The notes under the pieces are model-generated. The model saw only the letters and a list, made by a program, of their open reading frames with translations. It made no database searches and was not told the DNA's origin. A program made the translations under genes and the position numbers. Below, piece by piece: positions 1-64,000 of a DNA stretch of 64,000 nucleotides (its first letter is position 1; every line of letters starts with the position of its first letter). The DNA comes from Histomonas meleagridis (taxonomy: Eukaryota; Parabasalia; Tritrichomonadida; Dientamoebidae), in NCBI GenBank assembly GCA_020186115.1, contig WSYJ01000060.1, positions 558,001 through 622,000 on the forward strand, given 5' to 3'.

Positions 1-137
1 GAAAAAATTGAGATAAATACGTTATTCCATGTGGTGCAAATGCATCAATCTCATGCAAATCAAAAAGAAATGGCACAAGTTTCATGAAAAAAAGCATTTG
101 TACTTTTCGTTTTATTAATTTTCAAATGTGTAAATAT

Positions 138-1358
138 TTATTTTATATTCAAATTCTTAATCTGTCCAATATATTCGTTGATATTTTTTGTGGTCAATAT
201 CACCAACTGTCTCCTGTTAATGTGTTCCCGAGTGAAAGGGTCCTCGCTTTTGTCCTTTAGTAATCTCGTCCAAGTATTGTAATCCAATACATAACCAGAC
301 GGAGACATCGCCGGCACTCTAATCTCCTCCTGTGTCATGGAGTCGATTTGTCCTTTCAATGGGTTTTTCAGTGCCTTTTTCTCATATTTGGACAATACGA
401 CTTCATGCTTCTTTTTCGTCGAGTGACTGGCTTGTTTTTCCCTTTTAGCTTTACGTGGGAATCTATACCGAAGTTTACCTTCGTCATCGACATAATAATC
501 AGTATCTTTAATTTCGCCATTCAAAACAAGTTTCCGATAAAAGTTGGCACATTGGTATCCAACGCGTCCGGGAATAGTCTGAGAAAAGATGCCCCAACGT
601 GATGTTCCATCTCCGTATAGTTTTTTCATCTCTTCAAGTCTTTTCAGAAATAGTTGCTTTTCTTCAGCTGACCATGAGCCATTCTTTTGTTTCTCGCCAG
701 GCGGAAGATTTCGGTATAAGTATTGATTCGGATTGCTGAGTCCTGATAAATATGAACTTTGATGAATTTCACTCCATTTGTTCCATACCTCTGGATCAAC
801 ATCTTTGGGACACGGATACTTCTTTGGTGCTGGCTTTTTTCGAGGATAACGTTTTGTGGCTCGATATCCAAATGTTTCACTTTCATATATTTCTTCTTCC
901 TCTTCAACATCACTGTCAGAGGCTGGTGGAGGAGGTGTAGGTGGCTGGATGTTCTTGGATTTCTTGGGATTAAGGAGATGAAGTCGATATTTATATTCGT
1001 CGTTGATTTTGATTCGGAATTTTGGATCATTTATATTAAACACAAGCTCCTCAGGATCACAACAAGACATTGTAAAGCCAATATATATTTCTAAAGGTGT
1101 TGCTTCAGGCCATTGTTTAACAATAGAAGGGAGAGAACGATTGATCTGATTAATAACTCTTTTTATCATGTTGATTTTATTATTTCGGATTGATTCTTCC
1201 AGTTCTTTATCTTCGAGTTCTGGTTCGAAATCATAATACTTAAAAATATCATCAATGGTAATTGGAGTTACATGTTGATCTATATCAGACTCGCTTGATG
1301 GATGGGATTCGTCTTTGAATTCTTCTTTGATGTCACATAGCGATGTACAGATTTCCAT
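138..1358 (-). CDS. Myb/SANT-like DNA-binding protein (paralogue of the 45.8-kb gene)
   Basis: A 406-residue nuclear-type protein. An acidic N-terminal half is followed by a P-rich linker, then a Myb/SANT-like helical domain at about residues 225-285. This reads NGSWSAEEKQLFLKRLEE, then RWGIFSQTIPGR and GYQCANFYRKL, the W-x(n)-W spacing of a Myb repeat. The tail is basic. The block from the PNQYLYRNLPPGE motif to the end of the Myb repeat is shared with the protein at 45786-46463, so the two are paralogues. A role in chromatin or transcription is inferred from the domain only. The ATG at 1358 is the first in frame. Upstream lie E2F-like motifs (1373-1382, 1401-1410, 1457-1468) and a GTTAACG at 1433-1439. 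Confidence 0.85.
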   Translation of the reverse strand: MEICTSLCDIKEEFKDESHPSSESDIDQHVTPITIDDIFKYYDFEPELEDKELEESIRNNKINMIKRVINQINRSLPSIVKQWPEATPLEIYIGFTMSCCDPEELVFNINDPKFRIKINDEYKYRLHLLNPKKSKNIQPPTPPPPASDSDVEEEEEIYESETFGYRATKRYPRKKPAPKKYPCPKDVDPEVWNKWSEIHQSSYLSGLSNPNQYLYRNLPPGEKQKNGSWSAEEKQLFLKRLEEMKKLYGDGTSRWGIFSQTIPGRVGYQCANFYRKLVLNGEIKDTDYYVDDEGKLRYRFPRKAKREKQASHSTKKKHEVVLSKYEKKALKNPLKGQIDSMTQEEIRVPAMSPSGYVLDYNTWTRLLKDKSEDPFTREHINRRQLVILTTKNINEYIGQIKNLNIK

Positions 1359-1372
1359 TTTCGAAATGAATC

Positions 1373-1468
1373 ATGGCGCCATTTTTTATATTTTTCTTTT
1401 AATGCGCCAAGTGAAGTTCACCACAAAAAGACGTTAACGAAGAATCGTGTTAATTCTTCCCGCGAAAC
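1373..1468. promoter_or_regulatory. E2F-like and Myb-like motif cluster upstream of the Myb/SANT-like gene
   Basis: ATGGCGCCAT at 1373-1382, AATGCGCCAA at 1401-1410, GTTAACG at 1433-1439 and TTCCCGCGAAAC at 1457-1468. These GC-rich words stand out in AT-rich intergenic DNA and match the TTTSSCGC-type E2F/DP consensus. Binding by an E2F/DP factor is inferred. Confidence 0.4.
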
Positions 1469-1556
1469 TGACCTTTAGTGAAAAAAACTATTAAAAAAGG
1501 ATACATAGTGATGTGGTTTTTTAAAAATTCGATTAATGTTTTTTTAATTATATTTA

Positions 1557-1970
1557 TTATTCAGAATTAACAAGTGTTTCCGCTAAGGGATATGAAGAAT
1601 GATCCATGGAGTCATGCGGTATACTTTTAGAATTGTTTTCCGAATTTTGCAAGAGATATTTTGCTAAAAAATATATGGGTTGAATCTCTGAAACATTTTC
1701 TTCGCCTAATTCTCTTCGTTTATCAAGATTATTGACCTCCTTCAAGAGTTCCTCTAACCCAGATGTTAATGTTTGCAAAACTTTTTCTTCTAGATAATTT
1801 CTAATGTTCGAGGTTTTAAGGTTTTGCTTATTCTGATTTAACTCACTCTCGTTTTGTTTTAGGTTATCATCTGGTTTATTAATGCTAAATGATTCAATAT
1901 TATTTTTTGTTTCGTTTTTTTCATTCATGTTAAACAATTCCGATCCCCAAAGAGCACTTTTGATCGTCAT
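1557..1970 (-). CDS. Dpy-30-motif protein
   Basis: A 137-residue protein. Its first 55 residues are polar and low-complexity. Residues about 56-110 form a Dpy-30-type helix pair: IRNYLEEKVLQTLTSGLEEL, then a short charged insert, then PIYFLAKYLLQN. This matches the Dpy-30 signature YLxxxVxxxLxxGLxxL...P..FLAxYLL. Dpy-30 motifs are dimerisation/docking modules found in COMPASS/Set1 complexes and in flagellar radial-spoke and adenylate-kinase assemblies; the sequence does not say which applies. The insert between the helices is longer than in the canonical motif. An AAACCGTTTT element lies at 1985-1994, just upstream of the ATG. Confidence 0.75.
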   Translation of the reverse strand: MTIKSALWGSELFNMNEKNETKNNIESFSINKPDDNLKQNESELNQNKQNLKTSNIRNYLEEKVLQTLTSGLEELLKEVNNLDKRRELGEENVSEIQPIYFLAKYLLQNSENNSKSIPHDSMDHSSYPLAETLVNSE

Positions 1971-2588
1971 GCATCATAACGTATAAACCGTTTTGTGCAA
2001 AAGTTTTTTTACGTAAGAAAGTGACATAAATCGGTTATAACGATCATAATTCAAATCAGAAAATTCATCATGAAAAAAATAAAAATATATCATTTTAGAT
2101 CAAATATTTTGGATAATTTTAGAAGCAAATCTTCCAGTAAAGATCAACTCTGCAATTATTTCAAATTTATATAAAAACTTACTGCGAACTTTCTTCGGAT
2201 TCACTTTGATGTCCAACTGGACAGAATTTTTATCGTCTGTTTTAAGAAATTGACTCTAGTTCTTGGGACTAAAAAGTGCAAAGCACATAGTATCACCTAT
2301 GAGTTTATTTATTATAATTGCATGTGTTAGTAATATTATAAATATAAATTGTTTCTTTGTAAATTTTTGAAATTAATTTCGAAATGATTTAGAAAAATAA
2401 AAAAAATCCAAACATTGATAACAAATATCATGAATAGTTCCTTTCTTAATCACAAGAATGATTCATTTTGAATACTTCATCCATGTTTTTGCAAGAAAAA
2501 TGTTTTAATTTTTTCTGAGGTGATGTTATAATGTTCAGAAAAGGTTTCGATTTCAGAATTATTTATCAACCGCTTTTTAGGATTCCAA
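1971..2588. other. Intergenic region with divergent promoters
   Basis: 618 bp of AT-rich DNA between the divergent Dpy-30-motif and LRR-PP2C genes. AAACCGTT- and CGGTTATAACG-like elements lie near 1985 and 2034. I see no credible ORF or RNA gene. Confidence 0.5.
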
Positions 2589-5387
2589 ATGGGTGCGCAA
2601 CAATCAGGAACACCAACAACACCTCCATTAACTACATTAGATCTCAGTGAGAGCGGATTAACTGCTGTGCCATATAAACCAGAATTTGAATATCTTCAAC
2701 AATTAATAGCACCACGAAATCTCATTCGTGATCTTCCTATGTCATTACATAATTTGCGTGGTCTTGATATTTCCTTTAATTTTATACGACGGCTCACCCC
2801 TAAATTAATTCAAGAAATTCAAAGTTATGATAATCTCGTATATCTTGATCTATCCATAAATTTTATCTCTGATTTAAAAAATCTTTTAGACGGCATGCCA
2901 GCATTAAAACGTCTTTATTTATTTAGCAACAAAATTTCTCATATTAATATTCGGTCAGATATAGAATTTCTTAATTTAGGACATAACTTATTTACCTCTG
3001 TACCAGAATTACCAAATTCACTCATAAAGTTAAATATGGATTTCAACTACATAAAAACAATCGATTTTTGCCTTCCAAATCTGACAAAACTTTCAATGTC
3101 ATTGAATGGCATTGAATATTTTCGAGAGGGTATTCAATTTCCACTTTTGAAAGAACTTGACCTGTCAAAAAACCGTTTGAAAAAAGTGCCAAATTTATTT
3201 TACTTTTGCCCAAAACTCGAAGTTCTTGATCTTTCTGATAACTTACTTGAGGAATTCCCATTACCTCCTCAAACTATAGTCGATTATAACTTATCCGCAA
3301 ACAAATTTAGAACCGTGCCTCATATTTTACGATATCTGACCAAATTAAAAAAATTGGACCTAAGCAAAAATAGGATAAAAAGAATACCAAGACTTCCTCC
3401 GTCCATTTGTAGTTTAAATTTACAAGGATGTGAAATTTGTCAAATTGAATATTGTTCTGTTCCAAAATTGACACGTCTAACAATACGCGAAAACAGATTT
3501 TCTCATATCCCAGCCTTCGAAAATTGTCAGTTGACTGAATATTATTTGGCATTTAATTATCTAACAAAAATTGAAAGATATGAAATATCGCATTTTGCAA
3601 CTCGAATCGATTTCTCATATAATTATATTTCCGAAATTCCAAATAATTTTTTTGACAAGTTGGATTTGAAATTCTTTGCAATTGCAGATAACAGATTAAC
3701 ATCAATTCCTCCATCAATTAAGTATACAGCTCTGACAGTATTGGTGATATCTGAGAACAAAATAAAGAAGCTTCCCAAGTTACCAAAGACATTAATTTCA
3801 CTTTTCGCAGGTTATTGTGATCTTGATTCACTTCCAGATTCACTTTCTAAAAACCCCAATCTTCGTGTTGTCGACGTACCTGGGAATAATTTGCAGTCGA
3901 TACCAACCTTTAAATCTGTTACTCGTCTTCATTTGTCCAGAAATAAATTTACGGTTTTTCCAGATAACATTCCAAACACTATAGTAAATCTTGATCTTTC
4001 TTTTAACGACATTGTCGAGATTCCAGAAGATCTTTGTTTCCTTCATCTTGATGAATTAGATTTATCTTTTAATTGTATCATCAATTTCCCAGAAAACTTC
4101 AATGCCCCAATGCTACGTTATCTAAGAATTAGTGCTAATCCTCTTGATGACCTTAACACGTCAGTATTTCCTCATCTTTTGATTTTGGACATTTCAATGA
4201 CAAATGTCAAAACCCCCGACGATAGCCCCATCAAACAGATTTTAGTATCAGAAGACTATCCAAGTTCTCCAAATCTACGTATCCATAGACTAACTTGTGA
4301 TGATTGGGTCGCTTATGCAGAAATGAAAGGTGTTAGAGATACAATGGAAGATGCAATAATTGTTCGATCACATATAAAGGGAAATCTCGATGTTTATGCA
4401 ATGATAGATGGACATGGCGGAAGTGCTACAGCTGTTTTTAGTGAATATTTTATCGAACAATATGTATCTTCAGAAAGTTTCAAATTTACAGAAAAATCAG
4501 TCTATCAAATGATATACAAGCTGGATGAAGCATTACGAAATCGAAAGTTCTTTGATGGTGCTACAATCGCAATAGCCTTTTTTAATGGTGAAAAACTAAT
4601 CACTGCGCATATTGGCGATGCACGAATTCTAGTCATTCATCGAGGCGGTGGAATATATTATTGTACAAATGATCATAAAGTTACTGAACGTAGTGAGTTT
4701 GAACGAATTCATTCATTTGGAGGTCGAATCACAAATCTTCGATTACATGGAGTTTTAGCGCCAAGTCGATGTCTTGGTGATCTTAATGTCCCTGCGAACG
4801 TCCCAATTCCCGAAGTGCACACGTACAAAATGAAGAAAAACGACCGCTGGCTCATCATCGGCTGTGATGGGATATTTGATGCGATGACGAACATAAAAGT
4901 GTCACGAGCGGCGCGACGATCAAATGATGCACGCGGATTAGCTTATGACCTTCGTAACCTTGCTTTTACGAATTTATCACTTGATAACATCTCGGTGATA
5001 GTAATAGACTTACAAGCACGAAAATTATTCGACTTTGGACAATGCCCAATTGTATCTGATACATCTGATGATGAAACTATACCTGAATATCATATGTCGA
5101 AACAATTCGTTCCAGTCGACTATTTGTTTTATACAAAGAATAAACTCATGGTTATGAATGAAGAAGAGGAAGAAGAGGAAGATGAAGAAGAAAAACTACA
5201 AAATGAAAATGAAAGTGAAAATGAAGAAATGGAAATCGTGTCAAATAATGAAGATGATGTCGAAGTAATCGGAAATCGATATGAAGACTATGAATTGGAT
5301 ATCGTTGGTGATCATTATGAAATGTATGAAGTGAATGATGCAAACCATAACAACAACGAGGAGGACTTCGAAATAGAAATAATATGA
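2589..5387 (+). CDS. Leucine-rich repeat PP2C-type protein phosphatase
   Basis: A 932-residue multidomain protein. Residues 1-7 (MGAQQSG) fit an N-myristoylation signal (Gly2, Ser6). About 20 leucine-rich repeats fill residues 16-555 (LDLSxNxI/L, PxLPxxL pattern). A PP2C Ser/Thr phosphatase domain follows at about 570-810 with its metal-binding motifs intact: GVRDTMEDA (about 581-589), DGHGG (D607), IGDARI (D677), CDGIFD (D760) and DNIS (D799). The tail (about 850-932) is very acidic. An LRR-PP2C order is also seen in PHLPP-type phosphatases. The predicted activity is metal-dependent Ser/Thr dephosphorylation at a membrane. The ATG at 2589 is the first in frame and creates the myristoylation motif, which supports it. 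Confidence 0.93.
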   Translation: MGAQQSGTPTTPPLTTLDLSESGLTAVPYKPEFEYLQQLIAPRNLIRDLPMSLHNLRGLDISFNFIRRLTPKLIQEIQSYDNLVYLDLSINFISDLKNLLDGMPALKRLYLFSNKISHINIRSDIEFLNLGHNLFTSVPELPNSLIKLNMDFNYIKTIDFCLPNLTKLSMSLNGIEYFREGIQFPLLKELDLSKNRLKKVPNLFYFCPKLEVLDLSDNLLEEFPLPPQTIVDYNLSANKFRTVPHILRYLTKLKKLDLSKNRIKRIPRLPPSICSLNLQGCEICQIEYCSVPKLTRLTIRENRFSHIPAFENCQLTEYYLAFNYLTKIERYEISHFATRIDFSYNYISEIPNNFFDKLDLKFFAIADNRLTSIPPSIKYTALTVLVISENKIKKLPKLPKTLISLFAGYCDLDSLPDSLSKNPNLRVVDVPGNNLQSIPTFKSVTRLHLSRNKFTVFPDNIPNTIVNLDLSFNDIVEIPEDLCFLHLDELDLSFNCIINFPENFNAPMLRYLRISANPLDDLNTSVFPHLLILDISMTNVKTPDDSPIKQILVSEDYPSSPNLRIHRLTCDDWVAYAEMKGVRDTMEDAIIVRSHIKGNLDVYAMIDGHGGSATAVFSEYFIEQYVSSESFKFTEKSVYQMIYKLDEALRNRKFFDGATIAIAFFNGEKLITAHIGDARILVIHRGGGIYYCTNDHKVTERSEFERIHSFGGRITNLRLHGVLAPSRCLGDLNVPANVPIPEVHTYKMKKNDRWLIIGCDGIFDAMTNIKVSRAARRSNDARGLAYDLRNLAFTNLSLDNISVIVIDLQARKLFDFGQCPIVSDTSDDETIPEYHMSKQFVPVDYLFYTKNKLMVMNEEEEEEEDEEEKLQNENESENEEMEIVSNNEDDVEVIGNRYEDYELDIVGDHYEMYEVNDANHNNNEEDFEIEII

Positions 5388-5859
5388 AACAGAAACGAAA
5401 TGTATTATATAATATAGAAAATAAAAGTGCTGTATGCGAAGTGAAAATTGTGAATTGCGATGTGATGCTTTTGAATATGAAACAACTTTCATGTAAACTT
5501 TAGACAAAAGTTGGTGTTTATTGACATCAACAACGCTTTGTGGTGTGGTATATGCCTGGCATTCATCATGACCACCGACATGTGAGGTAAAAATTTGAAT
5601 TGATTGAGAGGTATCACTTTTTTCTATGGAATGACAACCAAATACTGGATTTGGTTTGTCGGATGTGACACATAATATCATTTCTTTTTATTTCTAAAAA
5701 TACAAGTTTGCAACCCTCATATCAAACACAATTCGGAAAAATGATGTTATAAAATGACGATAAGTATTCAATTTCCATTGTGTACACACAATTTCAAAAA
5801 ATGACATGCATTTCAAAATTAACCGTTAGAATTTACCAGATTTCTCGCAAAAATCCAAC
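5388..5859. other. Intergenic region
   Basis: 472 bp between two plus-strand genes. A minus-strand open frame covering 5241-5681 overlaps the acidic tail of the phosphatase gene and looks like a shadow. An AACCGTTAG element at 5821-5829 is the likely promoter element of the next gene. Confidence 0.5.
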
Positions 5860-8090
5860 ATGATAAAAACACAAGTGAACGCTCTAACTAAGAAAAATCG
5901 CAGCTTTTATGAACCACTGGTGGATGTCGTATCTAGGATAGATTCAAGGTCACAAGAAGAATCACTAAATCTTGCAATGTCATTTTTCGATTCAAAATTT
6001 CCAATAACATTTAATACCATTGTTTGTCATTTAATATATCAATACTGTGTTTGTCAAATTTCTTGTTATGATTCATATTTAAATTTTTTAACATTAATTA
6101 AAGGTGCTGAAGAACAAATTCCTAATGTTAACATTATTGAAATGTTTTGTAATCTTTTATTAAACATAAATTCAAAAGAATCCGATTTTCTTCTTGAAAA
6201 AATGTTTGAAAAAGGATTAATTAACCCAAATTTTGTTCGCTACACAAAATCATTGTTCTTTGCACATCTTATGTCACCACGAACAATTCGAAATTTAAAT
6301 GATTATGATCCATATAAAGATGAATATTCCGGCGGTGTGTTTTGGACAGACTTTTTCCAAAATTATCAAAAACTTTCTGAAAATGATTGGGTACTTCATA
6401 AGCAATTGATAAGCGAAGGAAATAATCCAGAAACAATAACAGATATAATAAAAAATGATAATGTTACAAAACTTAGAGAAGTTTCAGTGGTAACAAATTT
6501 TGATTTCGATCAAAAAATTAAGAAATCGCTTTATGAAAAAAATAGTTTTATTAATAATGATAATGTTTCACTTATCGATTATGCAGCATTTTTTGGGTCG
6601 ATTAAATGTTTTAATTATTTAATGTCTAAAGATTCTAATTTAAAAAATACATTTAAATATGCAATCGCAGGTGGAAATCTTGAAATCCTTCAAAGTTGTT
6701 ATCAAAATCATTCATCGCCTGAAGGTATATTTGAAACAGCAATTGAATTTCATCAAAATGAAATTTTCCATTTCTTTTATGAAAAAGAAGACATTAATCA
6801 CGATTTATCATTAAGTAAATTAGGAACATTATGTGTTAGATATAGTAATTATGAAATTTTTTCATATCTCGAAAAAGAAAACATGAAAATTGATGATGAT
6901 ATTATTAACGAAATTGCAACAAATGGCGACTTATTCTTGTTTAATCGATTTGTTGAGAAAAGAAAATTGCCTAAAAATGTTTTGTTTTCTGCTATAAAGT
7001 CCGGAAATGTTGAACTAGTAAATTATATTATTGATAAAAATGAAGTTGATATTAATGAGCATTTAAATAATGTTCTTTTAAATATTTTGATATTTTATTG
7101 TTTGTTTTATGACTCCACTTATTTTAGCTATAAAATATGGTTACTTTGATATTGTTAAATTACTGTTGGAAAACAATAAAACTTATGTGAATGAAAAAGA
7201 TATTTTTTTGTGTGATTTCAAATTGATTTCAATAATTTTTTGTTTTAAAATAATATTTGGATTTTCTTTAAATAATTTTGTACTGCATTATTAGCAGCAT
7301 CAAAAAAAGGAAATATTGAAATACTAAAAATTATTCTTGAACATCCACGAATTAACATTAATGACCAAGATATATATTTTTTGGATTCAATATTTATTTT
7401 GAGTATTTATGGATAAAATTTCATATTTCATGTTTTTATTAAATATTTTTCACAGCACTTATATATGCATCGACATTTGATTATATTGATATTGTTGAAG
7501 TTCTACTTAAACGAAAGGATATTGATGTGAATTTAAAAAATGTTTTTTCATTTTTTCTAATGTTTGTTTATCATACTCCTTGTTTTATAATGTTTTTTGA
7601 AATTCATTTAAAATAATTCGTTCAGCAGTAATGATTGCATCAAGATATGGTTATACTGAAATTGTTAACTTACTTCTTAAAAATGAAGAAATTAAAATTG
7701 GTTATAAAGATGTCTTTTAATATAATTTCATATTAATTTCTTTTATTTAAAGTTTTATGATGATATTTGGAATATATATAATTTATTTAGAACTGCTCTT
7801 ATTTATGCATGTAAAAATGGTAATTTCGAAATAGCAAAATTACTTTTGAGTCATAAAGGTAAACATCAACATGCTGCAGATAATTATTTTGTTTAATTTT
7901 TGTTTGTATTTGAAATTTAAATTTTCAAAATAAAATTTGGAGTTTAATAACTTTGTTTAAATCAGCACTTATGTACGCAACTGAAAAAGGCTATACTGAA
8001 ATTGTTAGCTTATTCTCTGCACATAAAATCAGATCTAAAATGATGAAAAACAAACTTTTGAAAAAAGTAAGAAAATCCATGAACAAATAA
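5860..8090 (+). CDS. DUF3447/ankyrin-repeat protein with spacer-interrupted C-terminal repeats
   Basis: The continuous frame runs 5860-7149. About 230 residues of an alpha-helical N-terminal domain lead into the DUF3447 signature (VSLIDYAAFFGSIKCFNYLM at about residues 238-257) and degenerate ankyrin repeats. The DUF3447/ankyrin family is strongly expanded in trichomonads. Six further ankyrin units follow, whose conserved T/S-A-L codons begin at 7112, 7282, 7452, 7622, 7792 and 7962, exactly 170 bp apart. Each unit has a 90-nt open ankyrin frame, apart from the longer last one. Each is followed by an 80-nt AT-rich spacer that shifts the frame. The last unit ends in a basic tail and a stop at 8088-8090. 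If the spacers are removed from RNA, the protein continues to 8090; if not, translation ends near 7149. The N-terminal half is paralogous to the minus-strand gene at 23216-26876. An AACCGTTAG element lies about 32 bp upstream of the ATG. Confidence 0.75.
7112..8087 (+). repeat. Tandem array of six ankyrin units with 170-bp period
   Basis: The units consist of 90 nt coding (TALLAASKKG...-type ankyrin repeat ending in KD) plus 80 nt of non-coding spacer. The five spacers, 7202-7281, 7372-7451, 7542-7621, 7712-7791 and 7882-7961, are each exactly 80 nt, although their sequences have diverged. Several share ATATTTGGA about 25-35 nt before the next repeat. Confidence 0.9.
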
Positions 8091-8200
8091 ATAAAAATCT
8101 CTAATTCTATAAATATAATTTTATTGAAAATTCGTTATATAAAATGGAGCACTTTTTAAATTAAACTTGATAAAATCCGTACGTTTATTTTTTAATAAAA

Positions 8201-8512
8201 ATGAGCACAAGGAAAAATTTTGATGCTGAGAAGCTTTTATCACCAAAATTCGCTAAAAGTATCGAAAAGAATGAAGAATTTACATGTTCCAATCTTCCGG
8301 TTGATATATTCAAGATTGATGTTGCATCATTTTTATCAGAAAATGTTGATCCACAAATGCCTTTTAGACAAATTGACAGAAACACTACAACGTCCCGTTA
8401 TTCAAATGCTTCAAATGGAATTAAGAAGACCATGAATACATATTCAAAAAATAATGTTCAAGATTCTATCAAATCACACGGGTATTCCAAGTTTGGTTTT
8501 TCCAAAAATTAA
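8201..8512 (+). CDS. Small hypothetical protein
   Basis: A 103-residue soluble, Ser/Asn/Lys-rich protein with no transmembrane segment or signal peptide. I do not recognise a family. It lies 110 bp downstream of the ankyrin gene and about 70 bp upstream of the TBC gene, on the same strand. The frame uses ATG and has a balanced composition, unlike AT-rich intergenic shadows, which supports a real gene. Confidence 0.55.
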   Translation: MSTRKNFDAEKLLSPKFAKSIEKNEEFTCSNLPVDIFKIDVASFLSENVDPQMPFRQIDRNTTTSRYSNASNGIKKTMNTYSKNNVQDSIKSHGYSKFGFSKN

Positions 8513-8584
8513 TTTGCTATTAAATAAAATGACTAAAAGCTTTTTTAATTTTAAAAACAACAAATAAGTCGACCGTTTAACAAA

Positions 8585-10063
8585 ATGGCGTTTGTTGATT
8601 CCACGCTGAATGTAAGTTTAAAAGAGGGTTCAGAAAAGAAATCCGGTCTCCTTAAGCTACAGTTCGGTAGTGGAAGTCTTTCACTTTCTTTTTTCCCAGA
8701 ACAATTAATCACTGTAGGAAATGATGAAAAGCGCAGAATAGCTCAAATACCTGAATTTGTTCAGCAACTCAGCGATTTTACAATACTCAGAGTTGATCCA
8801 AACGACAGTCTCAATATTACACTAGTTGGTTCTTGTAGTAAATATTGTATCTGTTTTCAAAACAACACAGATTCCAATACTTTCCTTGATTGTATATTCC
8901 AAAAAGTTCAGCTTGAACATTCTAAGTACGATCCAGATTTATTTCTTATTAATTCTCTTGACACACCATCTCAATCATATATAGTTCCTATCCTTCCTCG
9001 TATATGTTCTAACCGAGTTCACATATCTCTCTCAGATGTTCAATCTCAAAATCTTTTTTTCACCTTATCTTCAAAAGTCCGTCAAATTTCCAAAGATTAT
9101 TTTCTTTCTCTTCTAAACTCTGAAGGAAAGGTTGCTAACATGTCTGAATTTCCAGAAATACTCTTTAATTCATCAGTTGACTATGACGTCCTGCCGCAGC
9201 TGTGGAAGTTCATCTTATACGACGGTTATGCGGTTATGACAGCCGATGAGCGAAACGAATTCGATGGCAAAAAGCGTTCTCTTTATAGAACAGTGAAAAA
9301 ACAGTGGGAAACTACAACTACTAATCAATGGCATAATAGCCCTGAACTTCGGTCATTGGTTAAAACTCTCGAACGTGATCTTCGAGCACATTCTTCTATT
9401 TTCGAAAAATATTCATCACCAAAATGTGTTCAAAGGATTACCTTCAATGTTTTCCTTACTCTTTCATTCTATAATTGGGATAATGCTTCTTATGTTCCTG
9501 GTCTTGTTGAATTATTAACACCTTTCCTTGACTCTTTCATCAAAGATGCGAATGGTGAAAGTGTCTTCATGCCAAACAATGAGACTCTCGGTATTGAAGA
9601 CATAGAAGCAGATATATTTACAGTTTTCAATCTTTTTTATGAGAAAAACAAAATCTCGTCCTTAATCAGACATTCCTCGAAACAGCCTCTTCTTAAGCTT
9701 CAGATGTTTGCTGATATCAACGATATTTTACAGAAAGATTTTCCTACGTTATTACAGTTGCTCAATCAAAAGCATGCGTACTCATTAGATTTCATGAGAG
9801 GAGACTGCGAAAAGTGGTTTGCTACTTGTTTTGAAGGAGAAGATTTAATGCGTTTGTGGATATCTTCTGCATCATCAGCTGACTCCATCGAATTTATGAA
9901 GAGTTTCATTGTGTCAATGCTGTACTCGCTCGCGCCGATGTTAATTGAGATGAACTCATTGAATAATGAGGAGATGGTTCGAATGTATCAGAAGGAAAAA
10001 ACGAAATTTGACTTGAATGTGCTCTTGCATAATACGAAGGAAATGCTCTTGAAAAATAAGTAA
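8585..10063 (+). CDS. TBC-domain (Rab GAP-like) protein
   Basis: A 492-residue protein. The N-terminal half (to about 190) resembles a PH/lipid-binding region of TBC1D15/17-type proteins. Residues about 195-470 form a TBC domain: LPQLWKFILYDGYAV, then the TBC1D15-like basic helix KKRSLYRTVKKQW, then LERDLRAH with the arginine finger at about R267, and YVPGLVELLTPFLD. TBC proteins stimulate GTP hydrolysis by Rab GTPases in membrane traffic. The second catalytic residue, the Gln of the YxQ motif, is replaced by Pro (about P305), so activity may be reduced or non-canonical. The ATG follows a GACCGTTTAA element at 8571-8580. Confidence 0.85.
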   Translation: MAFVDSTLNVSLKEGSEKKSGLLKLQFGSGSLSLSFFPEQLITVGNDEKRRIAQIPEFVQQLSDFTILRVDPNDSLNITLVGSCSKYCICFQNNTDSNTFLDCIFQKVQLEHSKYDPDLFLINSLDTPSQSYIVPILPRICSNRVHISLSDVQSQNLFFTLSSKVRQISKDYFLSLLNSEGKVANMSEFPEILFNSSVDYDVLPQLWKFILYDGYAVMTADERNEFDGKKRSLYRTVKKQWETTTTNQWHNSPELRSLVKTLERDLRAHSSIFEKYSSPKCVQRITFNVFLTLSFYNWDNASYVPGLVELLTPFLDSFIKDANGESVFMPNNETLGIEDIEADIFTVFNLFYEKNKISSLIRHSSKQPLLKLQMFADINDILQKDFPTLLQLLNQKHAYSLDFMRGDCEKWFATCFEGEDLMRLWISSASSADSIEFMKSFIVSMLYSLAPMLIEMNSLNNEEMVRMYQKEKTKFDLNVLLHNTKEMLLKNK

Positions 10064-11331
10064 CTCGAATTCGATTAAATTTATTGTTTATAAACAATTT
10101 TGATTTTGTTGTGTTAAAAATTGATTCTTTTGATATGAAAAATCTTTAAAGATTCTTCTAAGGTGAACTTGTGATTTAGACTCAAGAAATAAAGTTATCC
10201 AATTTCAACAGTAAATAATTTCCAAATCATTGGAAACTTTTACTGATTTAGAAGAATATAAATCTTTACGAAAGATGATTAAAAGGAAATTTGGAAAACT
10301 TCAAAAAGGAGAAAGACTTGAATCATCTAGAATAAGTTTAAACTTTATTGAAAAAGGTGATCAAAATGATTGAAAAAGATCATTAGTTTGTGGGATTTTC
10401 TCGAATTCAATTGCTATCAATGTAATTGCATTTATTATTTGGGAAATGCAAGTCAACATTTAGCAGTTCTTTTCAACAAATTGGATACGCTTTGCTACCA
10501 GGGAAACAATTGTCAATTGACACTGCAGAATTTCTTTTCAGAATGCCAATAGTGCACTATGTCAACAGACCTAAAGGAATAGACAATGCGAGAAAATACA
10601 TCACATAAAATGTTTAGAAATCAAAAAATATTTATCATCCCAATTTTAAAGATTCTAATGGAAACCTCACACTCACCTTTACAAATTAATCCTGAGTCAA
10701 TGGGAAAATTGTAGAAACAAATTTCCCTTGTCCTGCAAATTTCAAAATAAATTTGTCAACCAGGTTTCTTTTACGGCATGAACCAGTACCTTTTTCATTT
10801 TTTCTTACAGTGCTATTAAATAAATCTCAACATTATTTTTCAGAGCACCTAAAAAATACGTTAAAAATGAGTTTTGATAAAAAATATTTGTTGCCAGTAA
10901 AAATGTCAATCAAATTTTGAATTAAGTGTGTAAACGATAGAGGAAAATTGTGGGAAAATAATCTTCTAATATCTCTAATAAAGGAATAGCTAATAAATAA
11001 CCTCAGATCTCATTATCTTGTAACTATTTTTCGAAACTTCAAAATCACCCACCCTTAATAACATAAGATCTACATCCCAAATCCCTTAGTTTCAGGGTAT
11101 TATCTTTAGATGGCTCTAATTTTGATATGACCAAAAAATTTGATCAACAAAAAAATTTATTTTAATGCGTTTAATCATGTTCTGATAACTTAAGAGTTTC
11201 TAAAATCGCATTTTGAACTTTCGAAATGATTTTTGTGAGTAAATTTAAGCACAAATTTTCACAATTTCATCAAATAAACGAAGATAAAAAGGAATGAAAT
11301 GACAAGTTTTCAAATTTTTTACTTCTCTGCT
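10064..11331. other. Gene-poor region with a possible degenerate coding stretch
   Basis: 1.27 kb without a convincing intact gene. From about 10220 to 10608 (plus strand), protein-like segments appear in successive frames, broken by stops and frame changes. Examples are ESSRISLNFIEKGDQND, then FLFRMPIVHYVNRPKGIDNA ending at a stop near 10608. The rest is AT-rich with no clear signal. Confidence 0.45.
10220..10608 (+). pseudogene. Possible decayed coding sequence
   Basis: Protein-like composition moves between frames: one frame to about 10371, a second near 10378-10460, and a third from 10426 to 10608. This suggests a frameshifted relic. I do not recognise the family, and it could be chance. 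Confidence 0.25.
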
Positions 11332-11601
11332 TTAATTATCATCTTCTTCCTCTTCTTTCTTGGCTTTCTTACTAGATTTCTTTGAATCACCACCTGCTTG
11401 AGCCTTTTCAGCAGCTGCCTTTTCATTATATACTTTTTTCTCTTCGTCGCTTAAGTCTCTCCACATTTGGCCAACTTTTTTCATAATTTCTTTCTGTAAA
11501 ATATCTGGGTTCTCTTCTACGATCTTTGGACGAACTTCAGCTTGGAAGATAAGGTAACCTGACCTTGGACGCTTTGGCTTATCACCACTTGTTTTAGGCA
11601 T
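11332..11601 (-). CDS. Single HMG-box protein
   Basis: An 89-residue HMGB/NHP6-size protein. Residues about 8-74 form an HMG box: KPKRPRSGYLIFQAEVRPKI, then KKVGQMWRDLSDEEKKVYNEKA. A Lys-rich then acidic tail (SSKKAKKEEEEDD) follows. Such proteins bend DNA and act in chromatin. The ATG at 11601 is preceded in the sense direction by TCATTTTCATAA, which could contain a trichomonad initiator (TCA-Py-T/A). A TTTGGCGCCA E2F-like palindrome lies about 75 bp upstream. Confidence 0.93.
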   Translation of the reverse strand: MPKTSGDKPKRPRSGYLIFQAEVRPKIVEENPDILQKEIMKKVGQMWRDLSDEEKKVYNEKAAAEKAQAGGDSKKSSKKAKKEEEEDDN

Positions 11602-11673
11602 TTATGAAAATGAACTGAAAGATATTTCACTGGTGAATCAAATATTTGAATAAGCCTCAAACATTGACTAAAA

Positions 11674-11685
11674 TGGCGCCAAATT
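11674..11685. promoter_or_regulatory. E2F-like element upstream of the HMG-box gene
   Basis: TGGCGCCAAATT, read in the gene's sense direction as AATTTGGCGCCA. It matches the E2F/DP core TTTGGCGC. Function is inferred from the motif and from similar motifs upstream of the two Myb/SANT-like genes. Confidence 0.35.
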
Positions 11686-11927
11686 AAACATAAACGTATT
11701 ACACTTTTTGAATAATATTATGACGGTTGAAATATCGTTTTTGACCAATAACAAAATCTTGTCAAAAACAGGTTTTGGAATTAATGAAAATCTCCGAAAT
11801 GAAAAAGCGCAATGAACATTTGTTGTGAATATGTGAAGAGCCACTATATATCTCAATGATGGGTTTGTTAAATTTCTAATATTAGACATTTTATTGTTAA
11901 ATTTTGGAATTAATGTACTTATTATAA

Positions 11928-12020
11928 CTTCTTGATGCTATAGAAGACGCCGCAAAAAGGATCAGAATGGTTCTTTGGGCGAATTCGCGGATGGAGGAAG
12001 CAATGGAACCATTTAGATAA
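11928..12020. ncRNA. GC-rich structured island, candidate ncRNA or relic
   Basis: Markedly more GC-rich than the flanking intergenic DNA. AATGGTTC (11966-11973) pairs perfectly with GAACCATT (12006-12013). The stem extends through ATC/GAT after a small internal loop, and a GCGAATTCGC palindrome lies in the apical part. Short protein-like frames also exist on both strands, so a decayed gene end is possible. I cannot assign an RNA family. Confidence 0.25.
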
Positions 12021-12088
12021 CCGTCTTGATTCAAATTTTCAGATAATTTTATCTCAAAGTAAAAAAGTCATCGAAGAAATTCTGTGGT

Positions 12089-12967
12089 TTATATCTCATC
12101 TGCCATCCATTCTTCATCGTTTTCTTCTTCATCTTCGTTGTCTGTGCTTTCCTCAATAAATTCTTGACTTGGTTTCTTTCGAGAAGATGAATAAGTTTCT
12201 TCATCTATAACATCTTCAAGTTCTTCTGCTGGTTCTGGGGTTGGTGTTGGAGTTCGAATTGAAACACCACATTTATAAGATTTTAAGAATTTTAGGATTT
12301 CTTCTGAGTCTGCTGTGCTTTCATATTTAATAGTTTGTGGTTTTTTGAACAAAAAAGCTCCAAAATTCTCGTCGCCAAGTAAACTTTTGGCTAATTCTTC
12401 GTTTTCCCTTTTATCAATTGCAATGAATCTAGCTCCTTTTCTTACTTTTTTCTCTAAAGCTCTAGCTGAGTTGTGTAGATCTTGTGAACCGTTATATCTT
12501 GGTATGTCAATAATAGCAAATAAACACGTAGGTTTCTTCATAAGCTGACTTACCATAGTTTTGTTTGTATATAATAAATTATTTTGCATTGATGTTGGCC
12601 AAATTCCAACTTGTTGACGAAGCCATTTTTCAAATATAGCTGTATCAATATTTCTATTATACCTTTGAGGATGTGTTTTTCCAGGCATCCAAACAAGCCA
12701 TGATGGTCGATCAAAAACACCTGTTGAATCACAGATATCATTGTAATGATCACAATCAATTTGTCCAAACTCAACACGTGGTTCAAGCCAGTACATTCTA
12801 CTCAACTCTTCATATGTATCTTCTGCATCTACACATGCAGGACAATCTTTTTGATAAAAATGAACAATAGAAATTTTCTCTTCCTGATTGCAGAATGAAA
12901 AGAATGTTTTGTCTGTTAAGTCTGTAATGGTTGGTGATCTTAAAAATAATAAAAATGTTAAAAACAT
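12089..12967 (-). CDS. ER-type thioredoxin-domain protein with CPAC active site
   Basis: A 292-residue protein. An N-terminal hydrophobic segment (MFLTFLLFL) fits a signal peptide. A thioredoxin fold follows, with IVHFYQKDCPACVDAEDTY and redox pair C42/C45 (CPAC rather than CGHC). The second half (about 130-235) looks like another thioredoxin-like domain without cysteines. The C-terminus is Pro/Thr-rich and strongly acidic, ending EEWMADEI, which is not a KDEL-type signal. The likely role is disulfide chemistry or chaperoning in the secretory pathway. It is divergent from the E2 gene, with only about 100 bp between the two ATGs. Confidence 0.85.
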   Translation of the reverse strand: MFLTFLLFLRSPTITDLTDKTFFSFCNQEEKISIVHFYQKDCPACVDAEDTYEELSRMYWLEPRVEFGQIDCDHYNDICDSTGVFDRPSWLVWMPGKTHPQRYNRNIDTAIFEKWLRQQVGIWPTSMQNNLLYTNKTMVSQLMKKPTCLFAIIDIPRYNGSQDLHNSARALEKKVRKGARFIAIDKRENEELAKSLLGDENFGAFLFKKPQTIKYESTADSEEILKFLKSYKCGVSIRTPTPTPEPAEELEDVIDEETYSSSRKKPSQEFIEESTDNEDEEENDEEWMADEI

Positions 12968-13068
12968 TTATTTCAGCCTGCTGGAAAAAACCGATATAAG
13001 CCGCTTTCATAGCTTTCAAAAAGTTATCCTTACGGGGCAAATTTTACCCACTGAAAAGGAAACTGTAG

Positions 13069-13515
13069 ATGGCTTCAAGGCGAATTGCATCGGATTACAA
13101 AATAATAACAACTCAACCACCTGATGGTGTTAGACTTGTAGAACAAGAAACTCTTAATGAATGGATATGTGAAATAGATGGTCCAAAGGACACAATTTGG
13201 GAGAATGGAGTCTTCAGATTAAAAGTGACTTTTCCACCTGAATACCCATTTAAAGCTCCTCGAGTTGTTTTTACAACGCCAATGTTCCATCCAAACATAT
13301 CTCCACAAGGTAATATTTGTATTGATTTACTTTTTGATCGTTGGCTTCCATCATTTCACATAGCTTCACTTTTAGTTTCAATAAGATCATTTCTAGATGA
13401 TCCAAATCCAGATCATGGTCTAAACAATGAAGCATTAGATCAATTTCGAAATAATAAGGAACTGTATGCAAGGAATGTTAAAAAATACATTGAACAATAT
13501 GCAACAAAGAAATAA
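13069..13515 (+). CDS. Ubiquitin-conjugating enzyme E2
   Basis: A 148-residue single UBC domain of normal family length. The E2 signature is complete: the YPFKAP strand, HPN at residues 74-76, catalytic Cys84 in GNICIDLL, and the following W in DRWLPSFHIASLL. DPNPDHGLN follows in the usual place. It carries activated ubiquitin (or a related modifier) to E3 ligases. The segment WLPSFHIASLL differs from the usual W-S-P-A-L/T-x-x, so its exact E2 class is unclear. The first ATG sits in a short leader. Confidence 0.95.
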   Translation: MASRRIASDYKIITTQPPDGVRLVEQETLNEWICEIDGPKDTIWENGVFRLKVTFPPEYPFKAPRVVFTTPMFHPNISPQGNICIDLLFDRWLPSFHIASLLVSIRSFLDDPNPDHGLNNEALDQFRNNKELYARNVKKYIEQYATKK

Positions 13516-13623
13516 AAATAACTTTTTTGGAAATAATAAATGCAATTAATGAAGAACGGTATTTTTTTCTTTACTATTAATTTTGCCAAAATATTTTCTT
13601 TGAATTTTTTATGGAATTTTTTA

Positions 13624-13809
13624 ATGGAAGTCGAAATTAAGAAAGATACAAGGTTCAACAGACCTCTTTCCTTGAAGTTTGGGGTAGTTGAGTTTTCTCC
13701 TAAAGAGATGAAAAAAAGAAAGGCTATCTTTTTTGGAAATCTTGCATTATTTTCAATATTTTCATTAACAGCCATTGGAATCGGAATTTGGCAGGATCGA
13801 TCAAAGTGA
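13624..13809 (+). CDS. Tiny single-pass membrane protein
   Basis: The longer frame starts at an ATG at 13540, but that prefix is an AT-rich Phe/Asn stretch. I prefer the internal ATG at 13624 (MEVEIKKDTRFNRPLS), giving 61 residues. The protein has a basic KKRK stop just before one transmembrane segment (AIFFGNLALFSIFSLTAIGI) and a 7-residue tail. That topology fits a small tail-anchored membrane protein, such as an organelle translocase or accessory subunit. No family is recognised. Confidence 0.45.
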   Translation: MEVEIKKDTRFNRPLSLKFGVVEFSPKEMKKRKAIFFGNLALFSIFSLTAIGIGIWQDRSK

Positions 13810-13993
13810 CCAGGAAAAAGAAATTGGAAATTGATTATGTTTAAAATTATTAAATAAATTATTTCATAATTTACAAATAATTCGAATCTGATTTTTTAAA
13901 ACACTTCTGCTTTGTTCGATGTATATATTGGGTTCTTTGTTTTAATACCACTTGTTTTGATTTTGTTTTTTGATGAAGTAATAAAAGTGCCAA

Positions 13994-15460
13994 ATGGAAG
14001 ATGGGAGAAATTTTTGGTGGAAAAGCATTTTTTCAGAAGATAATATCTCAGATGTCCCTACTAAATTTCCTAGTTTAGAAATAGCATCAAAAATTTGGCC
14101 TAAAATTTCTCCAATTCTAGATGCTAAACTTGATATCAACGTTGATTTTGATTCTTATTGGCAAAATGCCAAAGAACTTATATCTTTTATTTCGAGTTTT
14201 AAATTATCTGATGATTGCCAATTTTCAGACTTAATAGATGTAATTTATAAAAATTCAAATTTTTTTTATCCAAAAGCTATACAAGATTGCATACCATTTA
14301 TTGAAAAATTTTGTCCACAGCATCCTAGTGACTTCTTTGTTTATGAATTTTTTCGGTGCATCGGTGATTCAATACTATGTGTACAAACATGCATCTATCT
14401 TCACAAACAAAAACATCCTTTATGGGTTTCATTTATAAAAAGGAAAGGTTCATCTGAAAGATTTATTGATTTATTTCTTCCATTTTTTACTGTTCCAGCA
14501 CCAGGACAATATGATAATGAATTTTGGGCATTACGTCTTGAAATTTTTGAACTAATAACAAATCTTCTAGTTGACAATCAAAACATGATCTGTCTCATGA
14601 ACGAGACACTTCTTTCCATCCACAAAATCACCAAAAGTGTCATATTCAATTCCCCCTCTGAATTTTCCATAAACTTTTTGAGGAACGCCTTTCAAATTAT
14701 TGAAATCGGTATTCAAAAAGTGAAGCCTGATATATCATCACGAAGAATCACTGCTTTAGTTAAAGCATCGCCACCAAGTCGAATTACACATGCATTAATT
14801 GTTCGTTTTGCATATAATCATAGTGCTTATATCAAAAAAGACACTCTTGCGAAAATTTTAATTTCGCAACAAGTTGTCTCCACTTTCGATTTGGAGATGC
14901 TCGATAAAATTGCATCAAACCCAGCCTCTGGTTGCGTTCAAGAAGTGGTTCAATACATCTCGAAGCTGATGATTTTGGATCCACTTTTTGGGAGGTCAGC
15001 GGCGGTTTTATTGAAAAATATATTGACGAAAAACCCGAAAAAAGAAACTGTCGATTGGGTATGTAAATTAACGAAAAGATTTGCAATGTTTATTGCAATG
15101 GCTGTTCAAAAGAAGAAATATTTAGGAAGAGTCTCTAGGGTTACTGAATGTTTTGTAAATACATTAGCACCAAATTTAAATTGGTTTTCTAACTTGATAA
15201 ATGACTTGTTCTCCGGTCTGGTGTTGGCTCATAAGGCTCCGGCTTATTTCAATAAGATATTTGTGTTGAAGGTTGAACTCGATAATCAATTTTTAAATGA
15301 AATGGAATCTTTCCAAAAAGCAATTACTTCTTTGAAAAGTTTTCCATTTGACGCAAAGCAACAAAAGCTGTTTGAAAAGCCACAGAAAAAAGAGAAAAAG
15401 CCAAGACAAAATAAAACATCTTCAAGGAAAAAGCCAAAAAGACCAAAGTGGCAATCATAA
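13994..15460 (+). CDS. Helical hypothetical protein with basic C-terminus
   Basis: A 488-residue, largely alpha-helical protein (HEAT/ARM-like hydrophobic spacing). A strongly basic tail from about 455 (QKKEKKPRQNKTSSRKKPKR) could be a nuclear or nucleolar localisation or RNA-binding segment. There is no signal peptide or transmembrane segment. I do not recognise a named family. The ATG at 13994 is the first in frame, after a T-rich leader. Confidence 0.8.
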   Translation: MEDGRNFWWKSIFSEDNISDVPTKFPSLEIASKIWPKISPILDAKLDINVDFDSYWQNAKELISFISSFKLSDDCQFSDLIDVIYKNSNFFYPKAIQDCIPFIEKFCPQHPSDFFVYEFFRCIGDSILCVQTCIYLHKQKHPLWVSFIKRKGSSERFIDLFLPFFTVPAPGQYDNEFWALRLEIFELITNLLVDNQNMICLMNETLLSIHKITKSVIFNSPSEFSINFLRNAFQIIEIGIQKVKPDISSRRITALVKASPPSRITHALIVRFAYNHSAYIKKDTLAKILISQQVVSTFDLEMLDKIASNPASGCVQEVVQYISKLMILDPLFGRSAAVLLKNILTKNPKKETVDWVCKLTKRFAMFIAMAVQKKKYLGRVSRVTECFVNTLAPNLNWFSNLINDLFSGLVLAHKAPAYFNKIFVLKVELDNQFLNEMESFQKAITSLKSFPFDAKQQKLFEKPQKKEKKPRQNKTSSRKKPKRPKWQS

Positions 15461-15514
15461 AAATTTGTTCATAAAATGTAATTTCAAATTTATTTTTATT
15501 AAAACTTTTTATTA

Positions 15515-17761
15515 TTATATTAAGAGATCTGCTAATAGAAAATAAAAAAGTGTTGTAAATAACAAAACTAATAATAATTCGTAATCACTTTGCTTTAATT
15601 CTGATAATGCTTTTGATATTGGAAGTTGTGATGTTTGTTCTTTAACTATATTTTGTGGTTCTTTTTCTTCCTCTTTTTCATGCTTATGATGATGTGGAAC
15701 TTCTTCTGTTTCTGCTATCGTTTTTTGAATCTTTCGAATGTTTTTATGAAGTTTTCTTATTTGTCTTTGAAAAGATAGCTCAATGCTTTCTATTTTAATA
15801 TTAATTTCTTCATATGAAATAGAAGGAGGAAAATGCGTTTTTTCTTTATCTTCAGTAGTATCAGCAAAGAAAAATGAATTTTCCATCCTATTAATAATTT
15901 TATTCATATCTTCTTCAAATTTTTCCTTTTCTTCTTTACTATTTTCTATGAATGCATTTAGTACTCGATGCAGTGTTTGAACTTCTTTCTTCAAACTCAA
16001 GTATTCATCATTGGATAAAAACATGTCTTGAATTCTATGATTAAGATTTTTTCTTTCTGATTGGAATTGGTGTTGAAGCTTTTCTTCATACATCATCAAA
16101 TTCTCTCCTATTTTTAAATAAGTTGAAATTTTATCAGTATTAATTCTCATATTTTCTTCTATTCTTTGTATTCTTTCACATGCAACATCTAAGATTCCTT
16201 TAATATCAACGTTTATTGGTTCATCAACTTCTGTTTCTGAGTTTGAATCAGCTTCATTTTTAGTTATTAGTTTTTTTAGTTTATTTACTTTCTTACGAAG
16301 TCTATTTAATACATTATTGAAATGAACATTGGTCTTATTAGCTTGAATATCAACTTCTGTTTTAAGAGCATTAACGATTTCATTTATTTTATTTTCTTCA
16401 TTAAAAATTATTTCTGTATCTTTTTTGTGATTTTCTATTATGATTGAAATATTTTCAATTATTTTATTTGATATCTCTTCTGACTCTTCCATTTTTCTTT
16501 TAAGTTCATCAAGTTCTTCATCAGCAAGTTTTATTTGTCCAATATTTGTTTTTAAATCAATTTTTAGATTATTGATTTTATCTTCAAATTCATGTAACAT
16601 TATTTGATTATCCTCTATAGTTTTTGTAATCATTAAAGGGCAATCAAGAATTTCCCGATAACCTTGTTCAACTTTCTCTTCAATTGATTTTACTTTATCT
16701 TCAATTTCTTCGTGTTCTAATGTAATAACATATTGAAGATTTCCAATTTGATCAAGGAATTCTTCTTTTTGGAAGTTAATTAATTCTTCGAGTTGCTTTT
16801 GATTTTCGTCTAATTGCACAATTTGTTCTTGATTATTTTCGATTCTAGAAATTCTTACTTTCATTTCATTAAAATCATATGATTCATTTATATTATTATC
16901 CAAATTTTCTTCAGTAGAACTTGATTTCATTTTTATTGTATCTTGCATTACTTTCATTTCACCAATTAATTCATGATAAGTTCTCACAAACTCATGAAAC
17001 TTTTCTTTTTCGTTATTGATATTTTCAACTAATATTTGGATTTGTTTTTTTGTTTTCGATTTGAAGTTTATTAATTTTTGTTTTAGATCATCAAAATCAT
17101 TTTGATTTACATAAATATTATTTTGCTTTGCTTTAAATTCGTGGAATGTATTCACAAATTCTTGAGTATATTCTTTTATTTCATTTATTTTTTTCTCTAC
17201 ATTTGGCATAATTTCTTTTTCGATAATATTTTGAAATTCATCAATTTGATTATAACATTTCTTTTGATATTCATCAAAATACTTATTAATTTTTATATAA
17301 TTCCTTTGTATTTTTAATATGATTTCATCCCAAACTTCGATTCTTTGATTGGAAGCCATATCAATTCTTTGAACATAAAAATTTTGTTCTTTAAATTTTT
17401 CTTTAATTTTTATCATATCCTCTTCAAGAAAATCAAACTTTAACTTTAAAGAATTTAATCCTTGATTATTTTTTACTTCATCTGAAATACTATTAATTTT
17501 TAATATCATTTGTTTATTGAGTTCTATAATTTCATTAATACGTCTCGAATTATCTTTAATTAAAACATCTAATGTATGGTCAGTATCTCTAAGATGAGAA
17601 AAATTCTCATTAACCATTTCATCCAATTTTTCTAAATGAATTCTAATTTGTTTCTTAATTTCTTCAACTAAACATGGCACTTCAGAATTGGATTGGTTCT
17701 CATTTAATTTCTTGATTTGTTCTTGAAAACTATTTTTCATTTGCATAATAAAATCCACCAT
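15515..17761 (-). CDS. Tail-anchored coiled-coil protein
   Basis: About 748 residues from the first in-frame ATG. The protein is almost entirely heptad-patterned coiled coil, rich in E, K, N, I and Q. A His/Glu-rich linker precedes a C-terminal transmembrane anchor (LLLVLLFTTLFYFLLADLLI) that ends the protein. This architecture is typical of golgin-like tethers or other tail-anchored coiled-coil proteins; the compartment is not evident. Coding character continues upstream of the ATG for 30 codons to about 17851 (QEIQLSYEEAIREI...), where no ATG exists. The true start may therefore lie upstream, be non-AUG, or be obscured by a frame change. Confidence 0.8.
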   Translation of the reverse strand: MVDFIMQMKNSFQEQIKKLNENQSNSEVPCLVEEIKKQIRIHLEKLDEMVNENFSHLRDTDHTLDVLIKDNSRRINEIIELNKQMILKINSISDEVKNNQGLNSLKLKFDFLEEDMIKIKEKFKEQNFYVQRIDMASNQRIEVWDEIILKIQRNYIKINKYFDEYQKKCYNQIDEFQNIIEKEIMPNVEKKINEIKEYTQEFVNTFHEFKAKQNNIYVNQNDFDDLKQKLINFKSKTKKQIQILVENINNEKEKFHEFVRTYHELIGEMKVMQDTIKMKSSSTEENLDNNINESYDFNEMKVRISRIENNQEQIVQLDENQKQLEELINFQKEEFLDQIGNLQYVITLEHEEIEDKVKSIEEKVEQGYREILDCPLMITKTIEDNQIMLHEFEDKINNLKIDLKTNIGQIKLADEELDELKRKMEESEEISNKIIENISIIIENHKKDTEIIFNEENKINEIVNALKTEVDIQANKTNVHFNNVLNRLRKKVNKLKKLITKNEADSNSETEVDEPINVDIKGILDVACERIQRIEENMRINTDKISTYLKIGENLMMYEEKLQHQFQSERKNLNHRIQDMFLSNDEYLSLKKEVQTLHRVLNAFIENSKEEKEKFEEDMNKIINRMENSFFFADTTEDKEKTHFPPSISYEEINIKIESIELSFQRQIRKLHKNIRKIQKTIAETEEVPHHHKHEKEEEKEPQNIVKEQTSQLPISKALSELKQSDYELLLVLLFTTLFYFLLADLLI

Positions 17762-17851
17762 TTCTTTAAATTTTTGAGCAATAATATTTTGCTGATTTTG
17801 GATTTCACGAATTGCTTCTTCATAAGACAGTTGTATCTCTTGATTGTTCAA

Positions 17852-18618
17852 AATACAAATGTGAAAAGCATATAACTCAATTTATTTAAAAATTCAAAAC
17901 AATTTTTATAATTTATATTCCTTTTAAAACAATAAAAAACTCAAAAAAATCAATATTAATAAAGAGTTGATAGGAAATGCTTGAAAATAATGATTCCTTA
18001 TTTTTATACTATTAATAGTTTTATTTTTATATAATAATAAGATAATAATATGATTAACAAGTTACTTTATTTTTAATCATTAAATGATTCAGTTAAAAAT
18101 TTTATTTTGAAATGTAAAAGTTTGTTTGGTACATATTAATACTTTACCAAACCAAAATAATTAATTCAATAAACGTAATAAAGATCATGAAAAATACGTA
18201 TGCAACATGACTTAAAGAATTCTGCTAGCTGAAACAACAACAGCTCTTCCAATACATAAATATATTAAATAATAATAATTATTTTATCATAAAATTATAT
18301 ATCTCCATTATTATTTGAAATGCATATAAAATTATAAATGATAAAATGATAGGAATATGTTATTCCATATTATAACCTAATTAAATTTATTGGTTTTAAA
18401 AAAGATTATAAGATTATATAAAATCACACCTGAAACAAAATAGATGCAAATAGATTAATCGTTATTATTTTTTCAATTTTCATTTCGTAATAAGTAATCA
18501 TAAGTAAACTAAACACAAAAACAATACAATATCAAACATCAGGATGTGACAGAAATGACTAAGAATTCCATATTTCGTTCCGTTTATTTTTACCTCAAAT
18601 TGAATAGTTTACAAAATC
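17852..18618. other. AT-rich intergenic region
   Basis: About 770 bp of very AT-rich DNA between divergent genes. It has many A/T runs and no coding potential or RNA gene that I can recognise. Confidence 0.5.
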
Positions 18619-20073
18619 ATGCTGAATTATAAAGCAAGACAGAAGAAAACATTTAGAAGCCCATCAAGAGTAAATTATTTATCAAGGACAAATGTCCAAG
18701 ATGACATTGATGAAGTCTCAAATGAAGAAATTGTTAATAACTTGTTATTATTTAAGCAATTATTAATGAATGAGTCATTTGAACAATTGATTCCGATGCA
18801 AGGCTTCATTTCGAAAATTCTTAAGAACCATGCATCTTCATTTTTTTCAAAAGTTTTGAATGATTTTCATTTTTTTCAAAAAACTATCGAAATTTTTGCA
18901 AATTGTATGGATCTTAATATCCTCATGATTATAGGAAAAGTTTTAGTGCAAGGTTCTCTTTGTTTATCTAAAGATGATATCATCAAATTTTATTTTCAAG
19001 TACAGCCCAACATTTTCCAATCCATATCCAACGTTCTCCCTCGTGTCACAAATTCATCTCTGTTCACTATCGTTTGTCTTATTCTTGGGAATTGTTTTAT
19101 TAATAATGAAATATGTTCCAATATCACAAATTTTTTTCAAATTCAAAACTTTTGCAAAATGATATGCTCAATAGATCCTTCTCACCCAGAACTTTATGGT
19201 TATTATTTTCCATGGCTTCGGTGCATTTATTCATATTGTTCTCATCCATGTACCAAAGATGATTCACACTTTATCCTCACAACGTTAAGAAAGATTTTTC
19301 CTTCTATTGTATATGATGGGAAAGTTGTGAATAACAAATGTTATAAATATTTTTGTTGGATATGTATCAAGATGATTGATAACGATACTCTTATCAAAGC
19401 AGAGTTCGACATGTTTAAGTTTATTGATGTTTGTGTTGATCAAACAGCAAGTAATGATTTTAAAGTTCAATATAATTCTTTAGTTTTAGTTGGAAAGTAT
19501 ATTGCAAAGTATAATGAAAACTTAAATCTTGACGTTGTATCATTTCTTTTCCTTGGCACAAAAGCTGAACTCGAATGTATACGGATTCTTGGATTATGGA
19601 TTTCGACATTAATTTTAAATTCCGTTACCATTGAAGCTGTTCTTAATTTAGATATTTTGAACATGCTAGTCCAAGCATACCATGATGGAGGTTTTCAGCT
19701 TAAGCAGGAGATTGTTCTGTTTTTTGTTGATGCGATTTTGGTCCTCTCAAAAAGTTCGTTTTCTGAGGAATTGACGGTTGAGTTTTTGGAGAGATTAATT
19801 TCAGCAAATGTGATCGATATGATGATAGAGGCTATGCAAGTGGAAACTAATGACATCCGGGGGAGAATTGGAATATCAATTGCAACTTTGCTAAGAATAT
19901 TTACTGATGATGAACAAAAAAGAATAATTGCTTCTTGTGGTGATTCTTGTGATAATTTGAGTCAGGTTCTTACCGAAATGCAAATGTCATGCAATGGTGT
20001 GGTCCTTGAAGATGTAATGTATTTATCATCATTACTCGATAGTTTAAGTGACCAACAAAACGTTGTTTTATAA
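18619..20073 (+). CDS. Armadillo-fold protein, importin-alpha-like
   Basis: A 484-residue protein. A basic N-terminus (NYKARQKKTFRSPSR) could be an importin-beta-binding-like segment. It is followed by consecutive helical repeats of about 40 residues, such as VNNLLLFKQLLMNESFEQLI. The general layout (basic N-terminus, ARM repeats, short acidic C-terminus) resembles divergent importin alpha. I cannot see the conserved W/N ladder clearly, so the importin assignment is tentative while an ARM/HEAT fold is likely. No membrane segments. Confidence 0.7.
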   Translation: MLNYKARQKKTFRSPSRVNYLSRTNVQDDIDEVSNEEIVNNLLLFKQLLMNESFEQLIPMQGFISKILKNHASSFFSKVLNDFHFFQKTIEIFANCMDLNILMIIGKVLVQGSLCLSKDDIIKFYFQVQPNIFQSISNVLPRVTNSSLFTIVCLILGNCFINNEICSNITNFFQIQNFCKMICSIDPSHPELYGYYFPWLRCIYSYCSHPCTKDDSHFILTTLRKIFPSIVYDGKVVNNKCYKYFCWICIKMIDNDTLIKAEFDMFKFIDVCVDQTASNDFKVQYNSLVLVGKYIAKYNENLNLDVVSFLFLGTKAELECIRILGLWISTLILNSVTIEAVLNLDILNMLVQAYHDGGFQLKQEIVLFFVDAILVLSKSSFSEELTVEFLERLISANVIDMMIEAMQVETNDIRGRIGISIATLLRIFTDDEQKRIIASCGDSCDNLSQVLTEMQMSCNGVVLEDVMYLSSLLDSLSDQQNVVL

Positions 20074-20633
20074 ATGTATGAATATATGTAGAAAATGTAT
20101 TTTTTATTTTATTTATAGAATTGTTTGGAAAAATAATTTTTTTGTAAGTTATCACAAAAACATTTTAACCAAAATTTTTAGATATTTTAATAACAAAGTT
20201 AAGAAAATGATGTTTTAAAAGTTCTAAAATATTTTAGTTTAAATGTTGTATTTATAAGACTTTTCATTCATAACGATCAAAAAAATTGTTATGCAAAAAT
20301 TGAAGTGCACTTTTAATTATTCTGTGAAAAAAGATCGAACCTGGTGCGTTGTATAAAACCGTTTTCGATATTTTAAAACCAGATTTTTTAGCCGAAACAG
20401 TAAGGAATTGTAATGTTTACAAGGAAATTGAATTAATATCCAAATTTTTCAGTGGCATGTAGAACCAAGAATTTTCGGTTATTTTAATACATCATAAACC
20501 GATCAAAAAGTTCGACGGCCGTTTTTTCTTCCGTTAGTGTTTTTTTTGAATTGAATTCAAAGATCAGTTTTTGACTTGTTCGCATCTGAAAAAGCTAGAA
20601 ATAACCGCCAAAACGGTTTCTTATCAATCGCCT
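20074..20633. other. Intergenic region and promoter of the tetraspanin-like gene
   Basis: 560 bp of mostly AT-rich DNA with several Myb-like CCGTT/AACGG words. The last, AAAACGGTTT at 20610-20619, is followed by TTATCAATC and then the ATG. A frame using TTG at 20571 runs through this element and is unlikely to be translated. Confidence 0.5.
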
Positions 20634-21917
20634 ATGGTGAGCAAAACAGAAGAAGTATATAATTATCTACTCGGCGGTCTGCTAACGACAAACATCGTTA
20701 TAATGGTCTGCACTCTCGGATACAATGCGTATTATAATGACCACAACAGTTTTTCGACATTAAAGTATGGCCAAGATCAAAAAGTTTCAGATATAGCAAT
20801 AGCTATAGTTGTTCTATCAGCAATTTCAGCTGTGGCAATGTTATTATATTTATTCGTATATTTATTCGATCTTTCAACATTATTCAAATTAATCCTTCTC
20901 GTAATAGCTATTCTCACATTCCTAGGAACTCTCCTTGCACAAATTATTGGGGAAAGTTATACAATGTATGGGAATTCATTAATTTCAAGCATCCATTCAT
21001 ACTATGACAATAACGAAGATTTCCAAACTTATGTCAATGAGAATTACCATGTTGGTGATTCCGCCTATGATTTTTCACTCCCAGAGACAAATAGTTCCGT
21101 ATCATATGATCCATCATTATTTGGCGATTTCATCGTTTCATATCGTTACTATGACAACGGAATGTACCGAACAGGCAGAGTTCCTTCATGTCGCTTTGAG
21201 AACATTACACTCGACTTAATCTCCGGAGGAAGTAGTCAGACCGCATCGCTCGGCCCATGTTTCTATGACTTTTCCAACGTCGAAGGAACATGCGTCGGTC
21301 GTTGGTCAGCAGAAGACTTCGGCCAATATTGGTGTTATCTTGTCACAATTCATGATGAGAAACTTGCTCAGCCGACAATCCCCGACCAGATCAAATATCA
21401 GGCGGAAATGGACCGCAACCATTATGGCTATGGTACGTTTGCCAATTTTTACTCTTTAAACGCACTCTTTATAATCATTGAAGTAATCGATATACTTCTT
21501 TTGTTAGCGTTAATGATCGTAAACACAGCAATAGAATTCTGCAAGCCAAAGAAACAGAAGGAAGAACCCAAGAAGGAACAAAAGAAGAAGCCAGAGCCAA
21601 AGAAGGAACCAGTAGTGAAACCTGAACCGAAGAAGGAGGTCGTGAAATCCAGCCCTGTGAAACCAATGATTTCATTAGATATTTCATCAGATACTTCATC
21701 AAATGAAAACATTTCTTCATCATCATCTTCGTCAACAACTACAACATCTTCAGAGGATACTTTGGATTCTTCACCAGATTATGTATATGAGGAAGAAATA
21801 GAAGAGGATGAAATTGAGGAGGAAATTATCGAAGAAGAATATTATGAATATGATGATGAGTCAACATCCAGTGGCTCATCATCATCATCTACAGATGAAT
21901 CTACTTCTTCTAATTAA
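20634..21917 (+). CDS. Tetraspanin-like four-transmembrane protein
   Basis: 427 residues from the ATG at 20634 (MVSKTEEVYNYLLGG). Three transmembrane helices lie close together (starting LLTTNIVIMVCTLGY, IAIAIVVLSAISAVA and LFKLILLVIAILTF). A large loop of about 150 residues follows, with cysteines arranged around CRFENITLD, GPCFYDF, GTCVGRW and YWCYLV. A fourth helix (NALFIIIEVIDILLLLALMI) comes before the tail. This is tetraspanin topology but without the CCG motif. The long cytoplasmic tail is KEPKKE-repetitive, then Ser/Thr-rich and acidic. A surface or endosomal scaffold role is inferred. An AAAACGGTTT element and TTATCAATC, a possible initiator, lie just before this ATG. Confidence 0.8.
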   Translation: MVSKTEEVYNYLLGGLLTTNIVIMVCTLGYNAYYNDHNSFSTLKYGQDQKVSDIAIAIVVLSAISAVAMLLYLFVYLFDLSTLFKLILLVIAILTFLGTLLAQIIGESYTMYGNSLISSIHSYYDNNEDFQTYVNENYHVGDSAYDFSLPETNSSVSYDPSLFGDFIVSYRYYDNGMYRTGRVPSCRFENITLDLISGGSSQTASLGPCFYDFSNVEGTCVGRWSAEDFGQYWCYLVTIHDEKLAQPTIPDQIKYQAEMDRNHYGYGTFANFYSLNALFIIIEVIDILLLLALMIVNTAIEFCKPKKQKEEPKKEQKKKPEPKKEPVVKPEPKKEVVKSSPVKPMISLDISSDTSSNENISSSSSSSTTTTSSEDTLDSSPDYVYEEEIEEDEIEEEIIEEEYYEYDDESTSSGSSSSSTDESTSSN

Positions 21918-22263
21918 ACGATATCATTAAATTTAATTAAATAAAAATTTTTTTGATGCAAAAATCAAACAAAGCCTCTCAATTTTGATGTTTTTTGTCT
22001 TCTTGAATTCCAAATCTTCTTTTGCAATATGACAATTTTTTTTTCATTTTAGGTATGAAATAATGTTTTATTGATATAAAATTATGATTTAATGATGTTT
22101 TATAGTGCAAATATTATCATTTTCTTTGATGACTGTATCGTTTCTGGTCAAATAAATTGACTCACAATTTGGTCACACCACTTTTATTCGCGGTACATAT
22201 CCTCTCAAAATTTGAATTATATAATTCTGAGCTGAACACTTTATTTGTCAATTTTTCATTTTT
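21918..22263. other. Intergenic region
   Basis: 346 bp of AT-rich DNA, no ORF of note. It ends with TCATTTTT directly before the ATG of the Myb gene, which could serve as an initiator. Confidence 0.45.
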
Positions 22264-22905
22264 ATGACTCCTTGCTTCCACTACCCATCTTCTATACCAG
22301 GACACATACATCCTAAAAATAAGTTTTCAAAAGAAGAAGATATGCTGTTAAAACAGATTGTAGAAAAATTTGGAACAAACGATTGGAAAATTATTGCAAA
22401 GGAAATGCCAGGAAGGAATCCAAGGCAGTGCCGAGATAGGTGGCAGGGGTACCTGTCGCCTCATATTTCAAATGAACCATGGACTGAAAAAGAAGACCAA
22501 CTATTGGTTCAAAAATATGAAGAATTTGGTCCTCGTTGGAAATATATTTCAACATTTTTCCCAAATAGAACTGATATCAACATAAAGAGTCGTTGGCAGA
22601 TTAGACAAAGAAGACTTAAAAAGGAAGAATTAGCCAAAATGAAATTAGAACAAACAAAAATGTTATTGCATGAAGATAGTTGCTGTAAAAGGGTAAAAAT
22701 AAATACCCAACCACCACCCAATGCGTGCTGTGTTAAAAATGAAACAGTATCCCATTCTTTACCAATACCAAAATTCACTTCCCAAGAAGCTAACAATAAC
22801 TTATCCTTTTTTGGAATGAATTCAAATGATTTGAACATGAGCAATGACTTTGATTTCTTATGTCCAGACAATTGGGAATATTCATTTTTAGACATAGAGT
22901 TTTAA
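22264..22905 (+). CDS. R2R3 Myb transcription factor
   Basis: A 213-residue protein with two adjacent Myb repeats. R2 (about residues 20-66): FSKEEDMLLKQIVEKFGTNDW, then RNPRQCRDRWQGYL. R3 (about 72-117): PWTEKEDQLLVQKYEEFGPRW, then RTDINIKSRW. The conserved Trp spacing and recognition helices are intact. The C-terminal half is polar, with an acidic, aromatic end (DNWEYSFLDIEF) that could be an activation segment. Size and layout match the R2R3 Myb family that is expanded in trichomonads. The AACCGTT-type elements in this window are plausible targets of such proteins. Confidence 0.95.
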   Translation: MTPCFHYPSSIPGHIHPKNKFSKEEDMLLKQIVEKFGTNDWKIIAKEMPGRNPRQCRDRWQGYLSPHISNEPWTEKEDQLLVQKYEEFGPRWKYISTFFPNRTDINIKSRWQIRQRRLKKEELAKMKLEQTKMLLHEDSCCKRVKINTQPPPNACCVKNETVSHSLPIPKFTSQEANNNLSFFGMNSNDLNMSNDFDFLCPDNWEYSFLDIEF

Positions 22906-23215
22906 AATTTACATAACCTATTCATAAAGCAAAATATCAAATTTCTTTCCAGTAATTGTTGTTGTGCTATTTATAAATGATATTAGGCTGTTTTTTGTAT
23001 TTTTTTTTGTTTGTTAAAACCAAAAGATTCACGATAAGAGTAAACCACTGAAATGCGAAAATTACTATTAACGATATGTGATTGAATGTTTTACATGAAT
23101 ATTGTTTTGATACACAATATAATAAATTACTTAGTTCTTGATGATAAAACACAAAAATATTATGATAATATCATATTGTTTTACTGTGCTCTTTTGATGT
23201 ATTTCAAAAAATATT
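22906..23215. other. Convergent intergenic region
   Basis: 310 bp between the 3' ends of the Myb gene and the minus-strand ankyrin gene. AT-rich, with nothing recognisable. Confidence 0.45.
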
Positions 23216-25643
23216 TTACTTTTTTTCAATTGATTTTATGTAATCGATTAGTAACTCAATAATTTCTATGGAACCATCTTTAACAGCTGCTGCTAATGAC
23301 AGCATTAAATTTTTTAGGAATAAACATCAAGTAATATTAACAAATTTCAAACTATTTTTATAAATTTTGATACAAATTAATTAACATCATGAGAAATTTT
23401 TATTTCTTTTTGTCCAAGAAAGAATTTAACAATATCAACAAATCTTTCATCAACTGCAGTTATAAAAGCTGTATAAAATAATTTAAATAATTTCCAAATA
23501 TTATTTTGAAACATGAAATTGTTAAAACAAATATTATACAAAACAAAAAAAATATCTTTAGCATTGATATCAATTCCTTCTTGTTCATAAAGTAATTTAA
23601 CAATTTCAAGGTGATCTCCAAAGCATGCACAAATTAGTGCTGTTTCAAATATTTTACATAATTTCCAAATATTATGTTGAAATCCAAACTTATTTTAACA
23701 AATTTTATTTTTCGCATTGATATCAATATCTTTTTGTTTAAGAAGTAGTTTAACAATTTCCAAATTACCTTTGCTAGAAGCAATCATAAGAGCTGTTTTA
23801 AATCATTTAAACAATTTCCAAATATTATTTTGAAATATCATATTGCTAAAAATAATATTAAATCAAACAAATTAATATTTTTAGTATTGAAATCTATTCC
23901 TTCTTGTTCAAGAAGTAATTGAACAATATCTATAAAGTTTTTATCAGTTGCATACATAAGTGCTGTAAAAAATATTTAAAATAAATTCCAAATATTTTTT
24001 TGAAATTGCAAATTATTGAAATGAAAATTTTATAAAACAAATTTATATCTTTTTCATTGATATCAATTTCTTGTTCTAGAAGTAATTTAACGAGTTCAAT
24101 ATGACCTCTTCCCGATGCATAAATAAGTGCTGTTTGAAATATAACAAATGATTTCCGAATATTATTTTAGAATTTCAAATTATTAATATAAATAATAATT
24201 AAAATATATAAACATTTTTTGTGTTTAGATCGATTCCTTCATGTTCGATAAGTAATTTAACTATTTCTGTGTAACCATTCCAAGCTGCATACATAATAGC
24301 TGCTTCATATATTATAAATAGTTACCAAATATTATTTTGATATTTTAAATTTTTTAAACAAACACTTATAACATTGATATCAATATCTTTTTGCTTAAGA
24401 AGCATTTTAACAATTTCTATATATCCTTTTTCTGATGCATACATAAGTGCTGTTGAAAATTCTTTAGATAATCTTTAAATATAATTTTAAAAGATCAAGT
24501 TATTGAAAAAAACATTAAATAAAACATATTTATAGCTTGAGAATTATAATCTATTCCTTTTTGCTCAAGAAGCATTTTAACAATTTCAATATACCCATTC
24601 CAAGTTGCTAAAATAAGTGCTGTCCAAAATAATTTAAATAATTTCCAAATATTATTTTGATATCCTAAATTATTAAAATAAATATTAAATAAAACAAATA
24701 AATATCTTTAGCATTAATATTGATTCCTTTTTGCTCAAGAAGTAATTTAACTATTTCTGAATGATTATAACGCGATGCTAAAATAAGTGCTGTTCTAAAT
24801 AATTTAAACAATTTCCAAATATTATATCGAAATTAAAATTAAATGAAACTAACAAAAAATAAAACAAATAAATATCTTTAGCATTAATATCAATTCCTTT
24901 TTGTTGTTCTAGAAGTAATTTAACAATTTCTATATGGCCAAATTCAGATGCACCCATAAGTGCTGTATAAAATATTTCAAAAAAATTCCAAATATTACTT
25001 TTAAATATAAAATTATTGAAATGAACATTAATTAAAATGATAAAATGTTTTTAGTATTAATATCAATCACATTTTTCTGTAAAAGTATTTTAACAATTTC
25101 TGTACTGCCTTTTTTGGCTGCTAAAATAAGTATTGAATTAAATAGTTTAAATATTTTCCAAATATTTTTTTAAAATACTAAAATATTAAATTAAATTTTA
25201 AATTAAACAAATAAATATTTTTGATTTCAATATTTCCTTCTTGTTCAAGAAGTAATTCGAATATTTCTTTGCGGTTATAACGTGCTGTATAAAAAAGAGC
25301 AGTTTCAAATAATTTAAATAAATTCCAAATATAATTTTAAAATTTTAATATATTAAAATAAAAACTAAACAAAACAAATTAACATTTATAACATTTATAT
25401 CAATTCCTTTTTGTTCAAGAAGGAATTTAACAAGTTCATTATGATCATATTGAGATGAAATCATAAGTGCTGTTTCAAATAAATTTAACAAGTTTCAAAT
25501 ATTAATCAGAAACAAAAAATTATAAAAATTTTTTCTAATTTAATCAAAAAAACATTTTTAGCATTGATATCTATTTCATAATTGTTTAAAATATACTTAA
25601 CAAGTTCGATATTGCCTGATTCTGAAGAATATACTAAAATATC
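23216..25643 (-). repeat. Ankyrin-unit array with spacers, mostly 170-bp period
   Basis: Unit-to-unit distances, from the first repeat downstream, are 170, 170, 167, 170, 173, 170, 168, 152, 170, 167, 170, 153, 171 and 170 bp. Distances of 167 and 173 reflect whole-codon changes in the coding block. Distances of 168, 153 and 171 reflect spacer changes (78, 63 and 81 nt). The 152-bp unit combines a 60-nt spacer with a 2-nt coding insertion. Spacers share a 5' consensus near ATTTATTTGTTTTATTTAA, and ATAATATTTGGAA plus TTTAAATTATTT near their 3' ends. Confidence 0.88.
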
Positions 25644-26876
25644 ATTAGGAATTGGATTATTTTGAAGAAAATATTTAACAAGTATTATATTTCCAATTTT
25701 TGCTGAATTATTAATAACATCATCATCGATTTGTGTTTCATCATTATTTAAATATGATAAAAGTTCATAATTATTATTAGAAATACAAGCAATTTGTAGT
25801 TTGTGAAATCTTTTTAAATTACTGTTAGTAATTGATTCATCTGAGCTATGATTTTCGCTTGTGTCATCTTCATCATCTTCTTCATTTTCATTATCATCAT
25901 CTCCATTATCACTATTTTTATTGTAATCTTCATCATAATCTTCGTTATCACTATCAGAAGATTGAATTGGTTTTCCTTCTAATTCCTTATTATAAATATA
26001 TTTAAAGATATCATTTCGATGATATTTAATTGCTGTTTCATATGCACCTTTAAATGTCGAATGATTTTGTTCACATAAATGCATTATTTCCAAATTTCCG
26101 CTTGCAACAGCATATTTGCCTGTATTTTCTACTTTTGCACCATTCATAAGCAAATATTTAAAACATTTAATTGATCCAAAAAATGCTGCATAATCAATTA
26201 ATGTAACATTTTCTTTGTTGATAAATGAGCAAATTTCATAAATTGATGGTTCAATTATTTGATTAAAATCAAAATTTGTTTGTGATGATATTTCTTGAAG
26301 TTTTTCTATATCATCATTCCGAATTATTTTTGGCATTTCATTTGGATTAACACCTTCTTTAATTAATTTCTTATGAAGTTCAAAATCATTCTCTGAAAGT
26401 TTACTATAATTTTCTTGATCGTTATGTATTATTGCATCACTATAAATGTCTTCAATTTCTTCATCTGATAAGTTGAATACAAAATTTGGATTGTTTCTTT
26501 GAATGTTTTCTGGATTAATAATTCCACGTTCAATTATTTCTTTAAGAAGATAAAAGGACTCTCTTGTATCTTTTCTCAAAAGAAAACATGCAAACACATC
26601 AAAAATTTTTGTTTTATTTTTATTGTTTTCCTCTAATGTTTCAATCTTTTTCATAAAATCTAAAATTATATCAATATTTTTCATACTTATAATGAAAAAT
26701 GAGTATATTATTTGACAAATAATAAGGTTAAAAGAATATGAATAATTATCATCGAAGTTTTTATATATTGAATCCGCTGATTTAGGAATATTATCATTAT
26801 TTAAAAGAAAAATTATTTGCTGAATTTCTTCCAGTAATTTCTGTCCGTTTGTGCTTGGATTTTTTTCTTCGTTCAT
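23216..26876 (-). CDS. DUF3447/ankyrin-repeat protein with 14 spacer-interrupted repeats
   Basis: The continuous frame runs from the ATG at 26876 to about 25554. It contains the same helical N-terminal domain as the 5860 gene, the DUF3447 signature (LIDYAAFFGSIKCFKYLLMN), an acidic Asp/Glu/Asn/Ser insert (about residues 300-350) and the first ankyrin repeats. Fourteen more ankyrin units follow downstream, each separated by a non-coding spacer. Their T-A-L codons have 5' ends at 25473, 25303, 25136, 24966, 24793, 24623, 24455, 24303, 24133, 23966, 23796, 23643, 23472 and 23302. The last unit ends in a stop at 23216-23218. Thirteen units are open; the one at 24455 has a 2-nt TA expansion that creates an in-frame stop. 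Without spacer removal the product ends near 25506 at 456 residues. GACCGTTTA lies just upstream of the ATG (complement of 26902-26910). Confidence 0.75.
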
Positions 26877-27313
26877 TCAGATTTGAAACAAAAATCGGAT
26901 TTTAAACGGTCAAAAATATGGACTATCTTTTTATTTGACGGTTATATTCAATTTTGGATAATAAACTATTGAACAAGAACACAATTCAGGCATTATTATA
27001 AACAAAGAGAATGTTAAACTGAACCCGTCCCCTAAAAGCAACTCATAACAAATAAACATTTCAAATTTCTACTGTTATTATTTAACTGATGATATATATA
27101 TATGGATGGGCTTTGTGTTCGAGTATTAGTGTAGAATTGGGGAAAAGCCATCTGATTATATATATCAAATAAGTTATTATCTTCAAAAGTTTATATTTCA
27201 ATTTCATCTAATTTTCTTATATATACAAGAAAACTTAAGTTACTTATTAAACAAAACATTTTTCATATTTTACAATAAAATGAACATTGTATACATGAAT
27301 TCTATTTTTATTT
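26877..27313. other. Intergenic region
   Basis: 437 bp. It contains the TTTAAACGGT element of the ankyrin gene (26901-26910) and a short TA repeat near 27090. No gene is seen. Confidence 0.45.
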
Positions 27314-28414
27314 TTATTCAACAAATTCTATTTCCTTTTCCTCTTCTTCTTCCTCATTTTTAATTAATTTGAACTCGTCATCATCGCATTCATTTTCCAT
27401 CAACAAAATTCTATTTTTATCTTGAGTTAAGCCCATCAAGTTGAATCCCAACAACGCCAACGCCACTCCGAACAAAGGCATTGCAGAATAACCATAAGTT
27501 AATGCGTCTTCTCTATATATATAATGTCTTACAATAAAGTTAAATAACATTGCCAAAGTTGTAATTCTTGAATGTTCCACAGCAGAAGTGTTTAATATCA
27601 GCCAAAATTGTGTGTAATGTTTTATTGCGCTTGATAATATAAATATCAAAGCAATTAATATATTACTTTTGATCGGAGATGTTAATATTTGTTCTTTATG
27701 TGTTAATGAAATATATAAATGATATGAAGTTGTGATAATTATCCCAAAAAAGCCATTCTCGCTACAAAACGAAAGCGCTGAAAGTTTGATGTCAGTTGAG
27801 TGAAGTGATTGAACAATGGTCATACTAATGCATTTAAGGAATATCGATAAAACAAGAAATATATAACCTGCACGAATGGATTCAATGCCTAAAACATAGT
27901 ATGGAGTTGGATGGATGGGTTCAATTGGTAATCCAACTGGACTTGATGAAATGGTAATGTAACCAACAACTTGTAACATCATGCCTAGGAATTCTAATGT
28001 TGTTAATTTTTGGTTGAAACATATAAATGAAAAGATTGATTGTATTATTGGAAATATGCTAAGAAGTGTTTCTGATTTTTCGGGGGCAAGTGATGTGGCA
28101 ATTTTAAGGGAGGCGTCACAACTGATATCAAGGAGGGTGAGTGTTGCTGAATTTAAATGTGATAATTCTTCTTTATCACTGTAAATTTTTTTAGAGATTT
28201 TAAAAATACGGCCAAAAAAAGCAACAAGGAGCATTGAAATGTATTGGAGAAATTGAGATATTAATAATCGTGGAGGATTTAATCGAAGAAATGTGAACCG
28301 AATTTCTAATATTTCGGAAATTATGTACGAAAGCACAAAAAAAGTATGATGAGCTGTGACTGACTTTTCAAACCCTTCGACTTTTTTTAAAGGTGGCAAG
28401 TTTTTGGCCACCAT
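27314..28414 (-). CDS. Drug/metabolite-transporter-type (nucleotide-sugar-transporter-like) membrane protein
   Basis: 366 residues from the first ATG at 28414 (MVAKNLPPLKK). About ten hydrophobic helices are arranged as two halves, as in the DMT/EamA and SLC35 families: an ATLTLLDISCDASLKIATSL-like region, PIIQSIFSFICF, then LEFLGMMLQVVGYITI. The C-terminus is acidic and cytosolic (ENECDDDEFKLIKNEEEEEE). The closest general pattern is the SLC35F-like group. Substrate is not predictable; Golgi nucleotide-sugar import is one possibility. A longer frame starting with a TTG at 28480 is not preferred. Confidence 0.8.
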   Translation of the reverse strand: MVAKNLPPLKKVEGFEKSVTAHHTFFVLSYIISEILEIRFTFLRLNPPRLLISQFLQYISMLLVAFFGRIFKISKKIYSDKEELSHLNSATLTLLDISCDASLKIATSLAPEKSETLLSIFPIIQSIFSFICFNQKLTTLEFLGMMLQVVGYITISSSPVGLPIEPIHPTPYYVLGIESIRAGYIFLVLSIFLKCISMTIVQSLHSTDIKLSALSFCSENGFFGIIITTSYHLYISLTHKEQILTSPIKSNILIALIFILSSAIKHYTQFWLILNTSAVEHSRITTLAMLFNFIVRHYIYREDALTYGYSAMPLFGVALALLGFNLMGLTQDKNRILLMENECDDDEFKLIKNEEEEEEKEIEFVE

Positions 28415-28586
28415 TTTTTTGTTTTGCCAGCTATAGAATTTTATATCAAAAGTGCTTGTGTACGTTACCGATACGTTCAATATTTCAATGCAGAACGTTC
28501 CTGTTTTGGGTTATACTGGGTTAAAAAATATTTTAAGATTATAATTTTTCATGTTTAAGTATCTAAGTATATATATAAACGCTTTA

Positions 28587-29774
28587 TTACCTAAGTGAAA
28601 GATTGAAACCAATTGGAATTGATGAATGTGGATTCTTTTTTGGTGTTTTTATTTGGTTTTCTTTAAGTTCCCAAATCCTTAAAGTTTCATCCATTCCCAA
28701 AGTTGCAACAACATTTTCTTCTTCGTTTACAGTAATATTTATAATATCACCAGTATGTCCGTTATATTTTCCATATTTCTTGCAATCTTGAGTCAATAAT
28801 TCCCAACTAAAATCGTTTCGTGCATGTGTAACAATATAACCCCATTTATTAGTATATTTAATACCAGAAATAGGTGTTCCTATATTAATATTGTAAAGAA
28901 CATCTTCAGGATGCATCGAAATGACTTTAATATTTCCATCATCCATTGCATTTGTTACAGAAAATATATTTGATGAAACCCACGTAAAACTACTAATCGA
29001 TTGATCGAAATTATATGTTTTCTTTTTTTGATCTCCCCATATGTTAACTGTATATAAATCTGTAGATGCAAGATGTGAACCATCTGTTGACCATGAAAGA
29101 TGCGTTATTTCTGATTTGTGTTCATTAAAAACATTTGTAATATTTGTCCTGATGTCAGTGATGTTTATATTGTTATCAGCTCCACCTGATGCAAAACGAT
29201 GTCCTTTAAAAGACATAGCACCACATTTGATATCATGACTCTTGAATGATTGAATCATTGAACATTTTATAGGATCCCATAATTCAACTTCACCACTTGC
29301 TGAAATGACAAGTCCTTTATCTGTCCAACAAAGTGATGTAATGGGTGAATTGGCTTCCATAAGTTCTGTGGTGTTACCATCTTCCCAAATATAAACACAT
29401 GTATTTAATGCAACAGCTAAAGTCCTTTGTTTAAAATCAATAAGTTTCGATGGATATGAATTGAAAAGATCAGGAGCATCTAAAACTTTATCAACAGCAA
29501 TGGGTGCTTTCTTTTTGCATGGACTTTGAATTATTTTTGTAGGCGTTTGTGGAGATTTCGAAGTCGATGGCCACTCAGATGTTTGACAGGATTTAATTGG
29601 AGATTTTGTGGGAGTTCTATTTTTTGGAGATTTAATTGGAGAATTGAAAAATCTATCTTTATCATATGGAGATTGGTTTTGCATTTTTAGGTCTGAAATG
29701 CAGAAGCGAAGGATATGAGCTGATTGTGTTCTCTGTTTAGGTGCCCTAGTGTTGGCATATGGGCTTTTTTGCAT
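28587..29774 (-). CDS. Cdc20/Cdh1-family APC/C activator
   Basis: A 395-residue WD40 protein. The N-terminal 110 residues are Ser/Pro/Thr-rich with many SP/TP sites and a C-box-like DRFFNSP at residues 40-46 (family consensus DRFIP). The diagnostic Cdc20/Fizzy block follows: KVLDAPDLFNSYPSKLIDF, then LAVALNTCVYIWEDG. About seven WD repeats follow (TSLCWTDKGLVISAS, HDIKCGAMSFKGHRFASGGA, NEHKSEITHLSWSTDGSHLA). The last two residues are LR, where Cdc20/Cdh1 usually end in IR to bind the APC/C. It should recruit substrates to the anaphase-promoting complex. The many proline-directed sites suggest Cdk control. Confidence 0.92.
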   Translation of the reverse strand: MQKSPYANTRAPKQRTQSAHILRFCISDLKMQNQSPYDKDRFFNSPIKSPKNRTPTKSPIKSCQTSEWPSTSKSPQTPTKIIQSPCKKKAPIAVDKVLDAPDLFNSYPSKLIDFKQRTLAVALNTCVYIWEDGNTTELMEANSPITSLCWTDKGLVISASGEVELWDPIKCSMIQSFKSHDIKCGAMSFKGHRFASGGADNNINITDIRTNITNVFNEHKSEITHLSWSTDGSHLASTDLYTVNIWGDQKKKTYNFDQSISSFTWVSSNIFSVTNAMDDGNIKVISMHPEDVLYNINIGTPISGIKYTNKWGYIVTHARNDFSWELLTQDCKKYGKYNGHTGDIINITVNEEENVVATLGMDETLRIWELKENQIKTPKKNPHSSIPIGFNLSLR

Positions 29775-30521
29775 TTTATATTTAATACGTTAAGCTTAAC
29801 GCATGGATTATTTAAAAAGTGCTTTGTAAAATTAAGTCAATAATTATTGAAACAAACTCTTAAATTTAGATCAAATTTTGTATTGTATCCATTATAATCG
29901 GTCAGATTTTGTTTTTAATATTTACACACATCTCAATTAAGAATATACTTGATTGAACAATCATGTTCCCTTTTTCCCTACAACTTGATTCATTAAAATG
30001 ATAATTCCAAAAGCAGTATTAAATAATTTTATAACCTTAAATTATAATCGGAAAAACTGTGAAATAAATTGTCATAATATAAAAACATTCAAAACTAGTA
30101 TGACATTTTTCAAAATCAATTTTTGTTCAAAAAGTGATAAATTTTGAATGAAATGATAACATGTCACATTAAATAACATTAGGAAACAAACAAGTATCTT
30201 CGAAGTACAGCAGTACTTAAAGTTGTTTTTTCAGAATTCCATGATGAAGCAAAACGAAGGCAATGATAATTTTTCCATGAAATTTTATATGAAAGATTTT
30301 TTTTGTGTTTCAAAAACATGTTATTTTGATTGTATGGTTTATTAGGTTCGATCTTTTTTCTTATCGGCAAAATATTAGGGGGGCCTCGTGTAAACGGATA
30401 TCCCTCCTAATTTATAACATCGTTAGCGGTTAATTTTCAGAGTAACGATTAATATGTATTCAAATATATTATTTGAAACGTTTACGAAAAATTGAATAGC
30501 CCTGGGGATACCAAAGGATCA
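29775..30521. other. Intergenic region with a hairpin
   Basis: 747 bp of AT-rich DNA between divergent genes. TTAGGGGGG (30375-30383) is an imperfect inverted copy of CCCTCCTAA (30402-30410), with one mismatch in nine, giving a hairpin with an 18-nt loop about 110 bp before the Tra1-like ATG. A 63-codon minus-strand frame at 30179-30370 is not convincing. Confidence 0.4.
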
Positions 30522-33500
30522 ATGCGACCAAAAGAAACCAAATACATTACGCCATTAAATATTACACCGGCAAGCATTGATGAACAAGTAAATTTAAAAA
30601 TCGCTCGTCTAGTTTCAACTCCAATAAATTCTACATCTGTAATTAATGAAATCAGAAATCTAGTTTTTCAAGTGCCAATTTCAGAACTCGAACCATCAAC
30701 TCATCCGCTCGCAGAAAAGTTATTGGATATTGCCATTAAACCAGGTACGACTGGAGTTACTTCAACACCAGAATTTCGACAAGAGATTCTTTCTTTGTTA
30801 GTAACATTAAATTTCAAATTTCAACCAAACACGCATATAGATAAATTGCCAGCATTTTTTAAATTTATTTCTGAAGGAACCATTGAAGAAATGTCTGAAG
30901 CTTTATCAATTGTTCGACATTCCTTTGAGACACCCGAAACATCAAATCAATTTTTATTACAAATTGCCAGGCTTTCCGTTTCTGCCGGTAATGTACGAAT
31001 GAAATGGCTTTTAACTAATTATACGAAAATTGATTATTCGACATTTTATCCATTTCTTTCATTACTTACACTGATATCATTTTGTGCGCGTACGTTTGAT
31101 CAACTTTCAGAGCATTTTTCACCTATTTTTACCATGATGGAACAATTTATAACCAAAGAATTACCAAACGATACAAACTATAATTCAATTCTTCCACTCC
31201 TAGCGCTTAAAGCACGTACCACTCATTATTATACTTTAGCCTCAGATGTTTCATCACGTACAAAATCATCGATGGCAATTTTTGATGCGATTTATAACTT
31301 AATTCAACATTGTCCACATTCATTTCAACTTCTTCAAAACGAAATATCATATTCATTTGTATATTTTGTTAATCAAAAGAAAGAACAACCATGGATCGAA
31401 TCATTAATTAATATATTACCAACAATGATGAATTCATTTATTACAGATCCCGACTTTTATGCGTCACGACAAACATTAGTTTTTAGGTTATGTGAAATTG
31501 TTTTACAATCACCAAAATCAGATCTGAAAATTGTTTCATTAATTGTAAATTTTGCAGTCGATTTTTTATTTATTGATAAATTCCCATTAATTCAACGATC
31601 AACAAAATTCCATAAATTATTAATCGAAATTAATAATAAAATAAAAACATTACCACCAAGCATTGATATATTTATTACATTATTTTATGGTATTAATAAA
31701 TTCTTTTTACTTATCGAAAAATCAATTGATAAAATCTTTGATCCTAATAATGATACCACCACAAATTTTAATAATGTTCAAGCTACGATATTATTTGTAC
31801 AACAATCATTTGAAACACTATTTAAATCACTTGAAATTGCTTCTTCAATCCATATAACATATGAAGAAATTAAATCAATTTCAAATGGTTCTATAAAGAC
31901 ACAATTTACACAACTTGATTCTAATTTAATCATTAATTCATATGTAAATTCATTATATATATTTATACGATTAAGGAATTTAACTAATAAATGTAATTTC
32001 CGTTATGCATTTCAAAATATTAATTCATCACCGAATAATAACATGAAAATGTGTATGATTCATGCTAAATTTATTAAGTATTATGATCGAATTCGATGTT
32101 TAATTCAATATTTGTTCCAAAAGTTCCCATTAATTTTAGCTAAATGTAATATATTATTAGAAGCACGAATATGGAAAAATGTTTTTATTAAGTTCTTTAA
32201 TGCAAAGAATTCTATGGTTATTGATTCTTCTTTTATTAGAACATTTTTTTTAGATATACCGAATTTTATACCTTTATTACATACATTAACTGATTTCATT
32301 ATCCAAGAAATGAAAAGTTCTGTTTATGGAACTATAGTATTTAGAACAGCGTTTAGTATATTTAAAAAAATTAATGAAAGTACAAATTTAACACATGGAG
32401 AAATAAATGAAATAAATATGTCCAAAATCTTAGGATATATTAATGGTATTTTACAGACATTTAAAGCAAATATATTTAAAGTATCAAATGTTACTGATAC
32501 TATAATGTTTATTATTGAATTATTAATATTTATAAATACTTTTTTAAAACAAACAAATCAATTAATAAAAATATTAAATTCCGATTTTACAACAAATATT
32601 ATTTCGATTTTATCAGAACAACAACATTCTTCTGCATCGATTTTAATACATTTTATTGAATATTTAAATCAAAACTTTCCGAAATTAATAGAAAATGATA
32701 TAACAATTGATTCATTAATAAAGTCGATTCATAATGAACCTATTAAAGTCTTAAAACTATTAAAAAATATAGGAAAAAGAAATAAGCCTTTAATATATGG
32801 TAAAAAAGAACGAAATTCAATAATATTAGAAACGATTTTTAATAATTTATCAAATGCAAATGAAGATGATAAATTACTTTTATTAAAATTCACTAAAAAG
32901 TTTAAGTTAAAACGTTGTTTTACACCACAAAGTAATTTATTTATTACACGTTATAGTTTTAATAATAATGAAGTACAAGTACCAATTGATCAAATGATTT
33001 ATTCGAATGTACATTCATTATTAGATTCGATTGATGATGAAAAACTTTGGTGTTCATTAAAATCGTTATTATTATCATTATTTGAAGAAAATGAATCAGA
33101 TGTATTACCTAAATATGAAATTATACCATCAGAAACAGATAATTTATTATTTATCTTTAAATGTTTTAATTATGTATCAGCATTAGTAAATAAAAACAAG
33201 AAAAAAACATTAGAAATTTTATATGAAATATCAAATACACCAAAAATATTAAGTTATGTAATATGTACAATATTATATACTAAAATTGATTCATTTGATG
33301 AGAATGAAATGTTAAAATTTTTTAATCGAATTAATACCAAAAATTATTTCCAAGAATTTATATTAAATTCATTAACAATATTTAGTAATTGCTTTTTAAA
33401 TTCATACGTTTTCCAATTAAAAATAGCAAATTATTTATGTGATTTTCTAAATTCTTCAATTTTCCATTTAAAATCATTTTTAATTTTTGTCTTAAATATA

Positions 33501-36500
33501 ATTTCTAATATCACTGACTTACAAATTATTGAACCATTTCCTTCAGAACGATTTCAATTTCAAGAACTTTCAGCATTACCAAAGAATGTACAAGATTTAA
33601 TTGATTATATTAAAAACTTAATAAATGAAGAAACAGATGATGATAAATTACATGAAGAAATGAAGTTTTTATTAGAAGGAATTAATCATGTAAATTGTTT
33701 ATTATATTCATATACATGTGCTGAATTTGCACGTGAAATTTATGAAGATGAAGAAGTTGAAGAATATGCAAAATTAGTCATTAAAAATCCGATTTATTCG
33801 AATAACTTAAATAATTGTAAAATATTATCAATAATGTTAAGAGCATTTCCAAAAATTTATGATAAATTATATGAAGGAATTGAAGAATTAATTAAAATTC
33901 CAGTCTTAAATTATAATACACTTGAAATCAAAGAAAAAGAATCATTAAAAGATATCATTTATCCTTTATTAGTATTAAATTCTGATAATATACCAAAATA
34001 TAAAATAATTTTCCAAGAAATAATTTCATCAAGATCAAAACATATATATTTTATATATTCATTATTTGAAGAGATTTATCATCAATCACCTAAAAAGATC
34101 CAAAAACAAATATTACAAATTCTTTTAGATCAATTAAATAATGATGGAATAATTGAAATGAATAAATGGGATAATACAATTGAAAATATTAATAATAAAA
34201 TTGGGAAATGGGTATCTATACAATATTATTGGCCATTATTATATATCATTGATAAAAATAAAGCAACTGCTACAATCGTATCACAAATATCATTATTAAC
34301 TAAAGTGAATACATTATTTAATGTTCTTGAATCATTTTATATATTAACAAATCAATTAATTAATAAGGATGTAATTAAATATTTATTATCAATTGATCAA
34401 TTCGAAAATACAATGGATTCAATAATTTTATTTTTTGATAAATGTGGTTTTGCTATTGATGATAAGAAATATTCGATAATTACTAATGCTTTAACTTTTG
34501 CTACTAAAACAGGTTTTAAATATTTAAAAGAATGTTTATTATCTGATTCTAAAAACTCTGTTATATATAAAGCATTAAAAATTTCACCAAAACCTTTAAG
34601 GAATAAATTATTTACTAATATAGCATTCATTAAAAGTTCATTAAATTTTAATGATAAACCAAATAAACTTCAATTTATTATTACATCAATAGCTATACAA
34701 TCAAATGATATTATTACAAATCAAAAATTATTTGATTTAGTATATAAAGTAATATTATCTTCATTTGGTGGTAATGGTTTACAATTACTTTATGTCGATA
34801 ATTTTATTAATTTCATTATAGAAAATATTCATAAAATACCAAAAGAATATATAATTTCATTAATAATAGAATTAGTTAAACCTGAATCTTATTTATATAT
34901 ATTTTTATTAGAACAAGTTATTAATGAAATACTTAAAATAGATTCTGATTATACATTAAATGATTTCCAAGAATTATTAAATCTTGAAAATATTAATTTA
35001 TCGATTTTTATTGTACAAAAATTAATAATTAAATATTTACAAATGAATTTAAATGAAATACAAAACTTCATTGATATGATTCAAGATAATCATGAATTAT
35101 TAATTAACTCAATATTATTATTACAAAACCAACTTAAATATAAAATAATGTCAACAAAAACATATGAATTATATGAGAAATGTATAAATGATAAACAACG
35201 ACATATCGTGTTTGAAATATGGTCTAAATCCGAATATAATGGTGATTTTGATAAAATGTTTACATTATTTTTAAAAAGTTTCTCAATATATATATCAAAT
35301 AATCAAAAGAATGCATGTGAAAATATCCGTTTTCCGAATGATGTATCTATTAATTTAATATGTTTAAAAATGTTATATAATTGTATTTTAAGTTATCAAA
35401 AGACTCAACCAATAGTAGCATCATTATGGAAAATTTTAGCAAATAATATTTCATCAATCTCAAATCCTTTAACTACAATATGGCCATTACTTTTAAGGCA
35501 AACATTAAATTTAAAACCTTTTGCTAAGAAAACTCAAATCGATTATTTAGAACCATTAATTAATGAATTAACAATATTTATATGTTCTTCACCACCGCCA
35601 CCAAATAAAGAACATTATGTTATAATATATTTTGGTCGATTTTTAATGTATTCATTACGAATGGTTTTAGAACAATTTAATTATGCAGGTAAATGTATTT
35701 CATCAATAATTAAATGTGGAATACAATTAACGCGACATTTTGGATCACAAGTACATATTATTCAAATGATAACACAAATGTTAAATGAATTATATCAAAA
35801 ATCATTAACAGCAATAACGAATAATCAAAATAATCAAAATAGTATTGATGGATTTGATTATTTATTATCAATAATGCCATCAGTATTAGAAGTCTCTATA
35901 CAATATGATGATACAATTGAATATAAACAAGTAACAGAATTATTATGTAATGTTATTGATAATATTAAATCGAATTCATGGCCTTATGCATTCCAATGTT
36001 TATATTGTTTATTAAAGAATAATAAAGGATTTGAAACATTCTTTAATCAAATTAAGTTAATTAATAATGATGAAATTACGAATCGATATTTCTCATTAAT
36101 TTGGATCTTTTGTAAATCAAATGAATTAAGATCAAAGAATTATTTACCTTTTATATTAAGAATAATTAAATCTGGTAATCATGATATTAATTTAACACAA
36201 ATATTAATAACAATTGGGTTACAAACTATAATATCATATTCATTTGATTTTACGATACCAATTATAATTAATGAATTAGAAACAAATAAAGAATTTTGTT
36301 TAATATTTATAAAACATTTTTTGTCAATCGAAAATATATCTGATAATGATGCAATAGCAATATTAAATATATTAAAGAAGTTTTTATTAACGAATGAAAT
36401 ATTACGAACAAAAGAATCAAATAATAAAATTAAAGAACTTTTAATCGAAGAATCAAAAAGTAAAAATCAAGTTTTAAAAATATTCGGAAGGAACTTTAAT

Positions 36501-38438
36501 CCAAATGAATTTAATAATTTATCTAATTGGGAATTAAGTTTAACATTACCCGAATTCATTCGTTATGATTTTTATGATTCTATTTCAAATGTATCACCAT
36601 CGAATATATATTTACATCATTCGATGTATGAACATGCATTAAAATATGCTGAAGATAAAAATTCATTTGATTCGGATTTAATTAATTATCTTTCACTTGA
36701 TCATAAAGTTTTTCCAAATAATATATTAAATAACTTTTCTGATCTGGATATCATATTAAAAACATGTGTAAATAATTTACCACTTAAACCTTTAAATGTT
36801 TATTCGGAACAATTTGCAAAGTTTTATACACTTTCATCGATTATTAAATGTATTAATTCTAGAAGACAAAAACCAATTAAAATTAGACCTATTTCATCAT
36901 TATATCCACCATTTATACATAAATCATTTACAACTATTCGAACTAATTTCTTAAAAATATTCCAACAAAATTTACAAATACAAAATTTGGAAGAATCTCA
37001 TATTAAAGCGTATAAGAAATCACTTGAATTTTCATTTTCTCAACCACGCGAAATTATTACATCATTAGAAGAAACGATTGATAAAATATCAAAAGATTTT
37101 ATAAGTTATAAAAAGTTATTATTATCATTAAATAATAGTAATAAAGAATGGGAAGAAATTTATGTTAATGTGATATATAATGGTTTAAAGTTACGGCCGA
37201 ATAATGATTTGTTTATGGTGTCATTATATAATATATTTAAAAATAATAATAAAGATATCATTAAGAAATTCGAAAAAAATGATTTGTTCCAATTTAATAT
37301 GTTTTGGAGTTCACAATTCATTTCATTAATAAAAGAAAATCACCAATTAAAATGGTTATTATTATATATACATAAATCATTGTTATTAACTTTAATGGAA
37401 TTAAATGAAAGAGACGAAATTCTTCCATTTAAGAATATCGTTGATATTTATCCATTATATGAAATCATTGATGAAATAGTTTCATTAAAATTAGCAAAAA
37501 TTATTAAAAAAAATTCCGAAATTGAAAATAAATTTTTCGAAAGTTGTATTAATGAAAATAAAATAATTGACTTAAGCTTGAAAAATTCTAATCAAATTTC
37601 ATTATTAAAATCAATTTGTATGAAATGTAATTGTATAATACCATTTACTGAAAATGAAACAATTTATCGAATTGAACCTGTAATTCGAAACTATGAAAAT
37701 AAAATAATTTTATTAAACATTCAAACGAATACTGGTAAAATAATTAACTTATCTTTAACTCCAAATATACCAATGACAAATAAATTTAATATACTTTGTA
37801 AATTTATTAATAGTAGATTAAATAACTTTAATGACACAAGAGAAAGAGGTCAAATAATCGCTGAAATACCTTCGATCTCTATAAAAAATGAATTCTTTTT
37901 ATCAAAATCAAATTTCATGCCGTTTATAAACGGTCGCGTTGACCGTTATATTGATGACATTGAAAAAGTGGGCAGTTGGCCTATGAAAAAGTTTTACATA
38001 AAATGGCATTGTTTGTTTGCAGAAAGATATGCCGCTTTATGTTCTATACAGATATTATTAATGGGACAAGTGATGAACCCTTTTAAAATGAGTATTGACG
38101 TCGATAACGCTTTGATATCAGCAAATGAAATTCGATCATTTGATGAAAAAAGATTTGTTTTGAGATTATTCGGTAGAATTTCAAAGTTTATGAATGAAAC
38201 AATGGTGTTCAGACCTTTTAAAAATGGAATATTGTCTTCGTTCTTATGTTACTCTTTCTATAAAATGGAAATTTTTCATGTTTTAAGCGATTTGGAAGAA
38301 AACACAAATGTCGCTGAACAACAGATACAGAGAATATCAATTGCGGGAAATGAGCTTGAAAACGTAAACCAAACTCTCGATGCATTGATAAGAAATTCAA
38401 TGGAAGTCAAAGAACCGTTTGCGCTTCCATGGTTTTAA
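30522..38438 (+). CDS. Tra1/TRRAP-like PIKK-family pseudokinase
   Basis: About 2638 residues from the first ATG at 30522. Most of the protein is long HEAT/TPR-like helical solenoid. The C-terminal 250 residues match the end of Tra1/TRRAP: the amphipathic run KKFYIKWHCLFAERYAALC followed by NPFKMSIDVDNALIS aligns with the YKISWQLA...FxFHLTRLNP block. A short FATC-like end (TLDALIRNSMEVKEPFALPW plus F) follows. Catalytic DFG and HxxN-type kinase motifs are not apparent, as expected for TRRAP, the activator-binding scaffold of SAGA/NuA4 acetyltransferase complexes. It is shorter than yeast or human proteins (about 3700-3850). The gene is extremely AT-rich but uninterrupted for 7.9 kb. Confidence 0.75.
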   Translation: MRPKETKYITPLNITPASIDEQVNLKIARLVSTPINSTSVINEIRNLVFQVPISELEPSTHPLAEKLLDIAIKPGTTGVTSTPEFRQEILSLLVTLNFKFQPNTHIDKLPAFFKFISEGTIEEMSEALSIVRHSFETPETSNQFLLQIARLSVSAGNVRMKWLLTNYTKIDYSTFYPFLSLLTLISFCARTFDQLSEHFSPIFTMMEQFITKELPNDTNYNSILPLLALKARTTHYYTLASDVSSRTKSSMAIFDAIYNLIQHCPHSFQLLQNEISYSFVYFVNQKKEQPWIESLINILPTMMNSFITDPDFYASRQTLVFRLCEIVLQSPKSDLKIVSLIVNFAVDFLFIDKFPLIQRSTKFHKLLIEINNKIKTLPPSIDIFITLFYGINKFFLLIEKSIDKIFDPNNDTTTNFNNVQATILFVQQSFETLFKSLEIASSIHITYEEIKSISNGSIKTQFTQLDSNLIINSYVNSLYIFIRLRNLTNKCNFRYAFQNINSSPNNNMKMCMIHAKFIKYYDRIRCLIQYLFQKFPLILAKCNILLEARIWKNVFIKFFNAKNSMVIDSSFIRTFFLDIPNFIPLLHTLTDFIIQEMKSSVYGTIVFRTAFSIFKKINESTNLTHGEINEINMSKILGYINGILQTFKANIFKVSNVTDTIMFIIELLIFINTFLKQTNQLIKILNSDFTTNIISILSEQQHSSASILIHFIEYLNQNFPKLIENDITIDSLIKSIHNEPIKVLKLLKNIGKRNKPLIYGKKERNSIILETIFNNLSNANEDDKLLLLKFTKKFKLKRCFTPQSNLFITRYSFNNNEVQVPIDQMIYSNVHSLLDSIDDEKLWCSLKSLLLSLFEENESDVLPKYEIIPSETDNLLFIFKCFNYVSALVNKNKKKTLEILYEISNTPKILSYVICTILYTKIDSFDENEMLKFFNRINTKNYFQEFILNSLTIFSNCFLNSYVFQLKIANYLCDFLNSSIFHLKSFLIFVLNIISNITDLQIIEPFPSERFQFQELSALPKNVQDLIDYIKNLINEETDDDKLHEEMKFLLEGINHVNCLLYSYTCAEFAREIYEDEEVEEYAKLVIKNPIYSNNLNNCKILSIMLRAFPKIYDKLYEGIEELIKIPVLNYNTLEIKEKESLKDIIYPLLVLNSDNIPKYKIIFQEIISSRSKHIYFIYSLFEEIYHQSPKKIQKQILQILLDQLNNDGIIEMNKWDNTIENINNKIGKWVSIQYYWPLLYIIDKNKATATIVSQISLLTKVNTLFNVLESFYILTNQLINKDVIKYLLSIDQFENTMDSIILFFDKCGFAIDDKKYSIITNALTFATKTGFKYLKECLLSDSKNSVIYKALKISPKPLRNKLFTNIAFIKSSLNFNDKPNKLQFIITSIAIQSNDIITNQKLFDLVYKVILSSFGGNGLQLLYVDNFINFIIENIHKIPKEYIISLIIELVKPESYLYIFLLEQVINEILKIDSDYTLNDFQELLNLENINLSIFIVQKLIIKYLQMNLNEIQNFIDMIQDNHELLINSILLLQNQLKYKIMSTKTYELYEKCINDKQRHIVFEIWSKSEYNGDFDKMFTLFLKSFSIYISNNQKNACENIRFPNDVSINLICLKMLYNCILSYQKTQPIVASLWKILANNISSISNPLTTIWPLLLRQTLNLKPFAKKTQIDYLEPLINELTIFICSSPPPPNKEHYVIIYFGRFLMYSLRMVLEQFNYAGKCISSIIKCGIQLTRHFGSQVHIIQMITQMLNELYQKSLTAITNNQNNQNSIDGFDYLLSIMPSVLEVSIQYDDTIEYKQVTELLCNVIDNIKSNSWPYAFQCLYCLLKNNKGFETFFNQIKLINNDEITNRYFSLIWIFCKSNELRSKNYLPFILRIIKSGNHDINLTQILITIGLQTIISYSFDFTIPIIINELETNKEFCLIFIKHFLSIENISDNDAIAILNILKKFLLTNEILRTKESNNKIKELLIEESKSKNQVLKIFGRNFNPNEFNNLSNWELSLTLPEFIRYDFYDSISNVSPSNIYLHHSMYEHALKYAEDKNSFDSDLINYLSLDHKVFPNNILNNFSDLDIILKTCVNNLPLKPLNVYSEQFAKFYTLSSIIKCINSRRQKPIKIRPISSLYPPFIHKSFTTIRTNFLKIFQQNLQIQNLEESHIKAYKKSLEFSFSQPREIITSLEETIDKISKDFISYKKLLLSLNNSNKEWEEIYVNVIYNGLKLRPNNDLFMVSLYNIFKNNNKDIIKKFEKNDLFQFNMFWSSQFISLIKENHQLKWLLLYIHKSLLLTLMELNERDEILPFKNIVDIYPLYEIIDEIVSLKLAKIIKKNSEIENKFFESCINENKIIDLSLKNSNQISLLKSICMKCNCIIPFTENETIYRIEPVIRNYENKIILLNIQTNTGKIINLSLTPNIPMTNKFNILCKFINSRLNNFNDTRERGQIIAEIPSISIKNEFFLSKSNFMPFINGRVDRYIDDIEKVGSWPMKKFYIKWHCLFAERYAALCSIQILLMGQVMNPFKMSIDVDNALISANEIRSFDEKRFVLRLFGRISKFMNETMVFRPFKNGILSSFLCYSFYKMEIFHVLSDLEENTNVAEQQIQRISIAGNELENVNQTLDALIRNSMEVKEPFALPWF

Positions 38439-40037
38439 TTTTGTAAATAATCATAATAAATAAATAATTTTTGTTTTTAGAAAAAAAAATGAAATTGAAA
38501 ATTGCACAAAATGCCTCATGTAATGAAAAAGTGGAAATCAGAATTTATGAAATTTTTCCGAATTAAATTCAGAATGAATATTATTATATTAGAATCAAAT
38601 ATCGATAGATAGCTATATAATTTACTGTGAAAAAAATAATTATTTAAATGATTACATTTTCATTAAATGAGGTATTTCAAGATTTCCCTCTGAACGATTT
38701 TTTTTTTTTTTTTTTTTTTTAATTCCAGGCTATATGCTTTTTTACGAACTGATTTAGTAGTATACAGATTTTTATAAGATTTCTTTTAAAACTTCGTTTG
38801 AATTATAATTTTGTGTTATCAATATGATAGATGAATAGAATACAAATAAAAATTATTGATATAATGCAGTTACATAACAAATTCATTGAAATGTTATACA
38901 CAACAAATCTCATGATAAAAATACCATTCAACTCGTATTTTTAAGTTTTACCGATTTTTTTTTTCTTAATTAACAAGTAAATGTTTATATGCTTAATATC
39001 ATTATTGAATTTTTCTTTTTTAAAATCACTCGCAAATCGATCTTCATCAATATTATTTGTTGATGTTCCCATTGTAAATGTATACATTATATTCTTTTTA
39101 ATTATGGTTTTCACCGAAACTTTTTGCATCTTGTTCTTCACGTATTTGTTTTCTATTATGAATTACAATCAAAACTATGATAAGTATTGAAATTGATACA
39201 ATTATGGCAACTTCAAAGCAAACACTTATAATTATGATTGTGCTTTTATTATCACCATCGATATTTTCATTTTGTTATTTTCTTGTAAAGAAATTACTAT
39301 AATATATGTAATAAGTTGAATATACAACAACAGTATATTCGTAATAAATAAATTCACTCAAAACATAAATTAATACAGAATTCAAATCAGAAACGAAAAT
39401 GAATTCGAAACAACAAATGAAATTTCATATGACTACGTAAATGCATAGATTTAGTATACATTTGATTTCGTTAATAAATGTAATAATTACAACGAGTTAT
39501 TACCCAAAAATGACATTTAATTAAACAAATTATATTGTACAAAATCATATTTAAATAAGCCAGAAGTAAAAATTACATAATTTTCAAAAATTTTTATGAT
39601 TTAATCTTAGTTGCGATAATTCCTGAATTTTCGGTAACTTTTGCTCATGTACTTTAGCTCTTAAAGTTGCCTTTGATATAATTTCCAAATTTTTCATCTC
39701 TACAAAATACTACATCTGCAGAATAGTACTATTAAGAAAAACAATGAAATTTTAGTATAAATTTATAAGCTAATATAAAATAAAATGTTGTACTTCTCGT
39801 TCTTTATTGTTTGATCTTATTACCATGAACGTACACTCATTTTCATTCAAACGACTTAAGTTACTATAATATATTTTTTTTTTAATAATCCTAATGCCAT
39901 AATTATATGCAAAATTTTAATACATTTAAAGTAAAACTGATACTTATCATTTGATGTTTCAATAAAAATATTTAAAACTCCAGAAAATGGTATCAAACAT
40001 GCGAACAAACTTATTCAACCTTTACTGAAATCACTTC
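38439..40037. other. Long gene-poor region
   Basis: 1.6 kb without an intact gene. It holds a T22 tract (38699-38720), a relic membrane-protein tail on the minus strand (39098-39420, listed separately), and otherwise AT-rich sequence with no RNA gene that I can recognise. Confidence 0.5.
39098..39420 (-). pseudogene. Relic 3' end of a single-pass surface-type protein
   Basis: One minus-strand frame reads ENIDGDNKSTIIIISVCFEV, then a hydrophobic AIIVSISILIIVLIVI, then HNRKQIREEQDAKSFGENHN and a stop at 39098-39100. This is a transmembrane segment with a basic cytosolic tail, the same layout as the end of the BspA-like protein at 40038. Upstream, the same frame continues protein-like (VLSEFIYYEYTVVVYSTYY) but across an in-frame TAA immediately before 39274, with no ATG. 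It looks like the remains of a former surface-protein gene. Confidence 0.4.
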
Positions 40038-42785
40038 TTAATTAGTGTACAGATTTGTATTGAGTGACAGCACAGAGTTTTGATTCGACTTCTTTCTCCT
40101 GTAAATTACAACAGCGACCACTATGACGACAATTACCACCACAGCGCCGACGCAGATTCCGACAATCAGAGCGGTGTTGTTATTTTTCTTTTCCCAAATG
40201 TCTGCGCATTTGTCGTACGCGTTTTCCTTCATTACATCGAAAGTTCCGAACTTTGAATCATTGTAATAATTAAATGTCATTACGTATTCCAAAGTTACGT
40301 TATTGAACGCATTTTCTTCGATTGCAGGTTGCGATTCACCATAAAAGTAAATGCAGTTCAATTTGTTACAATAAGAAAATGCATCGCTTTTAATTGTTTT
40401 AACATTTTTACCAATTGTTACTGAGTACAAATTATTGCATTTGTAGAACATACAGTTGTTAATTGTTGTGATATTTGATCCAATTGTTGCGCTGATTAAG
40501 TTCGAACATGCGTAAAACAAATTCTTTCCTAAAACTTTCACTGAATTTGGTATTGTAATATCTGTTAATGATCTGCAATATGAAAAAGCGTTTATTTCGA
40601 TTGTTTCGACATTTTCGCCAATTGTAATCGAAGTCAAATTATGACACGACTGAAATGCGTTATCATAAATTGTTTTTACTTTATCGCCAATGACAATTTT
40701 AGTTAAATTAGTTAAAGAAAACGCTGATGTACCTATAGATGTAACTGATTTCGGTGTGTTAACTTCTTTTAATGATTGACATGAATAAAATGAAAAATCT
40801 TCAATTGTTCGAACATTATCTCCAATAATAACTTTCTCTAAAGAAGGACATTCATAAAAGATAAATATTCCAATCGATGTAACTGAGTTAGGAATTGTAA
40901 TACTTTTAAGTCCTGCCAAAGAAAATGCGAATTTTTTAATTGTTTTCACATTCTCGCCAATAGTGATTTGAATTAAATTGGAACATGAAGAAAACGCGTT
41001 TTCGCCAATAGTTGTAACTGAATTTGGTATTACTACGTTAGATAATAATGTACAAGAAGTAAAAGAATAATCATCAATTACTTTAACTTTATTACCAAAA
41101 GTAATTTGTTCCAAATTCGAACATTCAGCAAATGAATAAATATCAATTGTAACAATTGAATTTGGAATTTGGAATTTTTGGTTTTTGTTTGAAATTGGGA
41201 AACAAATTAATTTTGTTATTTCTTTATTATAAAGTATTCCATCATTTTTATTATTCGAATATTTATTGTTATTTTCGGATACTTTAATGGATGTAAGATT
41301 TGTGCATAAATAAAAAACTGAAGCGCCAATTGTTTCAACAGAACTTGGAATTGTTATCTCTTTTAATGATGTACATTTACTAAATGCGGACTCATCAATT
41401 GTTTTAACATTTTCTCCAATTGTAATTGTTTCTAGTGAAGAACATAAATTAAATGCATAAACATCAATGACTTGTACTGAGTTTGGAATGATGACATTTG
41501 TTAATGGTAAACATTCATAAAATGCATATTTTCCAATTGTTGTAACATTTTCTCCAATTGTTACTTCCTTTAAGTTATTACAAGAATGAAATGCATAATC
41601 ACCTATTGATATAACTAAGTTCGGAATAATAATTTGAGTAAGTTGAGAACATAATTGAAATGTGTAAATTGAGATTTTGTTTATTTTATCACTTAATGTA
41701 ACTGATAATAAATTTGTGCATTCTTGGAAGCAATATTCATCAATTAATGTTACCGAATTTGGTATTATGACATTTGCTAAACTTGCACATAATTTAAATC
41801 CACGAACACCAATTGTTTCAACATTTTCACCAAATTTAATTTCATTTAATTTGGAACATGATTCAAATGAACTGTTTCCAATTGTTTTAACTGAATTAGG
41901 AATTGTTATTTCTGTTAATAAGTTACATTCATAAAATGAATAATCTAAAATTGTTGTGACTGTATTAGGAATTTCAAATGTTTCAAGTGATTTCATAGGC
42001 GGATATGAAACAATTGTTGTGATGTCTTTGTTATAAAGAATTCCATCATTCGCATTGTTGGAATATTTTGTGTTTTCGGGGGATACATCGATAAATTTAA
42101 GGTTTTCATTCGATGAAAATGCGCCAATTCCAATCGATGTTACAGATTTTGGTATTGTTATATTACTTATCAAACAAAATCTAAATGCAAAATCATCAAT
42201 TGTTTGAACACTTTCCCCAATTATGACTGTTTTTAGACTTCGGCATGATTGGAATGAATTTTTTCCAATTGTTGTTACTGAATTTGGTATTGTAACACTG
42301 ATTAAACTTAAGCATAAATTAAATGCATAATCACCAATTGATGTGAGTTTGTCATTAAAAGTGATTGTCTCTATCCTGGTGCATCGATAAAATGAATAAC
42401 TACCGATTGTAGTGACAGAATTTGGAAATACAATTTTGCTTATTTTTGCTAAATGAAATGCATAATCACCAATGGTTGAGATACTATTTCCAAAAGTAAT
42501 ATTTTCAATGTTATAACACGAATCAAATGCTTTTGAACCAATCGAAACAACAGAATTTCCAATTTTAACAGAAATCAACTCAGTCCAATCATAGAATGCT
42601 GCATCTGGGATTTCTTTTATGCTGTCAGCAATTACGACAGTTTCTGAAACATTCTGATATTTATTTGTAAATTCTGATGGATTAGATATAGTAAGTGTTT
42701 TTGTTGCATTATCAAAAGTCTGTAATGTATGTGATAAAAGTACTGAAAAAAAGAGAAGAATTAATCCTTTAATGAGATGATTCAT
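40038..42785 (-). CDS. BspA-like LRR_5 surface protein
   Basis: 915 residues from the ATG at 42785. A signal peptide (MNHLIKGLILLFFSVLLSHT) is followed by more than 30 LRR_5/Treponema-type repeats of about 23 residues (consensus L..ITIPNSVTTIGxxAFxxCxxL), running to about residue 830. A single transmembrane helix (ALIVGICVGAVVVIVVIVVA) and a short basic cytosolic tail (YRRKKSNQ) complete it. BspA-like proteins are the largest surface family of trichomonads and are linked to adhesion. Two KYSNNxNDGILYN insertions mark sites where repeats are interrupted. The longer TTG-initiated frame was not used because the ATG gives a clean signal peptide. Confidence 0.95.
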   Translation of the reverse strand: MNHLIKGLILLFFSVLLSHTLQTFDNATKTLTISNPSEFTNKYQNVSETVVIADSIKEIPDAAFYDWTELISVKIGNSVVSIGSKAFDSCYNIENITFGNSISTIGDYAFHLAKISKIVFPNSVTTIGSYSFYRCTRIETITFNDKLTSIGDYAFNLCLSLISVTIPNSVTTIGKNSFQSCRSLKTVIIGESVQTIDDFAFRFCLISNITIPKSVTSIGIGAFSSNENLKFIDVSPENTKYSNNANDGILYNKDITTIVSYPPMKSLETFEIPNTVTTILDYSFYECNLLTEITIPNSVKTIGNSSFESCSKLNEIKFGENVETIGVRGFKLCASLANVIIPNSVTLIDEYCFQECTNLLSVTLSDKINKISIYTFQLCSQLTQIIIPNLVISIGDYAFHSCNNLKEVTIGENVTTIGKYAFYECLPLTNVIIPNSVQVIDVYAFNLCSSLETITIGENVKTIDESAFSKCTSLKEITIPSSVETIGASVFYLCTNLTSIKVSENNNKYSNNKNDGILYNKEITKLICFPISNKNQKFQIPNSIVTIDIYSFAECSNLEQITFGNKVKVIDDYSFTSCTLLSNVVIPNSVTTIGENAFSSCSNLIQITIGENVKTIKKFAFSLAGLKSITIPNSVTSIGIFIFYECPSLEKVIIGDNVRTIEDFSFYSCQSLKEVNTPKSVTSIGTSAFSLTNLTKIVIGDKVKTIYDNAFQSCHNLTSITIGENVETIEINAFSYCRSLTDITIPNSVKVLGKNLFYACSNLISATIGSNITTINNCMFYKCNNLYSVTIGKNVKTIKSDAFSYCNKLNCIYFYGESQPAIEENAFNNVTLEYVMTFNYYNDSKFGTFDVMKENAYDKCADIWEKKNNNTALIVGICVGAVVVIVVIVVAVVIYRRKKSNQNSVLSLNTNLYTN

Positions 42786-43370
42786 CAAAAAAATAATTTG
42801 ACAATCTACAGTTGTTCTTTGTAAACTTTTCAAAATGGCGATTGTTTGAAGTAAATAACCGTAATACCTCACTTTGTCCAACCAGTTATAAAAGTGACAA
42901 ATGAAGAAATCAAATTGTTCAATTTGTCGAATATTAGGTTAATATAGATTTTCAATATGTCATAATGATATTATTGACAAAACTTTATATTATAAAATAC
43001 ACATAATTTTTTATACACAAATTCTCCTTCTACAACATATTAATTAATTTTTCTAAATATAATTTTAAGTTTATTCATTGTTTTATCTAAACATATTTCG
43101 TCTTGTTTTCTTCAACCTTATTTTTATACAATGGATTGGACAAATTGATATTCAATTGTGGGCGAATTTGCAGTCTGCAATGTCTGTTTCTCATTCTCTG
43201 ACAATATTCGGTTTAAAAAAATATAATATAGAACACTCTCACGAATGCAGCATTTTTAACCTTTGCGTCTAGACACATCTGCCAGTATTCGCCAAGATAT
43301 TTATTTTTTTTTGTTAGGAGTTTTGAATTGTGGGTAAAGAACGTTTATATAGAACCGTTTAAAATCCGTT
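42786..43370. other. Intergenic region
   Basis: 585 bp of AT-rich DNA between divergent frames. It ends with AACCGTTTAAAATCCGTT (43353-43370) directly before an ATG. A 64-codon plus-strand frame at 43078-43272 has no support. Confidence 0.45.
43353..43370 (+). promoter_or_regulatory. AACCGTT-type promoter element
   Basis: AACCGTTTAAAATCCGTT is almost the same as GACCGTTTAAAATCCG, which precedes the ankyrin gene ATG at 26876 on the minus strand. It abuts the ATG of the small frame at 43371. Confidence 0.45.
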
Positions 43371-43634
43371 ATGTTGAATAAGAAAACGATTATAATTCAT
43401 TTAAAATATTCTTCTAATTTCATCACTCCTCTGACAATTCAGTTTAACCCTAAGGATGAATTCAAGCGAAAGCAAGGTTTGCAGGAACTAGTGAGTTACC
43501 CAAAGTATTTGAAAAAATTTAACAATCAAAAATATAACCTGATGATCCAGAAAAGAGCTAATCGCTTTGTTAATATGATTTTTAGTTTCAATCGTTTTAA
43601 TTTTTTGGCTGGCTTTATTTCATATTTATTTTAA
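43371..43634 (+). CDS. Possible small basic protein
   Basis: An 87-residue basic frame (NPKDEFKRKQGLQELVSYPK). I recognise no family, and AT-rich open frames of this size can occur by chance. The main support is the AACCGTTTAAAATCCGTT element immediately before the ATG, shared with an ankyrin gene promoter. It could also be a truncated gene fused to a duplicated promoter. Confidence 0.3.
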   Translation: MLNKKTIIIHLKYSSNFITPLTIQFNPKDEFKRKQGLQELVSYPKYLKKFNNQKYNLMIQKRANRFVNMIFSFNRFNFLAGFISYLF

Positions 43635-43749
43635 TTACCATATCTTTGAAAGATAAATTTATCTTATAAAACCAAATTCAAAATAAAAAAAATAAAAAAG
43701 ACCACGAATCCCCTGATGTAAGAAAAAAAAGAAGTAAGCTATTTGGTAT

Positions 43750-44142
43750 TTAATTCTTTGCAAGTTGCTCCTTAACAAGTTGTGCACGTTTAGCAGCAAG
43801 TTTTGCATGCTTGAAGCGTTGGAAATCGTTCATTTGGCTCTTTGCTGCTGCAGCCTTGAGGTTCTTTCCCCATTTTGTTTCTTCAAATTTTGCAACTGCA
43901 TCAGCATCCTTAACAGCAGCAGCAACTACTTCTTTCTTAGCAGCGCGCTCAATCTTGACAACAATGTCTGTGAGTTTAAGGCGCTTGATTGGGATCATTT
44001 GACGTGGTTCGTTAGTTCCAATAACATCAATCATAACACGTTTGTCATCAACGATATCAACAATAACGGCAAGCTTGTCAGCGAGTGGACCGTAGGAAAC
44101 AAGTGCAACGCGACCGAATTCAACGAACTGTGTGTAAGGCAT
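43750..44142 (-). CDS. RPL14: Ribosomal protein eL14
   Basis: 130 residues, full length for eL14. The KOW-type N-terminal domain is visible (FVEFGRVALVSYGPLADKLA, VIVDIVDDKRVMIDV) followed by PIKRLKLTDIVVKIERAAKK and an Ala/Lys-rich helical C-terminus. It is a component of the large cytosolic ribosomal subunit. The promoter in the sense direction carries two ACCGTT motifs, then TGGCCTGGCCTTTCGATAA and the ATG, the same arrangement as the eL30 gene in this window. Confidence 0.96.
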   Translation of the reverse strand: MPYTQFVEFGRVALVSYGPLADKLAVIVDIVDDKRVMIDVIGTNEPRQMIPIKRLKLTDIVVKIERAAKKEVVAAAVKDADAVAKFEETKWGKNLKAAAAKSQMNDFQRFKHAKLAAKRAQLVKEQLAKN

Positions 44143-44180
44143 TTATCGAAAGGCCAGGCCAAACGGTTATAACGGTTTAT
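44142..44180 (-). promoter_or_regulatory. Ribosomal-protein promoter of eL14
   Basis: In the sense direction: ATAAACCGTTATAACCGTTT, then TGGCCTGGCCTTTCGATAA, then the ATG. CCTTT at the start site matches the M5-type element described for Trichomonas promoters; the ACCGTT words resemble Myb sites. The arrangement is shared with eL30 at 57897-57933. Confidence 0.55.
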
Positions 44181-44673
44181 GTTAAGGAAAGTGTCATTTA
44201 AACGGTCGTTTATCCTCCAATTTGCAAATTTACATAAATTATAATAATATAACCAATTGGGATTACTTCCATTAAATTAAACATAAGTGCATTTACATAA
44301 CATTTTTAAATTGTCATAGAAAGTTTTAAAAATTTTTTTCGAATAGGATTGTGACCCCCCATAGAACCATTTTTTAAAAAAAATGTTAAAACAACAAATT
44401 TAAAATAACTTCAAAATTTAATATGTCATAATCTTTATTGGAGATTTAGTTCTAATGCTGAATTAATATTTTTGTTTTAAAAAACTTTTATGGTAAATCC
44501 CTTTTAAATTTGAGGATAAAGTCTTATGTCACAAACTCTAAGATTAATTTTTAATAAGAAAATGAATCGAATAACGAAAGTACCTTTTTAAATCCTTTTA
44601 AAAAATCCTTTTTAACAGTTTTTAAATTAAAGAATATATTCAGTTACTAATGTTTTTTTCATCACTTTTATAA
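44143..44673. other. Intergenic region
   Basis: 531 bp. It has the eL14 promoter at its left edge and another TTTAAACGGTCGTTT near 44197-44211. The remainder is AT-rich with no gene. Confidence 0.45.
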
Positions 44674-45387
44674 ATGTATCTCTTTCTTTTAACACTTTCT
44701 TTTGCTAAAAGCATCGAAATACCTGGTGTTAAGTCAGCATTAAACAAGGTATCAAAGTTCAATCAAAAAATTGATAAAATAAGTAATGCAAAAATTCCCC
44801 CAATAGAATCATGGATTCAACATAATTCAGAAGATTTTGAAGATGGTGATTTCGAAGATGAAGATATTAATAATAATTATAGATATTATAATGAAGATAA
44901 AATGGATGATGATGAAGATGAAGAACGATTTAGATCTAGATATTCAAAGAGATTTAACGATAAAGGAGATGATGAAGAAGAAAGATATCAATCTAAATAT
45001 TCAAGAAAGTATATTGATGATGAAGATGAAGACGATGATATGTATCAACACAGATATCCAAGAAAACTTTATGATGAAAGAGAGGATGAAGAAGAAAGAT
45101 TTCAAAATAGAACTCCTAAAAAATTTGATAATGAAAAAGAATTTGAAGATGAATTAAAATCTCAAAATCCAAATAAGATAAATAATGAAGAAGAAGATAA
45201 ACTCCTTAAGAAACAAATGAAAAAAGAAAAGAAAAATAAAAATAAAAACAAAAAGCAAAATCCTTCTTCACCAAAAACAGCAAAGAAATCACTTTGGGGT
45301 AAATTTAAATCCAAGGTATCAGGGAAAAATAAGAATCCAATGAAGAAAATACTTTCTAAAGGGAAGAGATCAGGTTGGAAGCGTTAA
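44674..45387 (+). CDS. Secreted charged repeat protein with dibasic sites
   Basis: A 237-residue protein with a signal peptide (MYLFLLTLSFAKS). Tandem 19-residue units follow in the middle: an acidic stretch (DDDEDEE) leads to an R/K-Y-S/P motif and a dibasic step. Ends of successive units read RSRYSKRF, QSKYSRKY, QHRYPRKL and QNRTPKKF. The C-terminal 60 residues are very basic (KKEKKNKNKNKKQN, then KGKRSGWKR). The layout suggests a secreted or granule polyampholyte, with dibasic sites that might be cleaved. I do not recognise a named family. Confidence 0.75.
   Translation: MYLFLLTLSFAKSIEIPGVKSALNKVSKFNQKIDKISNAKIPPIESWIQHNSEDFEDGDFEDEDINNNYRYYNEDKMDDDEDEERFRSRYSKRFNDKGDDEEERYQSKYSRKYIDDEDEDDDMYQHRYPRKLYDEREDEEERFQNRTPKKFDNEKEFEDELKSQNPNKINNEEEDKLLKKQMKKEKKNKNKNKKQNPSSPKTAKKSLWGKFKSKVSGKNKNPMKKILSKGKRSGWKR
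44904..45127 (+). repeat. 57-bp (19-residue) tandem repeats
   Basis: Four consecutive imperfect 57-bp units within the secreted protein gene, each coding an acidic block, then Y/F-Q-x-K/R-Y/T, then a dibasic pair and an aromatic or Leu. A fifth, more diverged unit follows. Confidence 0.6.
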
Positions 45388-45785
45388 GCTTTCTAATAAA
45401 AAGCTGGATTATCCTTTTATTTAATTGATTCTTTTGATAACCCATTAAAAATTATTTACTTATTATTTTTCTTTACTTAGATATCACTAAATTTAAAATT
45501 AGAAGATTAAAATTTTTTGCATATGAAGCACCGCGAATCGTGTATTAAAAATGAATAATGAGAATTTATATCATTCCGCTTTATAAAATTTATAGTTATG
45601 ATTTCTTTTAAATTAAAATTATTTGATGGAATTCCATCACAAAACTTGGTAAAACTTCATAAAGTGGAGTTTAGTAAAAATAATAAATCAAAATCATATT
45701 CTGAAAATAGAATATTTATTTATACTTTTTTTTTTTTAAAGTTCATTGTATATATTTTAAAAGTAAAAAGCATTAATATTAAAAT
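45388..45785. other. Convergent intergenic region
   Basis: 398 bp between convergent genes. A 66-codon plus-strand frame (45598-45798) starts with a protein-like segment (KLKLFDGIPSQNLVKLHKVE) but then becomes AT-run sequence. At most it is a relic. Confidence 0.4.
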
Positions 45786-46463
45786 TTATTTCACTTGAAT
45801 TCTTTTAAAAAATTGATCAGAACAATTATAAAAATTTCTTTTGTTCTCAGAGTTCATGAGTGCTTCACTAACAGTTCTATGAAAACTTTCTTTTGGCAAT
45901 GCGGGTAAAGCCAAATATGGATCTGTTTCAATTGGAGTATATTGGAAAGCAAAATCATTCCCTTTAAAAGAAATTTGATTTGTATTCCTTTTTCTTGGAC
46001 TTATTTCACTTGAAACATAAATATTATCTGCTTTATTTGGATCTTCTGGATTTGCAACAACTTCAATCCCTTCATCCGTTTCCTGAATTTCTCCATCTGT
46101 AATTAGTTTTTTATAAAAAGCATTACATTGATATCCAACTCTTCCTGGGATATATCTGGAAAACAACCCCCAATGCCCAGATGTTGGTGGATGTGCTTTT
46201 AATGCTTCAATGAATAATTGTTTTTCATCTTCTGTCCAATGCCCTAATTTCCTTTCTTCTCCAGGTAAAACATGACGGTAGAAAAATCCATTTGGATTTG
46301 ATTCTATTTGCATCCATGCTTGTTTCTTACATGAAGTCCATGAATCAAAATCATCTGGTGTTTTCATATCAGCCAATTTGATGGATGTAAATGTGTCTAT
46401 TTCTGAAATATTATTACGGTCAATTAAGGGTGAAGAATATACATCATTATCTTCAGCGCTCAT
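45786..46463 (-). CDS. Myb/SANT-like DNA-binding protein (paralogue of the 138-1358 gene)
   Basis: A 225-residue protein. It shares with the first gene of the window the block from PNGFFYRHVLPGE through a Myb/SANT-like repeat (LGHWTEDEKQLFIEALKA, GHWGLFSRYIPGRVGYQCNA and FYKKLITDGEI). The N- and C-terminal parts are not shared. A DNA-binding or chromatin role is inferred. Upstream lie a perfect E2F-like palindrome (TTGGCGGGCGCCAA, 46503-46516), TAACTGTTAACG (46524-46535) and TTAGCGCCAA (46555-46564). Confidence 0.87.
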   Translation of the reverse strand: MSAEDNDVYSSPLIDRNNISEIDTFTSIKLADMKTPDDFDSWTSCKKQAWMQIESNPNGFFYRHVLPGEERKLGHWTEDEKQLFIEALKAHPPTSGHWGLFSRYIPGRVGYQCNAFYKKLITDGEIQETDEGIEVVANPEDPNKADNIYVSSEISPRKRNTNQISFKGNDFAFQYTPIETDPYLALPALPKESFHRTVSEALMNSENKRNFYNCSDQFFKRIQVK

Positions 46464-46502
46464 CTAGTTTCTTAAAAAAGGTGATTTGATTGAGATTTTG
46501 AC

Positions 46503-46564
46503 TTGGCGGGCGCCAATACAAAATAACTGTTAACGATTTTTGGGTGCTCTGAAGTTAGCGCCAA
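46503..46564. promoter_or_regulatory. E2F-like palindrome and Myb-like sites upstream of the second Myb/SANT-like gene
   Basis: TTGGCGGGCGCCAA at 46503-46516, TAACTGTTAACG at 46524-46535 and TTAGCGCCAA at 46555-46564, about 40-100 bp upstream of the ATG. They resemble E2F/DP sites and YAACKG Myb sites. Regulation is inferred. Confidence 0.45.
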
Positions 46565-46695
46565 TCCCCACTTTTTGTATACAATCCATTTCAAATATAA
46601 AATAAAGTTCACAAAGAAAAGTTCATCAAAAAATATTTCGAACATGTTCAATCTCATTTAAAAAAATCACTTTTAATTCATTTTTATTTATTTTT

Positions 46696-47472
46696 TTAAA
46701 ACAAATTAATCGTTGAAAAAAGTACACCAAGTACAATTAATAACATGTTAAGAGTAAGTCCAAATGGTGCGCTGCTGAATGTATTGAAAGAAATGCAATT
46801 TTTATCAGGATCTTCTTTTTCTGGTGAATTTACAAGTTTCTTAAAGTCTTTGAGGCTAAATCCTTTAGGTACGATTCGATAATCCATATAATAAGCATTT
46901 TTGCATTCCCTATAAATCTTTTCTGCAAATGAACCACACAAAGAAATTGATCTTATTGGAGGTAAACTTTTATTTTCATGATTTACGATAAAAGAAATAT
47001 CTTTTATTTGAGGATGACAAATAGCACAAGGAATATAACGAATTAAGTTATAACATCTTGGGTAAATCTTAAATTTGTAGTTATTATAATGCCCTGAAAT
47101 CTGAGTCATTTCAAATAGTGATATTTTATATGAGTCTGGATCTTTATACATACAACATGTTTCAATTTTTTTATTTACATACATCGGACATGCTTCTTCA
47201 AAATCTTGATGTTTTCCTGCAACATAAGATTCTGAAGGAATAGGATTATAATCTCCATTGTTATATTTTATTCGATTGACACCTGAAAGAAACATAAATA
47301 GAGGCATTTGAAGGTTGAGCGGGTTTTTATCTCCATAATATCCAACAGGAGAATAAAAATTAATAAAATAATTAAGTGGTAATTTACCGTATGTTTTTGC
47401 TTCTAAATCATCTCGAAGAAGAGATGCACAATCACCAGATATGATTGTTTTTAAGAGGATCACTACAAACAT
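46696..47472 (-). CDS. Cys-rich secreted or surface protein, weakly folate-receptor-like
   Basis: A 258-residue protein with an N-terminal hydrophobic signal (MFVVILLKTIISGDC) and a C-terminal hydrophobic segment (FGLTLNMLLIVLGVLFSTIN) ending at the stop. This fits a tail anchor or a cleaved anchor signal. The lumenal part has about 12 cysteines, including CPMY, ETCCMY, PRCYNLIRYIPCAICHPQ and LCGSFAEKIYREC. The CC pair and CxxCxP spacing resemble folate-receptor/riboflavin-binding Cys-rich domains, but the match is by eye and weak. Ligand unknown. Confidence 0.6.
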   Translation of the reverse strand: MFVVILLKTIISGDCASLLRDDLEAKTYGKLPLNYFINFYSPVGYYGDKNPLNLQMPLFMFLSGVNRIKYNNGDYNPIPSESYVAGKHQDFEEACPMYVNKKIETCCMYKDPDSYKISLFEMTQISGHYNNYKFKIYPRCYNLIRYIPCAICHPQIKDISFIVNHENKSLPPIRSISLCGSFAEKIYRECKNAYYMDYRIVPKGFSLKDFKKLVNSPEKEDPDKNCISFNTFSSAPFGLTLNMLLIVLGVLFSTINLF

Positions 47473-47865
47473 TATTTTTTTCTATTTTGTTTTTAATAGA
47501 TAAAAACAAAGGAAAAAGTTAATTGAGGAAACTAAATAAGATAAAAATGTTTTATATTAAATACATTTTTACATGAATTTTTTATTTTTATTAGTTTTGA
47601 TTTTTTAACATTTTTATTATATTAGTTAATTTATTTCCTTTTGCAAAATAATACTTCAATTTTAAGAATCATTTTCTAAAAATTTTATTAATGAACAAAA
47701 TAACATATATACAAACATATTAACATTTCCCAAATAAATTGACAATAAAAAACTTTTCACTATTTAAGACTTATAGTCTGAGAATAGAAGAATGATTAAA
47801 GAAGCTGTTGAATGATAAATTTTGACTTTGAATAGTTTACAAATATTCGACCATTTTTTTCTGGA
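47473..47865. other. Intergenic region
   Basis: 393 bp of AT-rich DNA between divergent genes, with no ORF or motif of note. Confidence 0.45.
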
Positions 47866-48474
47866 ATGCTTGCTCCATATCGCGAACAATTAGACAAGAT
47901 GAAAATTATTCTTGGTTCTCAAAGTCCTCGCCGTAAAGAACTTTTATCACCTATACTTAATTTTGAAGTTGTTCCTTCAAATTTCGATGAATCCACGATA
48001 AATCCTTCACAATTTCCAAATCCAAGTGAATTCGTTCGAGTTCAATCAAGGAAAAAATGTGAAGAAATAGCAACACGTGTTACAGATGCAGATATGATCA
48101 TAACTGCGGATACAATTGTTTTTATTGATAACCAAATTTTGGGAAAGCCAGGTACACATGAAAAGGCATATGAAATGATTTCCAAGCTAAGTGGACGATC
48201 TCATTCTGTTGAAACAGGAGTATTTATTCTTATGCCAAAGTTGAACAAATCTGTTTCTTTTTCTGTTGAAACGCAAGTTTTCTTTGACGACCTTCCTGAG
48301 GAAGTTATTCGTGCATACGCAGATTCAGATGATCCACTTGACAAAGCTGGTGGATATGGAATTCAATCAGGCGCTGTCTCTCTAATCAAAAAGATTGATG
48401 GTGATTATTCCAATGTAGTTGGGCTCCCAATTCACGAGATATGTGTTCAAATAGCAAAGCTTTTAAAGCAATAA
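47866..48474 (+). CDS. Maf-family nucleotide pyrophosphatase
   Basis: A 202-residue Maf/Ham1-fold protein. The signature SQSPRRKELL lies at residues 18-27, followed by ITADTIVFIDNQILGKP, the SGRSHSVETGV strand and DKAGGYGIQSGA. Maf proteins hydrolyse non-canonical or excess NTPs (dTTP/UTP-type) to NMPs and pyrophosphate, a house-cleaning role. The family usually starts close to the SxSPRR motif, so the internal Met12 (MKIILGSQSPRR) is an alternative start. Confidence 0.93.
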   Translation: MLAPYREQLDKMKIILGSQSPRRKELLSPILNFEVVPSNFDESTINPSQFPNPSEFVRVQSRKKCEEIATRVTDADMIITADTIVFIDNQILGKPGTHEKAYEMISKLSGRSHSVETGVFILMPKLNKSVSFSVETQVFFDDLPEEVIRAYADSDDPLDKAGGYGIQSGAVSLIKKIDGDYSNVVGLPIHEICVQIAKLLKQ

Positions 48475-48719
48475 AACTGATTTAAATTGGTAACTTCTTT
48501 TTATTTGGCTTCGTTGTTCTACAATCGGTATTTTAATTTGATGAAATAATTTGAAATTTTGAAAGTAAAATGAAATATTCAAAATTTAAATATTAAAAAT
48601 AACAGAAAGATTTTTAAGGACTTGGAGTAACCTGAGTTTTTTTTGAGAATTCATAAATTCTTAGTTTTGCTTCAGTACTGAAGCGTGTGAAAAAGACGTT
48701 AAATATCCAAAAAGTGCCA

Positions 48720-49223
48720 ATGAGCCGGATAAGAAGAAGAAGAGAATTAGCACCACCACAAGGTTGGGATGAAGTCAAAGATATGGTAATGGAATTAAAT
48801 GAACAAATGCGTAACGCTGAAAATTCAGAAGATACTGCTGCTTCAACTCAAGAACAAATATGGGCAGTCATGCGTCTTAATTGGAAACGATCAAGACCAA
48901 TTTATGAAATGCGTTGGAAGAAGCAAACTATGTCCAATGAACTTTATGAATGGATTCTTAATCAAGGCTATGCAGATCGAGAACTAATTAATCAATGGCG
49001 TAAACCAGGTTATGACAGATTATGTTGTGTCTCCTGTATTTCACGAAACACTGATCAAGGTGGTGTTTGTATTTGTCGTGTTCCACGAAACCAACGTAGT
49101 AATCGAGATCTCAAGTGTCATAATTGCGGGTGTCCAGGCTGTTGTTCTGGTGATTATTTAGATTCATCTGAATATTCCGATGAAGAAGAAGAAGAAACAA
49201 AAGAACCCCAAACAACAAAATGA
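48720..49223 (+). CDS. BUD31: BUD31/G10 spliceosomal protein
   Basis: 167 residues from the ATG at 48720 (MSRIRRRRELAPPQGWDE). All G10/BUD31 landmarks are present: the basic start, PPxGW, ISRELYE-like MSNELYEWILNQGYAD, then a Cys-rich zinc cluster (RLCCVSCISR, CICRVPR, KCHNCGCPGCCSG). The family normally ends there; this one carries an extra acidic tail (DSSEYSDEEEEE). BUD31 is a core component of the activated spliceosome. Its presence shows that this nearly intron-free genome keeps a spliceosome, which matters for the interrupted ankyrin genes. The GTG-initiated longer frame was rejected. Confidence 0.95.
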   Translation: MSRIRRRRELAPPQGWDEVKDMVMELNEQMRNAENSEDTAASTQEQIWAVMRLNWKRSRPIYEMRWKKQTMSNELYEWILNQGYADRELINQWRKPGYDRLCCVSCISRNTDQGGVCICRVPRNQRSNRDLKCHNCGCPGCCSGDYLDSSEYSDEEEEETKEPQTTK

Positions 49224-49325
49224 TATAAAACATATGTTTACTGATATATTCTGAATTTCTATAGTACGATAGCGTTTTTCTGGTAAAAACGATTTTTTGA
49301 TCATTGAATTTTCTATCGGCTGTAT

Positions 49326-51902
49326 TTATGACAGCAAAAATCTTGTGTCGAGCAAAGATTCCCTTGCTAATCTTGCTCTACAAATCTTTCTAAATATTCT
49401 CACTAACAAGAAGTCTATTATAAAGACTATGAAAGCAGCTATACATGTTGACTCTAAATGTATATCAATCACACAAAATAATAACATATAAAAAATTATT
49501 AATGAAAACTCAACACCGCCTAAAAGTGTTTTCTTATAATTGTCATCTTTAACAGGCTTTAAAACTGTCTCATTTAATACTGTAGGCGGCGCATTAAACA
49601 CAACTTGTAAAAATCCGGGTTGTAATACAATATATTTGTTTTCGGTTGATGAGCCATCAAATGTTTTTTGTAAAAATTTGTTAATTTCGTCATAACTTTC
49701 TAATGTTTGACTTGAAAGTTCTTTTAACGAAACCTTTAAAGGAAATGTTTTTTGACTCTTTTGTAAGACTTGTGAAATTTGTTGATATTGTTGATAAAAG
49801 TCATTAGCGAAATAACACTCGAAAACTTGTTCCTTAGATCCAGCTAGTAACCCTCTAAGGCCTACAAGTCCTTCATGTTCTTCGGAAAGATTTTGTGATA
49901 ATTTTTTCATTTCGACATCAGTATGACTATTAACTGATCTACCATGCAAGTAAAACCCATGTGCAGTTGAAGTCGTAATAAATAATGAAATATTAGACGT
50001 AGTGCATAAATCCAAAAAATTGTAAAATGGGTTACCCCAAAAACGCCGATAGAAAATATGTGTCCAAATGTATTGAACGATAATCATTCCGAGCCAAAAG
50101 ATAGTCGAGATAGCATAACGTAACATCCAATAACTTGATCCAACGTCAATTAAATCAGTTGTAGGTATAGGAATTGAAAGAAATTCCAAATCTAATCCTT
50201 CAAGGCAAAATGTTATTACTATTAATGTGAATGGTACACTATATGAACGTATCGTAAATATTCGATTTAACTCATTCGCAACATTAATTCTTCGCCACGC
50301 TGATACAGGAACACCTTCGCTCGATGGCGATTCCCAATCCATTAAAAAGAAATGGTTCATAGGTTGAACAAAAAACATTTTTATTAATGAAGCAGCGCCT
50401 TCAAATGCTAACGCACAATATAAAAAGTTTCTCAAAATTGTAAATTCTAAAATATCCGAATCAGGTAAACACCAAAAAACGAATTTTTGGAATTTATAAA
50501 AAATAAAAACAAAAAGAGAAAAGCCAAATGATGTAATGAAAAAGAATAATGCAATCGTGTCTAAAAATGAATAAACAATTTCAAGGAAATTATTCGATAA
50601 CATATTAAAACGTCCCTCAGTCATGACATTAACAATAATTCGAATAATAGCAATAATCAAGGCAAAAACAGCTAAAATAATAACAAGAATTAAAAAGACT
50701 TGTTGGAAGGTTTCCATGTTCATGGAATAATGAACAAAAAATTGGAAAAATGGATGTTGATTCGAGTTTTGATTCGATGAAATCTCGGCGGTTTTGTACG
50801 TTAAGTCGGATTTTGGAATTTCTCGCCTTTCGAGAGAGATAATAGGCGGGTTAATACGGGATTGGTCTTCATTTTGAATGACAAATGTTATGTTAGTTCT
50901 ATTAAGAATTTGGATTGAATTTGTATTATTATTCATTATTGAAAAACGGCGAACACTATGGGTATCACGTTGTGCGTCATAGTAATACCAATTAATTAAA
51001 ACGGGTATTGGACGAATGATTATATATCCATTTGAATCAACTCCATCTTCAAAAAAAGGTTCATAAAAATCAGTAGGCTCGGAATCTTTAAGTCTTGTGA
51101 GATCAAAAAAGCATTCACATGAATAATCAGATCCAAATTGACGCCATAACTGACCAATATTATTCTTTTGAGAACATTTGTTTAACTGGAAAGTAAGTGG
51201 TTGGAAGCCTTTAAAAACTCCGTCCCATGTATATGTTGCTAGATAAAATTGAGTAACTTCTGCAAATTCAAAATGTGATAGAATTATTTCTTCTGATAAA
51301 ACATATGTAAGATCAAAGTTGACAGGGTAATCAATAAAAGGACCATCTTGTGGCCAATTTTGGTATTGATGTCGATTAAGATTACTTCCAAATTGTGGAA
51401 TATCTGTTAACAAATTGTAAGGAAATTCATTTCTAGAATAACCAAATTGACTAACAAGATTAGAAATAAATTGGATAGACCTTGGATATGGTAAAACAGA
51501 AACAGTTGAAAAGTAAGCAATTAAAAGATCATATGCTGTTCGACAAAATTCTTCTGTCATTTCGTTGGTACCTATTGTCATAGAACAAGCATCATCAGTT
51601 ATAGTAAATCGTACAGAACTTATTGAATTGATACTTTGAATAGCAGCATTATAAGTTTCGTCTGAAATACATAAATCATAAATTATATGATTTGGAGCCA
51701 AACATTCATTTGTTTCTATAAAGTCTGTTCCATTATATGAAACATATGGCTGTGTATGACAATAGAATATATTTGGATTTGATTCACAACTAAGACATTC
51801 ATATCCATATGTATCAAAATATTCTCCATCCTCGCATTCTGTTTTTAAAATAGGCATGTTATCTGGAATTGATCCAGATAGAGAAAGGAGAAAGAAGAAC
51901 AT
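49326..51902 (-). CDS. TMEM67: Meckelin (TMEM67/MKS3)-like ciliary transition-zone protein
   Basis: 858 residues from the ATG at 51902. A signal peptide (MFFFLLSLSGS) is followed by a Cys-rich extracellular start (TECEDGEYFDTYGYECLSCE) and a large ectodomain. Several transmembrane helices begin at about residue 400. The C-terminal quarter is diagnostic: FLDLCTTSNISLFI, HGFYLHGRSVNSHTD, FLQKTFDG and the final RARLARESLLDTRFLLS. These match the conserved end of Meckelin (HGYYIHGRSVHG..., VDQRFLI). Meckelin is a membrane component of the MKS module of the ciliary transition zone. It is somewhat shorter than the human protein (995). Head to head with the Sec24 gene; only 74 bp separate the ATGs. 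Confidence 0.88.
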   Translation of the reverse strand: MFFFLLSLSGSIPDNMPILKTECEDGEYFDTYGYECLSCESNPNIFYCHTQPYVSYNGTDFIETNECLAPNHIIYDLCISDETYNAAIQSINSISSVRFTITDDACSMTIGTNEMTEEFCRTAYDLLIAYFSTVSVLPYPRSIQFISNLVSQFGYSRNEFPYNLLTDIPQFGSNLNRHQYQNWPQDGPFIDYPVNFDLTYVLSEEIILSHFEFAEVTQFYLATYTWDGVFKGFQPLTFQLNKCSQKNNIGQLWRQFGSDYSCECFFDLTRLKDSEPTDFYEPFFEDGVDSNGYIIIRPIPVLINWYYYDAQRDTHSVRRFSIMNNNTNSIQILNRTNITFVIQNEDQSRINPPIISLERREIPKSDLTYKTAEISSNQNSNQHPFFQFFVHYSMNMETFQQVFLILVIILAVFALIIAIIRIIVNVMTEGRFNMLSNNFLEIVYSFLDTIALFFFITSFGFSLFVFIFYKFQKFVFWCLPDSDILEFTILRNFLYCALAFEGAASLIKMFFVQPMNHFFLMDWESPSSEGVPVSAWRRINVANELNRIFTIRSYSVPFTLIVITFCLEGLDLEFLSIPIPTTDLIDVGSSYWMLRYAISTIFWLGMIIVQYIWTHIFYRRFWGNPFYNFLDLCTTSNISLFITTSTAHGFYLHGRSVNSHTDVEMKKLSQNLSEEHEGLVGLRGLLAGSKEQVFECYFANDFYQQYQQISQVLQKSQKTFPLKVSLKELSSQTLESYDEINKFLQKTFDGSSTENKYIVLQPGFLQVVFNAPPTVLNETVLKPVKDDNYKKTLLGGVEFSLIIFYMLLFCVIDIHLESTCIAAFIVFIIDFLLVRIFRKICRARLARESLLDTRFLLS

Positions 51903-51976
51903 ATTTTTAAGAAAATACGTTTTAAATTCAGATTTTAACGTTCTCAAGGAACTTGTTTAACGTTCTCCAATTGGAC
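51903..51976. promoter_or_regulatory. Very short bidirectional promoter between Meckelin and Sec24
   Basis: Only 74 bp lie between the two divergent ATGs, so both 5' UTRs and core promoters must fit or overlap here. AACGTTCTC words occur twice (51937-51945 and about 51959-51967). Confidence 0.5.
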
Positions 51977-53845
51977 ATGGAAAACCCAATTCGATTAACT
52001 ACATCACATCTCCCGAGGACAAAGGAAAGAAGAGATAAAGTCCAAATTCCAATTGGTATAATTTTTGATCCTATTCCAGAAAATTTAACAGTTTATGATT
52101 GTGAATTACCTAAATGTACAAAATGTAATGGATATCCGATCCCAGAATCACCAAATAAATGTCCTTTTTGTGGGTCACCAATTCCAAGTATTAACTTTCA
52201 AATTCCATCAGATGCAGAATGGAAAATACAATCAAATAATGTACCAAAATCTATTTTTTTAATTGATACCTCATTTGTTCCTCAAGATGGTGGATATTTT
52301 ACTTCCATTCTTGACACCATATTAAATTCACTTCCTCCAAATGCAATAAATATGGCTTTTGTTACAATTACTACAGAGTTATGTTATTTACTTCCAGGTG
52401 GCAAAATTGGTATATCTCCTGACCTTGAAGGAACAGTTTTACCACCAAATGCATTTCTTAAAACAAAACCAGAATCATTAAATCCTTTAATTTCATTTAC
52501 ACATAAATGGAAAAACCCGGATATAATTGCTGCCCTTGATATGCTATCTAATGTTGTTGGTTCTTTTGGTCATATTTTTCTTTTTCTTACATCTTCTCCA
52601 TCATCATTTTCTAGAATTGGTGCTGAAACAGAATCTAGTGCATTACGAGGGTCTAACTTTAATGAGAGGCTTCAACAAATTACCAAAAAACTTCAAGTTC
52701 AAAGTGCTAGTATTGATACATTTGTATTCAAAAAAATTAGTCGAGATGTTGATTGTACTTCTCTTAATAAAATGTGCTCCATTACAGGTGGTAGGCTATT
52801 TTATATGAATGCTAATCAAGAATATGAACTTGTTAATTGTTTAACCAATTTTCTTCATTTCAATCAAACTATTTGTGAATTACGGGCATCTGATGATGCA
52901 AAAATCTTGCCATCGCTTGGTCTATATCAACACCATCCTTCTTCTTTCCAAGCAACGTCACCGCAATCTCTTGTTTTCCCACTTTTGCTTCCCGAAGTAT
53001 TGAAAAAACCGTTAACGATACAAGCGACCGTTAAATACTATGGGATTGATGGAACCTTTCATATGCGGGTTTATTCACGTACTATACCAGTATCCGATGA
53101 TCTTTCTTTGGTTATAAATAGCTCATATGAGCCATCAATTTTTAAATATATTACATGTTCTTTACTTGATTTATTTTATCATCAAAATTCATCAATGGAA
53201 CAGATGAAAGATCTGGCCTTAGGATTTTTAAAGCCGATCTTCTTTTCATATAGATATCATATATCTCGTAGTCCAAATCGATTTTCAAATTTTGTCATGC
53301 CCGATTCCCTTAAATTATTACCATATCATGTCTTGGGGCTTCTTAAATCCACAGCCTTTTCCCGGTCAATTTCATATGATGATCGTGGTTATGAATTAGG
53401 ATCATTAAATTTAATGCGACCTGAAAAACTTTTAGAAATTGGCTTTCCACAAGTTATGGAGATTACGTCCTACCTTAAGGGTGAAGGAGATATACAAATA
53501 TTATCGCTTAACGAAGGCGAACTGACAAATGATCGATTCGTAATTCTTTACGATGGATTCAATAGCTATCTATGGGTTGGAAGCAAGATCGACAAAGAAA
53601 TCTGTAAAAAGGTTTTCGGCGTCCAAAATCCAGATTTGGTGAATCAAGTATTGGAAGATGGCGACGAAGTGTTAAGTCGATTCAGGTCATTAATGAGAGG
53701 AAATGTTCGGATATTTAAGGAATCGACATCGAATTTACTTGTGCTGTACGACAGATTGGTGGAAAGGGCAAGTACGACACTTCCGTCGTATCAGCAGTGG
53801 CTAATACAGTTACACAGAATCACATTACCAAGAGAACAGTACTAG
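51977..53845 (+). CDS. SEC24: Sec24-family COPII coat protein
   Basis: About 622 residues from the ATG at 51977. The Sec23/24 zinc finger is at residues about 40-70 (LPKCTKCNGYPIP, NKCPFCGSPI). The trunk follows (PKSIFLIDTSFVPQDGGYF, NMAFVTITTELCYLL), then the beta-sandwich (TIQATVKYYGIDGTFHMRVY), the helical domain and a gelsolin-like C-terminus (VILYDGFNSYLWVGSKID). Sec24 selects cargo for COPII vesicles leaving the ER. It is shorter than yeast or animal Sec24 because the long N-terminal disordered region is missing. A TTG-initiated extension was not used. Confidence 0.92.
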   Translation: MENPIRLTTSHLPRTKERRDKVQIPIGIIFDPIPENLTVYDCELPKCTKCNGYPIPESPNKCPFCGSPIPSINFQIPSDAEWKIQSNNVPKSIFLIDTSFVPQDGGYFTSILDTILNSLPPNAINMAFVTITTELCYLLPGGKIGISPDLEGTVLPPNAFLKTKPESLNPLISFTHKWKNPDIIAALDMLSNVVGSFGHIFLFLTSSPSSFSRIGAETESSALRGSNFNERLQQITKKLQVQSASIDTFVFKKISRDVDCTSLNKMCSITGGRLFYMNANQEYELVNCLTNFLHFNQTICELRASDDAKILPSLGLYQHHPSSFQATSPQSLVFPLLLPEVLKKPLTIQATVKYYGIDGTFHMRVYSRTIPVSDDLSLVINSSYEPSIFKYITCSLLDLFYHQNSSMEQMKDLALGFLKPIFFSYRYHISRSPNRFSNFVMPDSLKLLPYHVLGLLKSTAFSRSISYDDRGYELGSLNLMRPEKLLEIGFPQVMEITSYLKGEGDIQILSLNEGELTNDRFVILYDGFNSYLWVGSKIDKEICKKVFGVQNPDLVNQVLEDGDEVLSRFRSLMRGNVRIFKESTSNLLVLYDRLVERASTTLPSYQQWLIQLHRITLPREQY

Positions 53846-54318
53846 AAAAAGGATATAAATAAATATTCACTTTCAACTATAAATAATTTATAGTTAACTT
53901 TAAAGTGTAATTTCTTTGATATATTCTTTAAATTACATATTTATTAATGTACAAACTTCTAAAGATTTGAATATAAAGGGACCAGAAAAAACTGTCAGCA
54001 GAGGAAGTCTGCCAACCAAAATTATTTAAAAAAATATACAATTAAATTTCCCAAATGTTTTATCTATTTTTTTAAAAAAGAGAATAATTTAAAATGATTG
54101 CAATTTTTTATTGATTTCCTTTTTCGATTTTTTTGAGGCGTTGAGTTAACGCATTGACAGGTTTTTCGATTCCCTTTAAGTATTTTTTGAAGATTTTTTT
54201 GGAAATAAGAATCAATTTTTGCCGATACAAAAACAGAAATTGAAAAGAACACAAACGCCTTAAAAAAATTATCCAAACATTTACGTAATAATTTTATGAT
54301 TTATAAGAATTTATTTAC
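53846..54318. other. Convergent intergenic region with a possible relic
   Basis: 473 bp between convergent genes. It contains a frame-broken signal-peptide-like stretch on the minus strand (54108-54276, listed separately); otherwise AT-rich. Confidence 0.45.
54108..54276 (-). pseudogene. Possible frameshifted small secreted protein
   Basis: One frame reads NFFKAFVFFSISVFVSAKID, like a signal peptide. After A-rich runs, the next frame reads KYLKGIEKPVNALTQRLKKI, an amphipathic helix, to a stop at 54108-54110. No ATG is in frame with the first part; an ATG just upstream is out of frame. It could be a decayed small gene or chance. Confidence 0.25.
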
Positions 54319-55758
54319 TTATAAAGAATCGTATTGTTGTGGATCGCTTTGGTACATATTATCCAAGTTTACATCTTTCTCTTGCTTCGCGGCCCAATCC
54401 GCAATGAGCATGTAATTTGGCTGTTCCTTGTAGTCGATGTGATTTGTCAAATTTTCGCTTTCGAAGTAAACAACGGATGGAACGGTCAAACGTACATCAG
54501 ATCTGAAAGACGGTGTTTCCTTGTACACATCATAGATGGACCATGGAATCTTTCCGCCCGAATAAAGGATTTTTTCAGCTGCGGCAACTGCTTCTTCAGT
54601 AAACTCAGCACATTTATCACTTCCCCTTAAGGTGAAGATAACAAATAATGGGCCATTAACAAGGAGATCTTTCATTCCAAGTTCATTTACAAGTGCAATG
54701 CGATCAAATGCTTCTATTGGCGTTTTGATATACTTGAAAGGTAAGTTACCATCTGAAAATTGAGAAATATCATCACATTCAGCATATCCTATTTTGGAAA
54801 AGTTGGTTGCAATACAAAGTTGCTTGGGTGCTTTGTCATAACCGAAAAGTGTCAAAAGTGCATTCATTTGTATCGGCTTAGCATAAACCATTGAAATCTT
54901 TGACTTGTCAAAAGAAATTTCGTTGAGCGAAGGAATCTCAGAATCATCGTCAATAAACTTAACAAGTGTCTTCTTAGAGTGTCCATCTTTTTCAAAGAGT
55001 GAATTCATATTGTATTTACGAACTTCTGGTTTGGGAAGAGATTTATACCATGAGATCATTTCAGTGGTAGTGGGTTCGCCAATATAAACTAATGGTTTGC
55101 GATCTTGGTTTCTGTAAAGAACTAATGATGGGAATCTGAAATTCCATGATTTAGCTATTTTTTCATCAGAAATTCTTAAAAATTGAACATGCTCGTGAAT
55201 AGCTTCTGACAAGTCAATTGAAGCTCTACCAAATTTGGTTTCATTGTTTGAAAGCATAAAAATAACATCTGACGAATCATACTCATCTATTCTTGTTCTT
55301 CTATAAACTGCATCAATAGACTCGGAATCGCTAACATCAATATCAGTGAAATGTTGTGATATAAACGAAGAAATGAAACGATCCATATTATCAGAAGAGA
55401 ATGATCCTATGAATTCTTTGATGTCTGTCTTATTTGAGATGTGGTATAAAGCAGGAAATCCAGGGATTGCAAATTTTCTAGCTGTTTTATCTCCACTAAT
55501 GATTGGAATAACATAAAAAATTGCTTTATCTTTATATTTTCTAGCAACCTCTATAAATCTGAGATATCCTGCATCAGGTATACGATTATTGTCTGCGTGT
55601 AAGAAAAGGAAACAATTTGGAGTTTTTTGTAAAGATTTTTCCCAATCCTTATCGAGAATTTTTCTAAGGAATGAATCATCAAGCTTGACTCTTGACATTA
55701 CATTTGGAGTTGAAATACTGAGTTTGGAGAGTGTAACCAATAAATTTAAAACAAACAT
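54319..55758 (-). CDS. PDI-like multi-thioredoxin-fold protein lacking CxxC
   Basis: A 479-residue protein with a signal peptide (MFVLNLLVTLSKLS). At least two or three thioredoxin-like folds are suggested by strand-helix patterns and cis-Pro motifs: FAIPGFPALYHI, NFRFPSLVLY and LTVPSVVYF. At the position expected for the active site, FLFLHADNNRIPDAGY has no cysteines, so it should be redox-inactive, acting as a chaperone or binding protein in the ER like non-catalytic PDI relatives. No KDEL-type C-terminus is seen (it ends QQYDSL). Confidence 0.75.
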   Translation of the reverse strand: MFVLNLLVTLSKLSISTPNVMSRVKLDDSFLRKILDKDWEKSLQKTPNCFLFLHADNNRIPDAGYLRFIEVARKYKDKAIFYVIPIISGDKTARKFAIPGFPALYHISNKTDIKEFIGSFSSDNMDRFISSFISQHFTDIDVSDSESIDAVYRRTRIDEYDSSDVIFMLSNNETKFGRASIDLSEAIHEHVQFLRISDEKIAKSWNFRFPSLVLYRNQDRKPLVYIGEPTTTEMISWYKSLPKPEVRKYNMNSLFEKDGHSKKTLVKFIDDDSEIPSLNEISFDKSKISMVYAKPIQMNALLTLFGYDKAPKQLCIATNFSKIGYAECDDISQFSDGNLPFKYIKTPIEAFDRIALVNELGMKDLLVNGPLFVIFTLRGSDKCAEFTEEAVAAAEKILYSGGKIPWSIYDVYKETPSFRSDVRLTVPSVVYFESENLTNHIDYKEQPNYMLIADWAAKQEKDVNLDNMYQSDPQQYDSL

Positions 55759-56003
55759 TTTTTTTGTTTATCCAAAGTGACAAGTTTACAAAATAAACGG
55801 CTTCTTTGTTTCAAATGCTTTTTGGCATCGCAGATTAACTAAAAATATGTTGTTACGCTTTGCGAAATTGATAAAAGTACACCTATTTCATCTCTATTAA
55901 AAAAATTCGTTAAGTATAAACTTATAAAATATTTTTTATTCATAATTTCCATTTTTTTTTAATTATCACATTTAACTCCAGACCCCAATAATAAAAGCCT
56001 TTA

Positions 56004-56537
56004 TTATAGTATTTCTTTGGTGTTCATGAGGCTGTCGATGAATGATTGACCAATATTTTCATAATTCTCGTTAGGTAAAAATGTGAATTGATTCATATGT
56101 GATAACAGCATATCAGTAACTTCTTCTGGTGATGTAAAGACTTGAATTCCAAGCCATTTTTGAAATGTCATCTGATTACCAAATGGAAGTGATATTGAAG
56201 TAATGCGTTTTACACTATGTGTCATTAAGAAAATGTTCTTTTCGAAAAACCTGCGAACACATTCAGTTAAATCACCCAATTTTGATGAAATATATAAAAA
56301 ATCTTCAATTGACATTCCCATTACGTTATCAAAAATTGGTCCAAACCCCTCAACACTTAACGCATTTCCGCCATCAACTTTAGATATTGTAAAATAGAAG
56401 TGCCATATTGGTCTTAGATCTTCATAAGACATTTTACATTCAGGACATTCAAGAAAACCATCTATGTTTTGGGAGCAATTATCACATCTCCTGCAATTAA
56501 AAGCAGGTATACATTTTAATGCTTGGTATTTTTCCAT
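56004..56537 (-). CDS. Stand-alone RPA-C-like zinc-ribbon OB-fold protein
   Basis: 177 residues from the ATG at 56537 (MEKYQALK). A zinc ribbon (CRRCDNC, then FLECPECK; probable ligands C18, C21, C31, C34) is inserted at the start of an OB fold with the RPA1 C-terminal pattern: YEDLRPIWHFYFTISKVDG, then EGFGPIFDNVMGMSIEDF. This matches the Rep_fac-A_C domain of RPA70. No other DNA-binding domains are present, so it may be a reduced single-stranded-DNA-binding subunit. Trichomonad RPA1 proper is not in this window. The GTG-initiated extension was not used. Confidence 0.6.
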   Translation of the reverse strand: MEKYQALKCIPAFNCRRCDNCSQNIDGFLECPECKMSYEDLRPIWHFYFTISKVDGGNALSVEGFGPIFDNVMGMSIEDFLYISSKLGDLTECVRRFFEKNIFLMTHSVKRITSISLPFGNQMTFQKWLGIQVFTSPEEVTDMLLSHMNQFTFLPNENYENIGQSFIDSLMNTKEIL

Positions 56538-56645
56538 TTGGCTAAAATAATTAATCACAAAAAAGTTGACAATTTTGTGAGCTCACAAATTTTACAAATA
56601 AAAAAATAATTTTTGTTTGTTTTTTAAAAAAATTACAAATAATTT

Positions 56646-57338
56646 TTAGTGACCATTAAAACTTATAATTGGCAAGAATAGTTCAAACAATTCTTGGTGT
56701 TCGGGGCATAGAAGATTTTGTACATTTTTTATTGTATCTTCTCGTGATTGTTGGTGTCTGTTATACAAATTTATTTCAGATATCATTTGATTAAAGTCAC
56801 TGTAGGTAAGTTCTTGTTTTGCAGTTTTAATAAATAATGAACTTTTAGATGTACCCGTAGTTGGAGTTTGTGATGGTTTAGTTCTTTTTGTTGAAGGGGA
56901 GTGAGGCGTAGAAAATGATTGTTTTGAAATTGATTGTTTTGGTTCCAGTTTTATAAATGATTCATATTGAGGTTCTGGTTCTGGTTGACTGCTAGATATT
57001 GCATCTTGTTGATCAAGGAGACCTTTCAGAGATTGGTTAAGTGAGATAAATCGCGATATTTCTTGATCTTTTTGTTGGAGAGTACGTGAAATAGAAGAAT
57101 TTATTGTTCGAAGTCTTACAGCTTCTGCATTAGCATCTTCGTATGCAATCTGTAATTGTGTATTTTGCTTTTCTAATTGTTTGATTCTTTCTTGTAAATC
57201 CTGGTTTAAGGCTTCAAGTTCTGTAACCCGGTTTTGCCACATCCTTGATGATGCTGATTGTTGTTGCTTAAATGATTTAACTGCTTTTTGTAATTGAATC
57301 AAAGCTGAATTAAGTTCTTCTTCGGCGCCTAATTCCAT
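56646..57338 (-). CDS. At4g15545-like coiled-coil protein
   Basis: A 230-residue protein. Residues about 5-110 form a coiled coil (SALIQLQKAVKSFKQQQ, ALNQDLQERIKQLEKQN). A Pro/Ser/Thr-rich linker follows. The C-terminal domain (about 165-228) reads LFIKTAKQELTYSDFNQMIS, then EINLYNRHQQSREDTIKN and PEHQELFELFLPII. The order and C-terminal signature match the plant At4g15545 family (FxxxARxRLSYEQFxxFLxxI, HKQTKEETL, GPDNKDLY), whose function is poorly known. ACGGTTATT and AAACGGCC motifs are just upstream of the ATG. Confidence 0.75.
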   Translation of the reverse strand: MELGAEEELNSALIQLQKAVKSFKQQQSASSRMWQNRVTELEALNQDLQERIKQLEKQNTQLQIAYEDANAEAVRLRTINSSISRTLQQKDQEISRFISLNQSLKGLLDQQDAISSSQPEPEPQYESFIKLEPKQSISKQSFSTPHSPSTKRTKPSQTPTTGTSKSSLFIKTAKQELTYSDFNQMISEINLYNRHQQSREDTIKNVQNLLCPEHQELFELFLPIISFNGH

Positions 57339-57512
57339 CCTAAAAATAAACGGCCTTGACGGTTATTTCTCGTTTTCCTTTTTCTTGCCGAAATTTCCAT
57401 GTATAAGTTCTCATTTTGCTATGATCGTCAATGAAATTATTTATAATTTAGATATATATATATATAAAGAGAAAATGTAGAAATTGAAGATAATATTTAA
57501 TTAAAAAACATT

Positions 57513-57854
57513 TTAGTTTTGATCTGCTCTGTAATCATCAACTTTAAATTCATCTGTTTCTTCATATAAGACATCACGAATCTGCTGTAAGAGAGGGTGT
57601 TTCCATTGATTTTGAACACCCAATTTTTCCAGTAGCCATAGTTTAGAAAGATATATTTGCTTTTCATAAAGCAATCCAATCATTCCCTTTTTTAATTCTG
57701 TATCAGCCTCTATATAAGCATCATAACCTTCAAGCATTGCATTTAGCCTTTTTAGTTGATCTTGTGTTATTTTCACTTCTCCGTTGTCTACTTTTGTTTT
57801 TAATTCTTTTGCACGTTGCCAAATTTCTTCTTCATTTGTTTTGTCTGCTTCCAT
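57513..57854 (-). CDS. Small helical hypothetical protein
   Basis: 113 residues from the ATG at 57854 (MEADKTNEEEIW). Charged and helical, with a KELKTKVDNGEVKITQDQLK segment and a conserved-looking YEKQIYLSKLWLLEKLG helix. No family recognised. It is divergent from the eL30 gene with 81 bp between ATGs, an interval carrying three ACCGTT/ACGGTT motifs. Confidence 0.72.
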   Translation of the reverse strand: MEADKTNEEEIWQRAKELKTKVDNGEVKITQDQLKRLNAMLEGYDAYIEADTELKKGMIGLLYEKQIYLSKLWLLEKLGVQNQWKHPLLQQIRDVLYEETDEFKVDDYRADQN

Positions 57855-57869
57855 TAATTCCAAATTAGG

Positions 57870-57933
57870 AACCGTTTAAAAATTCATAGTGGCAGAAACG
57901 GTTTTATTGACGGTTATGGTCTGGCCTTTATCA
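57870..57933 (+). promoter_or_regulatory. Ribosomal-protein promoter of eL30, probably bidirectional
   Basis: AACCGTTT (57870-57877), AAACGGTTTT (57897-57906), GACGGTTAT (57909-57917) and TGGCCTTTATCA (57922-57933) precede the eL30 ATG. The last includes CCTTT fused to TCA, the M5/initiator arrangement known from Trichomonas. The first element may serve the divergent gene. Confidence 0.6.
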
Positions 57934-57935
57934 AG

Positions 57936-58274
57936 ATGGGACGCAAGAACATCACAAAAGCTCGTGAATCCATCATTAGCAGCCTCAGCCTTGTTACCAA
58001 ATCTGGAAAGTACAGCCTTGGCATTGAACAGACTTTAAGAACACTCCGTTCAGGTCAAGCCAAACTTGTTATCTTTGCATCAAACATTGCTCCATCACAA
58101 AAGTCCCTCATCGAATACTATGCTATGCTTAGCCAATGCGATATTCTTCCTTTTGATGGAGATAATGTAGATCTTGGAACAGCCTGTGGTAAATATTTCC
58201 GTTCATCTGTTATCACAATCATTGATGCAGGTGAATCTGAAATTCTCAAAATGATCAAGGAAAAGTCCGAGTAA
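57936..58274 (+). CDS. RPL30: Ribosomal protein eL30
   Basis: 112 residues, full family length. The L7Ae/L30e fold is clear: INSSLSLVTKSGKY-type start (ESIISSLSLVTKSGKYSLG), RTLRSGQAKLVIFASN, KSLIEYYAMLSQCDI and DLGTACGKYFRSSVITI. It is a large-subunit ribosomal protein. The stop is TAA in the context TAAA, which in trichomonads can double as the polyadenylation signal. The promoter matches that of eL14. Confidence 0.97.
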   Translation: MGRKNITKARESIISSLSLVTKSGKYSLGIEQTLRTLRSGQAKLVIFASNIAPSQKSLIEYYAMLSQCDILPFDGDNVDLGTACGKYFRSSVITIIDAGESEILKMIKEKSE

Positions 58275-58661
58275 ACACAAAATGATAACTAATTTTATTT
58301 TTTGATAATTAGTTTATTTCAATTTATTGCAAAGTTGTTCGCTTATACTCACAAGTGGTTCACATTACCTGTTTATAATTATGAAAGTTTTTCAAAGAGA
58401 TTACATTAATTTGTGATAAAATCTGTTACTTATTTTTCTCTTTTAATACGTACTAAATAACTAGAGTGGAATTAGTACATTCCATATTTTCAAAATTTTA
58501 TTGTGAATCTTATAAATTTTTTTGTGAATAAATTGATTATGAAAAATTATAAAAACTTGCCAAACTCCTTTATTAAAAACGTTACTACTTTTAAAGGAAT
58601 ATTCACCAAAAATCAATTTTATTTTTTGATTTATTGAGTCCGAAATTAGCCTTAATTTGAG
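58275..58661. other. Convergent intergenic region
   Basis: 387 bp of AT-rich DNA between the 3' ends of eL30 and the Mei2-like gene. No feature recognised. Confidence 0.45.
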
Positions 58662-59351
58662 CTAGACAAATGCTTTTCTCCTAAGTCCTCCAGGCACTGA
58701 GAACTTGATAGAAATGCGAGCATTATAAATTGATGCTCCGTCCATTTCTTTGAACGCTTCAGCAGATCCTCTTATATCCCAATACTCTATAAAACGCTGC
58801 ATTGGCTTTTGTGGCGTTCCACGAATTTGTTTTATTTCGCCGAATTTCGAAAACACTTTGGATAATTGCTGATTATTTATCGAAGGCGTCAAATGAAATA
58901 GAACAATTGTCCCATTGTTAATTGGTTCTGATCCAGGGAGAGACTTTGGAACAGAATATTTAACAGTAATTTCACGATCTCCTATTTTCATTCCATTAAA
59001 CATATCATGGAACATTACTGAATGCCTTAAATCAAAGAATTCCATATGGACAGATCCATCACTGTTCATTTCGAAATAATTCAATACTGTTGGGGGATTT
59101 ATTAATTCATGCATATTTTCTTGTGTAAATTTTTTTTCAAGATTATAAACCTCAACAGAGCGGCTTTCAAGTTCGGAAGGAGATGTCACCTCTCTATCAG
59201 GTCTATTGATTACAGGAATTGGTGGATTTGGAGGTGCTTCAAATGTAGGGATCTTTAACAAAGAGTACTGGTTAAGATCATTTGGTGAAAAGCTCCTCCC
59301 ATAACTTGGAGGAGTTTCGATGAAGAATCCCCAGTCTTCGTCTGTTGTCAT
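58662..59351 (-). CDS. Mei2-like RNA-binding protein with two RRMs
   Basis: A 229-residue protein. After a Pro-rich N-terminus, a degenerate RRM spans about 65-132 (VEVYNLEKKFTQENMHELIN). A clear second RRM spans about 143-225 with Mei2-family features: NNGTIVLFHLTPSINNQQLS, FSKFGEIKQIRGTP, RFIEYWDIRGS and SVPGGLRR. In Mei2/AML proteins this corresponds to RRM2 (NxGTLVVFNLD, GEIKEIRETP, RPGGARR). The hallmark third RRM of Mei2 is absent. RNA-binding regulator by homology. ATATACGGTTAT lies upstream of the ATG. Confidence 0.87.
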   Translation of the reverse strand: MTTDEDWGFFIETPPSYGRSFSPNDLNQYSLLKIPTFEAPPNPPIPVINRPDREVTSPSELESRSVEVYNLEKKFTQENMHELINPPTVLNYFEMNSDGSVHMEFFDLRHSVMFHDMFNGMKIGDREITVKYSVPKSLPGSEPINNGTIVLFHLTPSINNQQLSKVFSKFGEIKQIRGTPQKPMQRFIEYWDIRGSAEAFKEMDGASIYNARISIKFSVPGGLRRKAFV

Positions 59352-60057
59352 TGAAGAAATGGAATGAAACGTTATATACGGTTATGCTATTCAAATCTGA
59401 AGAAGAATTGAATCGCAAAAATTTTATGCGGGAGTTGTAAAATCAATCTTTACAGCTGTAAAGCTTATAATTTAATTGAAAATTTTGAATGGTTCAAAAT
59501 TTTGACTTTTTGTAGGCACAGTTCGAGATTTTGTGTAAAATAATTTCAATTTTTCATTTCATACCATTAATTCTTCGCTTATATAATGATATTATCAATA
59601 TGTTTTTATAACAATACGTGAAGGCGTGCTTCTTATTTCGGACAATAATTAAATTATCAATATTTAACAGGTCTATTATGTGGATGTAAGAGGTGTTCGA
59701 AGGACAGCAGTCAATTGAACCAGAAGATTTTTACACACAATTTTGTGATGTTTACACTAAGAAATTTCACGAACAATTATAAAAAATGCCTCTTGTCACA
59801 ATAATTTACATCACTAATAATAAAATGCCTTTTTTTAAAACGTATTGATTGATACTAATTTATCATTACCTTTCATACTTTTTTTATCAATCCAAAACAG
59901 GAAACCATCCAATCTTTTTTCTTTGATGGATGTTACCAGAATGTATTTGAATCAATAGAAAAAGTCAACATTTTAATTTCAAAGCATTACACAACCTCCT
60001 CACATCTTTTATCGTTTAGAGGACGTTTATTATTCACAAAACCGTTTAAGGAAAGCG
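59352..60057. other. Intergenic region
   Basis: 706 bp between divergent genes. A 30-codon plus-strand stretch at 59690-59782 is protein-like (VFEGQQSIEPEDFYTQFCDV) with stops on both sides and no ATG, probably a relic. AAAACCGTTT at 60038-60047 precedes the next ATG. Confidence 0.45.
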
Positions 60058-60429
60058 ATGGAACCAGAAAGCCGCACAATTCTTCCTATCTTAACTCTGA
60101 GCCCAAAAAAAAGATATTACTTGTTGGAAGCAGAACCTTATTCAAACGAAATAATATTAAACAAAAAAGATGTTATTGATGGAATTAATAAAAATCTCTT
60201 AAGATTATTCGGAACTGCAGAAATCAACAATATACCAATTGATGTCATCGAAAAAGATACTAATATGTTTGTTGTTTCAACAGACATATCAAAATCTGTC
60301 GCTCTTAGATCTGGCTTATTATTATCTCCAAACAATTCGCGAATTCATAACTTTAGAGTTCTTTCTGAGGCATCCTTTCTTCAATCCCTTTTACATGATA
60401 GTCGTCTATACTTCTCACCTTTGCTATAA
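60058..60429 (+). CDS. Pop5/Rpp14-like RNase P/MRP subunit
   Basis: A 123-residue protein. The start KKRYYLLEAEPYSNEIILNK followed by DVIDGINKNLLRLFG matches the Pop5 opening (RYLL.E, then helix). MFVVSTDISKSVALRSGLLL fits the central strand-helix, and FRVLSEASFLQSLL the final helix. Pop5 is a protein subunit of RNase P and MRP, which process tRNA and rRNA precursors. The similarity is short, so the assignment is moderate. The ATG is 10 nt after an AAAACCGTTT element. Confidence 0.6.
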   Translation: MEPESRTILPILTLSPKKRYYLLEAEPYSNEIILNKKDVIDGINKNLLRLFGTAEINNIPIDVIEKDTNMFVVSTDISKSVALRSGLLLSPNNSRIHNFRVLSEASFLQSLLHDSRLYFSPLL

Positions 60430-61135
60430 TATGATGTTTTTTTGGTATAAATAAGTAACTCATTTCCCGAGAATTTATTAAAAATAAAATTTAACATCTC
60501 TAATTGATCCAAAAAGGCCATCTAAAAAAATTAGGAACATTTTCTGATAAATAAATGTTAATATTAAGATATTTTTTTGATCAGAAACAATATAGGAAAT
60601 TTTAAAATAATTTTTATGCACACACATTAAAAAGATTAATTATTTAGATTTATCTCTCAGATTATGTCATTTATTATTACGTTAAATGTGATTATCTGCT
60701 ACAGAAAAACAATTAACAAATGAGATTCTTTCCACAATTCATTAAAGCCATTTCTTGTAAAATTTTTTTCATCATGAAAAATGCTTTTTTTTAAGTGCAA
60801 TCATTTTTGCATTCTCTTCCAATTATCTTCAATAACCATCCATTTTTAGAGTAGAGGTATTCATAAATACATAGCCCCTGTAAGGATACTGATTATTGGA
60901 ACGTTTACATCTTTTTCTTTGCTTGTGATGCGTCAAGATTGTGAGTCTTATTTCAAATAAAATCATCCTCAAATTCCCAAAAGCAATAACTTTTCAAAAG
61001 GAAATGTGGATCAGCCACTGAAAAATCAGTGCAGATAAACGGTTTGCCTCAATTATTGTTTTTGTTTACATTAAGTTTGAAAGATTTCAGCGGTTTTTGC
61101 TTGGTCCTTTGCCGATTCAAATACCCACAAAGCAA
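60430..61135. other. Intergenic region
   Basis: 706 bp of AT-rich DNA. AAACGGTTT at 61037-61045 is a likely promoter element of the OSBP gene. A TTG-initiated frame starting at 61097 adds 13 residues to that gene but lacks support. Confidence 0.45.
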
Positions 61136-62326
61136 ATGCTTCCAATAAATAGAGGAGAGGCTCCGCATACTAACAAAGAAGTTGGTAAACTTGGAGATGT
61201 TAAATATTATAATTCTTCTTATACATCTTTTCCTCGTCATGAACTTAATCCACCTGACCAAGACTATGCTCGTGAACGTTTTAATGCAATCAATCACAAC
61301 ACAAAAGAAGGTGTAAAACCAATGACCAAAGAAGAACAAGAATTCGAAAGAAGTTTAAATTGGAAATTAATCAAAAAATTCACAATGGCTATCTTCAAAA
61401 TGGATGTAACAAGGTTTAGTTTCCCTGTTGGTTATAACGAGCCTCGTACTTTCCTTGAGCGCTCAGCTGATCTTTTTGGTTTTCTTACCCAAATTTATTT
61501 GGATCGTGCCGAAAATTGTAATGATCCCTCAATGCGTCTTGCCAACGTTGCTGTTGGTATTGCTGCTGGGTATCATTATTATCTTCAGCAAAAGAAGCCA
61601 TGGAATCCAGTTCTTGGAGAAACATATATCGGAAGATGGGAAAATGATGTTACTATCTATGGTGAGCAAACTAGCCACCACCCACCAGTTTCACAAATCC
61701 AAATTGTGACACCTAATAACAAATGGAAGATTAATGCCAAATTCAATTTTGCTATTGACACTGGTATTACACGTATTGATATTCTCCAAAAGGGACTCAC
61801 TGAACTTGAGTTTGGTGATGGAACTCATATCGAATGGGAATTCCCAATTATTGCTGTTACAGGATTACTTCATGGAGATCGCGTTGTTAAAGTTAGCGGC
61901 GTTGTTGAGATCAAAGATACAACACATAACCTTATTGCAGTGATTGATGTTAATCCTACACCATCAAAAACAAATGGAATTAAGAAATCTCGACCAACCA
62001 CAATATATGGTGGAGTTGCACCAATTCCATCCAACGTTGATAAAAAGGAAAAGAAATCCCTTCAGTTCAACCCAGTTATCAAAGGCGATTATTGTGATAA
62101 ATTATTTATCGGAGATGAAAAAGCTTGGGACATTAATGAGAACATTGTCAAGAGACCAAACAAGCAAGTCGATGATGACGAAATTTTACCATCAGATTGC
62201 AGATATCGAATTGATAGAGGATATCTTATTGAAGGTAATATGGATGTTGCTGACAAAGCCAAGACTATTATGGAAGAGTGTCAGCGTCACGACTATAAAC
62301 TTAGGGAAAGCATTCCTAAACATTAG
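61136..62326 (+). CDS. Oxysterol-binding-protein-related lipid transfer protein
   Basis: 396 residues from the ATG at 61136. It is a stand-alone ORD without PH or ankyrin domains, like short yeast Osh proteins. The family fingerprint EQTSHHPPVS lies at about residues 177-186, after KPWNPVLGETYIGRW. Lipid transfer or sensing (sterol or other lipid/PI4P exchange at membrane contacts) is the known role. The N-terminal lid has RFSFPVGYNEPRTFLERSAD, typical of ORD entrances. Confidence 0.95.
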   Translation: MLPINRGEAPHTNKEVGKLGDVKYYNSSYTSFPRHELNPPDQDYARERFNAINHNTKEGVKPMTKEEQEFERSLNWKLIKKFTMAIFKMDVTRFSFPVGYNEPRTFLERSADLFGFLTQIYLDRAENCNDPSMRLANVAVGIAAGYHYYLQQKKPWNPVLGETYIGRWENDVTIYGEQTSHHPPVSQIQIVTPNNKWKINAKFNFAIDTGITRIDILQKGLTELEFGDGTHIEWEFPIIAVTGLLHGDRVVKVSGVVEIKDTTHNLIAVIDVNPTPSKTNGIKKSRPTTIYGGVAPIPSNVDKKEKKSLQFNPVIKGDYCDKLFIGDEKAWDINENIVKRPNKQVDDDEILPSDCRYRIDRGYLIEGNMDVADKAKTIMEECQRHDYKLRESIPKH

Positions 62327-62366
62327 AATATTCTATTAAAATTTGATTTTTTCTAATTTCTTATTT

Positions 62367-63401
62367 TTATTTCTGTTCTTGTTTAGCCTTCAGCGAAGCG
62401 ACAATTTGTTCTGTCGAGGGTACATTACTCTTTTGGAGGTCTGCCTCGGTGACGGTTTGAATTTCCTCGACGGTTTGGAGTGCCCCGTCGACCGTTTTCT
62501 TGTTGAGTTCTTTTTGTTTTCTTCGTTTTTCACCTGTTTTATGTTTCAGGAAATATTCACCGCTTTCAATTTGTCGATCGATTTCGGTGTCTTTCGGATA
62601 ATCCGGTAAAATGTTCTTGTTTCTAATTTTTCTCTTGAACTTCTTCTTCTTTTTGTTCATCTTCTTGAATTTGGGTAGAAAACGGTCCCAGTCTTGATTG
62701 GCGAGCTCGGGGCGCTTCATGAGGTCGCGCTTGACCATAAGCGTCTTAATGTGGTACACGGGATGGATGTTATTCATACAATCTGTGGCTACTTTCTGAA
62801 CTGTTCTTAATCCTTCTGGTGGTCCGATCGCGGCAACTGTATGTCCTTGTACTAAGATATAACACTTGGTAAGAAGTTCTAAAGCTTTAAGCGTATCACC
62901 ATTGGGGCCAATTAAACGTTGGCGACGTTTAATAAAGCGTTCTGTATTTCTGATATCACGACCAATGACAATGATCATTGACTCAACGTCATCATCAAGA
63001 ACACGAACCGCATTTTCAAATGGTACTGATCGTGCTAATAACTTGATTAAATCGCGACATCGGATAATTGCACATGGATCCCAGGTTTCATTGGTGGTAC
63101 GAACAACCATAACACCATCTTTGGTATCAAGAGTACAATCAATCCCCAAAGTTTTAAGTTTTTCTTCAACTTTGGGCCAAATATCAGTCAGATAACGTTC
63201 GCGATAATGAGGAAATAGAACTGCAAATGAAGACTCTTCTAAGAGAGGGTGTTTCATATCCCCTTTTTGAAATGGGCGCAGAAATTCTGGATCAAGTTCC
63301 TGCTGCTCCATTTTTTCTTTGGTCTTCCGATTAACGGTTGCTAATAAACGGCTTCCATAAAAATCTTCTTTTGGGTGAAATGTATTGTTTGATGAAAACA
63401 T
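62367..63401 (-). CDS. KRR1: KRR1-type small-subunit processome protein
   Basis: 344 residues from the ATG at 63401 (MFSSNNTFHPKEDFYG). It contains the KRR1 KH-domain core: DPCAIIRCRDLIKLLARSVP, FIKRRQRLIGPNGDTLKALE, CYILVQGHTVAAIGP and NNIHPVYHIKTLMVKRDL. A Lys-rich segment (KKMNKKKKKFKRK) and the conserved ESGEYFLKHKTGEKRR follow. KRR1 acts in 18S rRNA maturation in the nucleolus. The TTG-initiated extension was not used. The GC content is higher than that of neighbouring genes. Confidence 0.96.
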   Translation of the reverse strand: MFSSNNTFHPKEDFYGSRLLATVNRKTKEKMEQQELDPEFLRPFQKGDMKHPLLEESSFAVLFPHYRERYLTDIWPKVEEKLKTLGIDCTLDTKDGVMVVRTTNETWDPCAIIRCRDLIKLLARSVPFENAVRVLDDDVESMIIVIGRDIRNTERFIKRRQRLIGPNGDTLKALELLTKCYILVQGHTVAAIGPPEGLRTVQKVATDCMNNIHPVYHIKTLMVKRDLMKRPELANQDWDRFLPKFKKMNKKKKKFKRKIRNKNILPDYPKDTEIDRQIESGEYFLKHKTGEKRRKQKELNKKTVDGALQTVEEIQTVTEADLQKSNVPSTEQIVASLKAKQEQK

Positions 63402-63685
63402 GATGCATTCTGTATTTAACTTACTTATGTTCAAATTATTTTAGCAATATGCAATTTCCTCTAAATCCTCTTAAATTGTGATGAATCTTTTGGAAAAAAT
63501 AAATAACATTTCTTTAAAGATATCTCTCACACTTGTTATTATAGTAACTTCCATTTGTAGAAACTGCCTTGAAAAATATGTAGATCGACAACAAAATCTG
63601 AAATAAATCATTAATTTTTATATAGTTTGTTAGCAAATAGAAATTTTAATACACCTTCAGTCCCAAAAATATTATTTAATTGTGT

Positions 63686-64000
63686 TTAATTGTTTATATC
63701 ATCGCCCCAAGTTTTATAATAAAAAATTGGCGCGCCTATTTGTGTTAAAATTTCGGCTTCTGTCAATTGAACAAAGTTTGGCGCCTTGAGAACGGATGGA
63801 ATTTCTCCAAAGCCTTTGATGATACGGTAGTTCTTAAATGGTGAAACAGGAGAATATGCTTGGAATTTATAGCCATTGGCTTGAATTTGAGTTTCTTTGA
63901 ATCCATCTTTGGAATGTGGAGTATATTGTTTACAAGCAATGCTGAGAAGAGGCTTTGTATATGTGTAATCAGAGCGAGTAAAATCAAGATCAGAAATGGG
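63686..64000 (-). CDS. C-terminal part of an unidentified protein (5' end beyond window)
   Basis: An open minus-strand frame enters from the right edge and ends at TAA (63686-63688), giving 104 residues. It reads SDLDFTRSDYTYTKPLLSIA, CKQYTPHSKDGFKETQIQAN, YKFQAYSPVSPFKNYRIIKG and finally FYYKTWGDDINN. Composition and codon use are clearly coding. Starts are outside the window, so an ATG-based search would miss it or pick a wrong frame. I do not recognise the family. Confidence 0.75.
   Translation of the reverse strand, partial: PISDLDFTRSDYTYTKPLLSIACKQYTPHSKDGFKETQIQANGYKFQAYSPVSPFKNYRIIKGFGEIPSVLKAPNFVQLTEAEILTQIGAPIFYYKTWGDDINN

What the first reader, a model, noticed from the sequence alone, without database searches (positions are those of the whole stretch)
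7112..8090. Ankyrin repeats separated by exactly 80-nt frame-shifting spacers (170-bp clock)
Six consecutive ankyrin units in the plus-strand gene begin at 7112, 7282, 7452, 7622, 7792 and 7962, always 170 bp apart. Each coding block is open for one repeat (30 codons). Each spacer between the Asp/Asn codon and the next T/S-A-L codon is exactly 80 nt (2 mod 3), so it breaks the frame. Spacer sequences have diverged but their length has not. Decayed DNA would normally gain and lose bases, so the length looks constrained. Removing 71 of the 80 nt would leave the linker D-I/V-Y/F-x and restore a canonical 33-residue ankyrin period. This suggests one-repeat-per-exon genes with an undescribed intron-like, bypassed or excised element.
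Basis: partly seen in the sequence, partly recalled or inferred. Interest (0 to 1): 0.92.

Follow-up and report, generated by a model that had tools for sequence, protein, structure and literature searches.

The report
Genes interrupted between single codons
In a poultry parasite, ankyrin-repeat genes carry a 17-letter non-coding insert next to each of the four codons that link one repeat to the next, so the cell must remove or skip these inserts, by a process not yet identified, to make the protein.

Summary
In detail: six ankyrin blocks at 7112-8090, 170 bp apart, with 80-nt spacers. A second array lies at 25643-23383 (-), and the spacer family is genome-wide (5161 motif hits, 2 in the control). 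The genome is Histomonas meleagridis. The 80-nt spacer is four 17-nt AT-rich elements alternating with four codons. Read so, the linker is D-x-x-G-x-T-A-L, the canonical ankyrin turn. In 132 unique 80-nt spacers the slots hold 0 stops in 528 codons (30.7 expected); in later stretches 0 in 156 (9.2 expected). Slot 3 is Gly in 108 of 132 and 34 of 39. When elements are missing, the spacer length changes phase as predicted. Blocks hold 2 stops where neutral drift predicts 61, so most copies are working genes, not decay. The elements lack GT..AG and detectable RNA structure, and their last triplet rarely matches the codon before them. I think they are ultrashort non-canonical introns cut from RNA; translational bypass is the main rival. 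No RNA data were available. Paper searches listed no report of it.

The parts
5860..7071 (+). Gene 1, N-terminal DUF3447-type coding part up to and including the first two linker codons (AAT AAT); the mechanical ORF runs on to 7149 out of frame with the blocks
   Evidence: ORF list; junction read (end point is my reading)
7072..7111 (+). Rest of the first junction: 17-nt element 7072-7088, codon GAT 7089-7091, 17-nt element 7092-7108, codon ATG 7109-7111; the whole 46-nt junction 7066-7111 equals 2 x 17 + 12
   Evidence: element borders are my reading
7112..7201 (+). Ankyrin block 1
7202..7281 (+). Spacer 1: elements 7202-7218, 7222-7238, 7242-7258, 7262-7278; slot codons 7219-7221 CAA, 7239-7241 TTT, 7259-7261 GGA, 7279-7281 TGT (Q-F-G-C)
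7282..7371 (+). Ankyrin block 2
7372..7451 (+). Spacer 2, four elements, slots N-M-H-F
7452..7541 (+). Ankyrin block 3
7542..7621 (+). Spacer 3, four elements, slots N-L-E-R
7622..7711 (+). Ankyrin block 4
7712..7791 (+). Spacer 4, four elements, slots H-K-G-R
7792..7881 (+). Ankyrin block 5
7882..7961 (+). Spacer 5, four elements, slots F-K-G-K
7962..8090 (+). Ankyrin block 6 and C-terminus, ending in TAA
25554..26876 (-). Gene 2, N-terminal DUF3447-type coding part; its last ankyrin-like unit is 25643-25554. The mechanical ORF runs on to 25506 into the first spacer
23383..25553 (-). Gene 2 array: 13 spacers and 13 further block hits. Spacer lengths as called: 80 (nine), 81, 77, 63, 60; the 77 is an 80 next to a block called one codon too long

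Best explanation
Shown from sequence: these are mostly working DUF3447-ankyrin genes in which the four-codon linker between repeats (D-x-x-G-x-T-A-L) is broken up by four 17-nt AT-rich non-coding elements, one in front of each linker codon. The message reads block, element, codon, element, codon, element, Gly codon, element, codon, block. Inferred: the elements are cut out of the transcript as ultrashort phase-0 introns that do not use GT..AG, leaving single-codon exons. The machinery may be the organism's own spliceosome in relaxed form or another RNA-excision activity, and it holds the length near 17 nt.
For: Slot codons: 0 stops in 528 against 30.7 by column shuffling, minimum 17 in 5000; later stretches 0 in 156 against 9.2, minimum 2; 0 in 112 in the 28 most diverged of the 132 spacers. 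Slot 3 Gly in 108 of 132 and 34 of 39, the place where uninterrupted ankyrin genes of this genome carry Gly. Lengths: 43 of the 62 non-80 spacers equal k x 17 + 3m, about a third expected. The 63-nt type lacks element 1 but keeps four codons (12 of 14 unique ones). Blocks: 2 stops in 169 units against 61 expected under drift. Slots vary more (pairwise 0.44) than elements (0.19). Relatives from environmental assemblies stop at the same linker (P0001 and others), and 2 of the 4 that read into it follow the rule directly. Prp8 (2333-aa frame) and a near-threshold U6 (43.7 bits) suggest that a spliceosome exists.
Against: No transcript or peptide was seen. No splice-like signal: GT starts in 39 and AG ends in 4 of 528 elements, no conserved fold, and a T. 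vaginalis-type intron motif has no exact hit in the genome. Three-nucleotide exons between 17-nt introns would be hard for any known spliceosome (inference). 19 of 62 non-80 spacers do not fit the rule, nine of them 1 nt off 80. Elements change about as fast as third codon positions (0.186 against 0.170), so no recognition sequence is evident. Some copies are broken (21 stops in 6710 codons with weak hits included; frameshifted N-terminal parts).
Confidence: 0.55

Rival explanations
1. Translational bypassing: the elements stay in the mRNA and the ribosome skips 17 nt before each linker codon, as mitochondrial ribosomes of Magnusiomyces skip inserts.
For: No splice signals and no fold in the elements; length kept while letters drift; [quoted passage not shown]
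Against: The last triplet of the element equals the codon before it in only 16 of 676 cases, against the matched landing of T4 gene 60 (PMC5009743, passages); four skips per repeat over many repeats would need near-perfect efficiency (inference). No nuclear precedent known to me.
Confidence: 0.25
2. Silent cassettes: the arrays are a reservoir, not translated in place, and their codons are kept by copying from expressed genes.
For: Very high copy number and homogenised units.
Against: Each array in the window follows its own long N-terminal ORF on the same strand; uninterrupted copies with the same exact flanks were not found (0 hits); slots stay stop-free in the 28 diverged spacers.
Confidence: 0.09
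3. Decay: pseudogenes from an amplified interrupted unit.
For: Some copies have stops or frameshifts.
Against: 2 block stops against 61 expected; 0 slot stops against 30.7; spacer length kept.
Confidence: 0.05
4. One 68-71 nt intron per junction.
For: 68 nt is the surplus over the 34-residue period.
Against: Triplets inside such an intron would not be free of stops or carry Gly at one place; lengths change phase with the number of 17-mers.
Confidence: 0.03
5. Programmed frameshifting through a translated spacer.
For: In 113 of 146 spacers of 80 nt one frame change could cross without a stop.
Against: It fails in 65 of all 195 spacers; 17 of 24 spacers of length 0 mod 3 have an in-frame stop; it does not explain the slots.
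Confidence: 0.02

Closest known systems
Ultrashort spliceosomal introns (Trichomonas type B, 23-25 nt; Stentor 15 nt; Bigelowiella 18 nt)
   Same: Similar size, nearly fixed length, T-rich; lengths from passages of PMC12316389
   Different: Those Trichomonas introns have GT/AG and an ACTAA branch site fused to the 3' end, and at most one intron per transcript (PMC12316389, passages); here no GT..AG, four per linker, exons of one codon
Bypassed inserts in Magnusiomyces mitochondrial genes and phage T4 gene 60
   Same: Short non-coding blocks inside coding frames; 81 in Magnusiomyces, not strictly matched codons (PMC5009743, passages)
   Different: Mitochondrial or phage, not nuclear; not one per codon; [quoted passage not shown]
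Uninterrupted ankyrin genes of the same genome
   Same: Same fold, x-x-G-x linker of 12 nt, commonest period 34 residues
   Different: No elements; diverged from the DUF3447 arrays
Annotated H. meleagridis 'caskin' proteins
   Same: DUF3447-type relatives of the gene 2 N-terminal part
   Different: None of the five sequences read (P0012, P0016, P0020, P0023, P0025) carries the array; P0012 stops at the first linker (..GIDINAQNI)

Membership tests
Ankyrin repeat / DUF3447 genes | Match to the PF11929 profile next to ankyrin units | tested here: met
   PF11929 gives 1695 first-look candidates in this genome; all 150 scored pass the cut-off, among them window 6643-6864 (C40:564643-564864). Blocks read T-A-L..I-D-I-N-A-K-D
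Ankyrin repeat / DUF3447 genes | Linker of four codons with Gly third | tested here: met
   Only when the four 17-mers are left out of the reading: Gly in 108 of 132 and 34 of 39
Spliceosomal GT-AG intron | GT at the start and AG at the end | tested here: not met
   39 and 4 of 528 elements
Trichomonad spliceosomal intron | Branch site fused with the 3' splice site | tested here: not met
   Element consensus has no such motif; GTATGT..CTAACACACAG with 5-35 nt between has 0 exact hits genome-wide, so this species' own introns may differ too
Spliceosomal intron of any kind | Removal from RNA by the spliceosome | not testable with these tools
   No reads; Prp8 and a U6 candidate found
Translational bypass of the T4 gene 60 type | Matched take-off codon and landing triplet | tested here: not met
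   16 of 676
Translational bypass of the Magnusiomyces type | Insert kept in the mRNA and skipped by the ribosome | not testable with these tools
   Needs mRNA and protein data
Pseudogene array | Neutral accumulation of stops | tested here: not met
   2 block stops in 169 units against 61 expected, range 44-79; some other copies are broken
Structure-guided excision (tRNA-type or self-splicing) | Conserved RNA fold | tested here: not met
   Consensus fold empty for 132 and for 34 diverged spacers; mean z 0.02 in 40 sampled spacers against simple shuffles

The most novel reading that the evidence does not exclude
A nuclear genome carries thousands of 17-nt elements without GT-AG that interrupt one gene family codon by codon and are removed by an undescribed, length-gauged RNA-excision (or ribosome-skipping) system.
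Probability: 0.65. Interest if true: 0.95.

Novelty: categorically new. Interest (0 to 1): 0.88.

Why it matters
If the elements are introns, they would be among the shortest known (15 and 18 nt are the shorter examples in PMC12316389, passages), with exons of three nucleotides and without the splice signals described for trichomonads. If they are bypassed, this would be large-scale bypassing in a nuclear genome. Either way a large family may be misread: PF11929 has up to 1695 candidate places here, while the genome paper names Rab GTPases, 231 genes, as the most abundant family (PMC8529796, passage), and none of the five annotated relatives that I read carries the array. The 17/3 rule makes the question directly testable with one RNA experiment.

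Tried and rejected
My first reading of the binned table, that elements are more conserved than synonymous sites, was a binning effect; the unbinned comparison shows about equal rates. (motifs too strict) found nothing. DNA of relatives: viral contigs gave no relative by tblastn and one pattern hit without any block; genome contigs gave one contig of a bacterial bin, L045, with an N-terminal relative at its edge and no block hit. A scan for coding segments in shifted frames listed 117 places, 84 near blocks; of the 33 others I looked at nine, which seemed ordinary small frameshifts or gene ends, with no 17-nt element.

Limits: units are related, so counts are not independent; column shuffling keeps composition, not ancestry. 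Only 80-nt spacers entered the slot statistics, duplicates dropped (146 to 132); other lengths were read by eye except the 63-nt type. 27 stretches were examined (window, L021-L040, L041, L043, L056-L059), chosen because they hold arrays or came with other searches; L001-L020 overlap them and were not used. The later stretches are not fully blind: the slots were fixed, but L056-L059 were picked from the list, where part of their spacers was visible, and L041 and L043 were looked at first. In one search five of the 37 uninterrupted linkers are counted twice because L042 and L053 overlap; without them Gly is third in 19 of 32. In one search only 8000 candidates were scored.

Full report
Observation. 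A tandem-repeat scan showed a second 170-bp array in the window, 23697-25504; with its edges it runs 25643-23383 on the minus strand. Both arrays follow a long N-terminal ORF. The window lies in an assembly of 43,276,120 bases in 121 contigs. One contig is 3,384,422 bases long, the size of the largest contig of the H. meleagridis virulent strain (PMC8529796, Table 1, seen in a passage); proteins of that species are also among the relatives. I take the organism as settled. [quoted passage not shown] the word ankyrin does not occur in its main text.

Extent. A 26-nt spacer motif with up to 3 mismatches has 5161 hits against 2 for the reversed control. PF11929 has 1695 first-look candidates; 150 were scored and all pass the cut-off. 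Exact block flanks are 62-92 nt apart 893 times, 31-61 nt 13 times (12 of them exactly 60) and 0-30 nt never. By my hand tally of the 100 rows listed the gaps are 80 nt in 76, 63 in 12, 83 in 7, 81 in 2, and 77, 71 and 66 once each.

The 17/3 rule. The alignment of 89 unique units and the odd-length spacers showed that the spacer is a degenerate 20-nt repeat, 17 conserved letters and 3 variable ones, four times over. Reading only the triplets at offsets 17, 37, 57 and 77 gives a linker x-x-G-x. In 132 unique 80-nt spacers no slot holds a stop (0 of 528), although TGG, TAT, TGT and TTA occur there; shuffling letters within columns gives 30.7 on average, never fewer than 17 in 5000 trials. Of the 18 offsets compared, 17 has the highest diversity (mean entropy 1.19, next 0.93); offset 0 also has no stops, but low diversity (0.56). 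Slot 3 is Gly in 108 of 132. Six stretches taken afterwards gave 39 new unique 80-nt spacers with 0 stops in 156 slots (9.2 expected, minimum 2 in 5000) and Gly in 34; they are not fully blind, as told under limits. Uninterrupted ankyrin ORFs of the same genome have 37 neighbouring units 34 residues apart, against 17 at 33 and 13 at 35, and Gly third in the linker in 24 of the 37, or 19 of 32 without double counts.

Lengths. Of 247 spacers 185 are 80 nt, and 43 of the other 62 equal k x 17 + 3m with k = 3, 4 or 5; roughly a third would by chance. The fit is 25 of 29 in the 57-67 nt range, 14 of 29 in the 71-86 range and 4 of 4 at 100 (my sums). Of the 19 that do not fit, seven are 81 and two are 79 nt; several of these are homopolymer changes, which could be residual read errors in repeats or real damage. 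Twelve of the 14 unique 63-nt spacers decode as K/N-x-G/E-x with element 1 missing; of the other two, one reads I-K-G-K in that layout and one fits better with element 4 missing. The first junction of window gene 1 is 46 nt, which I read as two elements and four codons.

Selection. In 169 full units the blocks contain 2 stops; drift at the rate of their own elements predicts 61 (range 44-79). Residues 5, 8 and 9 of the block vary most, positions typical of ankyrin binding surfaces (recalled). Elements differ between units about as much as third positions of codons for the same amino acid (0.186 against 0.170) and slots much more (0.44). So the letters of the elements are weakly constrained and their length tightly. 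Against the reading of working genes: 21 stops in 6710 codons when weak block hits are counted, and frameshifted N-terminal parts in several loci. Some copies are dead.

Other genomes. The gene 2 N-terminal ORF has 53 protein relatives among the 8000 candidates scored. P0001, from an environmental assembly, is at most 60% identical to anything found in this genome, so it is from another organism, yet it ends at the linker (..GIDINAKDI), as do others such as P0005 and P0013. Four relatives read far enough into a linker to test. P0006 and P0014 back-translate into the rule with GGN or GGG at slot 3, and letters that allow T-A-L follow; P0015 does so only with one extra codon; P0010 gives TGG at slot 3, not Gly. 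This makes an assembly artefact unlikely.

Mechanism. The elements are 94% A+T. Among 270 unique ones 94% start with A or G and 89% end in T; GT starts in 39 and AG ends in 4 of 528; no conserved fold was found. A trichomonad-type intron motif has no exact hit genome-wide. A spliceosome is probably present: Prp8 in a 2333-residue frame and one U6 match at 43.7 bits, just under the family's 44. The last triplet of an element equals the codon before it in 16 of 676 cases, against T4-type hopping, but Magnusiomyces bypassing does not need perfect matching (PMC5009743, passage). I favour excision from RNA as non-canonical 17-nt introns, with bypassing as the main rival. This step is inference.

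Literature. Nine searches of the held library were made: Tritrichomonas/ankyrin/intron, parabasalid introns, Histomonas and genome, Histomonas and ankyrin, shortest introns, bypassing, ultrashort introns and microexons, DUF3447 (73), Histomonas/Dientamoeba/introns. The listings, which were capped, showed no description of such elements. I saw passages of PMC8529796, PMC12316389, PMC6679479, PMC5009743 and PMC10063853, the outline and abstract of PMC8529796 and its section on assembly and annotation, and of the rest listings only. PMC10063853 lists one ankyrin protein (KANK1-like) measured in H. meleagridis; whether it belongs here is unknown. Subscription papers and preprints are mostly not in that library.

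Noticed in passing
L022 (minus strand, block at 6833) and L027 (minus strand, block at 1700): A sub-type whose elements within one spacer are nearly identical (ATATGTTTTAATAATTT-like), five and three in a row with a codon after each; it suggests that element plus codon can multiply as a 20-nt unit.
   Followed up: partly
P0022 against window 7066-7111: A relative only about 36% identical to gene 2's N-terminal part ends NAKNVLLNVLIFYYLT, much like gene 1's NNVLLNILIFYCLF, so the two-element first junction may also be shared between organisms.
   Followed up: partly
P0037 and P0024 (Tritrichomonas foetus), P0030: Their annotated proteins also end abnormally just after an ankyrin linker (RNNVYFVIF.., DDGKRILFLF, DNKGVLFFKLFI); possibly unannotated introns of another kind.
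   Followed up: no
L041, minus strand: An ankyrin gene with uninterrupted 12-nt linkers lies just upstream of element-bearing units on the same strand; it may be one gene with both kinds of linker or two neighbours.
   Followed up: no
L021, L022, L029, L036: N-terminal-type coding parts or other segments broken by small frame shifts, so dead copies exist beside intact ones.
   Followed up: partly
window 2589-5387 (+): A 932-aa ORF that looks like leucine-rich repeats fused to a PP2C-type phosphatase (recognised by eye, no profile search).
   Followed up: no
window 40038-42785 (-): A 915-aa ORF of BspA-like leucine-rich repeats with a C-terminal hydrophobic stretch, a common trichomonad surface-protein type (name from recall).
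   Followed up: no
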